A stretch of 64,000 bases of DNA from an uncultured Alphaproteobacteria bacterium (GTDB taxonomy: Bacteria > Pseudomonadota > Alphaproteobacteria > HIMB59 > GCA-002718135). This document shows positions 1 through 64,000 of this stretch, piece by piece (position 1 is the first letter of the stretch; every line of letters begins with the position of its first letter). The notes beneath the pieces are model-generated. The model saw only the letters and a list, made by a program, of their open reading frames with translations. It made no database searches and was not told where the DNA came from. The stretch covers positions 1 through 64,000 of the forward strand of contig CACIBE010000004.1 in the NCBI GenBank assembly GCA_902584805.1, read 5' to 3'. A program made the position numbers and the translations under genes.

Positions 1-1
1 A

Positions 2-358
2 GGAGTATTACATGGAAATAAAACATATTTATTACAATCAAATACAGGACAGATTCAGGAAGCTCACTCCATTTCAGCAGGGTTAGACTATCCGGGTATT
101 GGTCCAGAGCACTCTTTTTTGTTTGAAGAAAAAAGAGTAACTTATATGTCCGCCACAGATAAAGAGGCATTAGAAGCTTTTCAATATTGTTGTAAATTAG
201 AAGGTATAATTCCTGCTTTAGAACCAGCTCATGCTTTGGCTGTGTTAAAAAAAATAGCAAAAAACTATGGTAAAGATAAAATTATTGTCATGAACATGTG
301 CGGTAGAGGTGACAAAGATATTTTTACTATAGCCGATGAATTAAATATAAAAATTTAA
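2..358 (+). CDS. trpB: Tryptophan synthase beta chain (C-terminal part)
   Basis: The window opens inside this gene. The reading frame is open from base 2 with no start, and the TAA lies at 356-358. The protein makes tryptophan from indole and serine with pyridoxal phosphate, in a complex with TrpA. The visible 118 residues match the end of TrpB: a [12 protein letters not shown] segment, then [17 protein letters not shown] and GPEH, and a final [10 protein letters not shown] motif. The next gene, trpA, starts on the base after the stop, so the two subunits are almost certainly translated from one message. The missing N-terminus is outside the window. Confidence 0.97.
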
Positions 359-1153
359 ATGACTAATTTAATTAGTCAGACATTTAAAGATGATAAAAAA
401 AAATTGGTAACATTTGTTACGGGTGGTGATCCTGATTTAGAAACTAGTTTAAAAATTATTAAGACAATAATTAATAATGGAGCTGATATTATAGAAATTG
501 GAATGCCTTTTTCTGATCCAATGGCTGATGGTCCAACAATTCAATTATCAAGTAATAGAGCTATAAACAAAGATATTAGTCTAGAAGATATCTTTTTTTT
601 AAGTTCTGAGGCAAAGAAAATAAAGAATGATCTACCTATTATATTAATGGGTTATTATAACTTGATTTTATATTTTGGTATTAAGAAGTTTGTCAAAAAA
701 TGCAAAGAAAATGGTGTAGATGGTTTGATCATTGTTGATTTGCAACCGGAAGAGGATGAAGATCTGATTAATGAACTAAATAAAAACCAAATAGATTTAA
801 TAAGATTAATTACTCCAACAACTGATGAGGGCAGACTTAAACTAATACTAAAAAATGCAAGTGGTTTTTTGTATTTTGTTAGTGTTATGGGCATAACAGG
901 TCAAAAATCTGCTGATCTTAATGAGCTTGAAAGATCAGTGAATTTTATCAAAAAGCACACAAATTTACCTATCGTTCCCGGATTTGGAATTAAAAACTCA
1001 ACTGATGTAAATAATATATGTAAGATAGCAAATGGGGCTGTTGTTGGTTCAAGTATTATTAAAATTATTGAAGAAAATTTAAATGATAAACAAAAAATGT
1101 TATCAGAGATTGATAAATTCTCAAAAGATCTAAAGAATGGAACTAAAGTATGA
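359..1153 (+). CDS. trpA: Tryptophan synthase alpha chain
   Basis: TrpA cleaves indole-3-glycerol phosphate to indole, which passes through a tunnel to TrpB. At 264 residues it has normal family length. The catalytic acid and base are present as Glu46 (IEIGMPFSDP) and Asp57 (MADGPT). The phosphate-binding loops PGFGIKN and VVGSSI are near the C-terminus. The ATG follows the trpB stop with no gap, and the gene ends in an ATGA overlap with accD. The trpBA-accD-folC order is typical of Alphaproteobacteria. Confidence 0.98.
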   Translation: MTNLISQTFKDDKKKLVTFVTGGDPDLETSLKIIKTIINNGADIIEIGMPFSDPMADGPTIQLSSNRAINKDISLEDIFFLSSEAKKIKNDLPIILMGYYNLILYFGIKKFVKKCKENGVDGLIIVDLQPEEDEDLINELNKNQIDLIRLITPTTDEGRLKLILKNASGFLYFVSVMGITGQKSADLNELERSVNFIKKHTNLPIVPGFGIKNSTDVNNICKIANGAVVGSSIIKIIEENLNDKQKMLSEIDKFSKDLKNGTKV

Positions 1154-1992
1154 ATTGGTTAACAAATTTTGTTAAACCTAAATTATCTTCACTTGTAAAA
1201 CGAAGAAGTGTCCCAGAAAAATTATGGAATAACTGTGTTTCATGTGGAAATATGATTCATCATAAAGACTTAAAAGAAAATTTATTTGTTTGTTTAACTT
1301 GTAATTATCATTTTAGGATGTCTGCAGAGGATAGGATAAAGCTTTTTTTTGAAAAAGGGAATTATACTGAAATTAATCCTGACAATATTTCAGATGATCC
1401 ACTTAAATTTACAGATAAGAAAAAATATAAAGACAGATTAAAAGAATATAGAAAAAAAACAAACAGAGATGATGCTTTCATACTTATTAAAGGTAAAATT
1501 AAAAACAAAGAAATCATTACTGGAATAATGAATTTTGAGTTTATGGGAGGATCTATGGGAAGAGCAGTAGGTGGAGCAATAGTTAAAGGTGCTAAAATTG
1601 CTATAGAAGAAAAATTACCTTATGTAATTATCACCTCATCTGGTGGAGCAAGAATGCAGGAAGGAATCGTTAGCTTAATGCAAATGCCCAGAACAATTGC
1701 TGCTGTTGATTTGTTAAATGAAAATAAGATACCTTACATAGTAATTTTAACTGAGCCTACCACTGGTGGAGTAACAGCTTCTTTCGCAATGTTAGGTGAT
1801 ATAACAATAGCAGAACAAGGTGCTACTATAGGATTTGCTGGTAAAAGAGTTATTCAAGATACTATTAGAGAAGAGTTGCCAATAGATTTTCAAAAAGCAG
1901 AATATCTAAAAGATCATGGCATGGTAGATATTGTTTCGCATAGAAAAGATCTTAAAGAAACATTATACAAAGTAATAGATCATATAAATTAA
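1150..1992 (+). CDS. accD: Acetyl-CoA carboxylase carboxyltransferase subunit beta
   Basis: This is the beta half of the carboxyltransferase that moves CO2 from biotin to acetyl-CoA to give malonyl-CoA, the first step of fatty-acid synthesis. The N-terminal four-cysteine zinc finger is complete (Cys29, Cys32, Cys48, Cys51). A crotonase-like carboxyltransferase core follows, with SSGGARMQEG and a GGVTASFAMLGD segment. At 280 residues it is slightly short but complete. It overlaps trpA by four bases (ATGA), indicating translational coupling. AccA, AccB and AccC are not in this window. Confidence 0.98.
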   Translation: MNWLTNFVKPKLSSLVKRRSVPEKLWNNCVSCGNMIHHKDLKENLFVCLTCNYHFRMSAEDRIKLFFEKGNYTEINPDNISDDPLKFTDKKKYKDRLKEYRKKTNRDDAFILIKGKIKNKEIITGIMNFEFMGGSMGRAVGGAIVKGAKIAIEEKLPYVIITSSGGARMQEGIVSLMQMPRTIAAVDLLNENKIPYIVILTEPTTGGVTASFAMLGDITIAEQGATIGFAGKRVIQDTIREELPIDFQKAEYLKDHGMVDIVSHRKDLKETLYKVIDHIN

Positions 1993-1995
1993 TAA

Positions 1996-3255
1996 GTGAA
2001 ATCTAAAACAGAAAAGTTGTTAGATGAACTTGTCAAACTTCATCCCAAATATATTGATCTTTCATTAAACAGATTAAAATTATTATTAAAAAAATTAGGT
2101 AATCCTCAAGATCATCTCCCAAAAACTATTCATATTGCAGGAACAAATGGTAAAGGCTCGGTACAAAGTTTTATAAGAAATATTTTATCTAAGAATGGGT
2201 ATAAATGTGATGCTTATATCTCACCTCATTTATCTAGGTTTAATGAAAGAATAATTCTAAATGATAAAGAAGTAAGCACAAAGAAACTTTATGAAACTCT
2301 AAAATTTGTAAAAAAAATAAATAATAATAAACCAATAACTTTCTTTGAAATAACAACAGCTGCAGCGTTCATATTATTTAAACAATCAAAATCTGACTTT
2401 CTTATTTTAGAAACAGGATTAGGAGGTAGATTAGATGCAACAAACATAATACCAAAAAAGATTTGTAGTATTTTAACGCCAATTAGTTTTGATCATGAGG
2501 AATTTCTTGGTAAAACACTTAGGAAAATTGCTAATGAAAAATTAGGTATAGTGAAGAATTGTGAGTTTGTTTTAGTTGGTAAACAAAAAAAAGTGTTAAA
2601 AAATTATATTCAAAAAAAATTAAATAATTTTGAAAATAAATATTTTTATGGAAAAGAATTTCGTGTCACAAAATCATTAAAAAATAAGTTTGAGATAAAA
2701 ATGGATAAGAAAAAATATATCTATCCCCAACCTTCATTGAACGGGAAACATCAAGAAGAAAACGCATCAATATCTATATATTTTGCAAAAATTATGAAAA
2801 AAATGGGGTATGAATTAAATACAAAGGAAATTAATGCGGCTATAAAAAAAACTATTTGGCCAGGAAGATTGGAAATTATTAATTATACAAATAAAAAAAT
2901 AATTCTTGATGGGTCACATAATATTGATGGAGCTGAAAAACTAAATGAATTTTTAAAAACTAAAAGATTAAAACCTATAGTCTTATTTGGAATGTTAAAC
3001 AATAAGAAAGCTAGTTTATTTTTGAATAAAATAAAAAAAAGAATATCTAAAGTTTTAGCTATAAAAATTCCAGATGAAAAAAATTCATTTAAAACTGAAC
3101 AAATAAATGAGATTTGTGATTTTCATTCTATTAAATGTGAGCGAGTAAATAATATTAATGATGCTTTAAAATATTTTAGATCTAATCGAGAAAAATTTTA
3201 TTTAATCACTGGTTCTTTGTATTTGATAGGAAAAATTAGAAAAAGATTACTCTAA
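1996..3255 (+). CDS. folC: Bifunctional dihydrofolate/folylpolyglutamate synthase
   Basis: FolC adds glutamate to dihydropteroate or folates using ATP. The mononucleotide-binding loop HIAGTNGKGS is at residues 47-55, the family signature GLGGRLDATN follows, and the C-terminal domain carries LDGSHN. The start is a GTG at 1996, directly after accD's stop and a second in-frame TAA. No ATG lies nearby that keeps the conserved N-terminus. The 419-residue length is normal. The last nine bases overlap the end of trxA on the opposite strand, so the two transcripts converge with no terminator space. Confidence 0.96.
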   Translation: MKSKTEKLLDELVKLHPKYIDLSLNRLKLLLKKLGNPQDHLPKTIHIAGTNGKGSVQSFIRNILSKNGYKCDAYISPHLSRFNERIILNDKEVSTKKLYETLKFVKKINNNKPITFFEITTAAAFILFKQSKSDFLILETGLGGRLDATNIIPKKICSILTPISFDHEEFLGKTLRKIANEKLGIVKNCEFVLVGKQKKVLKNYIQKKLNNFENKYFYGKEFRVTKSLKNKFEIKMDKKKYIYPQPSLNGKHQEENASISIYFAKIMKKMGYELNTKEINAAIKKTIWPGRLEIINYTNKKIILDGSHNIDGAEKLNEFLKTKRLKPIVLFGMLNNKKASLFLNKIKKRISKVLAIKIPDEKNSFKTEQINEICDFHSIKCERVNNINDALKYFRSNREKFYLITGSLYLIGKIRKRLL

Positions 3256-3570
3256 ATTAGATTGTATCCAGTTTTCTAAATCTGTTTTTGGGAGACTTCC
3301 AACTTTAGTATCAATTAACTCGCCTTTTTTAAATATCATTATCGTTGGAATTCCTCTTATACCATACTTCTGTGGGGTCATGGGATTCTCATCAATATTC
3401 ATTTTATATATTTTTACTTTATCTTTTTTCTCTTCAGCAATTTCTTCTAAAATTGGATCAAGCACTTTACAAGGGCCACACCATTCAGCTCCAAAATCAA
3501 CTACCACAGGTAATTCATTTGAAGATATATCATTTTCAAAGGTTTGATCGTTTGTAGCTTTAGTAGACAT
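3247..3570 (-). CDS. trxA: Thioredoxin
   Basis: This is a 107-residue thioredoxin with the classical active site WCGPC (Cys31, Cys34) and the cis-proline loop GIRGIPTIMIF. It reduces protein disulfides in the cytoplasm and can supply electrons to ribonucleotide reductase, whose genes lie about 7 kb away. It is the last gene of the leftward run chvI-chvG-ahcY-metK-tsaE-amgK-murU-trxA and its end overlaps folC by nine bases. In rhizobial relatives addA and addB sit between trxA and murU. Here only 46 bases separate them. Confidence 0.98.
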   Translation of the reverse strand: MSTKATNDQTFENDISSNELPVVVDFGAEWCGPCKVLDPILEEIAEEKKDKVKIYKMNIDENPMTPQKYGIRGIPTIMIFKKGELIDTKVGSLPKTDLENWIQSNLE

Positions 3571-3616
3571 ATTTGATATGTAAGAAATATTTATCTATAA
3601 TCAAGCTAAATTAAAT

Positions 3617-4297
3617 CTAATTTTCTAAAATTGATTTTTTATCCCCAATATGTCTAATTTTGGAAGGAATTACATAGCCTTTAATTTGGTTTTTTTTAAT
3701 TAATGTTGTCCAAATTTCATTCATAGGGAAGATTTTTTTTTTATTATTAAAGATATTTTTAGATACAATTTGAAGACCGGAATAATATAATTTCTCATTT
3801 TTACTTTTCCAATTTTTAACTACATTTCGTTTTAAATAAAAATCTCCATTTTCTTTTTTTAAACCTAAAAAATTAATATCTTTAGACAACAACATTTTAC
3901 AATGAGAAACATCTAGATAATTACCAAGAAAATATTTGATATGTGATTTATTTTTTTTAGTCCAAAAAATATCGGAATTAACAACACAAATGTTTTTTCT
4001 TTTTGTATGATTGAAAATATTTTTTACTCCTCCACCTGTGCCAAGTATTTTTTTTTCATAGACAATCTGAATGGGATATTTTTTATAATTTTTATCTAAA
4101 TACTTTTTAATTTTATTATGTAAATAATGAGTATTTATTAAAATTTCATCACATCCAATATTACTAAAGAAATCAATAGTGTTTTTTAATAATATTTTAT
4201 TTTTATATTTTAACAGAGGTTTTGGAGTTCTAAGTGTCAAGTTCAGCATTCTTGATCCAAAACCTGCACATAAAATCATTAAGGTAAAATTCTTCAT
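3617..4297 (-). CDS. murU: N-acetylmuramate 1-phosphate uridylyltransferase (MurU-like nucleotidyltransferase)
   Basis: This is a 226-residue sugar-phosphate nucleotidyltransferase. It has the nucleotide-binding signature AGFGSRM at residues 11-17, followed by TPKPLL, and a metal-binding aspartate in the NSDIFW strand. MurU makes UDP-MurNAc from MurNAc-1-phosphate, bypassing de novo synthesis and fosfomycin-sensitive MurA. The assignment rests on the fold plus its pairing with the AmgK-like kinase, which starts three bases upstream. A GDP-mannose or glucose-1-phosphate nucleotidyltransferase is the alternative. The lysine- and isoleucine-rich sequence is diverged from studied MurU. Confidence 0.82.
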   Translation of the reverse strand: MKNFTLMILCAGFGSRMLNLTLRTPKPLLKYKNKILLKNTIDFFSNIGCDEILINTHYLHNKIKKYLDKNYKKYPIQIVYEKKILGTGGGVKNIFNHTKRKNICVVNSDIFWTKKNKSHIKYFLGNYLDVSHCKMLLSKDINFLGLKKENGDFYLKRNVVKNWKSKNEKLYYSGLQIVSKNIFNNKKKIFPMNEIWTTLIKKNQIKGYVIPSKIRHIGDKKSILEN

Positions 4298-4300
4298 AAA

Positions 4301-5218
4301 TTATAAATACTTTTTATAAATCGCTCTTAGTTCATGATTTTTAATATTATTCAATGTTACTGTTGTTCTAGATTTGGTTATTTTTAAATAATCTAAATAT
4401 TGGTTATCATTATTTATACTAATTAATTTTCTCCATCTACCAAGTAATCGAGTCTGTCGAGCTAAACTTAAGACGTAATATTGTTCACGAAAAGTATTGA
4501 GGTTTTCAATAATTGGAGTGTGATCATAGAAATATTCAATTAATTTATCGTTGTAATCCCTTGTAAAATCAATTCTTGGATTTTCTAATAATGATAGAAG
4601 GTCCCATCCTATAAACCCGATAAAAGCACTTTGAAAATCAATAATTCCACATTGTAAATGTGATGCATAATTTCCTAGAAAAAATAAATTAACAAACTCA
4701 AAGTCTTTGTGAGCAAAATTTTTCATATTATAATTTTGAGAATAAAATATACTTTCCCATAATTCATAAAATTTTGAAGTTGGGAAATTTGAATTTTTTT
4801 TGTTAGGAATATAATAAGTAACAAACTCTTTAAGTTCAATTTTTAAATCATCAAAGGTGTATTCTTTTAAATTTTTAAGATTTTTTAAATTTGTTTCATT
4901 TTGAATAACAATTAAATTATCTATAGCTAGTTTTAAAAGTTTGTAAAAATTATCTTTATTATATATTTTGTTAAATCTATCATTTCCAAAATCTTGCATA
5001 TATATTTTATATTGTTTTTGATTGACTTCATATATCTTAGGAATCGATATATTGACTTTTAATAATATTTCATAAACGTCAAGAAAATTTTTAAACTCTT
5101 GTTTATCTTTAGAAAAATCAATTATTATTTTAGTATTACCTTTTTCTATTTTTCTATAAATTAGTTTTTTAGATAATCCATCCTCAATTTTTTCTAAATC
5201 TTTATGATCAGAATTCAT
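4301..5218 (-). CDS. amgK: N-acetylmuramate/N-acetylglucosamine kinase (AmgK-like, APH fold)
   Basis: This is a 305-residue member of the aminoglycoside phosphotransferase/choline kinase fold. The catalytic loop reads FAHKDFEFVNLFF, where the usual form is HxDxxxxN, and the metal-binding DFQ lies in GIIDFQSAFIGFIGWDLLSLL. AmgK phosphorylates the anomeric carbon of MurNAc and GlcNAc recovered from the wall, giving MurU its substrate. The pairing with murU and the position after tsaE match the Alphaproteobacteria/Pseudomonas arrangement. Four bases separate it from tsaE. Substrate is inferred from family and context. Confidence 0.82.
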   Translation of the reverse strand: MNSDHKDLEKIEDGLSKKLIYRKIEKGNTKIIIDFSKDKQEFKNFLDVYEILLKVNISIPKIYEVNQKQYKIYMQDFGNDRFNKIYNKDNFYKLLKLAIDNLIVIQNETNLKNLKNLKEYTFDDLKIELKEFVTYYIPNKKNSNFPTSKFYELWESIFYSQNYNMKNFAHKDFEFVNLFFLGNYASHLQCGIIDFQSAFIGFIGWDLLSLLENPRIDFTRDYNDKLIEYFYDHTPIIENLNTFREQYYVLSLARQTRLLGRWRKLISINNDNQYLDYLKITKSRTTVTLNNIKNHELRAIYKKYL

Positions 5219-5222
5219 AATA

Positions 5223-5669
5223 CTATTGATTAAAACTAATATTAATTTTTCTTTTAGTTTCTGAAATAATATCTAAATTTATTAAATAAGATTTTTTATT
5301 TAGTGGTAAACTAATTAACATTTCAGGCCATTCAATAAATGTAATATTATTATTTAGATTTTCGAAAAAATCTAATTCCTCTATTTCTTTTAAATTTTTA
5401 ATTCTATAAAAGTCATAATGATATATTTGAGATGCATTTAAATCATACGTAATTAAAATAGGAAAAGTTGGGCTAGCAATTGAGGCTGGTTTGGGTAAAT
5501 TATTTAATAAATAAAGATTATTAATTAGTAATCTTACAAGTGTTGTTTTACCTGCACCTAGTTCGCCTTGAAATAGGTAAATATTTCCGACACATATGTC
5601 TTTACATAAATTACTAGCTAATTTTTCAAGTTCAGGAAGATCTAAAATTTGATTACTTAATTTGTGCAA
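5223..5669 (-). CDS. tsaE: tRNA threonylcarbamoyladenosine biosynthesis ATPase TsaE
   Basis: This small (148-residue) P-loop protein has Walker A GELGAGKTT at residues 35-43, SPTFPI, the YHYDFYRI segment and a C-terminal FIEWPE. TsaE drives the TsaB-TsaD-TsaE complex that makes t6A37 in ANN-decoding tRNAs. TsaB is encoded at 49674-50285, and TsaD is not in the window. The only usable start is TTG at 5669. It lies in the same frame as metK, just six bases after the metK stop, so readthrough of one TAA would fuse the two proteins. Confidence 0.93.
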   Translation of the reverse strand: MHKLSNQILDLPELEKLASNLCKDICVGNIYLFQGELGAGKTTLVRLLINNLYLLNNLPKPASIASPTFPILITYDLNASQIYHYDFYRIKNLKEIEELDFFENLNNNITFIEWPEMLISLPLNKKSYLINLDIISETKRKINISFNQ

Positions 5670-5675
5670 ATTTTG

Positions 5676-6845
5676 TTATGCAATACCTTTTAAAGCTTCA
5701 ACTAAATCTGTTTTTTCCCAAGTAAAATGCCCCTTGTCGCTTGGCTCTCTACCAAAATGGCCATAAGCAGAAGTTGGAACATAAATTGCATTTGTTAGTT
5801 TTAAATGTTCTCTTATTCCTCTTGGACTTAGATCAAATAAATCTTGCACAGATTTTTCAATTTTCTGTTCATCGACTTTATTTTTTCCATTAGTATTAAC
5901 ATATACTGATAAAGGTTTTGATACACCTATTGCATAAGATAACTGTATAGTACACTCATCAGCAAGATCTGCTGCAACAACATTTTTTGCTAAGTACCTA
6001 GCTGCATATGCTGCAGATCTATCAACTTTAGATGGATCTTTCCCAGAAAATGCACCTCCACCATGGGGTGCTGCTCCACCATACGTATCAACAATTATTT
6101 TTCTACCTGTAAGACCAGAGTCACCATCAGGACCTCCAATTACAAAGTTTCCTGTAGGATTTACATAGAATTCCTCATCCTTAAGACCTTCTAATAAGTT
6201 ATTAGGTATACACTCATATACATAAGGTTTAACAATTTCTTTTACGTCCTCAGGAGATAAACCTTCCTTGTGTTGTGAAGAAATTACTAAGGATGTAACT
6301 TTGCTTGGTTTTCCATTTTCATAAAGCATTGTAACTTGACTTTTAGAATCAGGCTCTAGACCAGGTGCAGATCCATCTTTACGAGCTTGAGCCATTTTAT
6401 ATAAAATTTGGTGAGAATAATGTATCGGAGCTGGCATTAATGATTCAGTGTCCTTACAAGCAAAACCAAACATGATCCCTTGATCACCTGCGCCCTCATC
6501 TTTATTGCTTCCAGAATCAACACCCATAGCAATATCTGCCGATTGCTCATGAAGAAAACTTTCAATATCACAATTCTGCCAATGAAAACCATCTTGTTCA
6601 TAACCAATATCTTTAATACAATCTCTAACTTGAGATATGATCTGATCTTTAGAAATTGATGGGCCCCTTACTTCTCCTGCTAGAACTACTTTATTAGTAG
6701 TAGTCAAAGTCTCACAAGCTACACGTGTTTGCGGGTCACCAGATGACAAATAAGTATCAACAACCATATCTGAAATTCTATCACAAACTTTATCTGGATG
6801 CCCTTCTGAAACTGATTCACTTGTAAATAAATAAGATCTTTTCAT
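5676..6845 (-). CDS. metK: S-adenosylmethionine synthetase
   Basis: MetK makes SAM from methionine and ATP. The 389 residues include [14 protein letters not shown] near the N-terminus, the [12 protein letters not shown] hexapeptide region and the glycine-rich [17 protein letters not shown] loop. It is complete. It starts eight bases after ahcY with a GGAG ribosome site (AGGAGTTAAC before ATG), so SAM synthesis and SAH removal are co-transcribed. In many Alphaproteobacteria metK lies near trmB and rimP instead. No riboswitch space exists in front of it. Confidence 0.99.
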
Positions 6846-6853
6846 GTTAACTC

Positions 6854-9847
<2,994 letters not shown>

Positions 9848-9876
<29 letters not shown>

Positions 9877-10561
9877 ATCTTGTTCTTATTTGATCAAAAG
9901 AATTATCATAAGATCTGAATTTTTTTCTTAATCTCTTTATATGGCTATCGATAGTCCTATCATCAACATATATGGAATCGCCATACATAGCGTCCATTAA
10001 TTGATTTCTATCTTTTACGACTCCAGGATACTGAGCAAGAGATTTAATTAAATTAAACTCTGCAACCGTAAGTTCAATTTCTATACCTTTCCAAAAACAT
10101 AATTGTTTATCTTCATCTAGTATTAAATCACCTTTTATAAAATTTTGTTTTTTAATACTATTATCTTTTTGTTCTTCATTTCTATTGTTATGAATTCTTA
10201 GCACTGTTCTTATGCGCTCATTTAATAATTTTTGTGAAAAAGGTTTTTTTATATAATCTGAAGCTCCCATTCTTAGTCCAATAATCTCATCTTGTTCATG
10301 ATCTTTTGACGTTAAAAAAATAATCGGAAGATCTTTTAGATTTTCAATCTTGCTCGAACGTACTTTTGAAAGAAGTTCATTTCCATCCATTTTAGGCATC
10401 TTAATATCAAATAATCCCAAATCATAAGATTTGCTTTCAAGAGCCTCTAAGGCCTCAACTCCATTAAGAAATGTATCTACTGTAAACCCTTCACTTTGCA
10501 GAGAAAGAGATACTGATGTGAGAATCGACTGCTCGTCATCAACTAATGCTATCTTAGGCAT
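9848..10561 (-). CDS. chvI: OmpR-family response regulator ChvI
   Basis: This is a 237-residue regulator with an N-terminal receiver domain (acidic pocket ALVDDE, phospho-Asp52 in FDIKMPKMDG, Lys in IKKPFS). Its C-terminal winged helix has the usual DDRTIDSHIKRLRKKF recognition region. It is the partner of the overlapping chvG. Being the first gene of the leftward run, its promoter must lie in the 10562-10840 gap shared with nrdA. Sequence around MPKIALVDDEQSILTSVS is characteristic of ChvI. Confidence 0.95.
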
Positions 10562-10703
10562 ACTGTTTTTTATTATTAATTTATGGCAGATTTAAGTTCA
10601 AAGAAAAAATGACTCAGTTAACAAAATGTGACTTAAGTTGATAAGTAAATGTAAATATTTCAATAACTTGTTTGCCTCCTAAAAATATGAATTAAGTAAG
10701 GGA

Positions 10704-10731
10704 TTGACATGATAAAAAAAATATTTATGTT
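10704..10731 (+). promoter_or_regulatory. Candidate sigma-70 promoter for nrdA
   Basis: A perfect -35 TTGACA (10704-10709) is followed after 16 bases by TATGTT (10726-10731, four of six to TATAAT). Transcription would begin near 10738, about 100 bases before nrdA, leaving the NrdR-type box in the leader. A promoter nearer the box cannot be excluded. The rest of the 10562-10840 gap shows no riboswitch or tRNA. Confidence 0.45.
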
Positions 10732-10786
10732 CTTATTTTGTTCTTATTGCGATATTGAGCAAATGTTGTATTGTCCTTTTTCGGCG

Positions 10787-10802
10787 GCACTACATATTGT
10801 GT
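10787..10802 (+). promoter_or_regulatory. NrdR box upstream of nrdA
   Basis: GCACTACATATTGTGT agrees at 14 of 16 positions with the NrdR operator consensus acaCwAtATaTwGtgt and is an imperfect palindrome. NrdR represses ribonucleotide reductase genes when dATP is high. It lies 38 bases before nrdA. NrdR sites usually come in pairs 31-32 bases apart. A second good copy is not visible, the best partial match being near 10761. Confidence 0.6.
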
Positions 10803-10840
10803 TTTTCGACAATAATTTATTAAAAATGGATAGAATTTAA

Positions 10841-13594
10841 ATGGCAGACAATCTACAGGTATCAGCAAAAATCTCAGAAGAAAAAAGTGTAAATATTTTA
10901 ACATTAAGTGTCGTGCGTCGTGACGGAGCTATTACTCCTTTTAAATCGGAGAAAATTTCAAATGCTATAAAAAAAGCATTCTTAGCACAAACAAAAATTA
11001 GAAATGATAAAAATAAGGAAAAAGAACAACAAGATGGAATTCATAAAACTGTTGAAGCTTTAACACATAAAGTTGTCTCAGCTCTAACAAGAAGGATTGC
11101 TGACGGTGACATGATACACATCGAGGATATACAAGATCAAGTGGAGTTAGCACTTATGAGGGATGAGCATCATAAGGTTGCCAGAGCATATGTTTTATAT
11201 AGAGAACAGAGAGCAGCTTCAAGATATCATACTAAAAAACTAAAAGAACAAGTTGGAGAAAAAGCTTCTTCAATGATGGTCACTAAAAGAGATGGAAGTA
11301 AAGAACCAATTTCACTGGATAAAATAACCAATAGAGTTTCTGTTCTATCGACTGGTTTAAATATTGATCCAATTGTTGTTGTTCAAAAAGCAGTTCCAGG
11401 ATTGTATAGCGATATTAGTTCTGTTGAAATAGATACTTATCTTGCTGAAACAGCAGCAGCTTTAACCGTTGAACATCCTGATTATTCTTACCTAGCAGCA
11501 AGGATAAAAGTTAATTCTCTTCATAAAGAAACTCCAGGCTTCATCATAGCTACAAAGAACTTATACGATGATGGTTTATTGAGAGAAGATTATTATAAAA
11601 AAGTGATGGAAAATGCAAATGCAATAGAATCAGTGATTGATTATGACAAAGATTATACTTTTGATTATTTTGCTCTTACAACACTAATCAGGGCATATTT
11701 ATTAAAGTTCGATAATAAAACAATTGAAAGACCTCAAGACTTATGGATGAGGGTAACTTTAACAGTTACTGGCAATGAGTTTAATTTAGATAAAATAAAA
11801 GAAACTTATAAAAGTTTATCAACTGGTACGTATACACATGCTACGCCAACTTTGTTTAATAGTGGATTAAAAATGCAACAATTATCCTCGTGCTTTTTAA
11901 TAAGTATGGAGGATGATTCTATTGAAGGTATTTTTAACACCATAAAAGATTGTGCTCTAATATCTAAAACTGCAGGTGGTATTGGCATGCACGCACACAA
12001 CATTAGAGGTAGTGGAAGTAGAATAAAATCAACAAATGGTAAATCTAATGGTCTTATTCCATTTTTGAAAATTTTTAATGAGACAGCTAAATCAGTTGAC
12101 CAAGGCGGAGGTAAAAGAAAAGGTTCTTTTGCAGTTTACTTAGAGCCTTGGCATGCTGACATTGAGAAATTTTTAGAACTTAGAAAAAATACTGGCGCCG
12201 AAGAATTTAGAGCAAGAGACTTGTTCTATGCTTTATGGATACCAGATTTATTTATGAAAAGAGTAGAAAACGATGAAGAATGGACACTTATGAGTGAACA
12301 TGAATGTCCAGGACTTTCTGATGTGTATGGTGAAGAGTTTGAAAAACTTTACACTAAGTATGAAAATGAAATGAAGCATTTAGAAAAAATTAAAGCAAGA
12401 GATCTAATGTCTAGAATTATAGAAGCGCAGATAGAAACAGGACAACCTTACATGCTTTATAAAGATTCTATCAATAATAAGTCTAACCAAAAAAATATTG
12501 GTGTCATTAAATCTTCAAACCTATGTGCAGAAATAGTTGAGTACTCTGATAAAAATGAGACATCTGTATGTAACTTGGCTTCTATAGCTCTGCCAAAATT
12601 TGTAAAAAAATCAGATAAAAAATCAATATATGACTATGATGCTCTTTATGAAACAGCAAAATTAGCTACAAAAAACTTGGATGAAGTAATTGATATTAAT
12701 TTTTATCCAACTGATAAAACTGAAAGATCTAATAATAAGCATAGGCCTATAGGTTTAGGAATACAGGGACTTGCAGATGTCTACTTTAAGTTGGGAATAG
12801 CTTATGAATCTGAGGAAGCCAAAGAAATAAATAAATTAATTTTTGAAACAATTTACTTTGGAGCTTTAGAAGCTTCATGCGAGCTAGCAAAAGAAAAGGG
12901 AGCATACGAAACATTTAAAAATTCACCAATTTCGGAAGGTAAGTTTCAATTTGATCTGTGGAATGTTAATCCCTCTTCAAAGTGGGATTGGGAGTCACTT
13001 AGGGCTAAAATTAAAAAGCATGGTGTAAGAAATTCTTTGACCACAGCTTGCATGCCTACTGCGTCAACAGGTATTATATTAGGCAATACTGAAACATTCC
13101 AAATACAAACCTCTAATATATATAAAAGACAAACACTCTCAGGTGAGTTCCTACTCGTAAATAGATATTTAGTGAATGAACTTTCTCAAAGAGGATTGTG
13201 GAATAAAGAAATGAGAGACAAAATAATCTTAGAAAATGGATCGGTTGAAAACATAAATGAAATACCAACTGAACTAAAAGAAATTTATAAAACAGTTTGG
13301 GAAGTATCACAAAAAACAGTAATTGATATGTCAGCAGATAGAGCGCCCTTTATTGATCAAACTCAATCAATGAATCTTTGGCTTTCAACGCCTACATTTG
13401 GAAAAGTTAATTCAATGCATATGTATGCATGGAAAAAAGGTCTTAAAACAGGAATGTATTATCTAAGAAGTAGATCAGCTGTTGATGCTGTAAAAGTTAC
13501 AGTTTCATCAGAAAAAGCAGCTAAAGATGCTTATATAAATACTACTATCAATCAAAATAATGAACCAGAAGATTGCGAAACTTGCAGTGCATAA
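10841..13594 (+). CDS. nrdA: Ribonucleoside-diphosphate reductase alpha chain (class Ia)
   Basis: NrdA is the catalytic subunit that reduces ribonucleotides to deoxyribonucleotides. The 917 residues begin with two ATP-cone regions in tandem (about 22-125 and 147-235), the allosteric activity site. Catalytic residues follow: Cys in LSSCFLISMEDDS, then Asn, Cys and Glu in SNLCAEIVEYS and a further Cys in TSVCNLAS. The C-terminal tail CETCSA is the cysteine pair that shuttles electrons from glutaredoxin or thioredoxin. nrdB follows by 15 bases. The NrdR-type box upstream suggests dATP-linked repression. Confidence 0.98.
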   Translation: MADNLQVSAKISEEKSVNILTLSVVRRDGAITPFKSEKISNAIKKAFLAQTKIRNDKNKEKEQQDGIHKTVEALTHKVVSALTRRIADGDMIHIEDIQDQVELALMRDEHHKVARAYVLYREQRAASRYHTKKLKEQVGEKASSMMVTKRDGSKEPISLDKITNRVSVLSTGLNIDPIVVVQKAVPGLYSDISSVEIDTYLAETAAALTVEHPDYSYLAARIKVNSLHKETPGFIIATKNLYDDGLLREDYYKKVMENANAIESVIDYDKDYTFDYFALTTLIRAYLLKFDNKTIERPQDLWMRVTLTVTGNEFNLDKIKETYKSLSTGTYTHATPTLFNSGLKMQQLSSCFLISMEDDSIEGIFNTIKDCALISKTAGGIGMHAHNIRGSGSRIKSTNGKSNGLIPFLKIFNETAKSVDQGGGKRKGSFAVYLEPWHADIEKFLELRKNTGAEEFRARDLFYALWIPDLFMKRVENDEEWTLMSEHECPGLSDVYGEEFEKLYTKYENEMKHLEKIKARDLMSRIIEAQIETGQPYMLYKDSINNKSNQKNIGVIKSSNLCAEIVEYSDKNETSVCNLASIALPKFVKKSDKKSIYDYDALYETAKLATKNLDEVIDINFYPTDKTERSNNKHRPIGLGIQGLADVYFKLGIAYESEEAKEINKLIFETIYFGALEASCELAKEKGAYETFKNSPISEGKFQFDLWNVNPSSKWDWESLRAKIKKHGVRNSLTTACMPTASTGIILGNTETFQIQTSNIYKRQTLSGEFLLVNRYLVNELSQRGLWNKEMRDKIILENGSVENINEIPTELKEIYKTVWEVSQKTVIDMSADRAPFIDQTQSMNLWLSTPTFGKVNSMHMYAWKKGLKTGMYYLRSRSAVDAVKVTVSSEKAAKDAYINTTINQNNEPEDCETCSA

Positions 13595-13609
13595 AGAAGG
13601 AGTAATAGA

Positions 13610-14599
13610 ATGATATCAAAAGGCGTTAAATCAATATTTCCAATAAAAAACCAAGAAATTTGGGATAGATATAAACAACACATTCAAGCCTTTTGGACAA
13701 CAGAGGAAGTATCATTGCAAGATGACTTAAGAGATCTTGAAACGTTAAATGATGGTGAAAAGCACTTTATAAAACATGTGCTAGCTTATTTTGCTAATTC
13801 TGAGGCAATGATTAATGAAAACCTAGCAAGTAGGTTCTACAAAGAAATACTAATACCTGAAGCAAGATGCTTTATCTCAATGCAGATGTTAAATGAATCA
13901 ATTCATGCAGAAATGTACGGTCTTCAAATAGAAGCTTATGTAAAAGATGCAAAAGAAAAAGATATGCTTTTTGATGCAATTCAAAATGTACCATGTATTA
14001 ACCATAAAGCACAATGGGTATCAAAATGGCTTAATGGTAGTCAAAATCTACTCACCAGATTAATAGGTTTTGGATTAGTTGAAGGTTTGTTTTTTGCAGG
14101 CTCTTTCTGTGCCATATATTATTTTAGAAAAAGAGGGTTATTACCTGGTTTAGCCTTATCTAACGATTGGATTGCAAGAGACGAAGGAATGCACTTTAGC
14201 TTCTCATCATTAATGTTTAGGACTTTAAGAGACAAGTTTAATAATAAAACATTAACTGATTCAGATATTTGTGATTTATCTTTGATTCCTTCAGACGTAC
14301 CTCAATCACAGTTTGAAGAAATTGTTAGAGAAGCAGTAGCTTTTGAAAAAGAATTTGTAAAAGATGCACTACCAGTAGATTTAATCGGTATGAATGCTGA
14401 TTTAATGTGTCAGTATATCGAAGCTGTTGCAGACAGAATTGCTGATCTATTTGAATTTGACAGAGTCTTTAAAACAGAGAATCCTTTTGATTTTATGAGA
14501 GCTTTGGATGTTCAAAACGTTACAAACTTTTTTGAAAAAAGAGTATCTGAGTATCAAAGACCTACAGATAGAGCTTTAAGTTTTGATGAAGCATTTTGA
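13610..14599 (+). CDS. nrdB: Ribonucleoside-diphosphate reductase beta chain (class Ia, diiron-tyrosyl radical)
   Basis: NrdB holds the diiron centre and the stable tyrosyl radical. In the 329 residues the metal ligands are visible in DDLRDLE, PEARCF and LNESIHAEMY, and the last motif includes the tyrosine in the radical position (as in eukaryotic R2, ...SEMYSL). A second ligand set is in ARDEGMHFSF. Since the tyrosine is kept, a class Ic enzyme is unlikely. A good ribosome site (AAGGAG) lies nine bases before ATG. The stop TGA overlaps the ATG of the glutaredoxin gene. Confidence 0.98.
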   Translation: MISKGVKSIFPIKNQEIWDRYKQHIQAFWTTEEVSLQDDLRDLETLNDGEKHFIKHVLAYFANSEAMINENLASRFYKEILIPEARCFISMQMLNESIHAEMYGLQIEAYVKDAKEKDMLFDAIQNVPCINHKAQWVSKWLNGSQNLLTRLIGFGLVEGLFFAGSFCAIYYFRKRGLLPGLALSNDWIARDEGMHFSFSSLMFRTLRDKFNNKTLTDSDICDLSLIPSDVPQSQFEEIVREAVAFEKEFVKDALPVDLIGMNADLMCQYIEAVADRIADLFEFDRVFKTENPFDFMRALDVQNVTNFFEKRVSEYQRPTDRALSFDEAF

Positions 14600-14838
14600 T
14601 GGAAGCAGAGATATATTCTAAAACTAATTGTGGATACTGTGATAGAGCTAAACTACGGCTAGCTAAATTTAATCCAAAGATTTATATGCTTGATACAGAT
14701 TATACGAGAGAAGATTTTTTTGAAAAGTTTCCGAATGCTAAAACCTTTCCTCAAATAATTTTAAATGGTGAAAAAATTGGAGGGTATCATGAGCTTGAAA
14801 AATGGTTTGAAATGAATACCTTTGATGAAGAATTCTAA
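14599..14838 (+). CDS. Glutaredoxin linked to ribonucleotide reductase
   Basis: This 79-residue glutaredoxin has the CGYC active site near the N-terminus and the TFPQIILNGEKIGGYHEL glutathione-site region. I take the ATG at 14599, which overlaps the nrdB stop as TGATG. A TTG one codon upstream is also possible. Location directly after nrdAB implies it reduces the NrdA tail cysteines. It is more GrxC-like than NrdH-like by the GGYHEL end. Its stop overlaps the stop of the small ArfA-like gene on the other strand. Confidence 0.95.
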   Translation: MEAEIYSKTNCGYCDRAKLRLAKFNPKIYMLDTDYTREDFFEKFPNAKTFPQIILNGEKIGGYHELEKWFEMNTFDEEF

Positions 14839-14963
14839 ATTAGCTTTTTTTTTCCTTTTCTTGTGTAAGTTTTTTTATTTCTAACAATTCTTTGTTTATA
14901 CTTAGGTAATTTTAAATCTTGAGCAAAGGGATTTCTTTTCTTAATTTTTTTTTTAATTTCCAT
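14835..14963 (-). CDS. Small basic ArfA-like protein (possible ribosome rescue factor)
   Basis: A 42-residue reading frame runs from ATG (14961-14963) to TAG (14835-14837), ten bases after the polA stop. It is very basic. Its core RNPFAQDLKLP, KYKQRIVRNKK, TYTRKGKKK resembles the core of ArfA, where PLFRQRV, KNKKGKGSY and RKGKH occur in the same order. ArfA recruits RF2 to ribosomes stalled without a stop codon. The frame fills the gap between polA and the glutaredoxin gene almost exactly and is clearly not random in composition. No SD stronger than a purine-poor stretch is seen, so it may be coupled to polA translation. Function is inferred from this short match only. Confidence 0.62.
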   Translation of the reverse strand: MEIKKKIKKRNPFAQDLKLPKYKQRIVRNKKTYTRKGKKKLI

Positions 14964-14973
14964 AAAATGTATT

Positions 14974-17715
14974 CTAATGTGCCAGTCCCCAATGATCACC
15001 AGAACCATAATCAACTATGAGTGGAACTGAAAAATCTTTATATTTTAAATGTACTGACTCCATAATAGTTCTTACATTACTTACTAAATTATCATATTTT
15101 TTATTTTCGACTTCAAAAATCAGTTCATCATGTACTTGTAAAAGCATTTGAGCTTCAATATTTTTAATTTTTATTTCCTTATGAATTTCAATCATTGCTA
15201 ATTTAATAATATCTGCTGCACTACCTTGAATTGGTGCATTAATAGCTTGTCTTTCTGCAAAGCCTCTAACAGCAAAATTCTTATCAGAAATTCCCTTAAT
15301 ATTAATTTTTCTCTTAAAAATTGTTTCAACGTATTGATTTGTTTTTGCAAAATCAATTTGATGCTCCATATATTTTTTAATTTTTGGATATTTAATAAAA
15401 TACTCATTTATGTAATCTTTTGCTTCTGTATTGGAAATATCAAGTTGTTTAGCTAAACCATATGGACTAATTCCATATAGAATACCAAAATTAATTGCTT
15501 TTGCTTTTCTTCTATAATCATTGTTTATTTGACTATCGTTTAAATCAAATATTTCTTTAGCTGTTGATGCGTGAATATCTTCATTGTTTTTAAAAGCTTT
15601 AATAAAATTTTTATCACTAGAAATTTCTGCAGCTAATCTAAGCTCTATTTGAGAATAATCAAAACTGACTAATTTTTTTCCTTTTCCACTAACAAAAGCT
15701 GTTCTTATTTTTTTACCATTTTCTGTTCTAATTGGAATATTTTGAAGATTTGGATCTGTAGAACTTAATCGACCTGTTAAAGTATTAGCTAAACCAAATG
15801 ATGTATGAACTCTACTTTTATCATCTGTTAATCTAAATAAAGCATCTGTATAGGTTGATTTAAGTTTTGTTAATTCCCTCCAATCAAGAACGAGTTGTGC
15901 AATTTCAAATCCATCTAAAGCTAAATTGTTTAAAGTTGAAGAGTCAGTAGAATATGTTCCTGATTTTGTTTTTTTTCCACCAGGTATTTTAAGATTAACA
16001 AATAATATTTCTCCTAATTGTTTAGGTGAGCCAATATTAAACTCTTCTTTTGAAAGTTTATAAATATTTTTTTCAAGTTTTTTACTTTGATTTTCAAATT
16101 CATTACTTAAACTTGTTAAAAACTTTTTATTTACCTCTATGCCATTTGCTTCTATTGAAGATAATACCTCTACAAGAGGCAAGTCGATGTTTTGATAAAC
16201 AAAATTAGCCTTTTCTTTTATTAAACGAGGATAAAGATTTTGAAAAAGCTTGAATGTTAATAGAGAATCTTCGGCAGCATAATTAATAGCGTTATCGATA
16301 GTTACTTTATCAAAAGTAATTTCATTTTTTCCCGTACCAACAACTTCTTTATATTTAATTGTTGTATGATTTAAATGATTAAATGAAAGATCATCTAAAT
16401 TATGCTTATAAATCCCGTTATCAATTGAGTAGGAAATTAACATTGTATCTGCAATTGAATTAAAAATTACTCCATACTTATTTAAAATTCTAATATCATA
16501 TTTTATGTTTTGACCAATTTTTAAGATTGATTCATTTTTGCAAATTTTATTAATATGATTAATTACATAATTTTCCTCCAACTGATTATCAATTTTTTTT
16601 GATCCATCTGAAGTAGTATGATTTATAGGAATATAATATGAAATGTTTTCACTATAACAAATTGATATCCCGACTAGTTTAGCTTTTTCTATATTAAGTG
16701 AGTTGGTTTCGGTATCAATAGCACATATACCTTTTTCTTCAATTTCTTTTAAAACCTTTTCAAAATTTTTCTTTGAATTAATTAATTGGTACTTTGGTTG
16801 TATTTCTTTTTTTTGAACAATGTTATCATTATCACTAGATATAAAAGAATTAGCTTTTAATCTTTCAGAGGTTGATCTAAAGCCCTGTTCTTTTAGAAAT
16901 TTAAAGATATTATTATTTTGTTTTTTTAATTCATTATATGTTTTTATTTTCTCAATACCATTATGTATTTTTACATCATTTTTTAGTGTTACAAGTTCCA
17001 AACTTAATCTGATATCCTTTTCTGCATCTATTAAAATATTTCTTCTTTTTTCTTGCTTAATTTTATCAAGATTTTTTATTAGACCGTCAATGTCGTTAAA
17101 TTCATTTATTAATTGAGACGCAGTCTTAGGTCCAATACCAGGGGCACCTGGAATATTATCTACTTTATCTCCTGTTAATGCTTGAATAAAAATAACCTTA
17201 TCTGGTTGTACTCCAAACTTTTCTTCAACATCTTTAATTTCTATTTTTTTATTCTTCATTGGATCAAGCATTGTCACATTTTTACTAACAAGCTGCATTA
17301 AATCTTTATCTGAGGAAACTATGATTGTTTCAATTTTATCTTTTTCAGCTAAGGTAACATAAGTAGCTATTAAATCATCGGCTTCAAATCCCTCAATTTC
17401 CAAATGCGGTATATTAAAACTCTGAACACACTCTCTGATTAAAGGAAATTGTGGTATCAAATCTTCAGGAGCGTCTCCTCTATTGGCTTTATATTCTGGA
17501 AAGATTTTATTTCTAAAATTTTCTCGTGCAGCATCAAAAATAACTATCATTTTATCATTGCTGTAATCTTCTATCAATTTGACAAGCATATTTGTAAAAC
17601 CAAAAACAGCATTAATCGGAGTTCCATCTGCGCGATTCATAGGCGGTAATCCATAATAAGCTCTAAATATATAGGCAGAACCATCAACTAATATTAATCT
17701 ACTCTTTTTATTCAT
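14974..17715 (-). CDS. polA: DNA polymerase I
   Basis: This is a 913-residue repair and Okazaki-processing polymerase with all three domains. The 5'-3' exonuclease covers about 1-290 (LVDGSAYIFRAYY, EADDLIATY, GDKVDNIPG). The 3'-5' proofreading domain covers about 330-520 with its first metal pair intact (AIDTETNSL) and YAAEDSL. The polymerase domain has SFDYSQIELRLAAEIS, RRKAKAINFGILYG and LLQVHDELIF. Proofreading is lost in some lineages but its acidic residues remain here. It is divergent from the ABC ATPase gene with 31 bases between the starts. Confidence 0.98.
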   Translation of the reverse strand: MNKKSRLILVDGSAYIFRAYYGLPPMNRADGTPINAVFGFTNMLVKLIEDYSNDKMIVIFDAARENFRNKIFPEYKANRGDAPEDLIPQFPLIRECVQSFNIPHLEIEGFEADDLIATYVTLAEKDKIETIIVSSDKDLMQLVSKNVTMLDPMKNKKIEIKDVEEKFGVQPDKVIFIQALTGDKVDNIPGAPGIGPKTASQLINEFNDIDGLIKNLDKIKQEKRRNILIDAEKDIRLSLELVTLKNDVKIHNGIEKIKTYNELKKQNNNIFKFLKEQGFRSTSERLKANSFISSDNDNIVQKKEIQPKYQLINSKKNFEKVLKEIEEKGICAIDTETNSLNIEKAKLVGISICYSENISYYIPINHTTSDGSKKIDNQLEENYVINHINKICKNESILKIGQNIKYDIRILNKYGVIFNSIADTMLISYSIDNGIYKHNLDDLSFNHLNHTTIKYKEVVGTGKNEITFDKVTIDNAINYAAEDSLLTFKLFQNLYPRLIKEKANFVYQNIDLPLVEVLSSIEANGIEVNKKFLTSLSNEFENQSKKLEKNIYKLSKEEFNIGSPKQLGEILFVNLKIPGGKKTKSGTYSTDSSTLNNLALDGFEIAQLVLDWRELTKLKSTYTDALFRLTDDKSRVHTSFGLANTLTGRLSSTDPNLQNIPIRTENGKKIRTAFVSGKGKKLVSFDYSQIELRLAAEISSDKNFIKAFKNNEDIHASTAKEIFDLNDSQINNDYRRKAKAINFGILYGISPYGLAKQLDISNTEAKDYINEYFIKYPKIKKYMEHQIDFAKTNQYVETIFKRKINIKGISDKNFAVRGFAERQAINAPIQGSAADIIKLAMIEIHKEIKIKNIEAQMLLQVHDELIFEVENKKYDNLVSNVRTIMESVHLKYKDFSVPLIVDYGSGDHWGLAH

Positions 17716-17746
17716 TGTAAATTTAAATATATAAGATTTTAAATAA

Positions 17747-18682
17747 ATGTCAGATTATAAATATTCTATTGAAGCTAAAAATGTAAATAAAACTTTCCTA
17801 AAAAAAACTCAGGAAGTTAAAGCTCTAATAGATTTTAATATAATAATAAAAAAAGGAACAATTCATGGTTTATTGGGTCCAAATGGTGCTGGAAAATCTA
17901 CTTTTATAAATATTTTAGGAGGTTTAGTTAAAAAAAATTCAGGCGATGTTAATATTTGTGGAATAAATATAGACCAAAATATTAAATTAAGTAAATTCAA
18001 GATAGGTATAGTTCCTCAAGAATTAAATATTGATCCATTCTTTTCTCCAGCAGAATTATTAGAGCTTCAAGCAGGTTTATACGGAGTTCCAAAAAGAAAA
18101 AGGAAGACTGACGAAATTTTAGAAAACTTAAGGTTAACTGATCAACGAAATGCATATGCTAGAACTTTATCAGGAGGTATGAGAAGGAGATTATTAATTG
18201 GAAAAGCATTAGTGCATGATCCTGAAATAATTATTTTAGATGAACCTACAGCTGGGGTAGATATAGATATTAGAACGTCAGTTTGGAAATACATAAAAAA
18301 AATAAGTAAAGAAGGCAAAACCGTGTGTTTAACTACACATTATTTAGAAGAAGCAGAAAATCTTTGTGACAATATTACCATAATCAATAATGGCAAAAAA
18401 ATTATTGAAGGATCAAAAAATGAACTTTTAAATATAATATCCACCAAATCTGTAGCATTTGTTTTAGATAAACATTTAGATATTCCTGAAGAATTAAACA
18501 TATTTAAACCAAATTTTAAAAATGGTATTTTAAAATTAACTTATGATAAGAATAAAACAAATATAAAAAATATTATTGATCTATTAAGTAAAAATAAAAT
18601 TGATTTTAAAGAAATAAACACTTCAGAAGGGGATTTAGAGGATGTGTTTATAAAAGTGGTAAACAATGATATTCCACGCTGA
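17747..18682 (+). CDS. ABC transporter ATP-binding protein (ABC-2 export type)
   Basis: This is a 311-residue ATPase subunit. Walker A GPNGAGKS is at 44-51, the Q-loop at VPQELN, the signature LSGGMRRRLLIGKA, Walker B IIILDEPTAG and the H-loop LTTHYLEEAE. The layout and C-terminal regulatory region match drug/polysaccharide exporters of the YadG/CcmA-like ABC-2 group. Its membrane partner would normally follow, but the next gene is an O-antigen ligase-like protein whose ATG overlaps this gene by 17 bases. The substrate is unknown. Confidence 0.9.
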   Translation: MSDYKYSIEAKNVNKTFLKKTQEVKALIDFNIIIKKGTIHGLLGPNGAGKSTFINILGGLVKKNSGDVNICGINIDQNIKLSKFKIGIVPQELNIDPFFSPAELLELQAGLYGVPKRKRKTDEILENLRLTDQRNAYARTLSGGMRRRLLIGKALVHDPEIIILDEPTAGVDIDIRTSVWKYIKKISKEGKTVCLTTHYLEEAENLCDNITIINNGKKIIEGSKNELLNIISTKSVAFVLDKHLDIPEELNIFKPNFKNGILKLTYDKNKTNIKNIIDLLSKNKIDFKEINTSEGDLEDVFIKVVNNDIPR

Positions 18683-19988
18683 GAGATTTTTTTCTTATAT
18701 ATTTTTATTAGTACCATTATTTCTAATAACTGGGCCAGCAGTTCCTGATATTGTAATTACCTTAAGTGTTATATTTAGTATATTTTATTTTTTATTTTTA
18801 AAAAAAAATGAAGAAATATTAAGAACAAATTTTTTTATTATATCTATTATTTTTTGGAGCAGTCTTTTATTAATAAGTTTTTTTTCTTATAATAAAATAA
18901 ATTCATTTCAGGACTCGATTATTTTTGTTAGATTTTTATTAATTCCATTTTCAGCGTATTTAATATTTTTTAAAAAAGATAAAATATTTATTCGTTTGTT
19001 GATTCTTATTTTGCTGCTTGTTGTATTTGTATGTATTGATACACTGTTTCAGTTTTTTAATTATAGTTCTGAATTTGGATTTGGGAGTGACATAATAGGT
19101 TTCAAATCGAACTGGTATGGAAGATTAACAGGACCTTTTGGTGATGAGTTAATTCCTGGTTCATATATTTCAAAATTTGGATTAATTGGATATGCATACC
19201 TTGTTTTAACTAAAAAATTTAGTTCAAATAAATTGATACACTCAATTTATTTATCCTTAATATTTGTCGTTAGTTACATTACTGGTGAAAGAATGGCATT
19301 TGCGTCATACGCAATGGGATTATTTTTTTTATTTATATTTTTAGATGGTTATAGAAAGTCTATTTTTTTCTCAATTTTGTTAGGGCTGTTCACTTTATTT
19401 ATCATAATACAGTTACATCCATTTTATAATGACTTTAAAATCATTGAATCAACTGAATTTCATCAAGGTTTAAAAATAGAAAAATCTTTCAAATGTAATG
19501 CCAACACCGAAGAAGTTTGTTCAAAAGTAATTGAAGTGCAACCAAGTTTTGTTGAAATAATTAAAAATTTTAATACCTCTGCTTACGGTGAAATATATTT
19601 ACTAGCTTATAAAATGTTTATTAATAATCCAATTACTGGAATTGGTATTAATAACTTTAAATATATGTGTGAAGCAAATGATTTTTATAAAAATTTGATG
19701 GTTAATTATGATTGTGCTTCACACCCTCATAATATTTATATCCAATGGCTTTCGGAAGGTGGATTATTTGTTTTTTTTACATTTATTTTATACTTATTAT
19801 TTTTAATTACTTTTATTGTTAAAAATGAAGGCGAAAAAAAGTTTAAAATAATTTCTCTTATTGTGATTTTAATTATGTTTTGGCCAATTATGTCAACAGG
19901 AAGTTTGATAAAAAATTGGTATGGTATTATTACTTTTTTTATTATTGGAGTTTCAATAAGACTTAGTCAATTCAAAAATATTGATTAA
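18666..19988 (+). CDS. O-antigen ligase/polymerase-like membrane protein (Wzy_C family)
   Basis: This is a 440-residue protein with roughly ten or more hydrophobic spans. A periplasmic loop (about residues 255-350) ends in ASHPHNIYIQWLSEGG, the His-x-His-Asn type signature of the Wzy_C/WaaL family. Such proteins ligate or polymerise lipid-linked glycans in the inner membrane. The RLTGPFGDELIPGSYI segment is a further family feature. Which glycan it handles cannot be read. It overlaps the ABC gene by 17 bases and converges on the GT2 gene with a 17-base overlap, so this may be a small surface-glycan group. Confidence 0.82.
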   Translation: MIFHAERFFSYIFLLVPLFLITGPAVPDIVITLSVIFSIFYFLFLKKNEEILRTNFFIISIIFWSSLLLISFFSYNKINSFQDSIIFVRFLLIPFSAYLIFFKKDKIFIRLLILILLLVVFVCIDTLFQFFNYSSEFGFGSDIIGFKSNWYGRLTGPFGDELIPGSYISKFGLIGYAYLVLTKKFSSNKLIHSIYLSLIFVVSYITGERMAFASYAMGLFFLFIFLDGYRKSIFFSILLGLFTLFIIIQLHPFYNDFKIIESTEFHQGLKIEKSFKCNANTEEVCSKVIEVQPSFVEIIKNFNTSAYGEIYLLAYKMFINNPITGIGINNFKYMCEANDFYKNLMVNYDCASHPHNIYIQWLSEGGLFVFFTFILYLLFLITFIVKNEGEKKFKIISLIVILIMFWPIMSTGSLIKNWYGIITFFIIGVSIRLSQFKNID

Positions 19989-21003
19989 ATTTTGTCTTTA
20001 AAAAAAATTGTTTTACATTCCTTGCTATAAAAATACCAGCAACAAAAAAAATGATAACAGCTAAAGTTGTACCATTGCCTTTGCTGAACAAGGATCCAAT
20101 AAAAATAGAAAAGAAAATGATAGTGGAAGTTACAATTTTAAAATGGATTCCAATTATAGATCCAAATATAAAAAAGAAGATTATAAATAATGTATTTCCA
20201 AGACCCATTCCAAAATGAGAACCTACAAAAGCCATATAAATAGATGAATATAATATTGATATATTTGTTGATACGGAATTATCAAAAAATCTAGATTTAA
20301 TAAGGTAATAAAATGATTTTAGGCCATCAATCCAAGTTATTTTTTTTCCTTCTGATTTAGACCTAAAAAAATATGAAACTCCAAATTCATAGATATAGAA
20401 ATTATTTCTAACAACTTGTGAAGCTAAATCTATCTCTATACCAAAATCATTGACTGTAAGTTTTATTTTTTCAACAACTTCTCTATGAAGGATTTTCAAA
20501 CCACAATGAACATCACTAAGTGATTGAGCAAAAAAAATATTAAAAATTAAAGAATTAAATTTACCAATTAAACTATTAAAAAAATAGTTATTCTTTTTTA
20601 ATTTTCCAGAAAGATACCTACTACCAAATATACATTTAATTTCAGAGTTATCTTTTATCATATCATACATTTCTCTTGCATCCCTAATGTCTAATTCTAA
20701 ATCTGCATCTTGCAATAAAATATATTCACCTAAGGAATTTTTTATTCCAGTCTGAATAGCTTTTCCTTTTCCTGAATTGATATCTAATTTAATTAACTTT
20801 AATAAAAATTTATAATTTTTTTTCTCTTTAAGTTCATTTAATATATTCGTTGACCCGTCCGTTGAACCATCATCGACGAAAATAATTTCGTTCTTTGAGT
20901 CATTAAAAAAAATCTTAATTTCCTCAAAAAGTTTAATAAGAAAATTTTTTTCGTTAAAAACAGGAATAACTATAGATAAATTTATTTTATTCTCTTGGCG
21001 CAT
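19972..21003 (-). CDS. Membrane-anchored family 2 glycosyltransferase (DPM1-like)
   Basis: The N-terminal 230 residues form a GT2 domain: SIVIPVFNE, FVDDGSTDGS and the metal-binding LQDADLELD, then FGSRYLSG. The last 100 residues hold three or so hydrophobic spans (about 246-330). This layout fits enzymes that load a sugar onto polyprenyl phosphate, as in dolichol-phosphate mannose synthase or undecaprenyl-phosphate glycosyltransferases. It starts inside the last codons of regA (17-base overlap), so it is probably co-transcribed with regBA despite an unrelated role. The sugar is unknown. Confidence 0.85.
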   Translation of the reverse strand: MRQENKINLSIVIPVFNEKNFLIKLFEEIKIFFNDSKNEIIFVDDGSTDGSTNILNELKEKKNYKFLLKLIKLDINSGKGKAIQTGIKNSLGEYILLQDADLELDIRDAREMYDMIKDNSEIKCIFGSRYLSGKLKKNNYFFNSLIGKFNSLIFNIFFAQSLSDVHCGLKILHREVVEKIKLTVNDFGIEIDLASQVVRNNFYIYEFGVSYFFRSKSEGKKITWIDGLKSFYYLIKSRFFDNSVSTNISILYSSIYMAFVGSHFGMGLGNTLFIIFFFIFGSIIGIHFKIVTSTIIFFSIFIGSLFSKGNGTTLAVIIFFVAGIFIARNVKQFFLKTKFNQYF

Positions 21004-21514
21004 GTTTATTCAGTATTCTTTGCAATGTTCTTCTATGCATTCTAAGTCTTCTTGCAGTTTCTGAAACATTTCTATTGCACTGTATAAACACTCTTTGAAT
21101 ATGTTCCCACCTAATTCTGTCAGCTGTCATCGGATTTTCAGGTGGAGGAGGTAAAATCTCTTTAGAATTAGTCAAAGCATCATATATTTGATCAATTTCA
21201 GCTGGTTTCGGTAAATAATCAATTGCACCTGATTTTATTGCTGCTACTGCAGTAGCTATATTTCCATATCCAGTTAATAATAATGATTTTGTATGAGGAC
21301 TGATTTTTTGCAACTCTTTTACTAATTCTAATCCGGAACCATCTTCTAATCTCATATCAACTACCGCATAGTCAAAATTATGCTCAGTAACTTTAGTTAA
21401 GGAATCTTTAAATCCTGGGGATGAAATAACTTCGAATCCCTTTTTTTCCATAGATCTAGTTAATCGCTCCCTAAAAGGTAGGTCATCATCAACGATTAAA
21501 AGCTTCATATTCAT
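20987..21514 (-). CDS. regA: Redox response regulator RegA/PrrA/ActR
   Basis: This is a 175-residue two-domain regulator. The receiver has DDD at 9-11, phospho-Asp53 in VVDMRLEDGSG and Lys in YLPKPAE. A polyproline linker PPPPENPMTADRIRWEH, highly typical of RegA, joins it to a Fis-type helix-turn-helix (SETARRLRMHRRTLQRIL). RegA controls respiration, carbon fixation or photosynthesis genes in relation to redox state in Alphaproteobacteria. The start ATG overlaps the regB stop as ATGA. A second ATG two codons later is also possible. Confidence 0.96.
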   Translation of the reverse strand: MNMKLLIVDDDLPFRERLTRSMEKKGFEVISSPGFKDSLTKVTEHNFDYAVVDMRLEDGSGLELVKELQKISPHTKSLLLTGYGNIATAVAAIKSGAIDYLPKPAEIDQIYDALTNSKEILPPPPENPMTADRIRWEHIQRVFIQCNRNVSETARRLRMHRRTLQRILNKHAPRE

Positions 21515-22740
21515 ATATTTAAGATAGAGTTATCAAATGTAATTTCAACAACGGCAGTTTCATCCTTAGAATTATATAGATTTATATTTCCACCCATATT
21601 TTCAATTAGATTTTTAGCTATAAATATGCCTAATCCCATTCCTTGGCTATTTTTTGAAACATAAGGCTCACCTAATTTATCAATTATATCTTTTGCAAAA
21701 CCTAATCCATCATCGGTTATAAATATTTTTAATTGAGTTTTATTGTAATCTAATTCTACTGTTACAGTTTCTTTACAATGAAAAATAGCATTTTGAATAA
21801 TATTACCCAATGCATACATAATTTCATCTTTAAAAATGATTTCTGGTTCTTCTATTATTTGTATATTTTTTATATTTAATTTTTTATTTTTATTAAATTT
21901 ATCAAAATTAATTTTTATTAGATCTGTAATTTTTACTTTATCTAAAAACTTATCTTTTAGTTTTAAAGGATTTCTTGAAAATCTTTGTAAAATTTCTTTA
22001 CACCTTTCAGCTTGAGATTTTAATAAGTATATATCTTTGACAATATTTTTATCTTCAACTAATTTTTTTTCTTTTAATAAATCATTTAGTATTAAAAAAA
22101 TAGTATTTAGTGGAGTACCTAATTCATGAGCTGCAGCAGCACTCAGAGAGCCTACCTCAGTAATTTTTTTTTGATTAAGGATTTGTAGTTTAGAAACAGA
22201 TAATGCATTTGAAATTTTTCTTGATGAGCTTGCAAAAAGATACGCATAAATGGCAATAAAAATCACGGTTATAATTAAGGATGCTACTAGACCAAAGTTA
22301 TATATATCAGGTATATAAAATTCAGGACCTAGATAAAGTGCTACATAATAAAAATTTAATATTACTATAATAATTATAGATATACTTGATAAAATTACCG
22401 TCATTAATGCAGGTAGATATGATGCAGAAGTAATTACTGGTGCTAAAATTAGAATCGAGAATGGATTAATTATACCACCTGTTAAATAAAGTAAGCAGCC
22501 TAATTGTAGAGTATCAAAAAGCAAAAAAGAGAAGGCTTTAACATTACTTATAGATTTATTTTTTCTTTCTTCAAAATAGGAATAGAAATTTACAGCAACT
22601 GATAGCAAAATTATTGTTAAAATTTCAAATAATGGAATTTCAATTTTGATTACATAGAAAACAATAAAAACTGCTAAAAATTGCCCAAATATTGCAATCC
22701 ATCTTATTTTAATCAGATTGCCAAGTAGTATGGTATTCAT
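21511..22740 (-). CDS. regB: Redox sensor histidine kinase RegB/PrrB/ActS
   Basis: This is a 409-residue membrane kinase with about six spans in residues 12-170. The quinone-sensing motif GGIINPF is at 88-94. The H-box AAAAHELGTPLNT has His205. The conserved redox-active cysteine of RegB is kept as Cys247 in QAERCKEIL. The ATPase domain ends with GMGLGIFIAKNL. It lies six bases after gyrB and overlaps regA, so it is probably part of the dnaA-dnaN-recF-gyrB run. This looks like a full working RegBA pair. Confidence 0.96.
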   Translation of the reverse strand: MNTILLGNLIKIRWIAIFGQFLAVFIVFYVIKIEIPLFEILTIILLSVAVNFYSYFEERKNKSISNVKAFSFLLFDTLQLGCLLYLTGGIINPFSILILAPVITSASYLPALMTVILSSISIIIIVILNFYYVALYLGPEFYIPDIYNFGLVASLIITVIFIAIYAYLFASSSRKISNALSVSKLQILNQKKITEVGSLSAAAAHELGTPLNTIFLILNDLLKEKKLVEDKNIVKDIYLLKSQAERCKEILQRFSRNPLKLKDKFLDKVKITDLIKINFDKFNKNKKLNIKNIQIIEEPEIIFKDEIMYALGNIIQNAIFHCKETVTVELDYNKTQLKIFITDDGLGFAKDIIDKLGEPYVSKNSQGMGLGIFIAKNLIENMGGNINLYNSKDETAVVEITFDNSILNI

Positions 22741-22746
22741 TAAATT

Positions 22747-26291
<3,545 letters not shown>

Positions 26292-26294
26292 ATT

Positions 26295-27410
26295 TTAAAC
26301 TCTCATTGGCATTAATACATAAACCAGATTAGCATTCGAGTTTTCTTGAGCAGTTATTGGTGAAGTATTATCTTTTAAATTTATAGAAATTTCATTATCC
26401 TCTAAATTATTAACAATATCCATTATATATTTTGAGTTAAATCCTATTTCAATCTCATCTCCAGTATAGTTAATTTTTAAATCCTCAGACGCAGTACTAC
26501 TTTCATTATTTATAGTATTTAGGTTCAAAATATTTTCAAGTAATTTGAATTTAATTACTGGTGATTTTTCATTTGCTATTGTACTCACTCTATCAACTGC
26601 CGATAATAATTTTTCCCTACTTATATTTAAAATGTTGGTATTATTATTTGGAATTACTCTTTTGTAATCAGGAAAACTTCCATCAATTAATTTAGAAATA
26701 AATATTATATCATGTATAAAAAAAATTATCTTATTTGTACTAACAGATATTTCAATATCTTGATCAATTTCTGATAATAATTTTGATAATTCATAAATTG
26801 TTTTCTTCGGGATTATAACCCCTGAAACTTGATCAACATTTTCATCAATATAATGGCTAAACTTTGCTAATCTATGTCCATCTGTGCCTACTAATGTAAC
26901 AATACTTTTTTTATCTTCATTATTAACGCTAAAATACAATCCATTTAAAAAATATCTTGTTTCTTCATTTGAGATAGCAAACTTAGTTTTATCTATTAAT
27001 TTAAATAAAATTTTTGAATTTATTTTTATATTTATGGCAGTATTTTCTTGTTCTATAATTGGAAAATCTTCTTTTGGTAGTGATGCTAAAGTGAATCTTG
27101 AACCATCTGCTCTTAAAGTAAGAAGTTTTCCATTATTTGATATTATTTCTATAGATGCTTTATCGTCAATTTTTCTTACGATATCATATAATATTTGAGC
27201 ATTGATAGTTGTAGCACCATCTTCAGAGACAGTGCAATTAATTTTTTCAATTATTGAAATATCCATATCAGTTGAAGATAAAATTAATTGATTATTTTTT
27301 GCCTCGATTAAGATATTTGCTAAAATCGGAAGAGAGTTTTTCTTATCAACTATTCCTTGAAGATGTGAAAGAGATTTAAAAAAAGTTGAACGAGATATTT
27401 TAAATTTCAT
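26295..27410 (-). CDS. dnaN: DNA polymerase III beta subunit (sliding clamp)
   Basis: DnaN is the ring clamp that tethers the replicative polymerase. It is 371 residues with three repeated clamp folds. The start MKFKISRSTFFKSLSHLQGIV, split around SRSTF, and the C-terminal YVLMPMRV ending are typical, the latter forming part of the client-binding pocket. It sits 23 bases after dnaA and three before recF. Lysine and asparagine content is high, as throughout the window. Confidence 0.98.
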   Translation of the reverse strand: MKFKISRSTFFKSLSHLQGIVDKKNSLPILANILIEAKNNQLILSSTDMDISIIEKINCTVSEDGATTINAQILYDIVRKIDDKASIEIISNNGKLLTLRADGSRFTLASLPKEDFPIIEQENTAINIKINSKILFKLIDKTKFAISNEETRYFLNGLYFSVNNEDKKSIVTLVGTDGHRLAKFSHYIDENVDQVSGVIIPKKTIYELSKLLSEIDQDIEISVSTNKIIFFIHDIIFISKLIDGSFPDYKRVIPNNNTNILNISREKLLSAVDRVSTIANEKSPVIKFKLLENILNLNTINNESSTASEDLKINYTGDEIEIGFNSKYIMDIVNNLEDNEISINLKDNTSPITAQENSNANLVYVLMPMRV

Positions 27411-27433
27411 ACTAAAACATATGATAAAATGAA

Positions 27434-28828
27434 TTAAGAATCTATAAGCCTTTTTAGTAATTCCAAATCTTCATTAAAATTTACATCGGATAGTTTAAGT
27501 TCCTCAATTTTTTTAACAGCATGCATTACAGTTGTATGATCCCTGCCACCAAATTTCCTTCCAATTTCAGGCAAAGATCTTGATGTTATTGATTTAGCTA
27601 AATACATTGCTATTTGTCTAGGTCTTGCAACAGATCTGGATCTTCTTGGAGAATGCATATCAGTTATTCTAATATTAAAATGTTCTGCAACTTTCTTTTG
27701 AATTTCTTCAATAGTAATTTTTTTATTTGAAGATTTTAATAAGTCTTGAAGAACGAGTTGCGCGGTCTCAACTGTGATTGAGGTTCCTACTAGTGTAGCG
27801 TGTGCTACTAATCTATTCAAGGCACCTTCCATTTCTCTAACATTTGATATAATTCTATGTGATAGAAACTCTAAAACTTTTGGGGGAATTTCAACACCTC
27901 TTTTATGTGCTTTTTCAATCAATATCCCTAACCTTAATTCATAGGTTGTTGGATGAATATCTGCAACTAAGCCACATCCTAGTCTTGATTTTAATCTTTC
28001 TTGTACTCCATCGAGATCAGTTGGTGTTTTATCAGCAGATATAACTATTTGTTTATTTTGTTCAATTAGAGCATTAAAAGTGTGAAAAAATTCTTCTTGA
28101 GTATTATCTTTACCACTTATAAATTGAACATCATCAATCATAAGAACATCTATTGATCTAAATTGCTCTTTAAATGCTGAGGTATCTTTATATCTTAATG
28201 CTCTTACAAATTGATACATAAATTTTTCGGCAGAAAGATAAATTACTTTTCTTTCAGGTTGTTGTTGTTTTATCTTCCATCCTATTGCGTGCATAAGATG
28301 AGTTTTCCCTAAACCAACACCTCCGCATAAGAATAGTGGATTAAAAGTAATTTTATCTGCTTCTGATACCCTTTGAGATGCTGCAAATGCAAGTTCATTA
28401 GGCTTCCCAACAACAAAATTTTCAAATGTAAATCTTGGATCTAGAGGTGCACCAAACTCGTTAGGATAAGTTGAAGATTGGTTAGATCTTAGATCCATTG
28501 TAGATTTCCAATGATTATCATTGCTTTTAATAGTTCTTGTAGTGCCTGGAACTATTCTTCCACCTAACGGCTTAACGACAAATTTAATTACTTCAATTTT
28601 TTCAATATAATTTTTTGCTTCTGATTTTATTTTATCTGAATAATTATTTACTATCCAATCTCTTAAAAATTTTGTTGGAACTGAAAATGTAATTGTATTC
28701 TCTTCCAAAGAGACAAAATTTAAATGCTTCAACCAGTTATTGAAAGCAGAATCACCAACATTTTTTTTAAGATTTTTTTTAAAAGATAACCATGTACTGT
28801 CGTCAAATATAGTAGATGTATTATCCAT
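27434..28828 (-). CDS. dnaA: Chromosomal replication initiator DnaA
   Basis: DnaA is the AAA+ protein that melts oriC. It has 464 residues: an N-terminal DnaB-contact domain (WLSFKKNLKKN...), a variable linker, an AAA+ core with Walker A GGVGLGKTH and Walker B VLMIDDVQF, and the DNA-binding domain with GGRDHTTVMHAVKKIEEL. The SD-like GGGGG lies just before ATG. A -10-like TATAAA at 28853-28848 gives a leader of about 15 bases. I see no convincing DnaA boxes in the 146 bases upstream. Confidence 0.99.
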   Translation of the reverse strand: MDNTSTIFDDSTWLSFKKNLKKNVGDSAFNNWLKHLNFVSLEENTITFSVPTKFLRDWIVNNYSDKIKSEAKNYIEKIEVIKFVVKPLGGRIVPGTTRTIKSNDNHWKSTMDLRSNQSSTYPNEFGAPLDPRFTFENFVVGKPNELAFAASQRVSEADKITFNPLFLCGGVGLGKTHLMHAIGWKIKQQQPERKVIYLSAEKFMYQFVRALRYKDTSAFKEQFRSIDVLMIDDVQFISGKDNTQEEFFHTFNALIEQNKQIVISADKTPTDLDGVQERLKSRLGCGLVADIHPTTYELRLGILIEKAHKRGVEIPPKVLEFLSHRIISNVREMEGALNRLVAHATLVGTSITVETAQLVLQDLLKSSNKKITIEEIQKKVAEHFNIRITDMHSPRRSRSVARPRQIAMYLAKSITSRSLPEIGRKFGGRDHTTVMHAVKKIEELKLSDVNFNEDLELLKRLIDS

Positions 28829-28956
28829 TTTCCCCCAACAATACGATTTTATAACTTATTAAGTTTTACGCAAAAAATCTAAAGTCGTAAAATTTAATCA
28901 CCAAATTAATTTACTTAATCAACACCCTTTAAGTATTTTTAGCAAGAAGAAAAGTG

Positions 28957-28984
28957 AAAAAAATAAAAAAAAATTTATTTTTTT
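28957..28984 (-). repeat. Perfect A/T inverted repeat at the rpsT stop, possible weak terminator
   Basis: Two 11-base arms (AAAAAAATAAA at 28957-28967 and TTTATTTTTTT at 28974-28984) flank a six-base loop. They overlap the rpsT stop codon. With only A-T pairs, the stem is weak, but it is symmetrical and followed by more T on the minus strand. The remainder of the rpsT-dnaA gap (28829-28956) holds the dnaA promoter region and nothing else I can identify. Confidence 0.35.
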
Positions 28985-29235
28985 GAAATTTGTTTTGATA
29001 AAGAGGATAACTTTCTGGATATGTATTCTTTTTTAAATATACCTCTTTTTGAAGCTCTAGCCATTATTGAGTTGACATTGCTGAAAGATTTTTGGATTTC
29101 TTCCTGATTTTTTGCTTCTACTGATGATTTAAATTTATTTAGAGCGTTTCTAAATTTAGATAGGTATTGAGAATTAACAGTATTTCTAGTTTTATTCTGT
29201 CTAGATCTTTTTTTTGCGGAAGCATGATTAGCCAT
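28975..29235 (-). CDS. rpsT: 30S ribosomal protein S20
   Basis: This is an 86-residue basic protein starting MANHASAKKRSRQNKTRN, the signature S20 N-terminus, with SRKLSSLSKQI at the end. It binds the 5' domain of 16S rRNA early in 30S assembly. It lies between mutM (52 bases upstream) and dnaA (146 bases downstream), the usual alphaproteobacterial mutM-rpsT-dnaA order. A run of A/T inverted repeat begins at its stop codon. Confidence 0.98.
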   Translation of the reverse strand: MANHASAKKRSRQNKTRNTVNSQYLSKFRNALNKFKSSVEAKNQEEIQKSFSNVNSIMARASKRGIFKKEYISRKLSSLSKQISKK

Positions 29236-29287
29236 ATGCGTGCTATAAATTCAAAATAAATTAAGTCAATTAATATTTAATATAGAA

Positions 29288-30106
29288 TTACTTGTTATTT
29301 TGAAGTTTTGGACAATAAAAAGTAGATCTTCCGTATTGAACGATCTTTTTAACCTTATCTCCACCTATTTTTTTTCCTTCTTTATTATAAACCTGAAAAT
29401 TTGACTGAAAGTTTCCTAATGTACCATCAGTAGACCTATAATCTCGTATACTAGATCCTCCATATTTAATTGCTTTCTTTAAAATTTTTCTAATGGACTT
29501 AATTAGTTTCATAATGAGACTAATTTCTAATTCCTTACCCAAAGTAAGTGGTGAAATTTTAGAATCAAATAGAATTTCTGATGCATAGATATTTCCAATA
29601 CCAGCAATTAATTTTTGATTTAGTAAAATCTGCTTTATTGGGACCTCAGATTTTGAAATTTTTTCAAATATCATTTGTGCTGTAAGATTTGGACTCAGTG
29701 CATCTACACCCAAACTAAATATATACTTTTGTTTTTGTAGATCTTTTGTTTTAATTATGTCTATAAATCCAAATTTCCTTGGATCATGATAAACAAGTAT
29801 CATTCCACTTAAAAAGTACATGACAAAATGATCATGTTTTATTCGTTTGTAGCTTTTATTAACAGTTTTTAATCTTCCTGACATTCCTAGATGTATTACT
29901 AGAGAATAATATGTATCTAAATCTATGATTATGAACTTTGCTATACGTCTGAGGTTGGATATCTTGGAGTAACGTAGTATACTAATTATATTATTTGGAA
30001 TTTTAAAACGAAGTTTTGAAGTATGAATTTTAACATTAGATATTTTTTGATTAAATATTACACTAAGTCCTTTAACTGTAGTTTCAACTTCAGGTAATTC
30101 TGGCAT
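29288..30106 (-). CDS. mutM: Formamidopyrimidine-DNA glycosylase with degenerate zinc finger
   Basis: MutM (Fpg) removes 8-oxoguanine and formamidopyrimidines from DNA. The N-terminus MPELPEVETT supplies the catalytic proline and glutamate, and the helix-two-turn-helix region has AGIGNIYASEILF. At 272 residues it is full length, but the C-terminal zinc finger is altered. The first CxxC is gone (KEGKKIGGDKVKKIV) and the second is YCPKLQ, so one cysteine remains of four. The arginine of the beta-hairpin (GRSTFY) is kept. The protein may use a zincless finger. Its start codon is one base from that of ubiE. Confidence 0.94.
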   Translation of the reverse strand: MPELPEVETTVKGLSVIFNQKISNVKIHTSKLRFKIPNNIISILRYSKISNLRRIAKFIIIDLDTYYSLVIHLGMSGRLKTVNKSYKRIKHDHFVMYFLSGMILVYHDPRKFGFIDIIKTKDLQKQKYIFSLGVDALSPNLTAQMIFEKISKSEVPIKQILLNQKLIAGIGNIYASEILFDSKISPLTLGKELEISLIMKLIKSIRKILKKAIKYGGSSIRDYRSTDGTLGNFQSNFQVYNKEGKKIGGDKVKKIVQYGRSTFYCPKLQNNK

Positions 30107-30107
30107 A

Positions 30108-30839
30108 ATGAAAAAAGATTATAATTTTGGTTATACAAAAGTAAATTCAAAACAAAAGACTAAACTTGTTCAGAATGTATTTTCAAGCGTAGCTCCAAAC
30201 TACGATATTATGAATGATTTAATGAGTTTAGGTATGCATCGTTTATGGAAAAAAAGATTTGTAGAAACTGTGAATCTAAAAGAAAATGAAATTATCTTGG
30301 ATGTTGGTTCTGGTTCTGGTGATATTGCTAGCGAAATTTTAAAAGAAAATTTATCAACCAGTCTTTATCTTTTAGATCTAAATGAAGAAATGTTATTAGA
30401 AGGAAGAAAAAGATTAAGAAAAGAAAAAAAAATAAAATATTTTATTGGTAATGCTGAAAAGTTAAATTTTGAAAATAATTTTTTTGATAAATATACTATT
30501 TCTTTCTGCTTAAGAAATGTGACAGAGTATTTATTATCTATAAAAGAGGCTTACAGAGTTCTTAAACCAGGTGGTAAATATTGTTGCCTAGAATTTAGTA
30601 CACCTAAATCATCTTTGGTATCAAGTTCATATAAAATTTACAAATCAAAGATTTTACCTCTGTTAGGAGAAATAGTTGCTAAAGATAAAAATGCTTATAA
30701 ATATTTGAGTGAAAGTATTGATTTGTTTCCATCACAAGAAGAACTTAGCAAAAATCTACGTGATTGCGGATTTACTAAAGTCGAAACTATTAATCTATTT
30801 AATGGAATTGTAGCAATACATACTGGCTATAAACTGTAA
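30108..30839 (+). CDS. ubiE: Ubiquinone/menaquinone biosynthesis C-methyltransferase
   Basis: UbiE is a SAM-dependent methyltransferase that methylates the benzoquinol ring in ubiquinone synthesis. It is 243 residues. The early FGYTKV, VFSSVAPNYDIMNDLMSLG and HRLWKKRF match the family. The SAM site is LDVGSGSGD, and CLRNVTEYL and KPGGKYCCLEFS follow. The start ATG is one base from the mutM start on the other strand. It overlaps coaBC by one base (TAATG). ubiB, the usual next gene, is missing. Confidence 0.97.
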   Translation: MKKDYNFGYTKVNSKQKTKLVQNVFSSVAPNYDIMNDLMSLGMHRLWKKRFVETVNLKENEIILDVGSGSGDIASEILKENLSTSLYLLDLNEEMLLEGRKRLRKEKKIKYFIGNAEKLNFENNFFDKYTISFCLRNVTEYLLSIKEAYRVLKPGGKYCCLEFSTPKSSLVSSSYKIYKSKILPLLGEIVAKDKNAYKYLSESIDLFPSQEELSKNLRDCGFTKVETINLFNGIVAIHTGYKL

Positions 30840-32008
30840 TGAATAAAATTTTATTAATAATAACTGGCTCTATTGCTGCATCTCGATGTAAAGAAATTAT
30901 TGCTTTGCTAAATATTAATGAAATTAAAATTAGCTGCATTGTAACTAAAGAGGCAAAAAAATATGTAAAAATATCAGATATAAAAAAATTACTTAAAAAT
31001 AGAATATTTACTGATGAAGATGAGAAAAAAAATAAGATGCTTCATATTAATTTATCAAGAGATAATGATATAATAGTTATGTGTCCAGCAACAGCTAATT
31101 CTATTGCTAAATTTGCTAATGGATATGGAGATAATTTAGCTTCTAATACGTTGCTTGCTTCAAATAAAAAAATTTTGTTTGTCCCCGCAATGAATAGTTT
31201 TATGTGGCATAATAAAATTAATCAAAAAAATGTGAGATTATTAAAAGATAGCGGTCATGAGTTTATTGGTCCTACAGTTGGAAATCTAAAGTGTGGAGAA
31301 TTTGGTTTAGGTAGAATTGATAACTCAAAAAATATAGTAAATAGAATTTTAAACAGACTAGAAAATATTAATTTGTTAAAAAATAAAAAATGCCTAGTAA
31401 CTGCAGGACCAACAATTGAAATGATTGATCCAGTTAGGTTTATTTCAAATCAATCTTCTGGAAAACAAGGCTATGAAATTGCTTCACAATTAGTTTTATA
31501 TGGAGCAGATGTAACCTTGATATCTGGACCAACAAATTTAGATCCCCCACCAAATTTAAAATTTATTCAAATAAAATCAGCAAACGAAATGTATCAAAAA
31601 ATTAGAAAAATTTCTAAAATTGATATAGGAATTTTTACTGCTGCAGTATCTGATTTCAAAAATAAAAATATAAATAAATCCAAGATTAAAAAAAATGAAA
31701 AATTAAATATTAGTCTTTATAAGAATATTGATATTTTAGAAAAAATTGGAAAAAGCAAAACTCAAAGGCCTAAATTTTTAGTTGGTTTTGCTGCAGAAAC
31801 GGGCAGCATTAATAATGCCAAAAAAAAATTAGTTGATAAAAAATGTGATATGATGGTTTACAATAAAATCGATAGTAAAAATAAAGTTTTTGGTTCCGAT
31901 TATAATCGGATATCAATAGTTACAAAAAACCAGATAAAAAAATTTAAGAAAATGACAAAGGTAAATTGTGCAAAGCAAATTATAAAACAAATTTATAATT
32001 CCATATAG
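30839..32008 (+). CDS. coaBC: Bifunctional phosphopantothenoylcysteine decarboxylase/synthetase
   Basis: This is a two-step coenzyme A enzyme. CoaC (about 1-180) is the FMN decarboxylase: TGSIAASR, the catalytic His in MLHINLS, PAMNSFMW and the reactive cysteine in GNLKCGEFGLGRI. CoaB (about 185-389) begins LVTAGPTIEMIDPVRF and has SNQSSGKQGYEIA and TAAVSDF. The 389-residue length is normal. It follows ubiE in a TAATG overlap. dut, which often comes next in relatives, is absent. Confidence 0.96.
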   Translation: MNKILLIITGSIAASRCKEIIALLNINEIKISCIVTKEAKKYVKISDIKKLLKNRIFTDEDEKKNKMLHINLSRDNDIIVMCPATANSIAKFANGYGDNLASNTLLASNKKILFVPAMNSFMWHNKINQKNVRLLKDSGHEFIGPTVGNLKCGEFGLGRIDNSKNIVNRILNRLENINLLKNKKCLVTAGPTIEMIDPVRFISNQSSGKQGYEIASQLVLYGADVTLISGPTNLDPPPNLKFIQIKSANEMYQKIRKISKIDIGIFTAAVSDFKNKNINKSKIKKNEKLNISLYKNIDILEKIGKSKTQRPKFLVGFAAETGSINNAKKKLVDKKCDMMVYNKIDSKNKVFGSDYNRISIVTKNQIKKFKKMTKVNCAKQIIKQIYNSI

Positions 32009-32012
32009 AATT

Positions 32013-32765
32013 ATGAATAATTACTCTGAAGAAGAATATAAAATTTTCAGTAGATTATTTATTTTAAAAGAATTTTCTGAAGAAAACCTAAAAAAATTAT
32101 CAAATATAAAAATTGGTATTGTGGGTATGGGAGGTATAGGATGTCCTTTAAGTCAATATTTAGTCAACTCTGGAATAAAAGAATTGTTAATAGTAGATGG
32201 AGACATGGTTGAAAAAAGTAATCTTAATAGACAAATTTTGTTTAATTTAAATGATATTGGAAGAAAAAAGGTTGATGTAGCTAAAAATAAATTACAATTA
32301 ATCAATACTGAATGTAAAATTCATACTATTGATGAAAATATAAATTCTTTAAATTTAAATTCTTTAAAAGAATGTTCTATAATTGTTGATGCAACTGATG
32401 ATTGGGTAAGTTCTAAACTATTAAATGAATATTGTCTTAAAAACTCAATCAATTTTTTATATTCCTCTGCATTAAGACACGATTTACAAATAATTCTTTT
32501 CAATAATTCAAATAGAAATAATCACCTATGTTTAAATTGTATATTTCCTAATAAAGATGATGTTAATCTTCCCAGATGTGATGTGGTAGGTATTTCAGGC
32601 ATTTCTGCAGGGTTAGCAGGTTTGTTTGCTGCTCAAAAAATAATTAATTTCTATTTAAATTTAAAGGATGAAACTAATATAATGACAATTTCTGATGGAA
32701 AAAAATTAAGCATTGATAATATTCTTATTAAAAGTAAACATGATTGTTATTTAAAATCAGTTTAA
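32013..32765 (+). CDS. ThiF/MoeB-family adenylyltransferase (E1-like)
   Basis: This 250-residue protein has the E1 ATP-binding loop GMGGIGCPLSQYL, VDGDMVEKSNLNRQ and DATDDW. MoeB and ThiF adenylate the C-terminal glycine of MoaD or ThiS for sulfur transfer. The catalytic cysteine position is in PRCDVVGISG. One zinc pair is present (CLNC), but the C-terminal pair is reduced to a single cysteine (HDCYLKS). The position near coaBC matches the moeB/hesA gene of other Alphaproteobacteria. The partner ubiquitin-like protein is not in the window, so I leave the symbol empty. Confidence 0.88.
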   Translation: MNNYSEEEYKIFSRLFILKEFSEENLKKLSNIKIGIVGMGGIGCPLSQYLVNSGIKELLIVDGDMVEKSNLNRQILFNLNDIGRKKVDVAKNKLQLINTECKIHTIDENINSLNLNSLKECSIIVDATDDWVSSKLLNEYCLKNSINFLYSSALRHDLQIILFNNSNRNNHLCLNCIFPNKDDVNLPRCDVVGISGISAGLAGLFAAQKIINFYLNLKDETNIMTISDGKKLSIDNILIKSKHDCYLKSV

Positions 32766-32804
32766 GTTAATTGATAAATACATAAAAAAAGTTTAATTAA
32801 AATT

Positions 32805-33311
32805 ATGAAACAAAATTCATTTACCTACGATCAATTAATTGATTGTGCAAAAGGTGTTCTTTTTGGAAAAGGGAATGCACAACTTCCAATGCCTCCTATG
32901 TTAATGTTTGACAGAATTACTTCAATAAATGAAAATGGAGGAGTATTCGCTAAAGGTGAGGTTATTGCGGAATTAGATATTAAAGAAGACTTATGGTTTT
33001 TTGAATGTCATTTTAAAGATGATCCAGTAATGCCGGGTTGTTTAGGCTTGGATGCTATGTGGCAATTACTCGGTTTTTATTTAGGATGGCTTGGTCAACC
33101 AGGAAAGGGTAGAGCTTTAGGAGTTGGTGAAGTTAAGTTTACTGGTCAGGTATTACAAAAAGTCAAAAAAGTAACTTATCATATATCTCTTAAAAGACTT
33201 ATACTAAGAAAATTGATTTTAGGAGTTGGAGATGGTGTTTTAAAAGCTGATGGTGAAACAATTTATGAAGCTAAAGATATGAAAGTCGGTTTATTTTCAC
33301 CTGAGAAATAA
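32805..33311 (+). CDS. fabA: 3-hydroxydecanoyl-ACP dehydratase/isomerase
   Basis: FabA dehydrates 3-hydroxydecanoyl-ACP and isomerises trans-2 to cis-3 decenoyl-ACP, the branch point to unsaturated fatty acids. It is 168 residues with active-site His69 in [14 protein letters not shown] and Asp83 in LGLDAMWQL. It begins an operon-like group with fabB (three bases later) and fabI. In many Alphaproteobacteria an Irr regulator precedes fabA. Here the gap is 39 bases after the E1-like gene with no regulator. Confidence 0.98.
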
Positions 33312-33314
33312 GTA

Positions 33315-34532
33315 ATGAATAGAGTAGTAGTAACAGGTTTAGGTATAGTATCATGTATTGGTAATAATCAATCGGATATTATAGATAGTCTTAAAAATTT
33401 GAAATCAGGGATAACAAGCGCAGAAGAGTATGAGGAGTTTTCTTTTAGAAGTCTTGTACACGGTAAACCAAATATAGATATTAGTAACGAAATTGATAGA
33501 AGATTACTAAGGTTTATGGGTGATGGAGCTGCCTACAACTATATTGCAATGAGAGATGCTATAGAAGACTCAGGGCTGGAGGATAGTGATATTTCAAATG
33601 AAATGACTGGTATAATTGTTGGTTCAGGTGGTCCATCTACACAAAATTTATTTAAGTCTTCTGAAATTGGGAAGAGTTCGGGTTCAAAAAAAATTGGACC
33701 ATTTATGGTGCCAAGAGCAATGTCTAGTACAAATTCTGCAACTCTTGCGACTCCTTTTAAAATTAAAGGAGTTAACTATTCGATTACTTCAGCATGTTCT
33801 ACAAGTTCACATTGTATTGGTAATGCTTACGAACTAATTCAGATGGGAAAACAAAACATTGTTTTTGCTGGAGGAGGTGAAGAACTCCATTGGACATTAT
33901 CAATTTTATTTGATGCAATGGGTGCTTTGTCATCAAAATTTAATTCTACTCCAAGCAAATCTTCAAGAGCATATGATGTAAATAGAGATGGATTTGTAAT
34001 TGCTGGTGGGGGTGGAACTTTAGTACTTGAAGAGTTAGAGCATGCAAAAGCTAGAGGTGCTAAAATATATGGTGAAATAACAGGATATGGAGCAACCTCA
34101 GATGGATACGATATGGTACAGCCTTCTGGAGAAGGAGCGGAAAGATGCATGAAGCAAGCATTAAAAAATATTGATGGTAAAATTGATTATATAAATACAC
34201 ATGGAACAAGCACTCCAATAGGAGATGTAAAAGAATTAGAAGCAATCAAAAATGTTTTTGGTTCAAATATTCCTAAAATGAGCTCAACAAAATCTTTGAC
34301 TGGTCATTCTTTAGGGGCAACTGGTGTGCATGAAGCAATTTATAGTTTATTGATGATGAAAAATAATTTTATTAGTGGTTCTGCTAATATTGAAAATCTC
34401 GATGATAGTGCCAAAGATTGTAATATTCTTTTAAAAACGGAAAATGACGTTGAAATTGAGCAAGTTATGTCGAATAGTTTTGGTTTTGGTGGTACAAATG
34501 CAACATTAGTATTTTCAAAATATCATGCTTAA
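33315..34532 (+). CDS. fabB: Beta-ketoacyl-ACP synthase I
   Basis: FabB condenses malonyl-ACP with acyl-ACP and extends the cis-decenoyl product of FabA. The Cys-His-His triad is present: Cys161 ([10 protein letters not shown]), [10 protein letters not shown] and [11 protein letters not shown]. The C-terminal glycine loop is [12 protein letters not shown]. It is 405 residues, normal length. It overlaps fabI by eight bases. Open frames on the opposite strand (33839-34150, 34060-34245) carry no recognisable protein. Confidence 0.98.
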
Positions 34533-35298
34533 AAATAAAAAAGGTTTAGTATTTGGTATTGCAAATAATCATTCAATTGCATGGGGAATAGCAAAACAAC
34601 TAGCTGAAAATGGTGCTGAAATAGCAATTGGTTATCAAAATGAAATATTATTGAAGAGAGTGAAACCGCTTTCTGAAGAAATTAATTCAAAAATATTAAT
34701 AGAATGTGATTTTAATAATGATGACTCAATAAACAATTCTGTGGAAATTATAAAAAAAGAATGGGGCACAATTGATTTTATAATTCATGCTGTTGCATTT
34801 GCAGATAAGTCAGAGTTAAATGGGAGATATGTTGATACTACAAAGGATAACTTTATTAACTGTTTGGACATATCATGTTTTTCTTTAACTAGTCTTGCAA
34901 AAAATTTTGAACCTATAATGAATGATGGAGGAAGTATTCTCACCCTTACTTTTTATGGGTCAAATAAGGTAATACCAAATTACAATTTAATGGGAATTGC
35001 AAAAGCCGCTTTAGAAACAAGTATAAAATACTTAAGTGTGGATTTAGGCACAAAAAATATTCGTGTTAATGCAATTTCAGCAGGACCTATGAGAACAATT
35101 GCTGGTGCAGCGATTAATAATGCTAGGGAGGTATTTAAATTTACAGAAGAGCATTCAGCATTGAAACGAAATGCGAAACTAGATGAAATTGGTAAATCTG
35201 CTTTATACTTTGTTAGTGATTTATCTTCTGCAGTTACTGGTGAAGTACATTATGTTGACTGTGGTTACAATATTATTGGAATGCCCAATAATTTCTAA
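34525..35298 (+). CDS. fabI: Enoyl-ACP reductase (NADH)
   Basis: FabI makes the last reduction of each fatty-acid elongation cycle. It is a 257-residue short-chain dehydrogenase. The cofactor loop is [14 protein letters not shown], as in FabI rather than plain SDRs. The catalytic residues are Tyr144 (TFYGS) and Tyr153/Lys160 (YNLMGIAK). [10 protein letters not shown] is the substrate-loop region, the target of triclosan in other species. It converges on the glycerophosphodiesterase gene with a four-base overlap of stop codons. Confidence 0.97.
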
Positions 35299-36050
35299 AA
35301 TTTTCCCAATAAATCTATAGGATTATCAACAAAAATACTATCAACACCTATGGAGAAAATATCATTAGCACTAGATAAATTTATATTTTTATCTGAATAA
35401 ACAGTTATTGCAATATTGGATTCTTTAATTTTTTTTATTATATCAGCAGTAACAAGATTTATATTTAATCCACAAATTTTTAAATCATGATTAATTGATA
35501 TACTAATCAAATCATCAATATTATATTCTTTAAAATCATCTAATAAAAAACTACGTATAGATTGAGGGTAAAGTTTTGAAATTTCTAAAATAGAAATCAT
35601 ATCAAATGAGGAAAAAAAAATATCTATTTGATTAATATTTTTTATAATTTTATATATTTGATAAACATTTTCTTTTTCAAAATTTTTATTGGGTTTTAAT
35701 TCGATATTTAAATTACCATTATAATTAGTACACAAACTAAGAATATCTTCTAACTTTGGAACAGAAATATTTGTATTTTCTTTATAAAAAAATTTTCCCG
35801 CATCAAGTTTTTTTATGTTTTCATAATCATAATCAATTGCAAGCCCGCTTCCATTAGTAGTTCTATCAAGTGTGTCATCATGTAATAAAATGGGAACTCT
35901 GTCTTTAGAAATCTTAACATCTATTTCTACAAAACTTAAACCTAAATCTAATGCCTTTAAGATAGATTCTAAAGTGTTTTCTGGACACAGATCTTTTACA
36001 CCTCTGTGCCCAATTAATTTAGGTAATTTAAGCGTTTTCTTCTGCGTCAA
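35295..36050 (-). CDS. Glycerophosphodiester phosphodiesterase (UgpQ-like)
   Basis: This 251-residue cytoplasmic GDPD has the catalytic signature [13 protein letters not shown], then the metal-binding [10 protein letters not shown] and [12 protein letters not shown]. It releases glycerol-3-phosphate from deacylated phospholipids, a possible phosphate-salvage role. No signal peptide is seen. The start is probably TTG at 36050, inside the last codons of pnp (23-base overlap). A TGA lies two codons upstream, so no earlier start exists, and no ATG lies between it and the conserved GHRG. Confidence 0.9.
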
Positions 36051-38121
36051 CTGCTTTCATAGAAAGTTTTATTTTGCCTCTTGAGTCAATATCCAATACT
36101 TTTACTTTAACGATATCTCCTTCACTAATAACATCTTCAACTTTCTCTACTCTTTCATTTTTTAATTGACTAATATGAACTAGTCCATCAGTAGATCCCA
36201 TGAAATTAACAAAAGCACCGAAGTCCATTATCTTTATAACTTTACCATCATAAATTTTCCCAATCTCTGGCTCTTCGACAATACCTTTGATCCATTCTAA
36301 AGCATCATTTCCAGATTTTTGATCTACAGCTGCAATACTCACTAAACCTTCATCATTAATTTCAATTTTAGCTCCAGTTGTTTCAGATATTTCTCTAATA
36401 ACTGCTCCACCTTTACCAATAACTTCTCTAATTTTATCTTTGTTTATTTGAAGATTAGTTATTGTTGGTGCGTATTGGGAAATTGATTGTTTAGGTTTAT
36501 CAATTGCTTTAGCCATTTCACCAAGTATATGAAAACGTCCATCTTTAGCTTGCGCTAATGCTTCTTCCATAATTTCAGCAGTAATACTAGTTATTTTAAT
36601 GTCCATTTGTAGTGAAGTTATTCCCTCAGAAGTTCCTGCTACTTTGAAGTCCATATCACCTAGGTGATCTTCATCACCTAATATGTCTGATAAAATCACA
36701 TATTTATCATTCTCTTTAATTAAGCCCATTGCTATACCTGCCACTGGTCTCTCTAAAGGCACTCCTGCATCCATTAAAGACATAGAGGTTCCACAAACAG
36801 TTGCCATTGAGCTAGAGCCATTAGATTCTGTAATTTCAGATACAACTCTATAAGTGTATGGAAATTTTTCTTTGGAAGGTAACATTGGATGAATAGCTCT
36901 CCAGGCTAGTTTTCCATGTCCAATTTCTCTTCTACTAGTTGATCCGATTCTACCTACCTCTCCAACAGAGTAGGGTGGAAAATTGTAGTGCAACATAAAA
37001 TTCTCAGTATATTCACCATCAATTGCATCAATTCTTTGCTCATCTTGTCCGGTTCCTAAAGTTGAAACTACAAGGGCTTGTGTTTCTCCTCTTGTAAATA
37101 ATGCAGAGCCATGAGTTCTTTCTAGAACTCCGGTTTCACACACAATTGGACGAACTGTTTTTGTATCTCTTCCATCAATTCTATTACCTGTATTAATTAA
37201 TTCTCCTCTAACTATATCTTTTTCTACATTTTTTATTGCATCTGAAACTAGCACTGGTGAGAGTGTTTCACTTACAAATTTTTCAGAAATTTCATTTCTT
37301 AGTGAAGATAATTTTTCTGATCTTTTTTGTTTTTCGATTATTTTATATGCATCTATAAACTCTTTGCCAAAATCTTCGTTGATCTTGGACGGTAGACTTT
37401 TAATTTCTTCATCTTTTTCTTTAAGATCCCAAGGTTCTTTAGCGGCTTTTTTAGCTAAGGAAATTATTGCTTCTATCACTGTTTTATAATTTTCTTGACC
37501 AAGAATTACTGCATCTAGCATTTGTTTTTCTGAAAGCTCGTGAGCTTCAGACTCTATCATTAGCACACCTTCCTTAGTCCCTGCCAATACTAATTCTAAT
37601 TTAGAATTTGATAATTGATTCTTACTCGGGTTAACAACAAACTCATCATCTATAAAGCCGATCTTAATTGCTCCAAGTGGGCCTAAAAATGGCAAACCAG
37701 ATAAAGTTAAAGCAGCACTTGCTGCTATCATTGCTACGACATCTGAGTCATTTTCTTGATCATGTGATAATACAGTGCAAGTAACTTGAGTTTCGTTTTT
37801 AAAATCTTTATGAAATAGAGGTCTAACTGGCCTATCAATTAATCGAGAAACTAATGTTTCTTTTTCAGTTGGCCTAGCTTCTCTTTTAAAAAAACCACCA
37901 GGTATTTTTCCTACAGAATAATATTTTTCTTGATAATTTACTGTTAAGGGGAAAAAATCCATATCTGGATTTGCTTCTTTTGCAGCAACTACATTACACA
38001 TAACTGTCGTACCACCATAAGTGGCTATAACTGTTGAGTCAGCCTGTCTTGCTATTTTTCCTGTTTCTAATTTAAGTTTTCTTCCTGCCCATTCAATTTC
38101 TACATTTTTCACTTCAAACAT
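36028..38121 (-). CDS. pnp: Polyribonucleotide nucleotidyltransferase
   Basis: PNPase degrades RNA from the 3' end with phosphate and is part of the degradosome in many bacteria. The 697 residues contain two RNase PH domains ([25 protein letters not shown]-like [14 protein letters not shown]), then a KH domain ([20 protein letters not shown]) and an S1 domain ([17 protein letters not shown]). It follows rpsO by 21 bases, the usual order in which RNase cleavage controls pnp in enterics. Confidence 0.99.
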
Positions 38122-38142
38122 AATTTTTATTTATCCTCTTCT

Positions 38143-38412
38143 TTAACCTCTTATATTTAATTTTTTTATTAAATCTGAGTATTCAGATTTATTTTTTTTA
38201 GATAAGTAGTTTAATAATTTTTTTCGTTTATTAACTAAAGATACTAGTCCTCTTTTTGAATGATTATCTTTATTGTGAGTCTTGAAATGTTCAGTTAAAT
38301 TTTTTATTCTTTCTGTTAAAACTGCAATCTGAACACCTGCTGATCCAGTATCTTTTTCATTTTTAGAAAATTCATTAATAAGATTTTTTTTATTTTCTTT
38401 GGTTATCGACAT
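38143..38412 (-). CDS. rpsO: 30S ribosomal protein S15
   Basis: This is an 89-residue S15 with the typical [20 protein letters not shown] and [20 protein letters not shown] segments (each within one helix pair). It binds the central domain of 16S rRNA. A strong SD (AGGAGAAACG before ATG) lies in the eight-base gap after truB. It opens the rpsO-pnp pair. Confidence 0.98.
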
Positions 38413-38420
38413 CGTTTCTC

Positions 38421-39326
38421 CTATATTAATATTTTATTTGGTTTAAACAAATTACCATCTAATTTGCCTATTGAGACAATGTCTCCTTTCTTAAATAAAA
38501 AAATATTTTCTTTATTTAAGTCTATTGATGAAGAATTTATAATTTTTTTTTCATCAATTCTAATGGATCTCCCGAAAGATAAATTTTCAATATCTAATTT
38601 TTCTTCAATTTCATAAGCCAAGATGTCGTCCAGCATAGAAATTGTAGTGAAGATACAATTAATTCCTTCGTGCATTTGTCCTATTTTTAGAAGATCGTCC
38701 AGTAAAATCGAAGTTTTTTCACTGAATTTACCTACTTTTGACCTTTTTAATGAAGAAATGTGACCATGTGTTTTGAGATCTATTGCTAAATCACGAGCTA
38801 GACTTCTGATATAAAAGCCCTGCCCGCATGTAATTTTAAATGAGGTTTTGTTTATACTATGATCAGTAATACGCAAATCTTCGATAAAAACTTTTTTTGG
38901 TTGAATCGTAAATCTTTTATTTTCTCTAAATAATTTATAAGCTCTTTTACCATTAATTTTAACTGCCGAAACTTTTGGAGGTATCTGATTGATATAACCA
39001 ATATAATTTATAATTTTCTTTTCTATTTCTTTTCTTTTAGGAATGTAATTTGATTCAAATAAAATTTTACCCTCAGCATCATCTGTTGTTGTTTGAGTTC
39101 CCCAAGTTACTGTAAATTCATATTCTTTATTTATTTTACTAATATATGAAATTAGTTTTGTTGCTTTTCCTATAGCAATTGGTAACACACCTTCTGCCAT
39201 AGGGTCTAAAGTACCCGCGTGACCAATTTTATTAATTGAAAATTTTTTTTTAATAGAATTTATAGCTTTAAAAGATGTAATATTTTTGGGTTTATATAAA
39301 TTTATCCAACCTTGTTTTGGAATCAT
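38421..39326 (-). CDS. truB: tRNA pseudouridine(55) synthase
   Basis: TruB makes pseudouridine 55 in the T-loop of nearly all tRNAs. It is 301 residues with the catalytic Asp41 in [27 protein letters not shown] and the [14 protein letters not shown] motif are also diagnostic. Its ATG overlaps the rbfA stop by one base. The gene is part of the nusA-infB-rbfA-truB-rpsO-pnp run found in most Proteobacteria. Confidence 0.97.
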
Positions 39327-39691
39327 TACTTAATATCTCTAAGAACATTTTTTTTTAACAATAGATTTTCAATTTTTTCTGCCTCATCAAATGTATCATC
39401 TAGATAAAAAGAGAGTCTTGGGGTAAACTTTGAATTAATTTTTGCTTCTGAAAGAAACTTCTGAAAAATATATTTTCTATCCTTCAAAATATCTAAAATT
39501 TTTGATTTGTCTTTACCACCAAGAGGCATAAAGTAGACATTTGCAATTTTTAAATCCTTAGACATTCTAACAAATGATATTGTAATAGATGCAGAATTAA
39601 TATTTTCGTCAAAAAAATCTTCTTTTAATAAACAATCACTTAATAATGACCTTATTAACTCACCAAATCTAATTTGCCTCTGCGTATCCAT
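39326..39691 (-). CDS. rbfA: Ribosome-binding factor A
   Basis: RbfA is a 121-residue KH-like protein that helps mature the 5' end of 16S rRNA in 30S subunits and supports growth in the cold. The start QRQIRFGELIRSLLSD and the TPRLSFYLDDTFDEAEKIE C-terminal helix are typical. It sits 12 bases after infB and overlaps truB by one base. Confidence 0.94.
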   Translation of the reverse strand: MDTQRQIRFGELIRSLLSDCLLKEDFFDENINSASITISFVRMSKDLKIANVYFMPLGGKDKSKILDILKDRKYIFQKFLSEAKINSKFTPRLSFYLDDTFDEAEKIENLLLKKNVLRDIK

Positions 39692-39703
39692 TGTAAAAAA
39701 ACA

Positions 39704-41944
39704 TTATAACTTTCTACTTGTAGAAACTTCTTCAAATGTTTCAATAATATCACCAACTTTTATATCACTATAATTATCTAGCATTACACCACACTCAAAA
39801 CCTGACTTAACCTCAGATACTTCTTCCTTAAATCTTTTTAAACTACTAATTTGTCCTTTATGAATTACGATGTTATCTCTAAGAATTCTAATCTGTGATT
39901 TTCTAGAAATAAAACCATCTTTAACCATACAACCGGCAATATTACCAACTTTTGATATATTAAAGACCTCTCTAATCTCAACATTACCTGTTATATTTTC
40001 TGAAATATCAGGTTTTAGCAAACCAGTTAAAAGATTTTTTACATCGTCAATAAGTTCATAGATAATTGAATAATATTTTATATCTACACCATCTCTTTTT
40101 GCTATATCTCTTGCATGAGGAAGCGCTCTAACATTGAAACCTACAATAAAACCTTTTCCAGAACCAGCTAAAGTAACATCACTTTCAGTAATTGCGCCGA
40201 CACCTTTATAAATAACATTTACTTTAACTTCATCAGTTGAAAGTTTAGTTATTGAATTTTCAATTGCTTCTGCTGAACCTTGTACATCTGTTTTAATTAC
40301 TACTGGGAGACTTGTTGCTTCACCTTTGTTAATTTGAGCAAACATTTCTTCAACATTAGATTTAGCCACTGTATTTTTTTGAATTTGTAGTTTACTTGAT
40401 CTAAATTCAGCAATTTTACGAGCAATACCCTCGTTTTCAACAACAATAAAATCATCACCCGCTAATGGATTAGAGTCAAACCCCAGAACTTCGACTGGTA
40501 CTGATGGTTCGGCTTCTTTTATATTTTTACCTTTATCATCAATTAAAGCTTTAACCTTCCCCCATTCAGATCCTGATACAAAAATATCGCTTACTTTTAA
40601 AGTTCCTTTTTGTACTAGGATTGTTGCGACTGAACCTCTTCCTTTTTCTAGTTTAGATTCTATTACAGACCCTCTGGCTTTTCTATTGGGATTAGCTTTG
40701 AGGTTAAGAAGATCTGCTTGTAAATGAATTGCTTCTTCTAACTTATCTAAATTTGTTCCCTTAGTTGCTGATACTTCAATATCCAAAACTTCACCACTTA
40801 GTTTTTCAACAATTACTTCATGACTAAGTAATTCATTTCTAACTTTATCAGGATCTGCTCCTGGAAGATCAATTTTGTTAATAGCAACTATTATTGGAAC
40901 TTCTGCAGTTTTTGCATGGGCAATTGATTCAATTGTCTGAGGTTTAATTCCATCGTCTGCAGCCACAACAAGTATAATTATGTCAGTTGTTTTTGATCCT
41001 CTAGCTCTCATATTTGAGAATGCTGCGTGACCAGGAGTATCAATAAATGTAATTTTTTTATTATTATTGTTTGTTTGATAAGCACCAATATGTTGTGTAA
41101 TACCTCCTGCCTCACCAGACACTACATTACTTTTTCTATAAGCATCAAGTAAAGAGGTTTTACCATGATCAACGTGACCCATGATTGTTACTACAGGAGC
41201 TCTTTGAATAAGACTATCTTCTGGATCTTCAAAATCTTTAATTTCATTTAATACATCATCATCTTTAACTACTGTTACTTTGTGACCTAATTCTTCAGCA
41301 ACTAATTGGGCTGTATCAGACTCCAAAGATTGAGTAGCATTTGCCATAACACCCATTTTCATTAGAACCTTAACTACGTCTGCAGTTTTTTCTGCCATTC
41401 TGTTCGCTAAATCTTGAACAGTAATAAAATCAGGAATTGAAACCTCTCTAGAAATTTTGCTCTCTTCTTCATCGTTTGATGATTTTAGTTTTTCTTTTTC
41501 TCTCGCTCTTTTTAGTTTAGCTAGACTTGGAAATTTATCAAATTCTTGCTCTTCTTGTTCTAATATTTTTTTTGCATCCGATTTACTAAAATCATCTTCA
41601 AGTGGACGAAGAGTTGATTTTTTTTGCTGAGTTTTTTTATCTACGTTTTTTTTATTTTTATTTTCAAAATTCCTAGTTTTATTAGGAGAGGAAAAGTTTG
41701 GTTGTGGTGAGGAATTTATACCTGGTCTTGGAGTCCTTAAACTAGACGATCCTCTAAAATTAGACTGTGTTGTAGATGAACTCTTCTGTTGATTATTTTT
41801 ATTTTTAAAAACAATCTGAATTGTTTTTTTACTACCACTGCTTCTAGCTTTGTCACCTGCTGGACCAAGATTTTTTCTTATTTGAAGTCTTCCTGATGAA
41901 GATAGTTTTAGTGGTTTTTTCTTATTACCTTTGTCTTTGTCCAA
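39704..41944 (-). CDS. infB: Translation initiation factor IF-2
   Basis: IF-2 is the GTPase that brings fMet-tRNA to the 30S subunit. In the 746 residues there is a basic low-complexity N-terminus (about 1-165), an IF2_N segment (IPDFITVQDLANRMAEK), then the G domain with GHVDHGKTSLLD, the DTPGHAAF switch and NKIDLPG. Four C-terminal beta-barrel and tRNA-binding domains follow. Only two bases separate it from nusA. The ylxR gene that often lies between nusA and infB is missing. Confidence 0.99.
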   Translation of the reverse strand: MDKDKGNKKKPLKLSSSGRLQIRKNLGPAGDKARSSGSKKTIQIVFKNKNNQQKSSSTTQSNFRGSSSLRTPRPGINSSPQPNFSSPNKTRNFENKNKKNVDKKTQQKKSTLRPLEDDFSKSDAKKILEQEEQEFDKFPSLAKLKRAREKEKLKSSNDEEESKISREVSIPDFITVQDLANRMAEKTADVVKVLMKMGVMANATQSLESDTAQLVAEELGHKVTVVKDDDVLNEIKDFEDPEDSLIQRAPVVTIMGHVDHGKTSLLDAYRKSNVVSGEAGGITQHIGAYQTNNNNKKITFIDTPGHAAFSNMRARGSKTTDIIILVVAADDGIKPQTIESIAHAKTAEVPIIVAINKIDLPGADPDKVRNELLSHEVIVEKLSGEVLDIEVSATKGTNLDKLEEAIHLQADLLNLKANPNRKARGSVIESKLEKGRGSVATILVQKGTLKVSDIFVSGSEWGKVKALIDDKGKNIKEAEPSVPVEVLGFDSNPLAGDDFIVVENEGIARKIAEFRSSKLQIQKNTVAKSNVEEMFAQINKGEATSLPVVIKTDVQGSAEAIENSITKLSTDEVKVNVIYKGVGAITESDVTLAGSGKGFIVGFNVRALPHARDIAKRDGVDIKYYSIIYELIDDVKNLLTGLLKPDISENITGNVEIREVFNISKVGNIAGCMVKDGFISRKSQIRILRDNIVIHKGQISSLKRFKEEVSEVKSGFECGVMLDNYSDIKVGDIIETFEEVSTSRKL

Positions 41945-41946
41945 TT

Positions 41947-43485
41947 TTAATCCTTATTTTGTTCTTCAGACCAGAAACTTCTTGCCTCCATTATCATGTT
42001 GTTGGCTATTTCTTCATCAATGTCTAATTGTTTTAAAATACCTTCTTCTTTATCTATGAGTTCAAATGTGGCTAAATCAGCAAAATCATTAACGTTGAGA
42101 ATATTAGATTTAGCAAGTTCTGCTAAAATACTATTACTCATCCCTTTTAGGTTTTTCAATTTTTCATCACTAATTTTTTCTTCTATTAGTTTTTTGTCAG
42201 ATTCTTCCTTTTCTTGTATAAAACTTTTTGATCTATCAATTATTTCTTGAGCTAAGCTAGAATCAAATCCTTCTATTCTTTCCAAATTTTCCAGAGTTTC
42301 TGAAGCAATAGACTCAACAGTTGTATAGCCATCAGTAACAAGCAATTGAGCAATAACATCTTCAACATCTAGGGTCTCAGCTAACAAAATACTTTTTTCT
42401 TTAAATTCTTGTTGTCTTCTTTCTGCTTCTTCATCTTCAGTTAAGATGTCTATTTCTAAACTAGTTAGATTTGAAGCTAGTTTTACATTTTGTCCTTTTC
42501 TTCCTATCGCTAAACTTAACTGATCGTCAGGTATTACAACTTCAACTTTATTTTTTTCTTCATATAAAAAAATTTTAGTTACTTCTGCAGGAGCAAGTGC
42601 ATTTGCTAAAAAAGTTGCTTGATTATCTGACCAAGTAACGATATCAATTTTTTCACCTTGTAATTCATTAACTACAGCTTGTACTCTTGAACCTCTCATA
42701 CCAACACAAGCACCTACAGGATCAATGGTGGAGTCTTCTGTAAAAACACTAATTTTTGCTCTTGAGCCAGGATCCCTAGCAACACTCTTTACAACAATTA
42801 CACCTTCATAAATTTCAGGAACTTCTTGAAAAAATAATTTTGATAGAAACTGAGGATGGGTTCTTGATAAAAAAACTTGATAGCCTTTAACATCATTTTT
42901 TACCTCATATATGTAAGCTCTTACTCTATCTCCATTTTTAAATGTTTCTCTTGGAATGAGTTCTTCTCTTTTAATTATTGCTTCGCTCTTACCTAAATCT
43001 ACAATTAAATTTCCAAATTCAGTTCTTTTAACAATACCGATTGCTATTTCACCAACTTTATCTTTATATTCTTCATATTGATTAGATTTGTCAGCTTCTC
43101 TTACCTTTTGAATTATTACTCCTTTTGCATTTTGTGCAGCAACTCTACCTAATTCAATAGGTGGTAATGCTTTTATAACAAATTCTCCTAAATTAATATC
43201 TGGATTAGTTTTTTTAGCATCCTCTAAAAGGATTTGTCTAGATTGTAATTCTTCATCAATACTTTCAACGACTTCAAGATATGAATTTAACTTAATATCA
43301 CCAGTAGCTCTATCTATAGAAATTCTTATATCAATTTCTTGGCCATATTTAACCCTTGCAGCTTTTTCTAATGCTTGTTCCATTGCAGAAAAAACTGAAT
43401 CTTGATCAATGTTTTTTTCTTGCGCTACATTAGACGCGACCTGAAGCATTTCTTCTCTAATTACATTATATTTTTTTTTAGCCAT
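41947..43485 (-). CDS. nusA: Transcription termination/antitermination factor NusA
   Basis: NusA binds RNA polymerase and strengthens pausing and intrinsic termination. It is 512 residues: the N-terminal polymerase-binding domain, S1 (about 135-200, FGNLIVDLGKSEA), two KH domains (DPVGACVGMRGSRVQAV and AIGRKGQNVKLAS) and two C-terminal helix-hairpin repeats (ESIASETLENLERIEGF and a more diverged copy). A terminator-like hairpin ends six bases before the ATG, so no ordinary SD exists. That arrangement suggests self-control of nusA. rimP, normally upstream, is absent. Confidence 0.98.
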   Translation of the reverse strand: MAKKKYNVIREEMLQVASNVAQEKNIDQDSVFSAMEQALEKAARVKYGQEIDIRISIDRATGDIKLNSYLEVVESIDEELQSRQILLEDAKKTNPDINLGEFVIKALPPIELGRVAAQNAKGVIIQKVREADKSNQYEEYKDKVGEIAIGIVKRTEFGNLIVDLGKSEAIIKREELIPRETFKNGDRVRAYIYEVKNDVKGYQVFLSRTHPQFLSKLFFQEVPEIYEGVIVVKSVARDPGSRAKISVFTEDSTIDPVGACVGMRGSRVQAVVNELQGEKIDIVTWSDNQATFLANALAPAEVTKIFLYEEKNKVEVVIPDDQLSLAIGRKGQNVKLASNLTSLEIDILTEDEEAERRQQEFKEKSILLAETLDVEDVIAQLLVTDGYTTVESIASETLENLERIEGFDSSLAQEIIDRSKSFIQEKEESDKKLIEEKISDEKLKNLKGMSNSILAELAKSNILNVNDFADLATFELIDKEEGILKQLDIDEEIANNMIMEARSFWSEEQNKD

Positions 43486-43491
43486 AGTTAT

Positions 43492-43517
43492 AAAAAAAAG
43501 GTGGGATAACCCACCTT
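43492..43517 (-). terminator. Intrinsic terminator or attenuator immediately upstream of nusA
   Basis: On the minus strand AAGGTGGG, loop TTAT and CCCACCTT form a perfect eight-pair stem followed at once by an unbroken run of eight T. Only ATAACT separates the T run from the nusA ATG. It may end the trmB transcript, but any message reaching nusA from trmB or from a promoter in the 40-base gap (43518-43557, where TTGAAA and TATACG are 16 apart) must pass it. Confidence 0.85.
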
Positions 43518-43557
43518 AATAATATTGCGTATATTAATATTTTTCAGAATTTCAAGC

Positions 43558-44214
43558 TTATAATTTTCTCAAAATGAATAAAGATGGATTTCTTTTAGAA
43601 TTAATTGCTTTTTTATAATATTTTGTCTCAATATCGAAATAATCTTTGATATTTAAATTCATTTCAGATTGATTGAGCCATTGGAAATATCCCTTACAAT
43701 TATAAATTGAGTTTAAAATAAATCTTATATAAATTGTTGAATCAGTAGCTATACATATATCGCAGCTTTCTTTTAAAATTTTATGAAGTTTTATTAAAAA
43801 ATCACTAGTTATTAGTCTACGCTTAGCGTGTCTATTCTTTGGCCATGGATCAGGAAAAAATATCCATACAAGATCTAAACATTCTCTATGTATACACTCT
43901 AAAACATCATATACATTTCCGTTATGTAATCGAATATTTTTTATTTTATTTTTTTCAATATTTTTAAGTAAAATTATATTTCCATCAATGTATTTTTCAC
44001 AAGATATAACAACTTTATCTAAAAATTGATTTGCAAGAAATATACTAGTTTCGCCATAACCAGTACCAATATCTAAAATATAATTTATTTTTTCATCACA
44101 ATTTTGAAACTTATATTTGGCAACTGTTTGATAATATTTTTTTAAATCAATTTTTTTCTTGCTTCTTCCTCTTGTTCTTCCAAATAAACGATTGGTATAA
44201 TTGTTACTAAGCAT
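43558..44214 (-). CDS. trmB: tRNA (guanine-N7)-methyltransferase
   Basis: TrmB makes m7G46 in tRNA variable loops using SAM. It is 218 residues with the SAM loop LDIGTGYGETSIFLA, the family signature WIFFPDPWPKNRHAKRR and a C-terminal helix region. It overlaps lnt by eight bases and is followed by the hairpin before nusA. In relatives metK sits beside trmB. Here metK is 38 kb away next to ahcY. Confidence 0.96.
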   Translation of the reverse strand: MLSNNYTNRLFGRTRGRSKKKIDLKKYYQTVAKYKFQNCDEKINYILDIGTGYGETSIFLANQFLDKVVISCEKYIDGNIILLKNIEKNKIKNIRLHNGNVYDVLECIHRECLDLVWIFFPDPWPKNRHAKRRLITSDFLIKLHKILKESCDICIATDSTIYIRFILNSIYNCKGYFQWLNQSEMNLNIKDYFDIETKYYKKAINSKRNPSLFILRKL

Positions 44215-45658
44215 TTTTTCTTAAATAATAGAAAATACAAAATGTAAAAATAATAAATAGATATATTTTAAATATTGAATGAAAATTAACATAATTTTTA
44301 TTTTCTTTGAGCGATAATTTATGTTTAAAATTCTCAGTTTTATTTAATCGGGTTTTATTTAGTACAGCACCTTTATTGTCTATCACAGCAGATATTCCGT
44401 TATTAGAAACACGAATAATTGGCTTGTTAAACTCTGCAGCTCTAATTTTAGTTAGATAGAAATGTTGATAAGGACCTAAATAAAGTCCAAACCAAAAATC
44501 ATTCGTAATATTTATAATAAAATTACCATTGTTATTAAATTTATTTAAAAGCTTCCAATAAAAAATAATTTCATAACAAATCACAGGAATAAAATTAATA
44601 TTGTTAGATAAATTAATTATTCTTTCAACTTTACCTTTTGAATAATCATTTTGACCAGCAATAGTTTCTAAAAAAGTTAGTGTATCTCTTAAGGGTAGAA
44701 ACTCTCCAAATGGGACAAGAATTTTTTTATCAAAGTAGGTTACATTTACAGAATTAATATTTATTAAACTATTATAGTATTTATTATTTTCATATCTTGT
44801 AGCTCCAATAATTAATGTTTGATTTTCTTTTAAAGAATCTTTTATAATTTTTAGTTCAAGATCATCTACAAGATAAGGAAAGTTATTTTCACCAAAGATA
44901 AGCAGATCTGCAGTACTTTCATTTATATGTTTAATTATTCTTTGAAGTTTTTTTTCAGGTGTCAAAAATTGGTCATTATTTTTAAAATTTAATTGGAAAA
45001 TTTCCATATTAATTGTTTTAATTTTAAAATTATTTTTTTCTAGATTAAAATTTGCAATCAATAGAATAATGATTGGCAGAGCAATAAACAGTGAAAGATA
45101 TTTCAATTCTTGTTTAAAGTTTTCTTTAGTTAAAAAAATAAAAGGTATGCAAAGTATCTGAATAATTAAATAACTTGAAAATAAGGTTCCAAATGATTTT
45201 AGTGAAAATAGTAAATATTCATTACTAGAAAGTAATAACGAAAATGTAAACCAAGGAAATCCATAAAATAATATTGATATTATATATTCACTAGATATGA
45301 ACATAAATGGAACAAGAAAAATTATTGGAATATTTTTTCCTAATTTAAAGATTATTGTAAAGATTAAACCTAAAATTACAGATAACAATATTATTAGTAA
45401 TAAAAAAACTAGGAAAAAGTTTTTAGTTTCCTCAAAAACAAAAAAAGGATTCTTGACCCAAAATAAATAACTAATAAAAAAACCAAATCCAAATATTGAG
45501 AATTTTTTAAAAATATTTTTATTGCTATAATTTTTTTTATTTGAATCTAATAAAAAACAAAGAGATGGAAAAATAATAAAACCTAGTGGTAAAAAAAAAT
45601 ATGGAGGAAATAAGAGTGAAGTTAAAAGTCCTAAGATTAAATAAATTAAAATACTCAA
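44207..45658 (-). CDS. lnt: Apolipoprotein N-acyltransferase
   Basis: Lnt adds the third acyl chain to the N-terminal cysteine of lipoproteins in the inner membrane. The 483 residues begin with six or so membrane spans (about 1-200) and continue into a periplasmic nitrilase domain. Its Glu-Lys-Cys triad is visible in IFGENNFPY, KKILVPFGEFLPL and PVICYEIIF. A last span lies near 460-478. It overlaps corC by four bases and trmB by eight. Confidence 0.95.
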   Translation of the reverse strand: MSILIYLILGLLTSLLFPPYFFLPLGFIIFPSLCFLLDSNKKNYSNKNIFKKFSIFGFGFFISYLFWVKNPFFVFEETKNFFLVFLLLIILLSVILGLIFTIIFKLGKNIPIIFLVPFMFISSEYIISILFYGFPWFTFSLLLSSNEYLLFSLKSFGTLFSSYLIIQILCIPFIFLTKENFKQELKYLSLFIALPIIILLIANFNLEKNNFKIKTINMEIFQLNFKNNDQFLTPEKKLQRIIKHINESTADLLIFGENNFPYLVDDLELKIIKDSLKENQTLIIGATRYENNKYYNSLININSVNVTYFDKKILVPFGEFLPLRDTLTFLETIAGQNDYSKGKVERIINLSNNINFIPVICYEIIFYWKLLNKFNNNGNFIINITNDFWFGLYLGPYQHFYLTKIRAAEFNKPIIRVSNNGISAVIDNKGAVLNKTRLNKTENFKHKLSLKENKNYVNFHSIFKIYLFIIFTFCIFYYLRKNA

Positions 45659-46503
45659 TTATTTTTATTTACTTCAACTATTTCAATTTTTCTATTGTTT
45701 GATTTAATAATCTTGATTCTAAGATCATCATTAAAATCTATTACCTCATTATTTTTTGGTATCCTGTTTATTTTTTCATATACAAGACCGCCTACAGATG
45801 ATGTTTCATCATCTTCATTTCTTGGTATATTTATTTCAAAAAATTCTTCCAAATCTTCCACTCTATAACTTGCATCTACAGTTATTGAATTATCTGATTT
45901 TTTATAAACTAATTCTTCTTCATCTTCAGCATCATGTTCATCTTCTATCTCACCAACAATTTCTTCAACTAAATCTTCTATCGTAACCAATCCGTCTACA
46001 CCACCAACTCCATCAACAACAAGCCCTATATGAATTCTAGACGATCTCATCGTTTTTAATAAATCTAAAATCGGTGATTTGGGAGCAACATATAATACAT
46101 CTCTTATTATTTCACCCATTTGAAATGTATCTTGTGTTGATTTAATAAAGTCTTTTATGTGAAAGAAACCAATTACATTATCAATGTTTTTTTTGAATAC
46201 TGGAATTCTAGAATGTCCTTCCTCCTTAATCACTTCTAAAATTTCATTATAAGATTTATCATGATCTAAAGCTACTATTTCACTTCTTGGTATCATTAAA
46301 TCCTCTACACTTTTTTCGTTCAAATTTACGATGTTTTTAATTAGATTTTTTTCATTATTATCATTTAGGTCGTCGATATTTTTATTATCTTCATCATTAG
46401 CTATAAAATTTAAAATGTCTTCTTTTGTTGAATCATTAGATAATAATTTTTTAATTATCCAATTTTTCCAGCTCGATGATTTATCAGCGTTATTTGTATT
46501 CAT
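45655..46503 (-). CDS. corC: CBS-domain protein of the CorC/HlyC family
   Basis: This is a 282-residue soluble protein with paired CBS domains (about 75-190, starting DLMIPRSEIVALD and containing GFFHIKDF and DGLVTIEDLVEEIVGEI) and a CorC_HlyC domain at the end. It lacks the membrane DUF21 domain, as does enteric CorC, which is linked to Mg2+/Co2+ efflux and envelope stress. It sits between ybeY and lnt as in most Proteobacteria, overlapping each by one to four bases. Confidence 0.93.
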   Translation of the reverse strand: MNTNNADKSSSWKNWIIKKLLSNDSTKEDILNFIANDEDNKNIDDLNDNNEKNLIKNIVNLNEKSVEDLMIPRSEIVALDHDKSYNEILEVIKEEGHSRIPVFKKNIDNVIGFFHIKDFIKSTQDTFQMGEIIRDVLYVAPKSPILDLLKTMRSSRIHIGLVVDGVGGVDGLVTIEDLVEEIVGEIEDEHDAEDEEELVYKKSDNSITVDASYRVEDLEEFFEINIPRNEDDETSSVGGLVYEKINRIPKNNEVIDFNDDLRIKIIKSNNRKIEIVEVNKNN

Positions 46504-46982
46504 TAAATTGTGTAAGGATTATCAATTCCAAATAATCCTAAAATTTTTATCTCCTCTCTTTTCATTCTTTTAAATTCTAAATTTTTTTTATGATTATATC
46601 CGTTAATGTGCAATAAACTATGGATTAATAGGTGGTTAAAATGATCATATATGCTAATTTTATTCCTACGTATATATTTTTCAATAGTATCGATTGAGAA
46701 AAAAATATCACAATATAAAATTTTTCCAACATTTTTATTTGAATTCCTTGTAATAAAAGTAAGAACATCAGTATCTACTTGTTTATTTTTATAGGTTTTA
46801 TTAAGTTTAATCATTTTTGATTTATCTGTTAAAATTATATTTAGTTCAAATTTATAATCTCTTTTAAAATAAGAGCTCATTTTATTTATAGTTTTTTTTG
46901 TAATAGTCTTAATTTTAGGTATTCGCCTTGGCCATTTTTTTGATTCAGAGAAAAAATCAACTTTTATTTTTTTCATATGCAT
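46503..46982 (-). CDS. ybeY: Endoribonuclease YbeY (rRNA maturation)
   Basis: YbeY is a zinc-dependent RNase for 16S 3'-end maturation and ribosome quality control. It is 159 residues. The metal motif H-x3-H-x5-H is complete at His121, His125 and His131 (HSLLHINGYNH). The strand before it, GKILYCDIFFS, replaces the common GDI form. There are two candidate starts, ATG at 46982 or 46976. The start lies inside the end of phoH (26-base overlap). Unusually basic for the family. Confidence 0.92.
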   Translation of the reverse strand: MHMKKIKVDFFSESKKWPRRIPKIKTITKKTINKMSSYFKRDYKFELNIILTDKSKMIKLNKTYKNKQVDTDVLTFITRNSNKNVGKILYCDIFFSIDTIEKYIRRNKISIYDHFNHLLIHSLLHINGYNHKKNLEFKRMKREEIKILGLFGIDNPYTI

Positions 46983-47916
46983 TAATAATTTTTTTGACTA
47001 AATCATGTCTAACGACATCCTTTTCTGATAATTCAATAAAACCTATATCGTTAACTTTATTTAATTTTTTTAATGCATCTTTAAGCCCGGAATCTTTTTC
47101 ACTTACAAGATCGATTTGTGTAATATCTCCTACAACCACCATTTGACTATTTTTACCTAATCTTGTTAAAAACATTTTCATTTGTGTTTTTGTCGTATTT
47201 TGAGCTTCATCTAAGATTATAAAACAATCTTCAAGAGTTCTTCCTCTCATAAATGCAATAGGTGCTATTTCTATTGTATTATTAAGTAATTTTTTTTCTA
47301 CCTGTTCGTATGGTAGCATTGAATATAAAGCATCATAAATTGGTCTTAAAAAAGGATCTACTTTTTCTTTTAAATCCCCTGGGAGGAAACCTAACTTTTC
47401 ACCGGCTTCAACAGCTGGTCTTGATAAAATAATTTTATTTACTTTATCATCTTGCAGTGCTGAAACTGCTTTAGCGACAGCCAAATAAGTTTTTCCTGTT
47501 CCAGCAGGACCAATAGCAAATGTAATGTTTTTAGTATTTAGAAGTTGAAGATATTTATTTTGTATGTCTGTTCTTGGTATAATTTTTCTTTTTTTAGTTT
47601 GAATAAATAAATCCATCTGTTTGTCTGACTTAATATTCATAGATATTAAACTTTTATTATCTCTAATTCTATCCTCATCTATTTCTGCACCATTTTGTGC
47701 TTCTTTAAATAAATTAAGAATAGTTTTCTTAGTTTCAAAAATTGATTTTTTATTACCTGATATTTTAATTTTATTTCCACGGTATTGGATTTTAACTTGA
47801 TTAATTTGTTCTATAAGAGACAAGTTTCTATCATTAATTCCAAATAAGTTACTTAAAATTGTATTATCTTCTAATTCTAATTCTAAATTTTCGTTTTTAT
47901 TTACTATATCTGACAT
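46957..47916 (-). CDS. ybeZ: PhoH-like ATPase (YbeZ)
   Basis: This 319-residue P-loop ATPase has a KH-like N-terminal part (about 40-75), then FAIGPAGTGKTYLAVAKAV, the SRPAVEAGEKLGFLPGDL segment and Walker B FIILDEAQNTT. YbeZ partners the RNase YbeY, whose gene follows directly, and is thought to act as an RNA helicase-like helper. The PhoH name reflects the enteric phosphate-regulated relative. No Pho site is seen here. It overlaps miaB by 13 bases. Confidence 0.95.
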   Translation of the reverse strand: MSDIVNKNENLELELEDNTILSNLFGINDRNLSLIEQINQVKIQYRGNKIKISGNKKSIFETKKTILNLFKEAQNGAEIDEDRIRDNKSLISMNIKSDKQMDLFIQTKKRKIIPRTDIQNKYLQLLNTKNITFAIGPAGTGKTYLAVAKAVSALQDDKVNKIILSRPAVEAGEKLGFLPGDLKEKVDPFLRPIYDALYSMLPYEQVEKKLLNNTIEIAPIAFMRGRTLEDCFIILDEAQNTTKTQMKMFLTRLGKNSQMVVVGDITQIDLVSEKDSGLKDALKKLNKVNDIGFIELSEKDVVRHDLVKKIINAYEKNKS

Positions 47917-49205
47917 TCAAGTGCAAAATTAGTTGAGTTTGTAATTTTAACATTCATAATTTGATTTAATAAATCTTTTTTCGAGTTAATAAATGTACTT
48001 TGATTATAGATTGTACGACCTATAAATTGATCTTTATGCCTGCCTATCTTTTCAAATAATACTTCCATTCCTTTATTAACAAATGATTTATTAAAATTTA
48101 TTTGTTGTTGTGTTAGTAATGATTGTAATGCGCTTAAGCGTGCCTTTTTATCTGATAAACTAATATTATCTTTATTTTGAGCTGGTGTTCCTGGTCTTGG
48201 ACTATAAATAAATGAATACGCAATGACAAAATTTACTTTTTCAATAAATTTCATTGTATCTTCAAAATCTTTATCTGTTTCTTCCGGGAAACCAACAATA
48301 AAGTCTGATGAAAGAGCAATATCAGGGCGAACATTTCTTATTTTTTCAACTATTCTTAAATAATCATCAACCGTGTGTTTTCTGTTCATTTTTTTTAAAA
48401 TTTTATCTGAGCCAGATTGAATAGGAAGGTGAAGAAAAGGCATAAGCTTTGAATTATCAGCATGGGCATTTATAAGAGAATCTTTCATATCGATAGGATG
48501 AGATGTCATATATCTAATCCTCTTAATTTCTTCAATTTCACCTATCTTGTTAATTAAATAAGCTAGATCTTTTGATTTTCCATCAGAGGCAATACCGTGA
48601 TAGGCATTAACATTTTGACCTAGTAAAATTATTTCTTTTATTCCATTTGATACATATTTTTTTGTTTCTTCTACTATATCATCAACTGGTCTAGAAAATT
48701 CAGGTCCTCTTGTATATGGCACCACACAAAAAGAACAAAACTTATCACACCCTTCTTGAATAGATAAAAATTCAGATGATAAATTAGAAGAATTAAAGAT
48801 TAAGTTTTTAAATTTTTCATTTTGCAAAAACTCACTATTTTCAATTTCGTTTACTTTATCAATCATATCAGGTAATTTGTGATATGATTGAGGTCCTACA
48901 ACATAATCAACAGATGGAGATCTTTTTTTAATTTCAAGACCTTCAGCTTGAGCTACACAACCGGCAACTACTAGTTTCATATTCTGTTTTTTGTCTTTAA
49001 TTTTTTTTACTCTACCAATATCAGAATAAACTTTTTCAACTGCCTTTTCTCTAATATGACAAGTATTCAAAACAGTTAGATCTGCTTTAGAAATATCTTT
49101 TGTTATTTTATATCCTTTATTTGAAAACAAATCCTTAATACGATTACTATCATATACATTCATCTGACAACCATATGATTTGATATAAATATATTTATCA
49201 CTCAT
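47904..49205 (-). CDS. miaB: tRNA-2-methylthio-N6-dimethylallyladenosine synthase
   Basis: MiaB is a radical-SAM methylthiotransferase modifying A37 of UNN-decoding tRNAs. It is 433 residues. The N-terminal cluster cysteines are Cys13 (YGCQMN), NTCHIREKA and VAGCVAQAEG, and the radical-SAM CxxxCxxC is CDKFCSFC. A C-terminal TRAM domain ends the protein. It overlaps both rimI (eight bases) and phoH (13). The fur gene that separates rimI and miaB in rhizobia is missing. Confidence 0.97.
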   Translation of the reverse strand: MSDKYIYIKSYGCQMNVYDSNRIKDLFSNKGYKITKDISKADLTVLNTCHIREKAVEKVYSDIGRVKKIKDKKQNMKLVVAGCVAQAEGLEIKKRSPSVDYVVGPQSYHKLPDMIDKVNEIENSEFLQNEKFKNLIFNSSNLSSEFLSIQEGCDKFCSFCVVPYTRGPEFSRPVDDIVEETKKYVSNGIKEIILLGQNVNAYHGIASDGKSKDLAYLINKIGEIEEIKRIRYMTSHPIDMKDSLINAHADNSKLMPFLHLPIQSGSDKILKKMNRKHTVDDYLRIVEKIRNVRPDIALSSDFIVGFPEETDKDFEDTMKFIEKVNFVIAYSFIYSPRPGTPAQNKDNISLSDKKARLSALQSLLTQQQINFNKSFVNKGMEVLFEKIGRHKDQFIGRTIYNQSTFINSKKDLLNQIMNVKITNSTNFALECQI

Positions 49206-49677
49206 GATTAATTATTTTTATGAAGCATTTAGCATGAATATTTTTGTTATTATACCTATAATAGTTATGTCTAAAATTTAAAAAGACAAAGTTGTTTTTT
49301 TGATAAAAATTTATTGCTTCTACATTATCTTCAGCAACTTCAATGAAAATCTTTGAAAAATTAAGATTATTTGTTTCAATATAATTTAATAACTTTGTTG
49401 CAATTTTTTTTCTTCTTTCATCTTTTGATACAAATAAAATATGCAATTCTAAATCATATTCTTTATCATTTTTAATTGTATCACCAATTAAGACTCCTAC
49501 AAGATTATTATCCTGAAAATAACCAATAGAGTAATTATTATCTTTGCTAAATTGACTTTCAATATTTTTTATATTCCATCCTATGTTTTTAAAATAATTA
49601 AATTCATGACTATTATAATTTATAAAATTGATTATTGATATTAGGTGTTCTTTATTTATTAAGCTAATTTTATTCAA
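49198..49677 (-). CDS. rimI: GNAT N-acetyltransferase, RimI-like
   Basis: This is a 159-residue GNAT with the acetyl-CoA loop VSKDERRKKIATKLL and EVAEDNVEAINFYQKNNF, the RimI-like motif B region. RimI acetylates the N-terminus of S18 in enterics. Assignment relies on the tsaB-rimI-miaB order and fold. Sequence is diverged and asparagine-rich, so the substrate is uncertain. It overlaps tsaB by four bases. Confidence 0.78.
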   Translation of the reverse strand: MNKISLINKEHLISIINFINYNSHEFNYFKNIGWNIKNIESQFSKDNNYSIGYFQDNNLVGVLIGDTIKNDKEYDLELHILFVSKDERRKKIATKLLNYIETNNLNFSKIFIEVAEDNVEAINFYQKNNFVFLNFRHNYYRYNNKNIHAKCFIKIINHE

Positions 49678-50285
49678 TTTAGTAATTGATTATTTGATAT
49701 ATATATTGGTTCAATAATAATATTTTTTTTAAAGTTAAAATTATTGTAATTGTTATAAAATTCTTCAAAAAAAGAAAACCGCATTTGTTCTAATTCATTG
49801 TTTTCATTAATTTTACTTTTATTAAAAAGAATCAAATCGATATTTTTTGGAATTGAATATTTATTATTTTCAATTTTATAGTATTCCATTTTGTTATCCT
49901 TAGTTTTATAACAGAAAAATTTCTGATTATTAGAAGAGGTTATAAAAACTCCCAATTTTTTTTTGGAATGTTTTATTGCGTTCAAGTTTAAGATATCCTC
50001 AATAGTTAGTGGGTAATAAGGAATATTACGAGAAATCATAAGACCAGATATAAATGCTGAACCAACCCTTAAACTTGTATAAGATCCAGGACCAATTGTT
50101 GTAGAAATTTTTTTGAGATTTTTAGTTAAATTTAATCGTTTATCTATTTCTATATAGGATTGTATTATATTATCACTCAACTTATCTGTTTCAGATTGAG
50201 TAATTTTCTGTTGTAATATTATTTTGTTGTCATCAATTACACAAAACTCTGGTATTGATGATATAATATCTAGAAATAACAACAT
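49674..50285 (-). CDS. tsaB: tRNA threonylcarbamoyladenosine biosynthesis protein TsaB
   Basis: TsaB is the inactive partner of TsaD in t6A synthesis. It is 203 residues with an ASKHA-like N-terminus (MLLFLDIISS) and the diagnostic TIGPGSYTSLRVGSAFISGL and YYPLTIEDIL segments. The C-terminal half is strongly diverged. It begins the long leftward run. Its ATG abuts the ATG of the deacetylase gene (CATATG at 50283-50288). Confidence 0.92.
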   Translation of the reverse strand: MLLFLDIISSIPEFCVIDDNKIILQQKITQSETDKLSDNIIQSYIEIDKRLNLTKNLKKISTTIGPGSYTSLRVGSAFISGLMISRNIPYYPLTIEDILNLNAIKHSKKKLGVFITSSNNQKFFCYKTKDNKMEYYKIENNKYSIPKNIDLILFNKSKINENNELEQMRFSFFEEFYNNYNNFNFKKNIIIEPIYISNNQLLN

Positions 50286-51314
50286 ATGAAATTACATAAC
50301 TACATTCTATTGCTATTTTTAAAAAGTATTACTTTAATTTTTTTATTAGTAAGTGGGGCTTTTGCTAATGAAGTAAAAAACTCAGCAACTGTATTTATGT
50401 ATCATAAATTTGGAGTTTCTAAATATCCCTCAACAAGTGTAACTATTGACCAACTTAATAGTCATATTGATGAATTAACTAAAGAAAAATATACTATTAA
50501 ATCATTAGATTTTATTATTGATACAATTATTAATGATGGTGATCTTCCAGCAAATACTATTGGCATAAGTGTAGATGATGCTGATAAGTCTTTTTTAGAA
50601 GTTGGGTGGCCTTTATTTAAAGAAAATAATATTCCTGTTACCTTATTTGTAACAACAGGGACAATTTCAAATAATAAAAAATATATTAACTGGGATCAAA
50701 TAAGACAGCTTAAAGAAGAAGGTGTAACAATTGGTGCACACTCTCATACACATGCTCACATGCCAGATATTAGTATTGAAGAAGTAAGAAATGAAATAGA
50801 AACATCTAATAAAATTTTCTTAAAAGAACTCGGGGAGATTCCCACTTTATTTGCATTCCCTTATGGTGAAACAACAAATGAAATAATTGAATTAATAAAA
50901 GAATTTAAATTTAAAGTTGCTTTTGGACAGCATTCCGGAATAATTAATGAAACTTCTAACATGTATTATCTTCCAAGATTTTCATTAAATGAAAGATATG
51001 GTGAAATAGATAGAGTGAAATTTGCTGCATCCTCTAAAGGATTAGGTGTTTATGACTTTATACCTAAAAACCCAACTATTAAACAAAACCCACCATTCAT
51101 AGGATTCTCTCTTCTTGATGATAAAAAAGTTCAATCTCTAGATTGTTTTATTTTTGATAGCAAAGGTCAGGTTGATAGGGAAATTTATAAATTTAATGAA
51201 AGAATTGAAATAAGACTTTCACGAGAATTATCACCTGGAAGATCTAGAATGAATTGTACTGTTAAAGATGGTGAAGGAAATTGGAGATGGTTTGGTCACC
51301 AATTTTATTTTTAA
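50286..51314 (+). CDS. Secreted polysaccharide deacetylase (NodB family)
   Basis: This 342-residue protein has a signal peptide (hydrophobic 6-26, likely cleavage after AFA at 27). The NodB domain follows: metal-binding GISVDDAD (Asp97/98), the His pair in GAHSHTH (His152, His156), and FAFPYGE. The MYHKFG start of the domain resembles PgaB/IcaB-type enzymes that remove acetyl groups from amino sugars. The last 90 residues form a separate beta-rich region of unknown role, ending GNWRWFGHQFYF. Probably acts in the periplasm on peptidoglycan or exopolysaccharide. It stands alone on the plus strand. Confidence 0.88.
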   Translation: MKLHNYILLLFLKSITLIFLLVSGAFANEVKNSATVFMYHKFGVSKYPSTSVTIDQLNSHIDELTKEKYTIKSLDFIIDTIINDGDLPANTIGISVDDADKSFLEVGWPLFKENNIPVTLFVTTGTISNNKKYINWDQIRQLKEEGVTIGAHSHTHAHMPDISIEEVRNEIETSNKIFLKELGEIPTLFAFPYGETTNEIIELIKEFKFKVAFGQHSGIINETSNMYYLPRFSLNERYGEIDRVKFAASSKGLGVYDFIPKNPTIKQNPPFIGFSLLDDKKVQSLDCFIFDSKGQVDREIYKFNERIEIRLSRELSPGRSRMNCTVKDGEGNWRWFGHQFYF

Positions 51315-52298
51315 TTAATAAGAAATAGTTTTTTGATCAAAAATACTAAAATTATTAGTTTTAATAACTTGCCTTATTGTTTTAATATAATTTTCATCTT
51401 CTGCGTAAGTACTTAGTTTATTTACAAGTAAATTAACATTGGAAAAATTATTTCGTTTTCTCATTATATTTCGGATATCACGAAAATCTTCGTATGCATA
51501 ATGAGAGTTAATATTATTAAAATATGACTCAACACTATTATTATATGAGCTAAATGCTTTGATTAAATGAGTATCGCCGTTTTCTCTTTCAAGTGGAATA
51601 ACTCCTTCCGAATCATCATAAGTGTATTCCCCAAAGAGTGCATTGTATTCTTTTGCAAATCTAGATTTACCCCATCCGCTTTCTATTGCAGCTTGGGCTA
51701 ATACTATTGAATTAGGTATCACATCAACGTTTGAAAGTATTTCGTCAACTAAATCTAATTTATGTTTATTTTGATACTTAATATTATACTTTTTTGCAAT
51801 ATCATTAAGTTTTCTTATTTCATTATTATTAAGAGTTCTAAAGGTTTCTAACTTACCTTTGAGCTCATTAACAAAACTTCTAATCATTAAAATATTTTGA
51901 TTTTCATTAATAATTATTGGTAAAACGGTTTTTACAAATTCTTTTTTATTTGAATCAAGGTAATCAAAATCTTTATCTAATAGTGTTAGCTGTATACTGG
52001 GGTTGTTTTGCTCTTCAATCTTTGAAGTAATTATTGGATTGATAGGCTTTATTCTTATTTTAACAATTAATTTTTCGTTTAATATTTCTGCAATAGGAGG
52101 ACCTTTGAGAGTAATTTCTTTTTCAGATGGTGTAATCTCTTTTTCAGAATATAATTTGTTTATTTGATTTGCAGTTTGAACATTATTCGTAGATTCAAAA
52201 GCATTAGTTTCTACAAACCCAACAAAGCCATTACTTATAAAAATTAATCCAATAAGTAATAAGGGAAAGCAAAAAAAATTTAACAGTTTATCCATCAA
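51315..52298 (-). CDS. Bax-like peptidoglycan glucosaminidase
   Basis: This 327-residue protein has an N-terminal membrane anchor or signal (about 8-30). A variable middle is followed by a glucosaminidase-type domain (about 190-315) with the catalytic glutamate in LAQAAIESGWGKSRFA and NALFGEYTYDD. Bax and GH73 relatives cut the GlcNAc-MurNAc backbone. It overlaps nfuA by 11 bases and abuts the deacetylase gene tail to tail with no gap. Both neighbours may work on the wall, which is inference from fold only. Confidence 0.85.
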   Translation of the reverse strand: MMDKLLNFFCFPLLLIGLIFISNGFVGFVETNAFESTNNVQTANQINKLYSEKEITPSEKEITLKGPPIAEILNEKLIVKIRIKPINPIITSKIEEQNNPSIQLTLLDKDFDYLDSNKKEFVKTVLPIIINENQNILMIRSFVNELKGKLETFRTLNNNEIRKLNDIAKKYNIKYQNKHKLDLVDEILSNVDVIPNSIVLAQAAIESGWGKSRFAKEYNALFGEYTYDDSEGVIPLERENGDTHLIKAFSSYNNSVESYFNNINSHYAYEDFRDIRNIMRKRNNFSNVNLLVNKLSTYAEDENYIKTIRQVIKTNNFSIFDQKTISY

Positions 52299-52857
52299 TA
52301 GGCCTTACTTCTTGAACTTCTGGAACATAATGCTTTAACATATTTTCAATACCCATTTTTAAAGTAGCAGTTGAACTTGGACATCCAGAACATGCGCCTT
52401 GCATGTGGAGATATACGACACCATCCTTAAAACTATCATAAATAATGTCTCCTCCATCCATGGCAACAGCGGGCCTTACTCGTGTATCCAGTAATTCTTT
52501 AATTTGTTTTACAATATCGGTATCGTTTTCATCAATCTCTAAAGATTTATCTTCAACTTTTTTACTGATATTAATTGTTGTATCTCCAGAATTATAATGA
52601 TCCATTATTGAACCTAGGATCAGCGGCTTCATAACTTGCCAATCTAAGGATTCATTTTTTGTAATTGTGATAAAATCACTACCAAAAAAAACACCCTCAA
52701 CCCCTTCGACATCAAATAAGCGTTTTGCAAATGGTGAGTCTGCTGCTTCACTAATATTTTGAAAAAAGGCCGTTCCATCATCCATTACAACCTTTCCAGG
52801 TAGAAATTTTAATGTTTGTGGATTGGGAGTTTGTTCAGTTTGTATAAACATATGCAC
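52288..52857 (-). CDS. Fe-S cluster carrier, NfuA/NifU-like
   Basis: This is 189 residues with the alphaproteobacterial Nfu layout. A scaffold N-domain (TEQTPNPQTLKFLPG...SPFAKRLFDVEGV) leads to a C-terminal NifU domain with VAMDGGDI and the cluster-binding CxxC in GACSGCPSS. It carries Fe-S clusters to apo-proteins. MiaB and other cluster enzymes are possible clients. It lies downstream of trpS as in rhizobia. The first ATG (52857) and one two codons later are both possible starts. Confidence 0.95.
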   Translation of the reverse strand: MHMFIQTEQTPNPQTLKFLPGKVVMDDGTAFFQNISEAADSPFAKRLFDVEGVEGVFFGSDFITITKNESLDWQVMKPLILGSIMDHYNSGDTTINISKKVEDKSLEIDENDTDIVKQIKELLDTRVRPAVAMDGGDIIYDSFKDGVVYLHMQGACSGCPSSTATLKMGIENMLKHYVPEVQEVRPIDG

Positions 52858-52896
52858 TATATATAGTTATTAATATGTCTTTAGTATGAATTTTCT

Positions 52897-52925
52897 AAAA
52901 AAAAATTCAAAATTTGGGGAATTTT
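52897..52925 (-). terminator. Weak possible terminator after trpS
   Basis: On the minus strand AAAATTC and GAATTTT can pair across a ten-base loop, followed by five more T. The stem overlaps the trpS stop codon and is nearly all A-T, so strength is doubtful. The rest of the 67-base trpS-nfuA gap shows nothing else. Confidence 0.3.
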
Positions 52926-53932
52926 TAAGTTAAAAAACCAATAATTTCTCTAGTTTTTTGTAAAACAGGTTCTGCTACCGCCACAGCATTCGCTTTGCCC
53001 TGATTTAAAATAGAATCGATATAAGAAACATCACTCATAAGTTTATTCATCTCACTCGTAATTGGTTCTAATTTAGCTACTGATAAATCTGCCAAATCCT
53101 TTTTAAAAGAGGAGAATTCTTTCCCAGCATAATTTTTAATAACACTATCAATTGATGTATCTTGTAAAGAAGCGAATATCGAGATTAAATTTTCTGCTTC
53201 TGGTCTTTTTTCTAAGCCGGTTTTATCTTGTGGTAATGGTTCAGGATCTGTTTTTGCTTTTTTAATCTTTTGTGTAATATTTTCTGCAGTATCAGTTAAC
53301 ATTATTCTCGAATAATCAGAAGGATCTGATTTACTCATTTTTTTTGAGCCATCGCGAAGACTCATCACTCTTGTTGCCTCCCCTAAAATTAATGGTTCAG
53401 GAATAGGAAAAAAATCTGTCTTAAAATCATTATTAAATTTTTGTGCGATATCTCTAGTTAATTCTAAATGTTGTTTTTGATCATCACCTACAGGAACGTG
53501 TGTTGCTAAATAAATTAATATATCTGCTGCCATCAGTGTTGGATAAGAAAATAAACCAACAGAAACGTTCTCACTATTCTTTCCAGCTTTATCTTTAAAT
53601 TGTGTCATGCGATTTAACCACCCCATTCGGGCAACACAATTGAACAACCATCCAAGCTGTGCATGTTGAGGAACTTGTGATTGAACAAAAATATTATTTT
53701 TTTTTGGATCAATGCCAGAAGCAATAAATGCTGCAGTAACTTCACGTGTTTTATTTGCTAAAACTTTAGGATCTTGCCAAACAGTAATGGCATGCAAATC
53801 GACAACACAAAAAAAACATTCATATTCTTTTTGAAGAGAAACAAAATTTTTTATGGCACCAAGATAATTTCCTAAATGGAGATCACCAGATGGTTGAACG
53901 CCGGATAAAATTCTTTTTGTTGGTTTTTCCAT
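52925..53932 (-). CDS. trpS: Tryptophanyl-tRNA synthetase
   Basis: This is a class I synthetase of 335 residues. The HIGH-like motif is HLGNYLG ([19 protein letters not shown]-terminal), and the KMSKS motif is exact in [26 protein letters not shown] is the tryptophan-site region. One base separates it from murJ. The murJ-trpS-nfuA order matches rhizobia. Confidence 0.98.
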
Positions 53933-53933
53933 A

Positions 53934-55481
53934 TTATCTTTTTAAATATTCTTTTAACTGATTTACCGATAGGACTTTTAACATAATTACTAATCCAAAA
54001 TAAATAATTATAGCTAAAAAGATCATCAGAAGTAAAAGTGATGAATTTAATAACACTGAATTACCACTAATATTCGTAAAGAATAGTCCATTTAATACGT
54101 AGATTCCTACAAATAATATGGATGAACTTAGTAAAATTTTAATGGAATTCCTTACTAGTAGATCATCAAATTTCATATGATTCCTAATAGCTAAAAAGAG
54201 GTACAGTAATAATGCATTTACCCATGCACTAATTGCTGTTGCAACAGCAATGCCCATTTCTCTCATTGATCCAATTAAAAGTAGCGATAAGATAACGTTA
54301 GTAATCACACTGACAATGGATATGTATAGTGGTGTTTTAGTATCTTCTCTTGCAAAGAAACAAGAAACTAAAACTTTAATTATAATGTAAGCAGGTAAAC
54401 CTAAGGCAAAGTAACTTAATACTTTAGCAGTATAAAAAGTATCTTCTGCTACAAATGCACCTCGTTCAAATAAAATTTGTATAATGGGTTCAGCTAAAAT
54501 AAATAATCCTATGGCCGATGGTAAAGAAATTAACAACGAAAATTCAATAGATCTATTTTGAATATTATTTGTTGTTTCTTGATCTGATTGTTTAATTGCT
54601 TTTGATAAACTTGGTAAAAGAACTATACCAAGTGCTATTCCAAAGATGGCAAGTGGCAATTGATTAAGACGATCTGCATAATAAATATGACTGATTGCAC
54701 CCACGGGTAAAAAAGAAGCAATGATAGTGCCAATGACAATATTTAATTGAATTACTCCTGAACCAACAACACCAGGTAAAAATAATTTGAAAAACTTTTT
54801 TAATTTTTCATTTAAAACGGGAATGCGAATACGTGGTCGATAAAAATTTAAAACTGCTCTGTATAAATATAAAAATTGTAAAACTCCTCCTATTAATACA
54901 CCATACGATAACGCGTGACCTGCAGTTGTCACAAAAGGTGTTAAAAAGAATAATGACAGAATAAAACTAATATTTAAGATAGCAGGAGCAAATGCACCAG
55001 CAGCAAAACGTTCATGAACATTATTAATTGAGGCAAAGTGAGCAGCTAAGGAAATAAAAATAATATAGGGGAAAATTATTTTTCCAAAATGCACGGCAAG
55101 TTCATAGGCCTCTTTATTATCAGTAAAACCAGGTGCTAAAACTTGAATGATATAAGGCATTCCAAAGAAAAAAAGGATCGTTAAAACGACCGTAGCAAAT
55201 AGTAACATTGAGGTTGTGTTTTCAACAAAATCAGAAGCCTCGCGTTCATCTTTTGGATTGAGAACAACACCAGAGAAAACAGGGATTAATGCAGCACTGT
55301 AGGCTCCTTCTGCTAGGACACGGCGAAAGAAATTAGGAATACGAAATGCTACGAAGAATGCATCAGCAATTACTGTCGATCCAAGATATCTTGCTATTAA
55401 TATGTCTCGAATAAAACCTAATACTCGACTTAAAAATGTATAGAAGCTGACAGTAAAGAATGATCTAAAAAGACTCTTCAT
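53934..55481 (-). CDS. murJ: Lipid II flippase MurJ
   Basis: This is a 515-residue MOP-superfamily protein with about 14 membrane spans. The N-terminal [20 protein letters not shown] and [20 protein letters not shown] carry the arginines needed for flipping lipid II. It is full length and essential for peptidoglycan. It lies 54 bases after phoB and one base before trpS. It probably marks the start of a new transcription unit or readthrough from phoB. Confidence 0.97.
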
Positions 55482-55535
55482 ATGGTGGTTTTATAGTTTG
55501 GTAAGTGATTTGTATAAGTGAAATTTATGGCTTAA

Positions 55536-56219
55536 TTACGAGCCAAAACAATATCCTGCTGATCTCACGGTTCTTATAAAATCTTCTTTTACGTCATTAT
55601 TTATGGCCTTTCGTAGTCTTCTTATATGAACATCAACTGTTCGAGGTTCTACATGGGCCTCATTTTTCCAAACATGATTAAGTAATTGTTCACGGCTAAA
55701 GACACGACCAATATTTTCCATAAAGAAAGCTAATAAATTAAATTCTGTTGGACCAAGATGAAGAGTTTCGCCATCTCGTGATGCCGAGTGAGATACAAGA
55801 TCAATTACTATTCCTTTATAAGTTAAAACTTCATCAACAAACATTGGTCTAATTCGTCGAAGAACAGCTTTTACTCTTGCCACTAATTCGTTAACCGAAA
55901 AAGGTTTTGTTATGTAATCATCTGCTCCAGTTTCTAAGCCGCGAAGTTTATCTTCTTCTTCACCTTTTGCTGTTAACATTATGATAGGAATATTCTTATG
56001 TTCTTTATGTTTTCTAATTCTACGACAAAGTTCAATTCCTGATAACTCTGGTAACATCCAATCAAGAATAATTATGTCAGGTGGTTTATATAATATTTTT
56101 TCTAAAGCAGTTTCACCATCCGTTGCAGTATCTATTTTATATCCTTCTTTATTAAAATTAAATTTAAGAAGTTCTAATAATGCTTCTTCATCTTCTACGA
56201 TAAGCATTTTAAGTTTCAT
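55536..56219 (-). CDS. phoB: Phosphate regulon response regulator PhoB
   Basis: This 227-residue OmpR-type regulator has a receiver with Asp53 (ILDWMLPELSG) and Lys in YITKPFS. Its winged helix has VEPRTVDVHIRRLRKAI. PhoB activates genes with Pho boxes when phosphate is low. It is the last gene of the pst-phoU-phoB run, 41 bases after phoU. That gap holds a perfect TATAAT on the minus strand (56253-56248), so phoB may also have its own promoter. Confidence 0.97.
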   Translation of the reverse strand: MKLKMLIVEDEEALLELLKFNFNKEGYKIDTATDGETALEKILYKPPDIIILDWMLPELSGIELCRRIRKHKEHKNIPIIMLTAKGEEEDKLRGLETGADDYITKPFSVNELVARVKAVLRRIRPMFVDEVLTYKGIVIDLVSHSASRDGETLHLGPTEFNLLAFFMENIGRVFSREQLLNHVWKNEAHVEPRTVDVHIRRLRKAINNDVKEDFIRTVRSAGYCFGS

Positions 56220-56260
56220 GAAACTCTTCTATTAAATTTTTGTGTCAATTATATTACAAT

Positions 56261-56971
56261 TTATTTTTTTATTGGTAAGATTGCTTCCCAAGTTGGGTTA
56301 GGATTTGTATCAATTAATGGTTCGCCTGATACAGCATAATAGATATCTTCCGCTATATTTTGAACATAATCACCAATTCTTTCTAGATCTTTAACCATAT
56401 ATAAAAGATTAGTGCATGAAGCTATTCTCTTTGGATCTTCCATCATGTAGGTTAATAATTGTCTTAGAATACCAAGATATTCTTCATCTATTTGTCTATC
56501 AGCTAACCATACTTTTTTAGCCTCAGTATCGGAAAAATTTAAAAAAGCCTTTATTACATGATCTATCATTTTATGAACAAGCTCTCCCATTCTAATAATA
56601 TCTCTTGTAGGTTTCTCAGGTAAAACTAATTCAGTTAAAGCTGCTCTTTTTGCTATATTTGTTGCGTGGTCTCCTAATCTCTCTAAATCTTTATTCATTT
56701 TGATAGCAGAGAAAATTGTTCGCAAATCTGTTGCCATTGGTTGGCGCTTTCCTAAAATTTCAACTAAGCTTTGATCAAGTTTGTTATAAGCATCGTCAAT
56801 TAAATCATCATTTAAAATTACTTTTTCTGCCAGCTCGGTATCTTGGTTTTTTAAGGCATTAAGTGAGTCTTTTAATTGATTTTCAACTAAAGTTCCCATC
56901 TCTAAAATTTTACTATTAATGTCTTTGATCTCCTCATCATATGATTTGACAATATGTTTGTCTTGTTCCAT
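56261..56971 (-). CDS. phoU: Phosphate transport regulator PhoU
   Basis: PhoU couples the Pst transporter to PhoR and restrains the response when phosphate is plentiful. It is 236 residues of two three-helix bundles with repeated metal-site motifs (DLRTIFSAIKMNKDLERLGDH, LLYMVKDLERIGDYVQ). It overlaps pstB by one base. With PhoR seeming to lack membrane spans, PhoU may be the main link between PstB and PhoR. Confidence 0.97.
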   Translation of the reverse strand: MEQDKHIVKSYDEEIKDINSKILEMGTLVENQLKDSLNALKNQDTELAEKVILNDDLIDDAYNKLDQSLVEILGKRQPMATDLRTIFSAIKMNKDLERLGDHATNIAKRAALTELVLPEKPTRDIIRMGELVHKMIDHVIKAFLNFSDTEAKKVWLADRQIDEEYLGILRQLLTYMMEDPKRIASCTNLLYMVKDLERIGDYVQNIAEDIYYAVSGEPLIDTNPNPTWEAILPIKK

Positions 56972-57732
56972 TAACCAAACCTCCCTGTTATGTAATCTTG
57001 TGTTTTTGAATTATCAGGATTAGTAAATATTTTTTTTGTATCACCTGTTTCAATTAATTCCCCTAGGTGAAAAAAACTAGTTTTTTGCGATACCCTTGCT
57101 GCTTGCTGCATAGAATGTGTCACTATAACAATTGTATAGTTTAGTCTCAATTCATCAATCAATTCTTCAATTATGGCAGTTGCTATAGGATCAAGAGCGG
57201 AACATGGTTCATCCATTAAAATTATTTCAGGATTTACAGCAATCGCTCTTGCAATACATAATCTTTGTTGTTGACCCCCTGATAAGCTTGTTCCAGGTTC
57301 ATTTAATCGATCTTTTACTTCGTTAAATAGACCTGCCTTTTTTAATGATGAATGTACAATTTCTTCTAATTCATTTTTTGAGTCAACTAAACCATGTATA
57401 GTTGGGCCGTAAGCAACATTATCAAAAATAGATTTAGGAAAAGGATTTGGTTTTTGAAATACCATTCCAATTTTAGATCTTAGACTTACAACATCGGTTT
57501 TTTCACTAATAATTTCTTCGTTATCTACTTTAATTGATCCAGATACTTTACATATTTCGATTAAATCGTTCATTCTGTTTATACATCTTAAGAAAGTTGA
57601 TTTACCACATCCTGAAGGACCGATTAATGCCGTAACTTCTTTCTCCTTGATATCCATTGAGATTCCAAAAAGAGCTTGTTTGGATCCATAATATACATCT
57701 ACACCATTTGCCAATATTTTAGAGTTACTCAT
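56971..57732 (-). CDS. pstB: Phosphate ABC transporter ATPase PstB
   Basis: This 253-residue ATPase has Walker [10 protein letters not shown], the Q-loop FQKPNPFP, the signature [15 protein letters not shown], Walker [13 protein letters not shown] and the H-loop VTHSMQQA. It powers high-affinity phosphate import through PstC and PstA. Three bases separate it from pstA, and it overlaps phoU by one. Confidence 0.99.
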
Positions 57733-57735
57733 GTT

Positions 57736-59016
57736 TTACCACTTCCTTTCAAATCTATTTCTTAAGAACACTGCAATGGCGTTCATCATAAACAAAAATA
57801 TTAAAATTACCATTATGGCTGCAGCTGATTTTTCCTGAAAACCTCTTTCTGCACTTTCCACCCAAAGATATATTTGAACAGGAAGTGCTGCTGAAGGTTC
57901 TGTTAAACCAGTTGGAATATTGGGAATAAATGCAATCATACCAATCATTATAAGTGGTGCTGTTTCACCTAATGCTTGTGCTAATCCAATAATAGTCCCT
58001 GTTAAAGTCCCTGGTAGTGCAAGGGGTACGACATGATGAAATACCGCTTGTGTTTTTGTTGCTCCAACTGCAAGCGCTCCTTCTTTAATTGAAGGAGGAA
58101 CAGCTTTCAATGAAGCTCGGCAGGCAATAATAATAGTTGGTAACGTCATTAATGCTAACACGGACCCTCCAACTAACGGTGTGCTCCTTGGAAGACCAAA
58201 AACATTAAGCAATACACCTAACCCAAGTAATCCAAAAACTATTGATGGGACTGCTGCAAGATTTGAAATATTTACTTCTATTAATTCAGTTATTCTATTT
58301 TTTGGAGCAAATTCCTCAAGATAAACAGACGCTCCTATAGCAATTGGAAAAGATAAAATAAAAACAGTAAAAAGAGTAAATAATGATCCCATAAATGAAC
58401 CAGCTACACCAGCAATTTCAGGATGCCTTGAATCTGCTTTAGTAAAAAAGAAATTATTAAAAACTTGTTTAACTCTATTTTCTTCAACTAACTGATCTAC
58501 GTAACTTAATTGAATATCATTTAATTTTCTTCTATCTTCTGGCACATCTCTTCTTGAATTACCTTTTAATAGTTGATCCACATCACTATGGGCAGTTACC
58601 CAAATTTGTTGCTTTGTATTAATGACTTCAGGATTTTCTAAGAAGTAGTCTTTAATTTCGTTATCTACATTTATAGAAAATAATTTTTTTATTAATTTAA
58701 TATCTGATTTTGAGAGATCTGGGAAAAAATTTTCAATAGCCTGTTTTTTAACTCTAAAAAATTTTCCTTTTTCCATCTCTTCATCTGAAGAGTCAGGTGT
58801 TAGTTTTAAGACCTCTTGATTATAATCAACTTCTAGGAGAACAATTGTTTTTTGAAAAGCAGTGTATCCTTTTGAAAATATTGTATACAAAAGGAAAACT
58901 AAAACTGCTAAAGATAAACACATAGCTGTAAAGCCATAATACTTAAATCGCATATCTTCTAAACTTCTCTTTTTTCTCAAAGAAACAATTTTTTCTTTAG
59001 CAACGGAATTATTCAT
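57736..59016 (-). CDS. pstA: Phosphate ABC transporter permease PstA
   Basis: This is a 426-residue permease, about 130 longer than the enteric form. The added part is a periplasmic region (about 65-200) between TM1 and the core, as in other Alphaproteobacteria. The core has SFPIAIGASVYLEEFAP and the coupling motif RASLKAVPPSIKEGALAVGA. It overlaps pstC by eight bases. The extension could contact PstS or the regulators, but its role is unknown. Confidence 0.96.
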   Translation of the reverse strand: MNNSVAKEKIVSLRKKRSLEDMRFKYYGFTAMCLSLAVLVFLLYTIFSKGYTAFQKTIVLLEVDYNQEVLKLTPDSSDEEMEKGKFFRVKKQAIENFFPDLSKSDIKLIKKLFSINVDNEIKDYFLENPEVINTKQQIWVTAHSDVDQLLKGNSRRDVPEDRRKLNDIQLSYVDQLVEENRVKQVFNNFFFTKADSRHPEIAGVAGSFMGSLFTLFTVFILSFPIAIGASVYLEEFAPKNRITELIEVNISNLAAVPSIVFGLLGLGVLLNVFGLPRSTPLVGGSVLALMTLPTIIIACRASLKAVPPSIKEGALAVGATKTQAVFHHVVPLALPGTLTGTIIGLAQALGETAPLIMIGMIAFIPNIPTGLTEPSAALPVQIYLWVESAERGFQEKSAAAIMVILIFLFMMNAIAVFLRNRFERKW

Positions 59017-60382
59017 AACGCTCCCTGTATCTCTTTACAATTTGTAGAGCTATAATGTTAAGAAATAATGTAATAACAAATAAAACTAATCCTAAAGCAA
59101 ATGCTGATAATGTTCTTGGGTTATCAAATTCTTGATCACCTATTAAGGCCACAACAATTTGAACTGTAACTGTTGTTACATTTTCAAAAGGATTACCTGT
59201 AAGATTGGGAGCTGTACCTGCTGCAACTACAACAATCATAGTCTCCCCTATCGCTCTGGATATTGCTAACAAAAATGCTCCTACAATTCCAGGTAAAGCT
59301 GCTGGTAAAATTACTTTTTTAATAGTTTCTGCTTTATTAGCGCCAATACCAAATGATCCTTCCCTTAGACTTTGCGGGACAGAGTTTATTACATCATCAG
59401 ATAAAGAAGAAATAAAAGGAATAATCATAACCCCCATTACCATACCAGCAGCAAGGGCGCTTGTTGGTGAAGCATCAATTCCAATTGATTGTCCAAATGC
59501 TTTTACGAAAGGCGCAACACTAACAAAGGCAAAGAACCCATAGACTATTGTTGGTATCCCTGCCAAAATTTCGAGAAGAGGTTTAACTATTTTTCTAACT
59601 CTTTGACTTGCGTATTCTGCTAAGTAAATTGCTGTTAATAATCCAAGAGGTGCCGCAACACACATAGCTACTACCATTACTAAAAATGTCCCAGCAAATA
59701 TTGGTACTGCACCAAAGGATCCCTCTGCAGCTGTTTGACCTTCTCTAATTGGAATAAATGGATACCACTCAGTACTAAATAAAAATTCAAATATTGATAC
59801 TTCTGCAAAAAAGCGAAGGCTTTCAAATATTAGTGAAAAAACTATTCCTATTGTAGTAAAAATAGCAACAGATGAACAAAATATAAGTATATATTGTATA
59901 TATCTTTCAATTGCATGTTGAGCATGAAATTCAGGTTTTAATTTACGTGAAGCGTATAGGGCTCCAAGTAACATTATAATGATTATTGAGAGATAAAAAG
60001 CTATTTGACTTATTTGTCTTAAGGAAGAATATTGAGATGCGGCATTAATTATTTCTACAGATTTACCATCGGCAAAAGAAGGGTTATTAGCAACATTTCT
60101 AATCTCTGCTAACAATAAACCTTCGTTGTAAGCTGCGCCCTCAATAAATTCAAAGTTACTAATAACTATGTTTTGAATAATCTGTTCTTGAAAAATAGCC
60201 CATGAAAAATAAACAATTAGTGCAGGAAACAAACACCACATTAAAACGTATTGTGCGTAATAATTGGGAAGAGATTTGCTTTTCGTACCTTGTTTTTTAG
60301 AGTTTAATTTAATTCTTGATCTTCCGTATATAAAGGATGAGAAAATTCCGACTGCAATTAAAACTAAAGACCAAAAGAACAT
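59009..60382 (-). CDS. pstC: Phosphate ABC transporter permease PstC
   Basis: This is a 457-residue permease, also with an enlarged N-terminal half (first span at 1-18, others near 48-68 and 130-150) compared with the enteric 319. The permease core has APLGLLTAIYLAEYA and the coupling loop SVPQSLREGSFGIGANKAE. A hairpin plus T run between pstS and this gene probably lowers its expression relative to pstS. Confidence 0.96.
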   Translation of the reverse strand: MFFWSLVLIAVGIFSSFIYGRSRIKLNSKKQGTKSKSLPNYYAQYVLMWCLFPALIVYFSWAIFQEQIIQNIVISNFEFIEGAAYNEGLLLAEIRNVANNPSFADGKSVEIINAASQYSSLRQISQIAFYLSIIIIMLLGALYASRKLKPEFHAQHAIERYIQYILIFCSSVAIFTTIGIVFSLIFESLRFFAEVSIFEFLFSTEWYPFIPIREGQTAAEGSFGAVPIFAGTFLVMVVAMCVAAPLGLLTAIYLAEYASQRVRKIVKPLLEILAGIPTIVYGFFAFVSVAPFVKAFGQSIGIDASPTSALAAGMVMGVMIIPFISSLSDDVINSVPQSLREGSFGIGANKAETIKKVILPAALPGIVGAFLLAISRAIGETMIVVVAAGTAPNLTGNPFENVTTVTVQIVVALIGDQEFDNPRTLSAFALGLVLFVITLFLNIIALQIVKRYRERYE

Positions 60383-60397
60383 TTATAACTTACTATT

Positions 60398-60423
60398 AAA
60401 AAAAAGGGGGCTTGTATGCCCCC
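60398..60423 (-). terminator. Hairpin terminator/attenuator between pstS and pstC
   Basis: On the minus strand GGGGGC, loop ATACAA and GCCCCC form a six-pair all-GC stem, striking in this AT-rich DNA, followed by eight T. It lies 15 bases before pstC. Partial termination here would give more PstS than permease, a common need for binding-protein transporters. Confidence 0.85.
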
Positions 60424-60445
60424 ATTTTATAAAAATTAAAGATTT

Positions 60446-61441
60446 TTATTTATAATTTGTTTGATTAGAAATAGCATCAAGAACAGCTGCTCTATCCGCA
60501 GGACTTAGTTGAACAAGTCCAGCATCTAGTAAGTAACCTTCTGTTGCTTCTTCACTTACAAACTCATTAACATAATCCATTAAACCAGGAATAACGCCAA
60601 TGTGTGCTTTTTTGATGTAGAAGAATAAAGGTCTTGCTATTGGATATGAATAATCTTGGATGCCTTCCATTGAGATTTCAACACCATTAATCATTGATGC
60701 TTTTACTTTATCAGAGTTATTAGATACAAAACTGTAACCAAAAATACCAAATGCACCTTGTTCTTTGGTTATATGCTCAACATACAGTTCATCATTTTCA
60801 CCACCTTCGATAACGTGGCCATCTTCACGATATGCTTGACAATCACCATCAGCAACTAACATATCTTTAACACAACCCTTTTTCATTACAAGTGAGTCAA
60901 ATGCATCTCTTGTTCCAGAAGTTGGAGGAGGTGCCATAATAGAAATTTCAACTTTTGGTAATCTTTTATCTATTTCATACCAAGTTGTTGGAGCGTCTGC
61001 ATTATCTCTAGCCATTGCCTGCCAGATTTCTTCTTTACTTAAATCAATGCCACCTTTCATTGTAGCACCGTTGGTATATTTCCATTCATAATCTGCAGCG
61101 TATGCAAAAGCTATACCATCATTACCAACTCTAACTTCGATGATATCGGTTACACCGCCATCTTGGCAAAGTTTGAATTCTTTATCTTTTTGTGCTCTTG
61201 AAGAGTTAGTGATATCTGGATGTTCAACTCCAACACCTGCACAAAATAATTTGTGTCCTCCACCAGAACCAGTTGATTCAATTACGGGTGCTTTCATTCC
61301 TTGAGATGCCATTTTTTCAGCAACTAAAGTAGCGAAAGGATAAACTGTAGAAGATCCTACAATTGAAATATAGTCTCTTGCTGAAACTGAAGTAGTTCCA
61401 AATAAAGCAAGGACAGCAATTAATTTAATTATATTTTTCAT
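60446..61441 (-). CDS. pstS: Phosphate-binding periplasmic protein PstS
   Basis: This is the high-affinity phosphate receptor. A signal peptide (hydrophobic IIKLIAVLALFG, likely cleavage after SVSA) leads to ISIVGSSTVYPFA and ESTGSGGGHKLFC, the phosphate-binding serines and glycines. I choose the ATG at 61441 (331 residues) because GAGG stands six bases before it. An ATG four codons upstream (61453) has no ribosome site. It is separated from phoR by about 40 bases. Confidence 0.96.
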   Translation of the reverse strand: MKNIIKLIAVLALFGTTSVSARDYISIVGSSTVYPFATLVAEKMASQGMKAPVIESTGSGGGHKLFCAGVGVEHPDITNSSRAQKDKEFKLCQDGGVTDIIEVRVGNDGIAFAYAADYEWKYTNGATMKGGIDLSKEEIWQAMARDNADAPTTWYEIDKRLPKVEISIMAPPPTSGTRDAFDSLVMKKGCVKDMLVADGDCQAYREDGHVIEGGENDELYVEHITKEQGAFGIFGYSFVSNNSDKVKASMINGVEISMEGIQDYSYPIARPLFFYIKKAHIGVIPGLMDYVNEFVSEEATEGYLLDAGLVQLSPADRAAVLDAISNQTNYK

Positions 61442-61475
61442 ATTTAGCCTCATTTAAAATAAGGTATTACTAAAT

Positions 61476-61500
61476 ATTATATGTTAAGGATTTATTACAG
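61476..61500 (-). promoter_or_regulatory. Candidate pstS promoter with half Pho box
   Basis: On the minus strand a perfect TATAAT lies at 61481-61476. CTGTAAT (61500-61494, six of seven to the Pho half-site CTGTCAT) is upstream, followed after four bases by a poor second half-site CCTTAAC. It overlaps the end of phoR. Promoter and PhoB control are both tentative. Confidence 0.3.
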
Positions 61501-62536
61501 TTTGCTGAATTACAGGTAAAGAAATAGTAAATGTTGAACCCTTATCCACCTTGCTTTTTATTGATAATTTACCATTATGCCTATTAGTTATATGTTTAAC
61601 AATAGATAAACCCAAACCGGTACCGCCTTGATTTCGAGATCTATTTTTATCTACTCTATAAAATCTTTCAGTAAGTCTAGTTAAATGCTCTTTTGATATA
61701 CCTTCTCCGTTATCTATAAAACTTATTTGGCAAAAGGCGTTATTGTCATTAATGACTCCCTCAATCTCAATACCAATAGTAGAATTTTCTTTACTATATT
61801 TTATTGCATTATCGGTTAAGTTTAAAAAAACTTGAATTAGAGCATCTTTGTTTGCTGATATTGTAGACTTATCAAAATCATCCTTGATTTGAACTTCAAT
61901 TTTTTTTGCCATTAACTTGTTTTGTAAATTATCAACTACGCCATCAATTAATTGCCTTATATTCGCTTCTTGAAATTCTATAGGTTTATCTTCAGTCTCA
62001 TATTTACTTAGTAATAATAAATCTTCGACTAGTCTAGTCATACGCCAAGCCTGATCTTCCATTGTATCTAAAAATTTACCAACCGTTTTGTCTTTGTTCT
62101 TATCTTCATTGAGTGAATTTTTAATTGTTTCAACATAGCCTAGAATTGAGGAAAGAGGAGTTCTCAATTCATGGCTTACATTAGCCACAAAATCTGTTCG
62201 CATTTGTTCGTAGTTTTTAAGAAGACTTTGATCATTTAGTGATATTAATAATTCTTCATAATCTTTTTCAACAAATATTAAGTCAGCAATAAAATACATA
62301 TCACTAAAATTAGATGGGGTGAATTCAAACTTAAAATCTTCTTTCTCTCTAAAGGCTTTATCAATAAAAGTATTTAACTCTGTTGATCTAATAATATTAT
62401 TGAGATCTCTTCCTTCATCGATAAATAAAAATTTTTGTTTAGCTGCATTATTGTAAAAAATTATTTCCTTATTTGTATCAATTGCAATAATAATCGAAGG
62501 TATCTTACTTAGACTTAGTCTTAATTTTTTTTTCAT
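61484..62536 (-). CDS. phoR: Phosphate sensor histidine kinase PhoR, soluble form
   Basis: This is a 350-residue kinase with a PAS-like domain (about 10-100), H-box FVANVSHELRTPLSS with His122, and ATPase boxes ending GTGLGLSIVKHI. PhoR phosphorylates PhoB when phosphate is scarce. The usual N-terminal membrane spans (about 80 residues in enteric PhoR) are absent. Residues 1-20 contain only a short hydrophobic strand of the PAS fold. The start lies inside the SET gene (32-base overlap), leaving no room for a longer protein. It would have to sense the Pst complex through PhoU in the cytoplasm. Confidence 0.93.
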   Translation of the reverse strand: MKKKLRLSLSKIPSIIIAIDTNKEIIFYNNAAKQKFLFIDEGRDLNNIIRSTELNTFIDKAFREKEDFKFEFTPSNFSDMYFIADLIFVEKDYEELLISLNDQSLLKNYEQMRTDFVANVSHELRTPLSSILGYVETIKNSLNEDKNKDKTVGKFLDTMEDQAWRMTRLVEDLLLLSKYETEDKPIEFQEANIRQLIDGVVDNLQNKLMAKKIEVQIKDDFDKSTISANKDALIQVFLNLTDNAIKYSKENSTIGIEIEGVINDNNAFCQISFIDNGEGISKEHLTRLTERFYRVDKNRSRNQGGTGLGLSIVKHITNRHNGKLSIKSKVDKGSTFTISLPVIQQTVINP

Positions 62537-63005
62537 ATTTTTTTAATTTTGGCCAATCATTGTCACTTAAAATATAACCTACACAATTTCTAGAACCACA
62601 CTTACAAATGTGATCCACAAAATCTGTATCAAAAGGATAACCATAGTTATAGAAAAGTTCGTCTCCTTTTTTTATTCGTTTAATAGAAGAAATCCAAATC
62701 TCATTATCTATGATGTCTACTTCACAATTAGGATTGCATGAATGATTTATAAATTTTGCAAAATTATAATCGACATCACCGTCAATGTCATATCGCTTGT
62801 TTAGTTCAAAAACATAGACCATGCCGTTATTTTTATCTTTTTTTGCTTTGCGGATTTGTTTATCTGCTCTTTTGTCACCCTCTCTTTTAGTAACTTTATC
62901 ACCAATATATTGGATTATTTTCTGGCCTTTTTTAATATTCATTTTTGCAAATAATCCAGAACCGTGAAGGGGTGATTTTTTTTTAAACCAAATTTTCTGC
63001 GTCAT
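62505..63005 (-). CDS. SET-domain protein lysine methyltransferase (putative)
   Basis: This is about 166 residues from the ATG at 63005. A further in-frame ATG at 63032 would add nine residues. The SET fold is clear: HGSGLFAK near the N-terminus, the SAM/catalytic FINHSCNPNCEV, GDELFYNYGYPF, and a post-SET cysteine cluster CKCGSRNCVG. It would use SAM to methylate a lysine on a protein. The target is unknown. It overlaps phoR by 32 bases and is divergent from plcP. Its place inside the Pho cluster is suggestive, but no functional link is proven. Confidence 0.88.
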   Translation of the reverse strand: MTQKIWFKKKSPLHGSGLFAKMNIKKGQKIIQYIGDKVTKREGDKRADKQIRKAKKDKNNGMVYVFELNKRYDIDGDVDYNFAKFINHSCNPNCEVDIIDNEIWISSIKRIKKGDELFYNYGYPFDTDFVDHICKCGSRNCVGYILSDNDWPKLKKYEKKIKTKSK

Positions 63006-63031
63006 ACTGTTATTTTTATACAATACACACA

Positions 63032-63037
63032 TATAAT
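63032..63037 (+). promoter_or_regulatory. Candidate -10 of the plcP promoter
   Basis: TATAAT (63032-63037) lies 53 bases before plcP. CTGTTAT at 63007-63013 is six of seven to a Pho half-site, and a weak second copy (ATACAAT, three of seven) follows four bases later, seven bases before the -10. Control by PhoB is plausible from gene function but weak from sequence. The 85-base gap 63006-63090 holds nothing else. Confidence 0.3.
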
Positions 63038-63090
63038 AATAAATTGTATTATAAAATGATACTTTTATGTATAAGAAAAATCTTTAATTA

Positions 63091-63741
63091 ATGAAATTTA
63101 AAAGTAATAAAAAATTTTACCGCACAATTTGGATTTCGGATACCCATCTAGGAACTAGTGGTTGTAAAAGCAAGATGCTTTTAGAATTCTTAGAAGAAAC
63201 AGATTCGGAATATTTATTTTTAGTAGGGGATATTGTTGATGGATGGCGCATGCGTAAGAAAATGTATTGGCCACAAGAACATAATGACATTGTTCAAAAA
63301 GTTTTAAAGAAAGCGAAAAACGGAACTAGGGTAGTACTTATTCCAGGAAATCATGATGAGGTATTAAAAGATTTTACAAATTTTTCTTTTGGAGAAATTT
63401 CTATCAAAAATGAAGATACTCATCAATTAGCTGATGGAAGGAAAGTACTGATTACACACGGAGACGAATTTGATGCTGTGATCATTAATGCGAGATGGTT
63501 AGCCAAAGTTGGATCAGCACTTTATGAATATTTACTAAAGTTAAATAATGTATTTAATTTTATTCGACGAAAGATGGGCTTGTCTTACTGGTCACTGTCT
63601 CAATACTTAAAAAAGAAAACAAAGCATGCAACCAACTTTATTAGTAATTTTGAGTTTGCTGTATCTGATAGAGCTAGAAGAGAAAATTTAAAATTAATTT
63701 CTTTTGAAGAAAGACGAAAAATAAAAGAGGATGCAGCCTAA
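63091..63741 (+). CDS. plcP: PlcP-like metallophosphoesterase (phospholipase C for lipid remodelling)
   Basis: This is a 216-residue calcineurin-type phosphoesterase: ISDTHLG, LVGDIVDGW, PGNHDEVL and ITHGDEFDAV supply the two-metal site. Databases often call this family UDP-2,3-diacylglucosamine hydrolase (LpxH). The lack of a lipid A context and the glycosyltransferase gene that overlaps its end by 11 bases point to PlcP instead. In marine Alphaproteobacteria PlcP cleaves phospholipids to diacylglycerol under phosphate limitation. The position beside the pst/pho cluster fits. LpxH-like activity remains the alternative. Confidence 0.8.
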   Translation: MKFKSNKKFYRTIWISDTHLGTSGCKSKMLLEFLEETDSEYLFLVGDIVDGWRMRKKMYWPQEHNDIVQKVLKKAKNGTRVVLIPGNHDEVLKDFTNFSFGEISIKNEDTHQLADGRKVLITHGDEFDAVIINARWLAKVGSALYEYLLKLNNVFNFIRRKMGLSYWSLSQYLKKKTKHATNFISNFEFAVSDRARRENLKLISFEERRKIKEDAA

Positions 63742-64000
63742 AAAAATCGCATTAATTAGTGATGCGTGGGTTCCTCAGGTAAATGGCGTAGTTACGACAT
63801 TTCAAAGCGTTATACCTATTCTAGAAAAAAAAGGTTTTGAAATAAAAATATTACATCCTCAGATGTTTAATAATTTTAGTTATCCTAAGTACAAAGAAAT
63901 AAAGATTTCTTACAACACTAAGAAAGTTACTGAAAAATTTTTTAAAGAATTTAATCCAGATATTGTTCATATAATGACTGAAGGTCCAGTAGGTTTTGCT
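63731..64000 (+). CDS. Agt-like GT4 glycosyltransferase (N-terminal part)
   Basis: The first 90 residues of a gene cut by the window end. ATG at 63731 lies 11 bases inside the end of plcP. The sequence ISDAWVPQVNGVVTTFQSV and FNPDIVHIMTEGPVGFA are the hallmark N-terminal lobe of GT4 lipid glycosyltransferases (Agt/SqdX/MGDG-type). With plcP upstream, it would add a sugar to diacylglycerol to make a phosphate-free glycolipid. The sugar (glucose, glucuronate or galactose) cannot be read from this fragment. Confidence 0.85.
   Translation, partial: MQPKKIALISDAWVPQVNGVVTTFQSVIPILEKKGFEIKILHPQMFNNFSYPKYKEIKISYNTKKVTEKFFKEFNPDIVHIMTEGPVGFA

What the first reader, a model, noticed from the sequence alone, without database searches (positions are those of the whole stretch)
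29288..29420. MutM with a lost zinc finger
Three of the four zinc-binding cysteines of Fpg are missing (GKKIGGDKVKK replaces the first pair, YCPKLQ the second), yet the hairpin arginine and the catalytic N-terminus are intact. This resembles the zincless finger of NEIL1 and some viral Nei proteins. It may save zinc in the nutrient-poor sea or reflect relaxed selection on oxidative repair.
Basis: partly seen in the sequence, partly recalled or inferred. Interest (0 to 1): 0.5.

Follow-up and report, generated by a model that had tools for sequence, protein, structure and literature searches.

The report
Zinc-free MutM across marine bacterial order
Small ocean bacteria of one order carry a DNA-repair enzyme, MutM, whose zinc-binding finger has been rebuilt without zinc ligands while the rest of the enzyme stays conserved, a natural test of whether that metal is needed.

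Summary
The intact 272-aa MutM/Fpg gene at 29288-30106 (-) lacks three of the four finger cysteines (Cys1->I247, Cys2 without counterpart, Cys3 kept as C265, Cys4->L268). It is not a local accident: none of 77 relatives' fingers read, from two families and seven genera of the order, has the Cys4 site. Elsewhere in the class, 109 of 110 sampled fingers keep at least three Cys. Genome size of one member points, indirectly, to the marine order HIMB59/AEGEAN-169. The gene sits in its usual alphaproteobacterial place and the order is one clade in the gene tree, so a single loss at its stem is simplest. Catalytic residues, hairpin Arg260 and the capping-loop length are invariant in 74 of 74 full-length proteins. 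The finger is under stronger purifying selection (dN/dS 0.07) than the rest (0.145). AlphaFold predicts a confident hairpin on a bacterial Fpg fold. Best reading: a working 8-oxoG/Fapy glycosylase whose finger packs hydrophobically instead of around zinc. General zinc saving is disfavoured (IleRS and AccD keep zinc ribbons); decay is contradicted. Zincless fingers are known from NEIL1, plant/fungal Fpg and mimivirus Nei1, so this is a new variant of a known kind. No biochemistry was possible.

The parts
29288..30106 (-). mutM (fpg), 272 aa, formamidopyrimidine-DNA glycosylase without the zinc ligands in its finger
29291..29392 (-). C-terminal zincless finger, residues 239-272
   Evidence: alignments and per-position counts
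29303..29332 (-). hairpin turn and second strand G259-L268, with invariant R260, former Cys3 (C265) and former Cys4 position (L268)
   Evidence: R260 in 74 of 74; strands 253-257 and 260-264 in the model
29405..29461 (-). alphaF-beta9/10 (8-oxoG capping) loop region, residues 216-234
   Evidence: span from GG to Y240 is 25 aa in 74 of 74 order proteins and 76 of 76 outgroup rows; the loop's identity is from papers seen
30092..30103 (-). catalytic N-terminus P2-E3-L4-P5
   Evidence: P2 and E3 in 74 of 74
28975..29235 (-). rpsT (ribosomal protein S20), conserved downstream neighbour
   Evidence: PF01649; synteny
27434..28828 (-). dnaA, conserved downstream neighbour (named by reading the translation)
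   Evidence: synteny
30108..30839 (+). ubiE, divergent upstream neighbour
   Evidence: PF01209; synteny

Best explanation
It is the vertically inherited MutM (Fpg) of one alphaproteobacterial order, most likely HIMB59/AEGEAN-169, whose zinc ribbon became a metal-free (zincless) beta-hairpin before the two sampled families split. Inferred mechanism: the positions of Cys1 and Cys4 now carry hydrophobic residues which, with V252, F263 and P266, hold the hairpin in the shape that zinc used to fix, so that invariant R260 can still clamp the phosphates beside the flipped base. P2 attacks C1', with E3, K57 and N172 in their usual places. The capping loop of bacterial length predicts that, unlike plant Fpg, it still removes 8-oxoG as well as Fapy bases, together with MutY and a MutT-like protein. 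Shown: sequence state, order-wide conservation, selection, synteny, predicted fold. Inferred: activity, absence of bound metal, hydrophobic packing.
For: None of 77 relatives' fingers has the Cys4 site. The order is one clade (100/99) in a 105-row tree, and the four outgroup rows that join it (L078, L124, L169, L183) have four finger Cys. CoaBC-UbiE-MutM-S20-DnaA in 60 of 70 order loci; the UbiE-MutM-S20-DnaA core also in 36 of 80 named loci outside the order. P2, E3, K57, M75, D108, R110, F112, K158, N172 and R260 in 74 of 74; loop span 25 aa in 74 of 74; Cys1 position hydrophobic in 74 of 74, Cys4 position L, I or F in 73 of 74. dN/dS: finger 0.070, rest 0.145. Model pLDDT 94-96 for residues 241-270; best match E. 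coli Fpg 1k82, Z 33.5, 1.5 A over 257 residues. MutY-like, Nth-like and MutT-like genes in the same genome.
Against: No enzyme assay or metal analysis. Single Cys replacements in the E. coli Fpg finger abolish DNA binding (stated in PMC4176347), so compensation has to be assumed. AlphaFold knows zinc-type Fpg and may draw the hairpin whether or not it is stable; apart from the window protein no zincless row was in its alignment. The MutT-like protein is below its family cut-off (83.7 of 97.9 bits). Two relatives, G002 and G124, have broken mutM frames, and G124 also has GRPTF for GRSTF. The taxon name is indirect.
Confidence: 0.8

Rival explanations
1. General zinc saving: the lineage shed zinc sites across its proteome because its seawater is zinc-poor, and MutM is one case.
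For: Small-genome marine lineage; a ThiF-family protein in the window also seems to lack one Cys of its second pair (read by eye, relatives not checked).
Against: IleRS keeps CxxC...CxxC in 9 of 9 genomes of the order that were read, this one included. AccD in the window has a zinc ribbon above the Pfam cut-off. PMC10308909 reports an iron/zinc chelator in AEGEAN-169 (passage). No proteome-wide count was made.
Confidence: 0.1
2. Decay: MutM is losing function under relaxed selection in a streamlined genome.
For: Loss of the zinc site; 2 of 77 relatives with broken frames; 20 of 121 genomes without a match, all below 90% complete.
Against: Catalytic residues invariant in 74 of 74; median dN/dS 0.136, finger 0.070; gene in 14 of 14 genomes of at least 90% completeness.
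Confidence: 0.03
3. Redox hardening: replacing thiols made the finger resistant to oxidants and electrophiles that strip zinc from Fpg/Nei fingers, an adaptation to sunlit water.
For: 2-thioxanthine oxidises the finger Cys and inactivates zinc-type enzymes, while zincless hNEIL1 resists (PMC4176347). In family f2, 13 of 14 fingers read have no Cys at all.
Against: C265 is kept in 59 of 74 proteins. A Pelagibacteraceae record (L078) keeps four Cys. No measurement.
Confidence: 0.2
4. Substrate shift: the protein is now a Fapy/hydantoin enzyme like plant Fpg and no longer removes 8-oxoG.
For: Plant Fpg, also zincless, has only minor 8-oxoG activity (PMC10573277).
Against: The plant loss is attributed to a short capping loop (PMC10573277, PMC6264785); here the loop has the length seen in bacterial relatives.
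Confidence: 0.1

Closest known systems
Bacterial Fpg/MutM (E. coli 1k82, G. stearothermophilus 1r2y, L. lactis 1pm5)
   Same: Full-length homology, catalytic residues, H2TH, loop length, hairpin Arg; Z 33.5 to 1k82
   Different: No Cys4 zinc site
Zincless plant Fpg (Arabidopsis 3twk, 3twl, 3twm)
   Same: Finger hairpin without zinc, by the papers seen; Z 25.9-27.2
   Different: Short capping loop and minor 8-oxoG activity (PMC10573277); the window's protein keeps the bacterial loop length and is closer to bacterial Fpg
Zincless finger of NEIL1 and mimivirus Nei1 (3a42, 3a45, 3vk7)
   Same: Metal-free finger said to superimpose on zinc fingers (PMC4176347); MvNei1 Z 25.3-25.8
   Different: Nei-type enzymes of animals and a virus; this one is a bacterial MutM in its usual gene neighbourhood
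Alphaproteobacterial MutM with shifted or reduced finger ligands (CxxCxC...C, CxC, three-Cys forms)
   Same: Same gene; shows that the finger's ligand set varies in this class
   Different: 109 of 110 class fingers and 80 of 80 named hits read keep at least three Cys; only G186 (L249) has one, elsewhere in the tree

Membership tests
Bacterial Fpg/MutM (BaFpg1-type) | N-terminal MPELPE with catalytic P2 and E3 | tested here: met
   74 of 74; NF002211 and TIGR00577 above cut-off
Bacterial Fpg/MutM (BaFpg1-type) | Lys57, intercalation residues M75/R110/F112, H2TH Asn172 (roles recalled) | tested here: met
   invariant in 74 of 74
Bacterial Fpg/MutM (BaFpg1-type) | 8-oxoG capping loop of bacterial length | tested here: met
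   25-aa span in 74 of 74 order proteins and 76 of 76 outgroup rows
Bacterial Fpg/MutM (BaFpg1-type) | Four-Cys zinc finger | tested here: not met
   one Cys here, 0-2 in 74 of 74; PF06827 not found, and in the order MutM gets only partial matches below its cut-off, best 18.5 of 21.3 bits. PMC3188539 calls these Cys perfectly conserved in the clade
Bacterial Fpg/MutM (BaFpg1-type) | 8-oxoG/Fapy glycosylase and AP lyase activity | not testable with these tools
   needs an assay
Zincless-finger Fpg/Nei (works like NEIL1, plant Fpg, MvNei1) | No zinc ligand set, hairpin and Arg retained | tested here: met
   sequence and model
Zincless-finger Fpg/Nei (works like NEIL1, plant Fpg, MvNei1) | No metal in the purified protein | not testable with these tools
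   needs ICP-MS or a PAR assay
HIMB59/AEGEAN-169 order | Same order as strain HIMB59 | tested here: inconclusive

The most novel reading that the evidence does not exclude
A bacterial MutM lineage has solved the finger problem without metal while keeping full 8-oxoG specificity. It would be the first capping-loop-bearing zincless Fpg, showing that zinc is dispensable for 8-oxoG recognition, and it became fixed because a thiol-poor finger resists oxidation in sunlit surface water.
Probability: 0.25. Interest if true: 0.55.

Novelty: new variant of a known kind. Interest (0 to 1): 0.4.

Why it matters
A paper seen here calls the four Cys perfectly conserved in bacterial Fpg clades (PMC3188539), and another says finger integrity is essential for DNA binding (PMC4176347). 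An order without them, in a marine lineage reported at up to 6% of cells in the South Pacific Gyre (AEGEAN169; start of abstract of PMC11366302), is a natural experiment on what the zinc does, free of the capping-loop change that confounds the plant enzyme. It also predicts a bacterial MutM resistant to finger poisons such as 2-thioxanthine.

Tried and rejected
Decay: rejected on selection and conservation. Assembly error: rejected, because the state recurs in other genomes. Replacement by a plant- or virus-type gene: rejected, because the gene lies in its usual neighbourhood and the model and tree fit bacterial MutM. Hidden replacement ligands: Cys plus His in the finger total 0-3, and apart from C265 (59 of 74) no such residue holds its place (His is at 244 in 8 of 74). 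Human NEIL1 is not among the 50 entries listed by VIA-align, which says nothing about its fold.

A finger-only profile against 349 genomes drawn from the phylum gave 121 bits for the window and at most 75.7 for any other listed match; no other member of the order was among the listed rows. Of the 29 other loci it returned, 27 fingers were read (26 with four Cys, one with three); for L285 and L296 my script caught a wrong ORF.

Ribosomal L31 and L36 were located but not compared, so they are not evidence. The family of G186 holds only that genome, so this second case could not be checked in relatives. Foldseek 'pdb' was not run. A search for the exact HIMB59 length in papers found nothing about it, and PMC3264578 does not mention mutM or DNA repair. 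The genome-contig scan listed no record of the window's own order (its note says near records may be left out).

Full report
WHAT IS THERE. The gene at 29288-30106 (-) encodes a 272-aa MutM/Fpg that passes the curated cut-offs of NF002211 and TIGR00577 and carries the Pfam N-terminal and H2TH domains, with no hit to the finger family PF06827. Aligned with solved enzymes and with 42 zinc-type relatives, three of the four finger Cys are gone: Cys1 is I247, Cys2 has no counterpart, Cys3 is C265, Cys4 is L268. The hairpin Arg is R260.

HOW WIDESPREAD. A search of 121 genomes of the same genus and order, this one included, found MutM in 101, and in 14 of 14 of at least 90% completeness. I fetched the genes of 69 of the 100 relatives with a match, and of 8 more from five further genera of the same family: 77 in all. 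76 fingers were read in frame: 59 have one Cys, 15 none, 2 two. The 77th, L036 of G002, has a broken frame; its finger in another frame is also without the Cys4 site. G124 is split as well and reads GRPTF. In family f2, 13 of 14 fingers read have no Cys and one (L057, G106) has one.

OUTGROUPS. All 80 named hits kept by the genome scan lie outside the order by identity (33-42%). Their fingers hold four Cys in 73, five in 4 and three in 3, in C-x2-C, C-x4-C, CxC or CxxCxC...C arrangements. From a draw of 289 genomes of the class (234 with a match) I read 110 fingers: 30 loci from a re-search of 79 lower-scoring genomes and 80 fetched stretches, of which 40 are also lower-scoring ones and 40 were picked mainly for small genome size. 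In the printed stretches 94 have four or more Cys, 15 have three and one (L249, G186) has one. This is not a random sample and it overlaps the named set (for instance contig lengths of L243 and L072 agree). G186 lies elsewhere in the tree (L319), so it looks like an independent loss; its family holds no other genome. In the phylum draw of 349 genomes the zincless-finger profile set the window apart (121 bits, next 75.7).

ORTHOLOGY AND TIMING. CoaBC-UbiE-MutM-S20-DnaA is complete in 60 of 70 order loci, and the UbiE-MutM-S20-DnaA core is in 36 of 80 named loci outside the order (27 without and 9 with CoaBC). In a 105-row tree the 29 order proteins are one clade (100/99), joined by four rows with four finger Cys. 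The bootstrap had not settled and many AT-rich rows have an odd make-up, so I claim the single loss, not the sister group.

TAXON. A same-order genome is one contig of 1,410,127 bases; strain HIMB59 is listed at 1410 kb (PMC3815206, table passage). AEGEAN-169 is described as synonymous with SAR11 subclade V (HIMB59) (PMC10308909, title, start of abstract and passages). I take the window to be of this lineage; the support is indirect.

SELECTION AND FUNCTION. Over 559 pairs among 34 close genes of the genus (Nei-Gojobori, dS 0.05-1.2), median dN/dS is 0.136; pooled values are 0.070 for residues 239-272 and 0.145 for the rest. P2, E3, K57, M75, D108, R110, F112, K158, N172 and R260 are invariant in 74 of 74 full-length in-frame proteins, the window's included. 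The Cys1 position is hydrophobic in 74 of 74, the Cys4 position L, I or F in 73 of 74, residue 252 V or I in 74 of 74, and the GG-to-Y loop span is 25 aa in 74 of 74 as in 76 of 76 outgroup rows. AlphaFold2 gives mean pLDDT 92.6 and 94-96 for residues 241-270, with hairpin strands 253-257 and 260-264; it is low at 221-230 (56, in the capping loop) and for the last two residues (60). The best solved match is E. coli Fpg 1k82 (Z 33.5, 1.5 A over 257); plant Fpg (25.9-27.2) and MvNei1 (25.3-25.8) come lower. The model is not independent proof of stability.

PARTNERS. The genome holds two HhH-GPD proteins: a 349-aa one with a MutY-like iron-sulfur motif and a 216-aa Nth-like one (named by motif, recalled). 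A MutT-like protein scores 83.7 bits, below the 97.9 cut-off. A GO system is therefore likely, not shown.

WHY ZINC WAS LOST. General zinc saving is disfavoured: IleRS keeps four finger Cys in 9 of 9 genomes read, chosen from 150 searched, and AccD in the window (1150-1992) has a zinc ribbon above cut-off. Against that, a ThiF-family protein in the window seems to lack one Cys (by eye), and no proteome-wide count was made. Decay is contradicted by selection. Resistance to thiol oxidation is possible and untested. The finger's ligand set varies through the class, so a route through reduced-ligand forms ending C-x-x-x-Q (as in L089 and L099) is plausible; this is inference.

LITERATURE. PMC3188539 (passages): four perfectly conserved Cys in the bacterial Fpg clades, zincless fingers in plants/fungi, NEIL1 and mimivirus, with separate origins argued for the plant/fungal and NEIL1 fingers. 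My survey shows that the first statement is too strict for Alphaproteobacteria in general. PMC4176347 (passages): replacing finger Cys in E. coli Fpg abolishes DNA binding; zinc and zincless fingers superimpose; zincless hNEIL1 resists 2-thioxanthine. PMC10573277 and PMC6264785 (passages): poor 8-oxoG activity of eukaryotic Fpg goes with a short capping loop. PMC9266487 (passages): review of the finger. Four searches of the held open-access library listed no paper whose title or abstract start reports a bacterial zincless MutM; I saw listings and passages only, so absence from print is not shown.

VERDICT. A real, conserved, order-wide zincless MutM: a new variant of a known kind, best explained as a working enzyme with a metal-free finger.

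Noticed in passing
32013-32765 (+): ThiF-family protein (PF00899) has a CLNC pair but ends KHDCYLKSV, so one Cys of the second pair that I recall for this family is missing; relatives not checked.
   Followed up: partly
1150-1992 (+): AccD keeps a four-Cys zinc ribbon (PF17848, 29.2 bits, cut-off 24.5), so structural zinc is still used here.
   Followed up: yes
L319 (G186:C118), MutM; finger also in L249: A nearly zincless MutM finger (one Cys, GDPSPADPQTP in place of the first pair) in another family of the class.
   Followed up: partly
L036 (G002) and L162/L164 (G124): mutM frame broken in two relatives, in G002 at an A-run just before the finger; real or assembly error not decided.
   Followed up: partly
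22747-32008: gyrB, recF, dnaN, dnaA, rpsT, mutM, ubiE and coaBC lie together, an origin-type neighbourhood; named by reading translations except where Pfam was run.
   Followed up: partly
55536-62536: A pst/phoB/phoU/phoR-like phosphate uptake and sensing cluster, by reading translations only.
   Followed up: no
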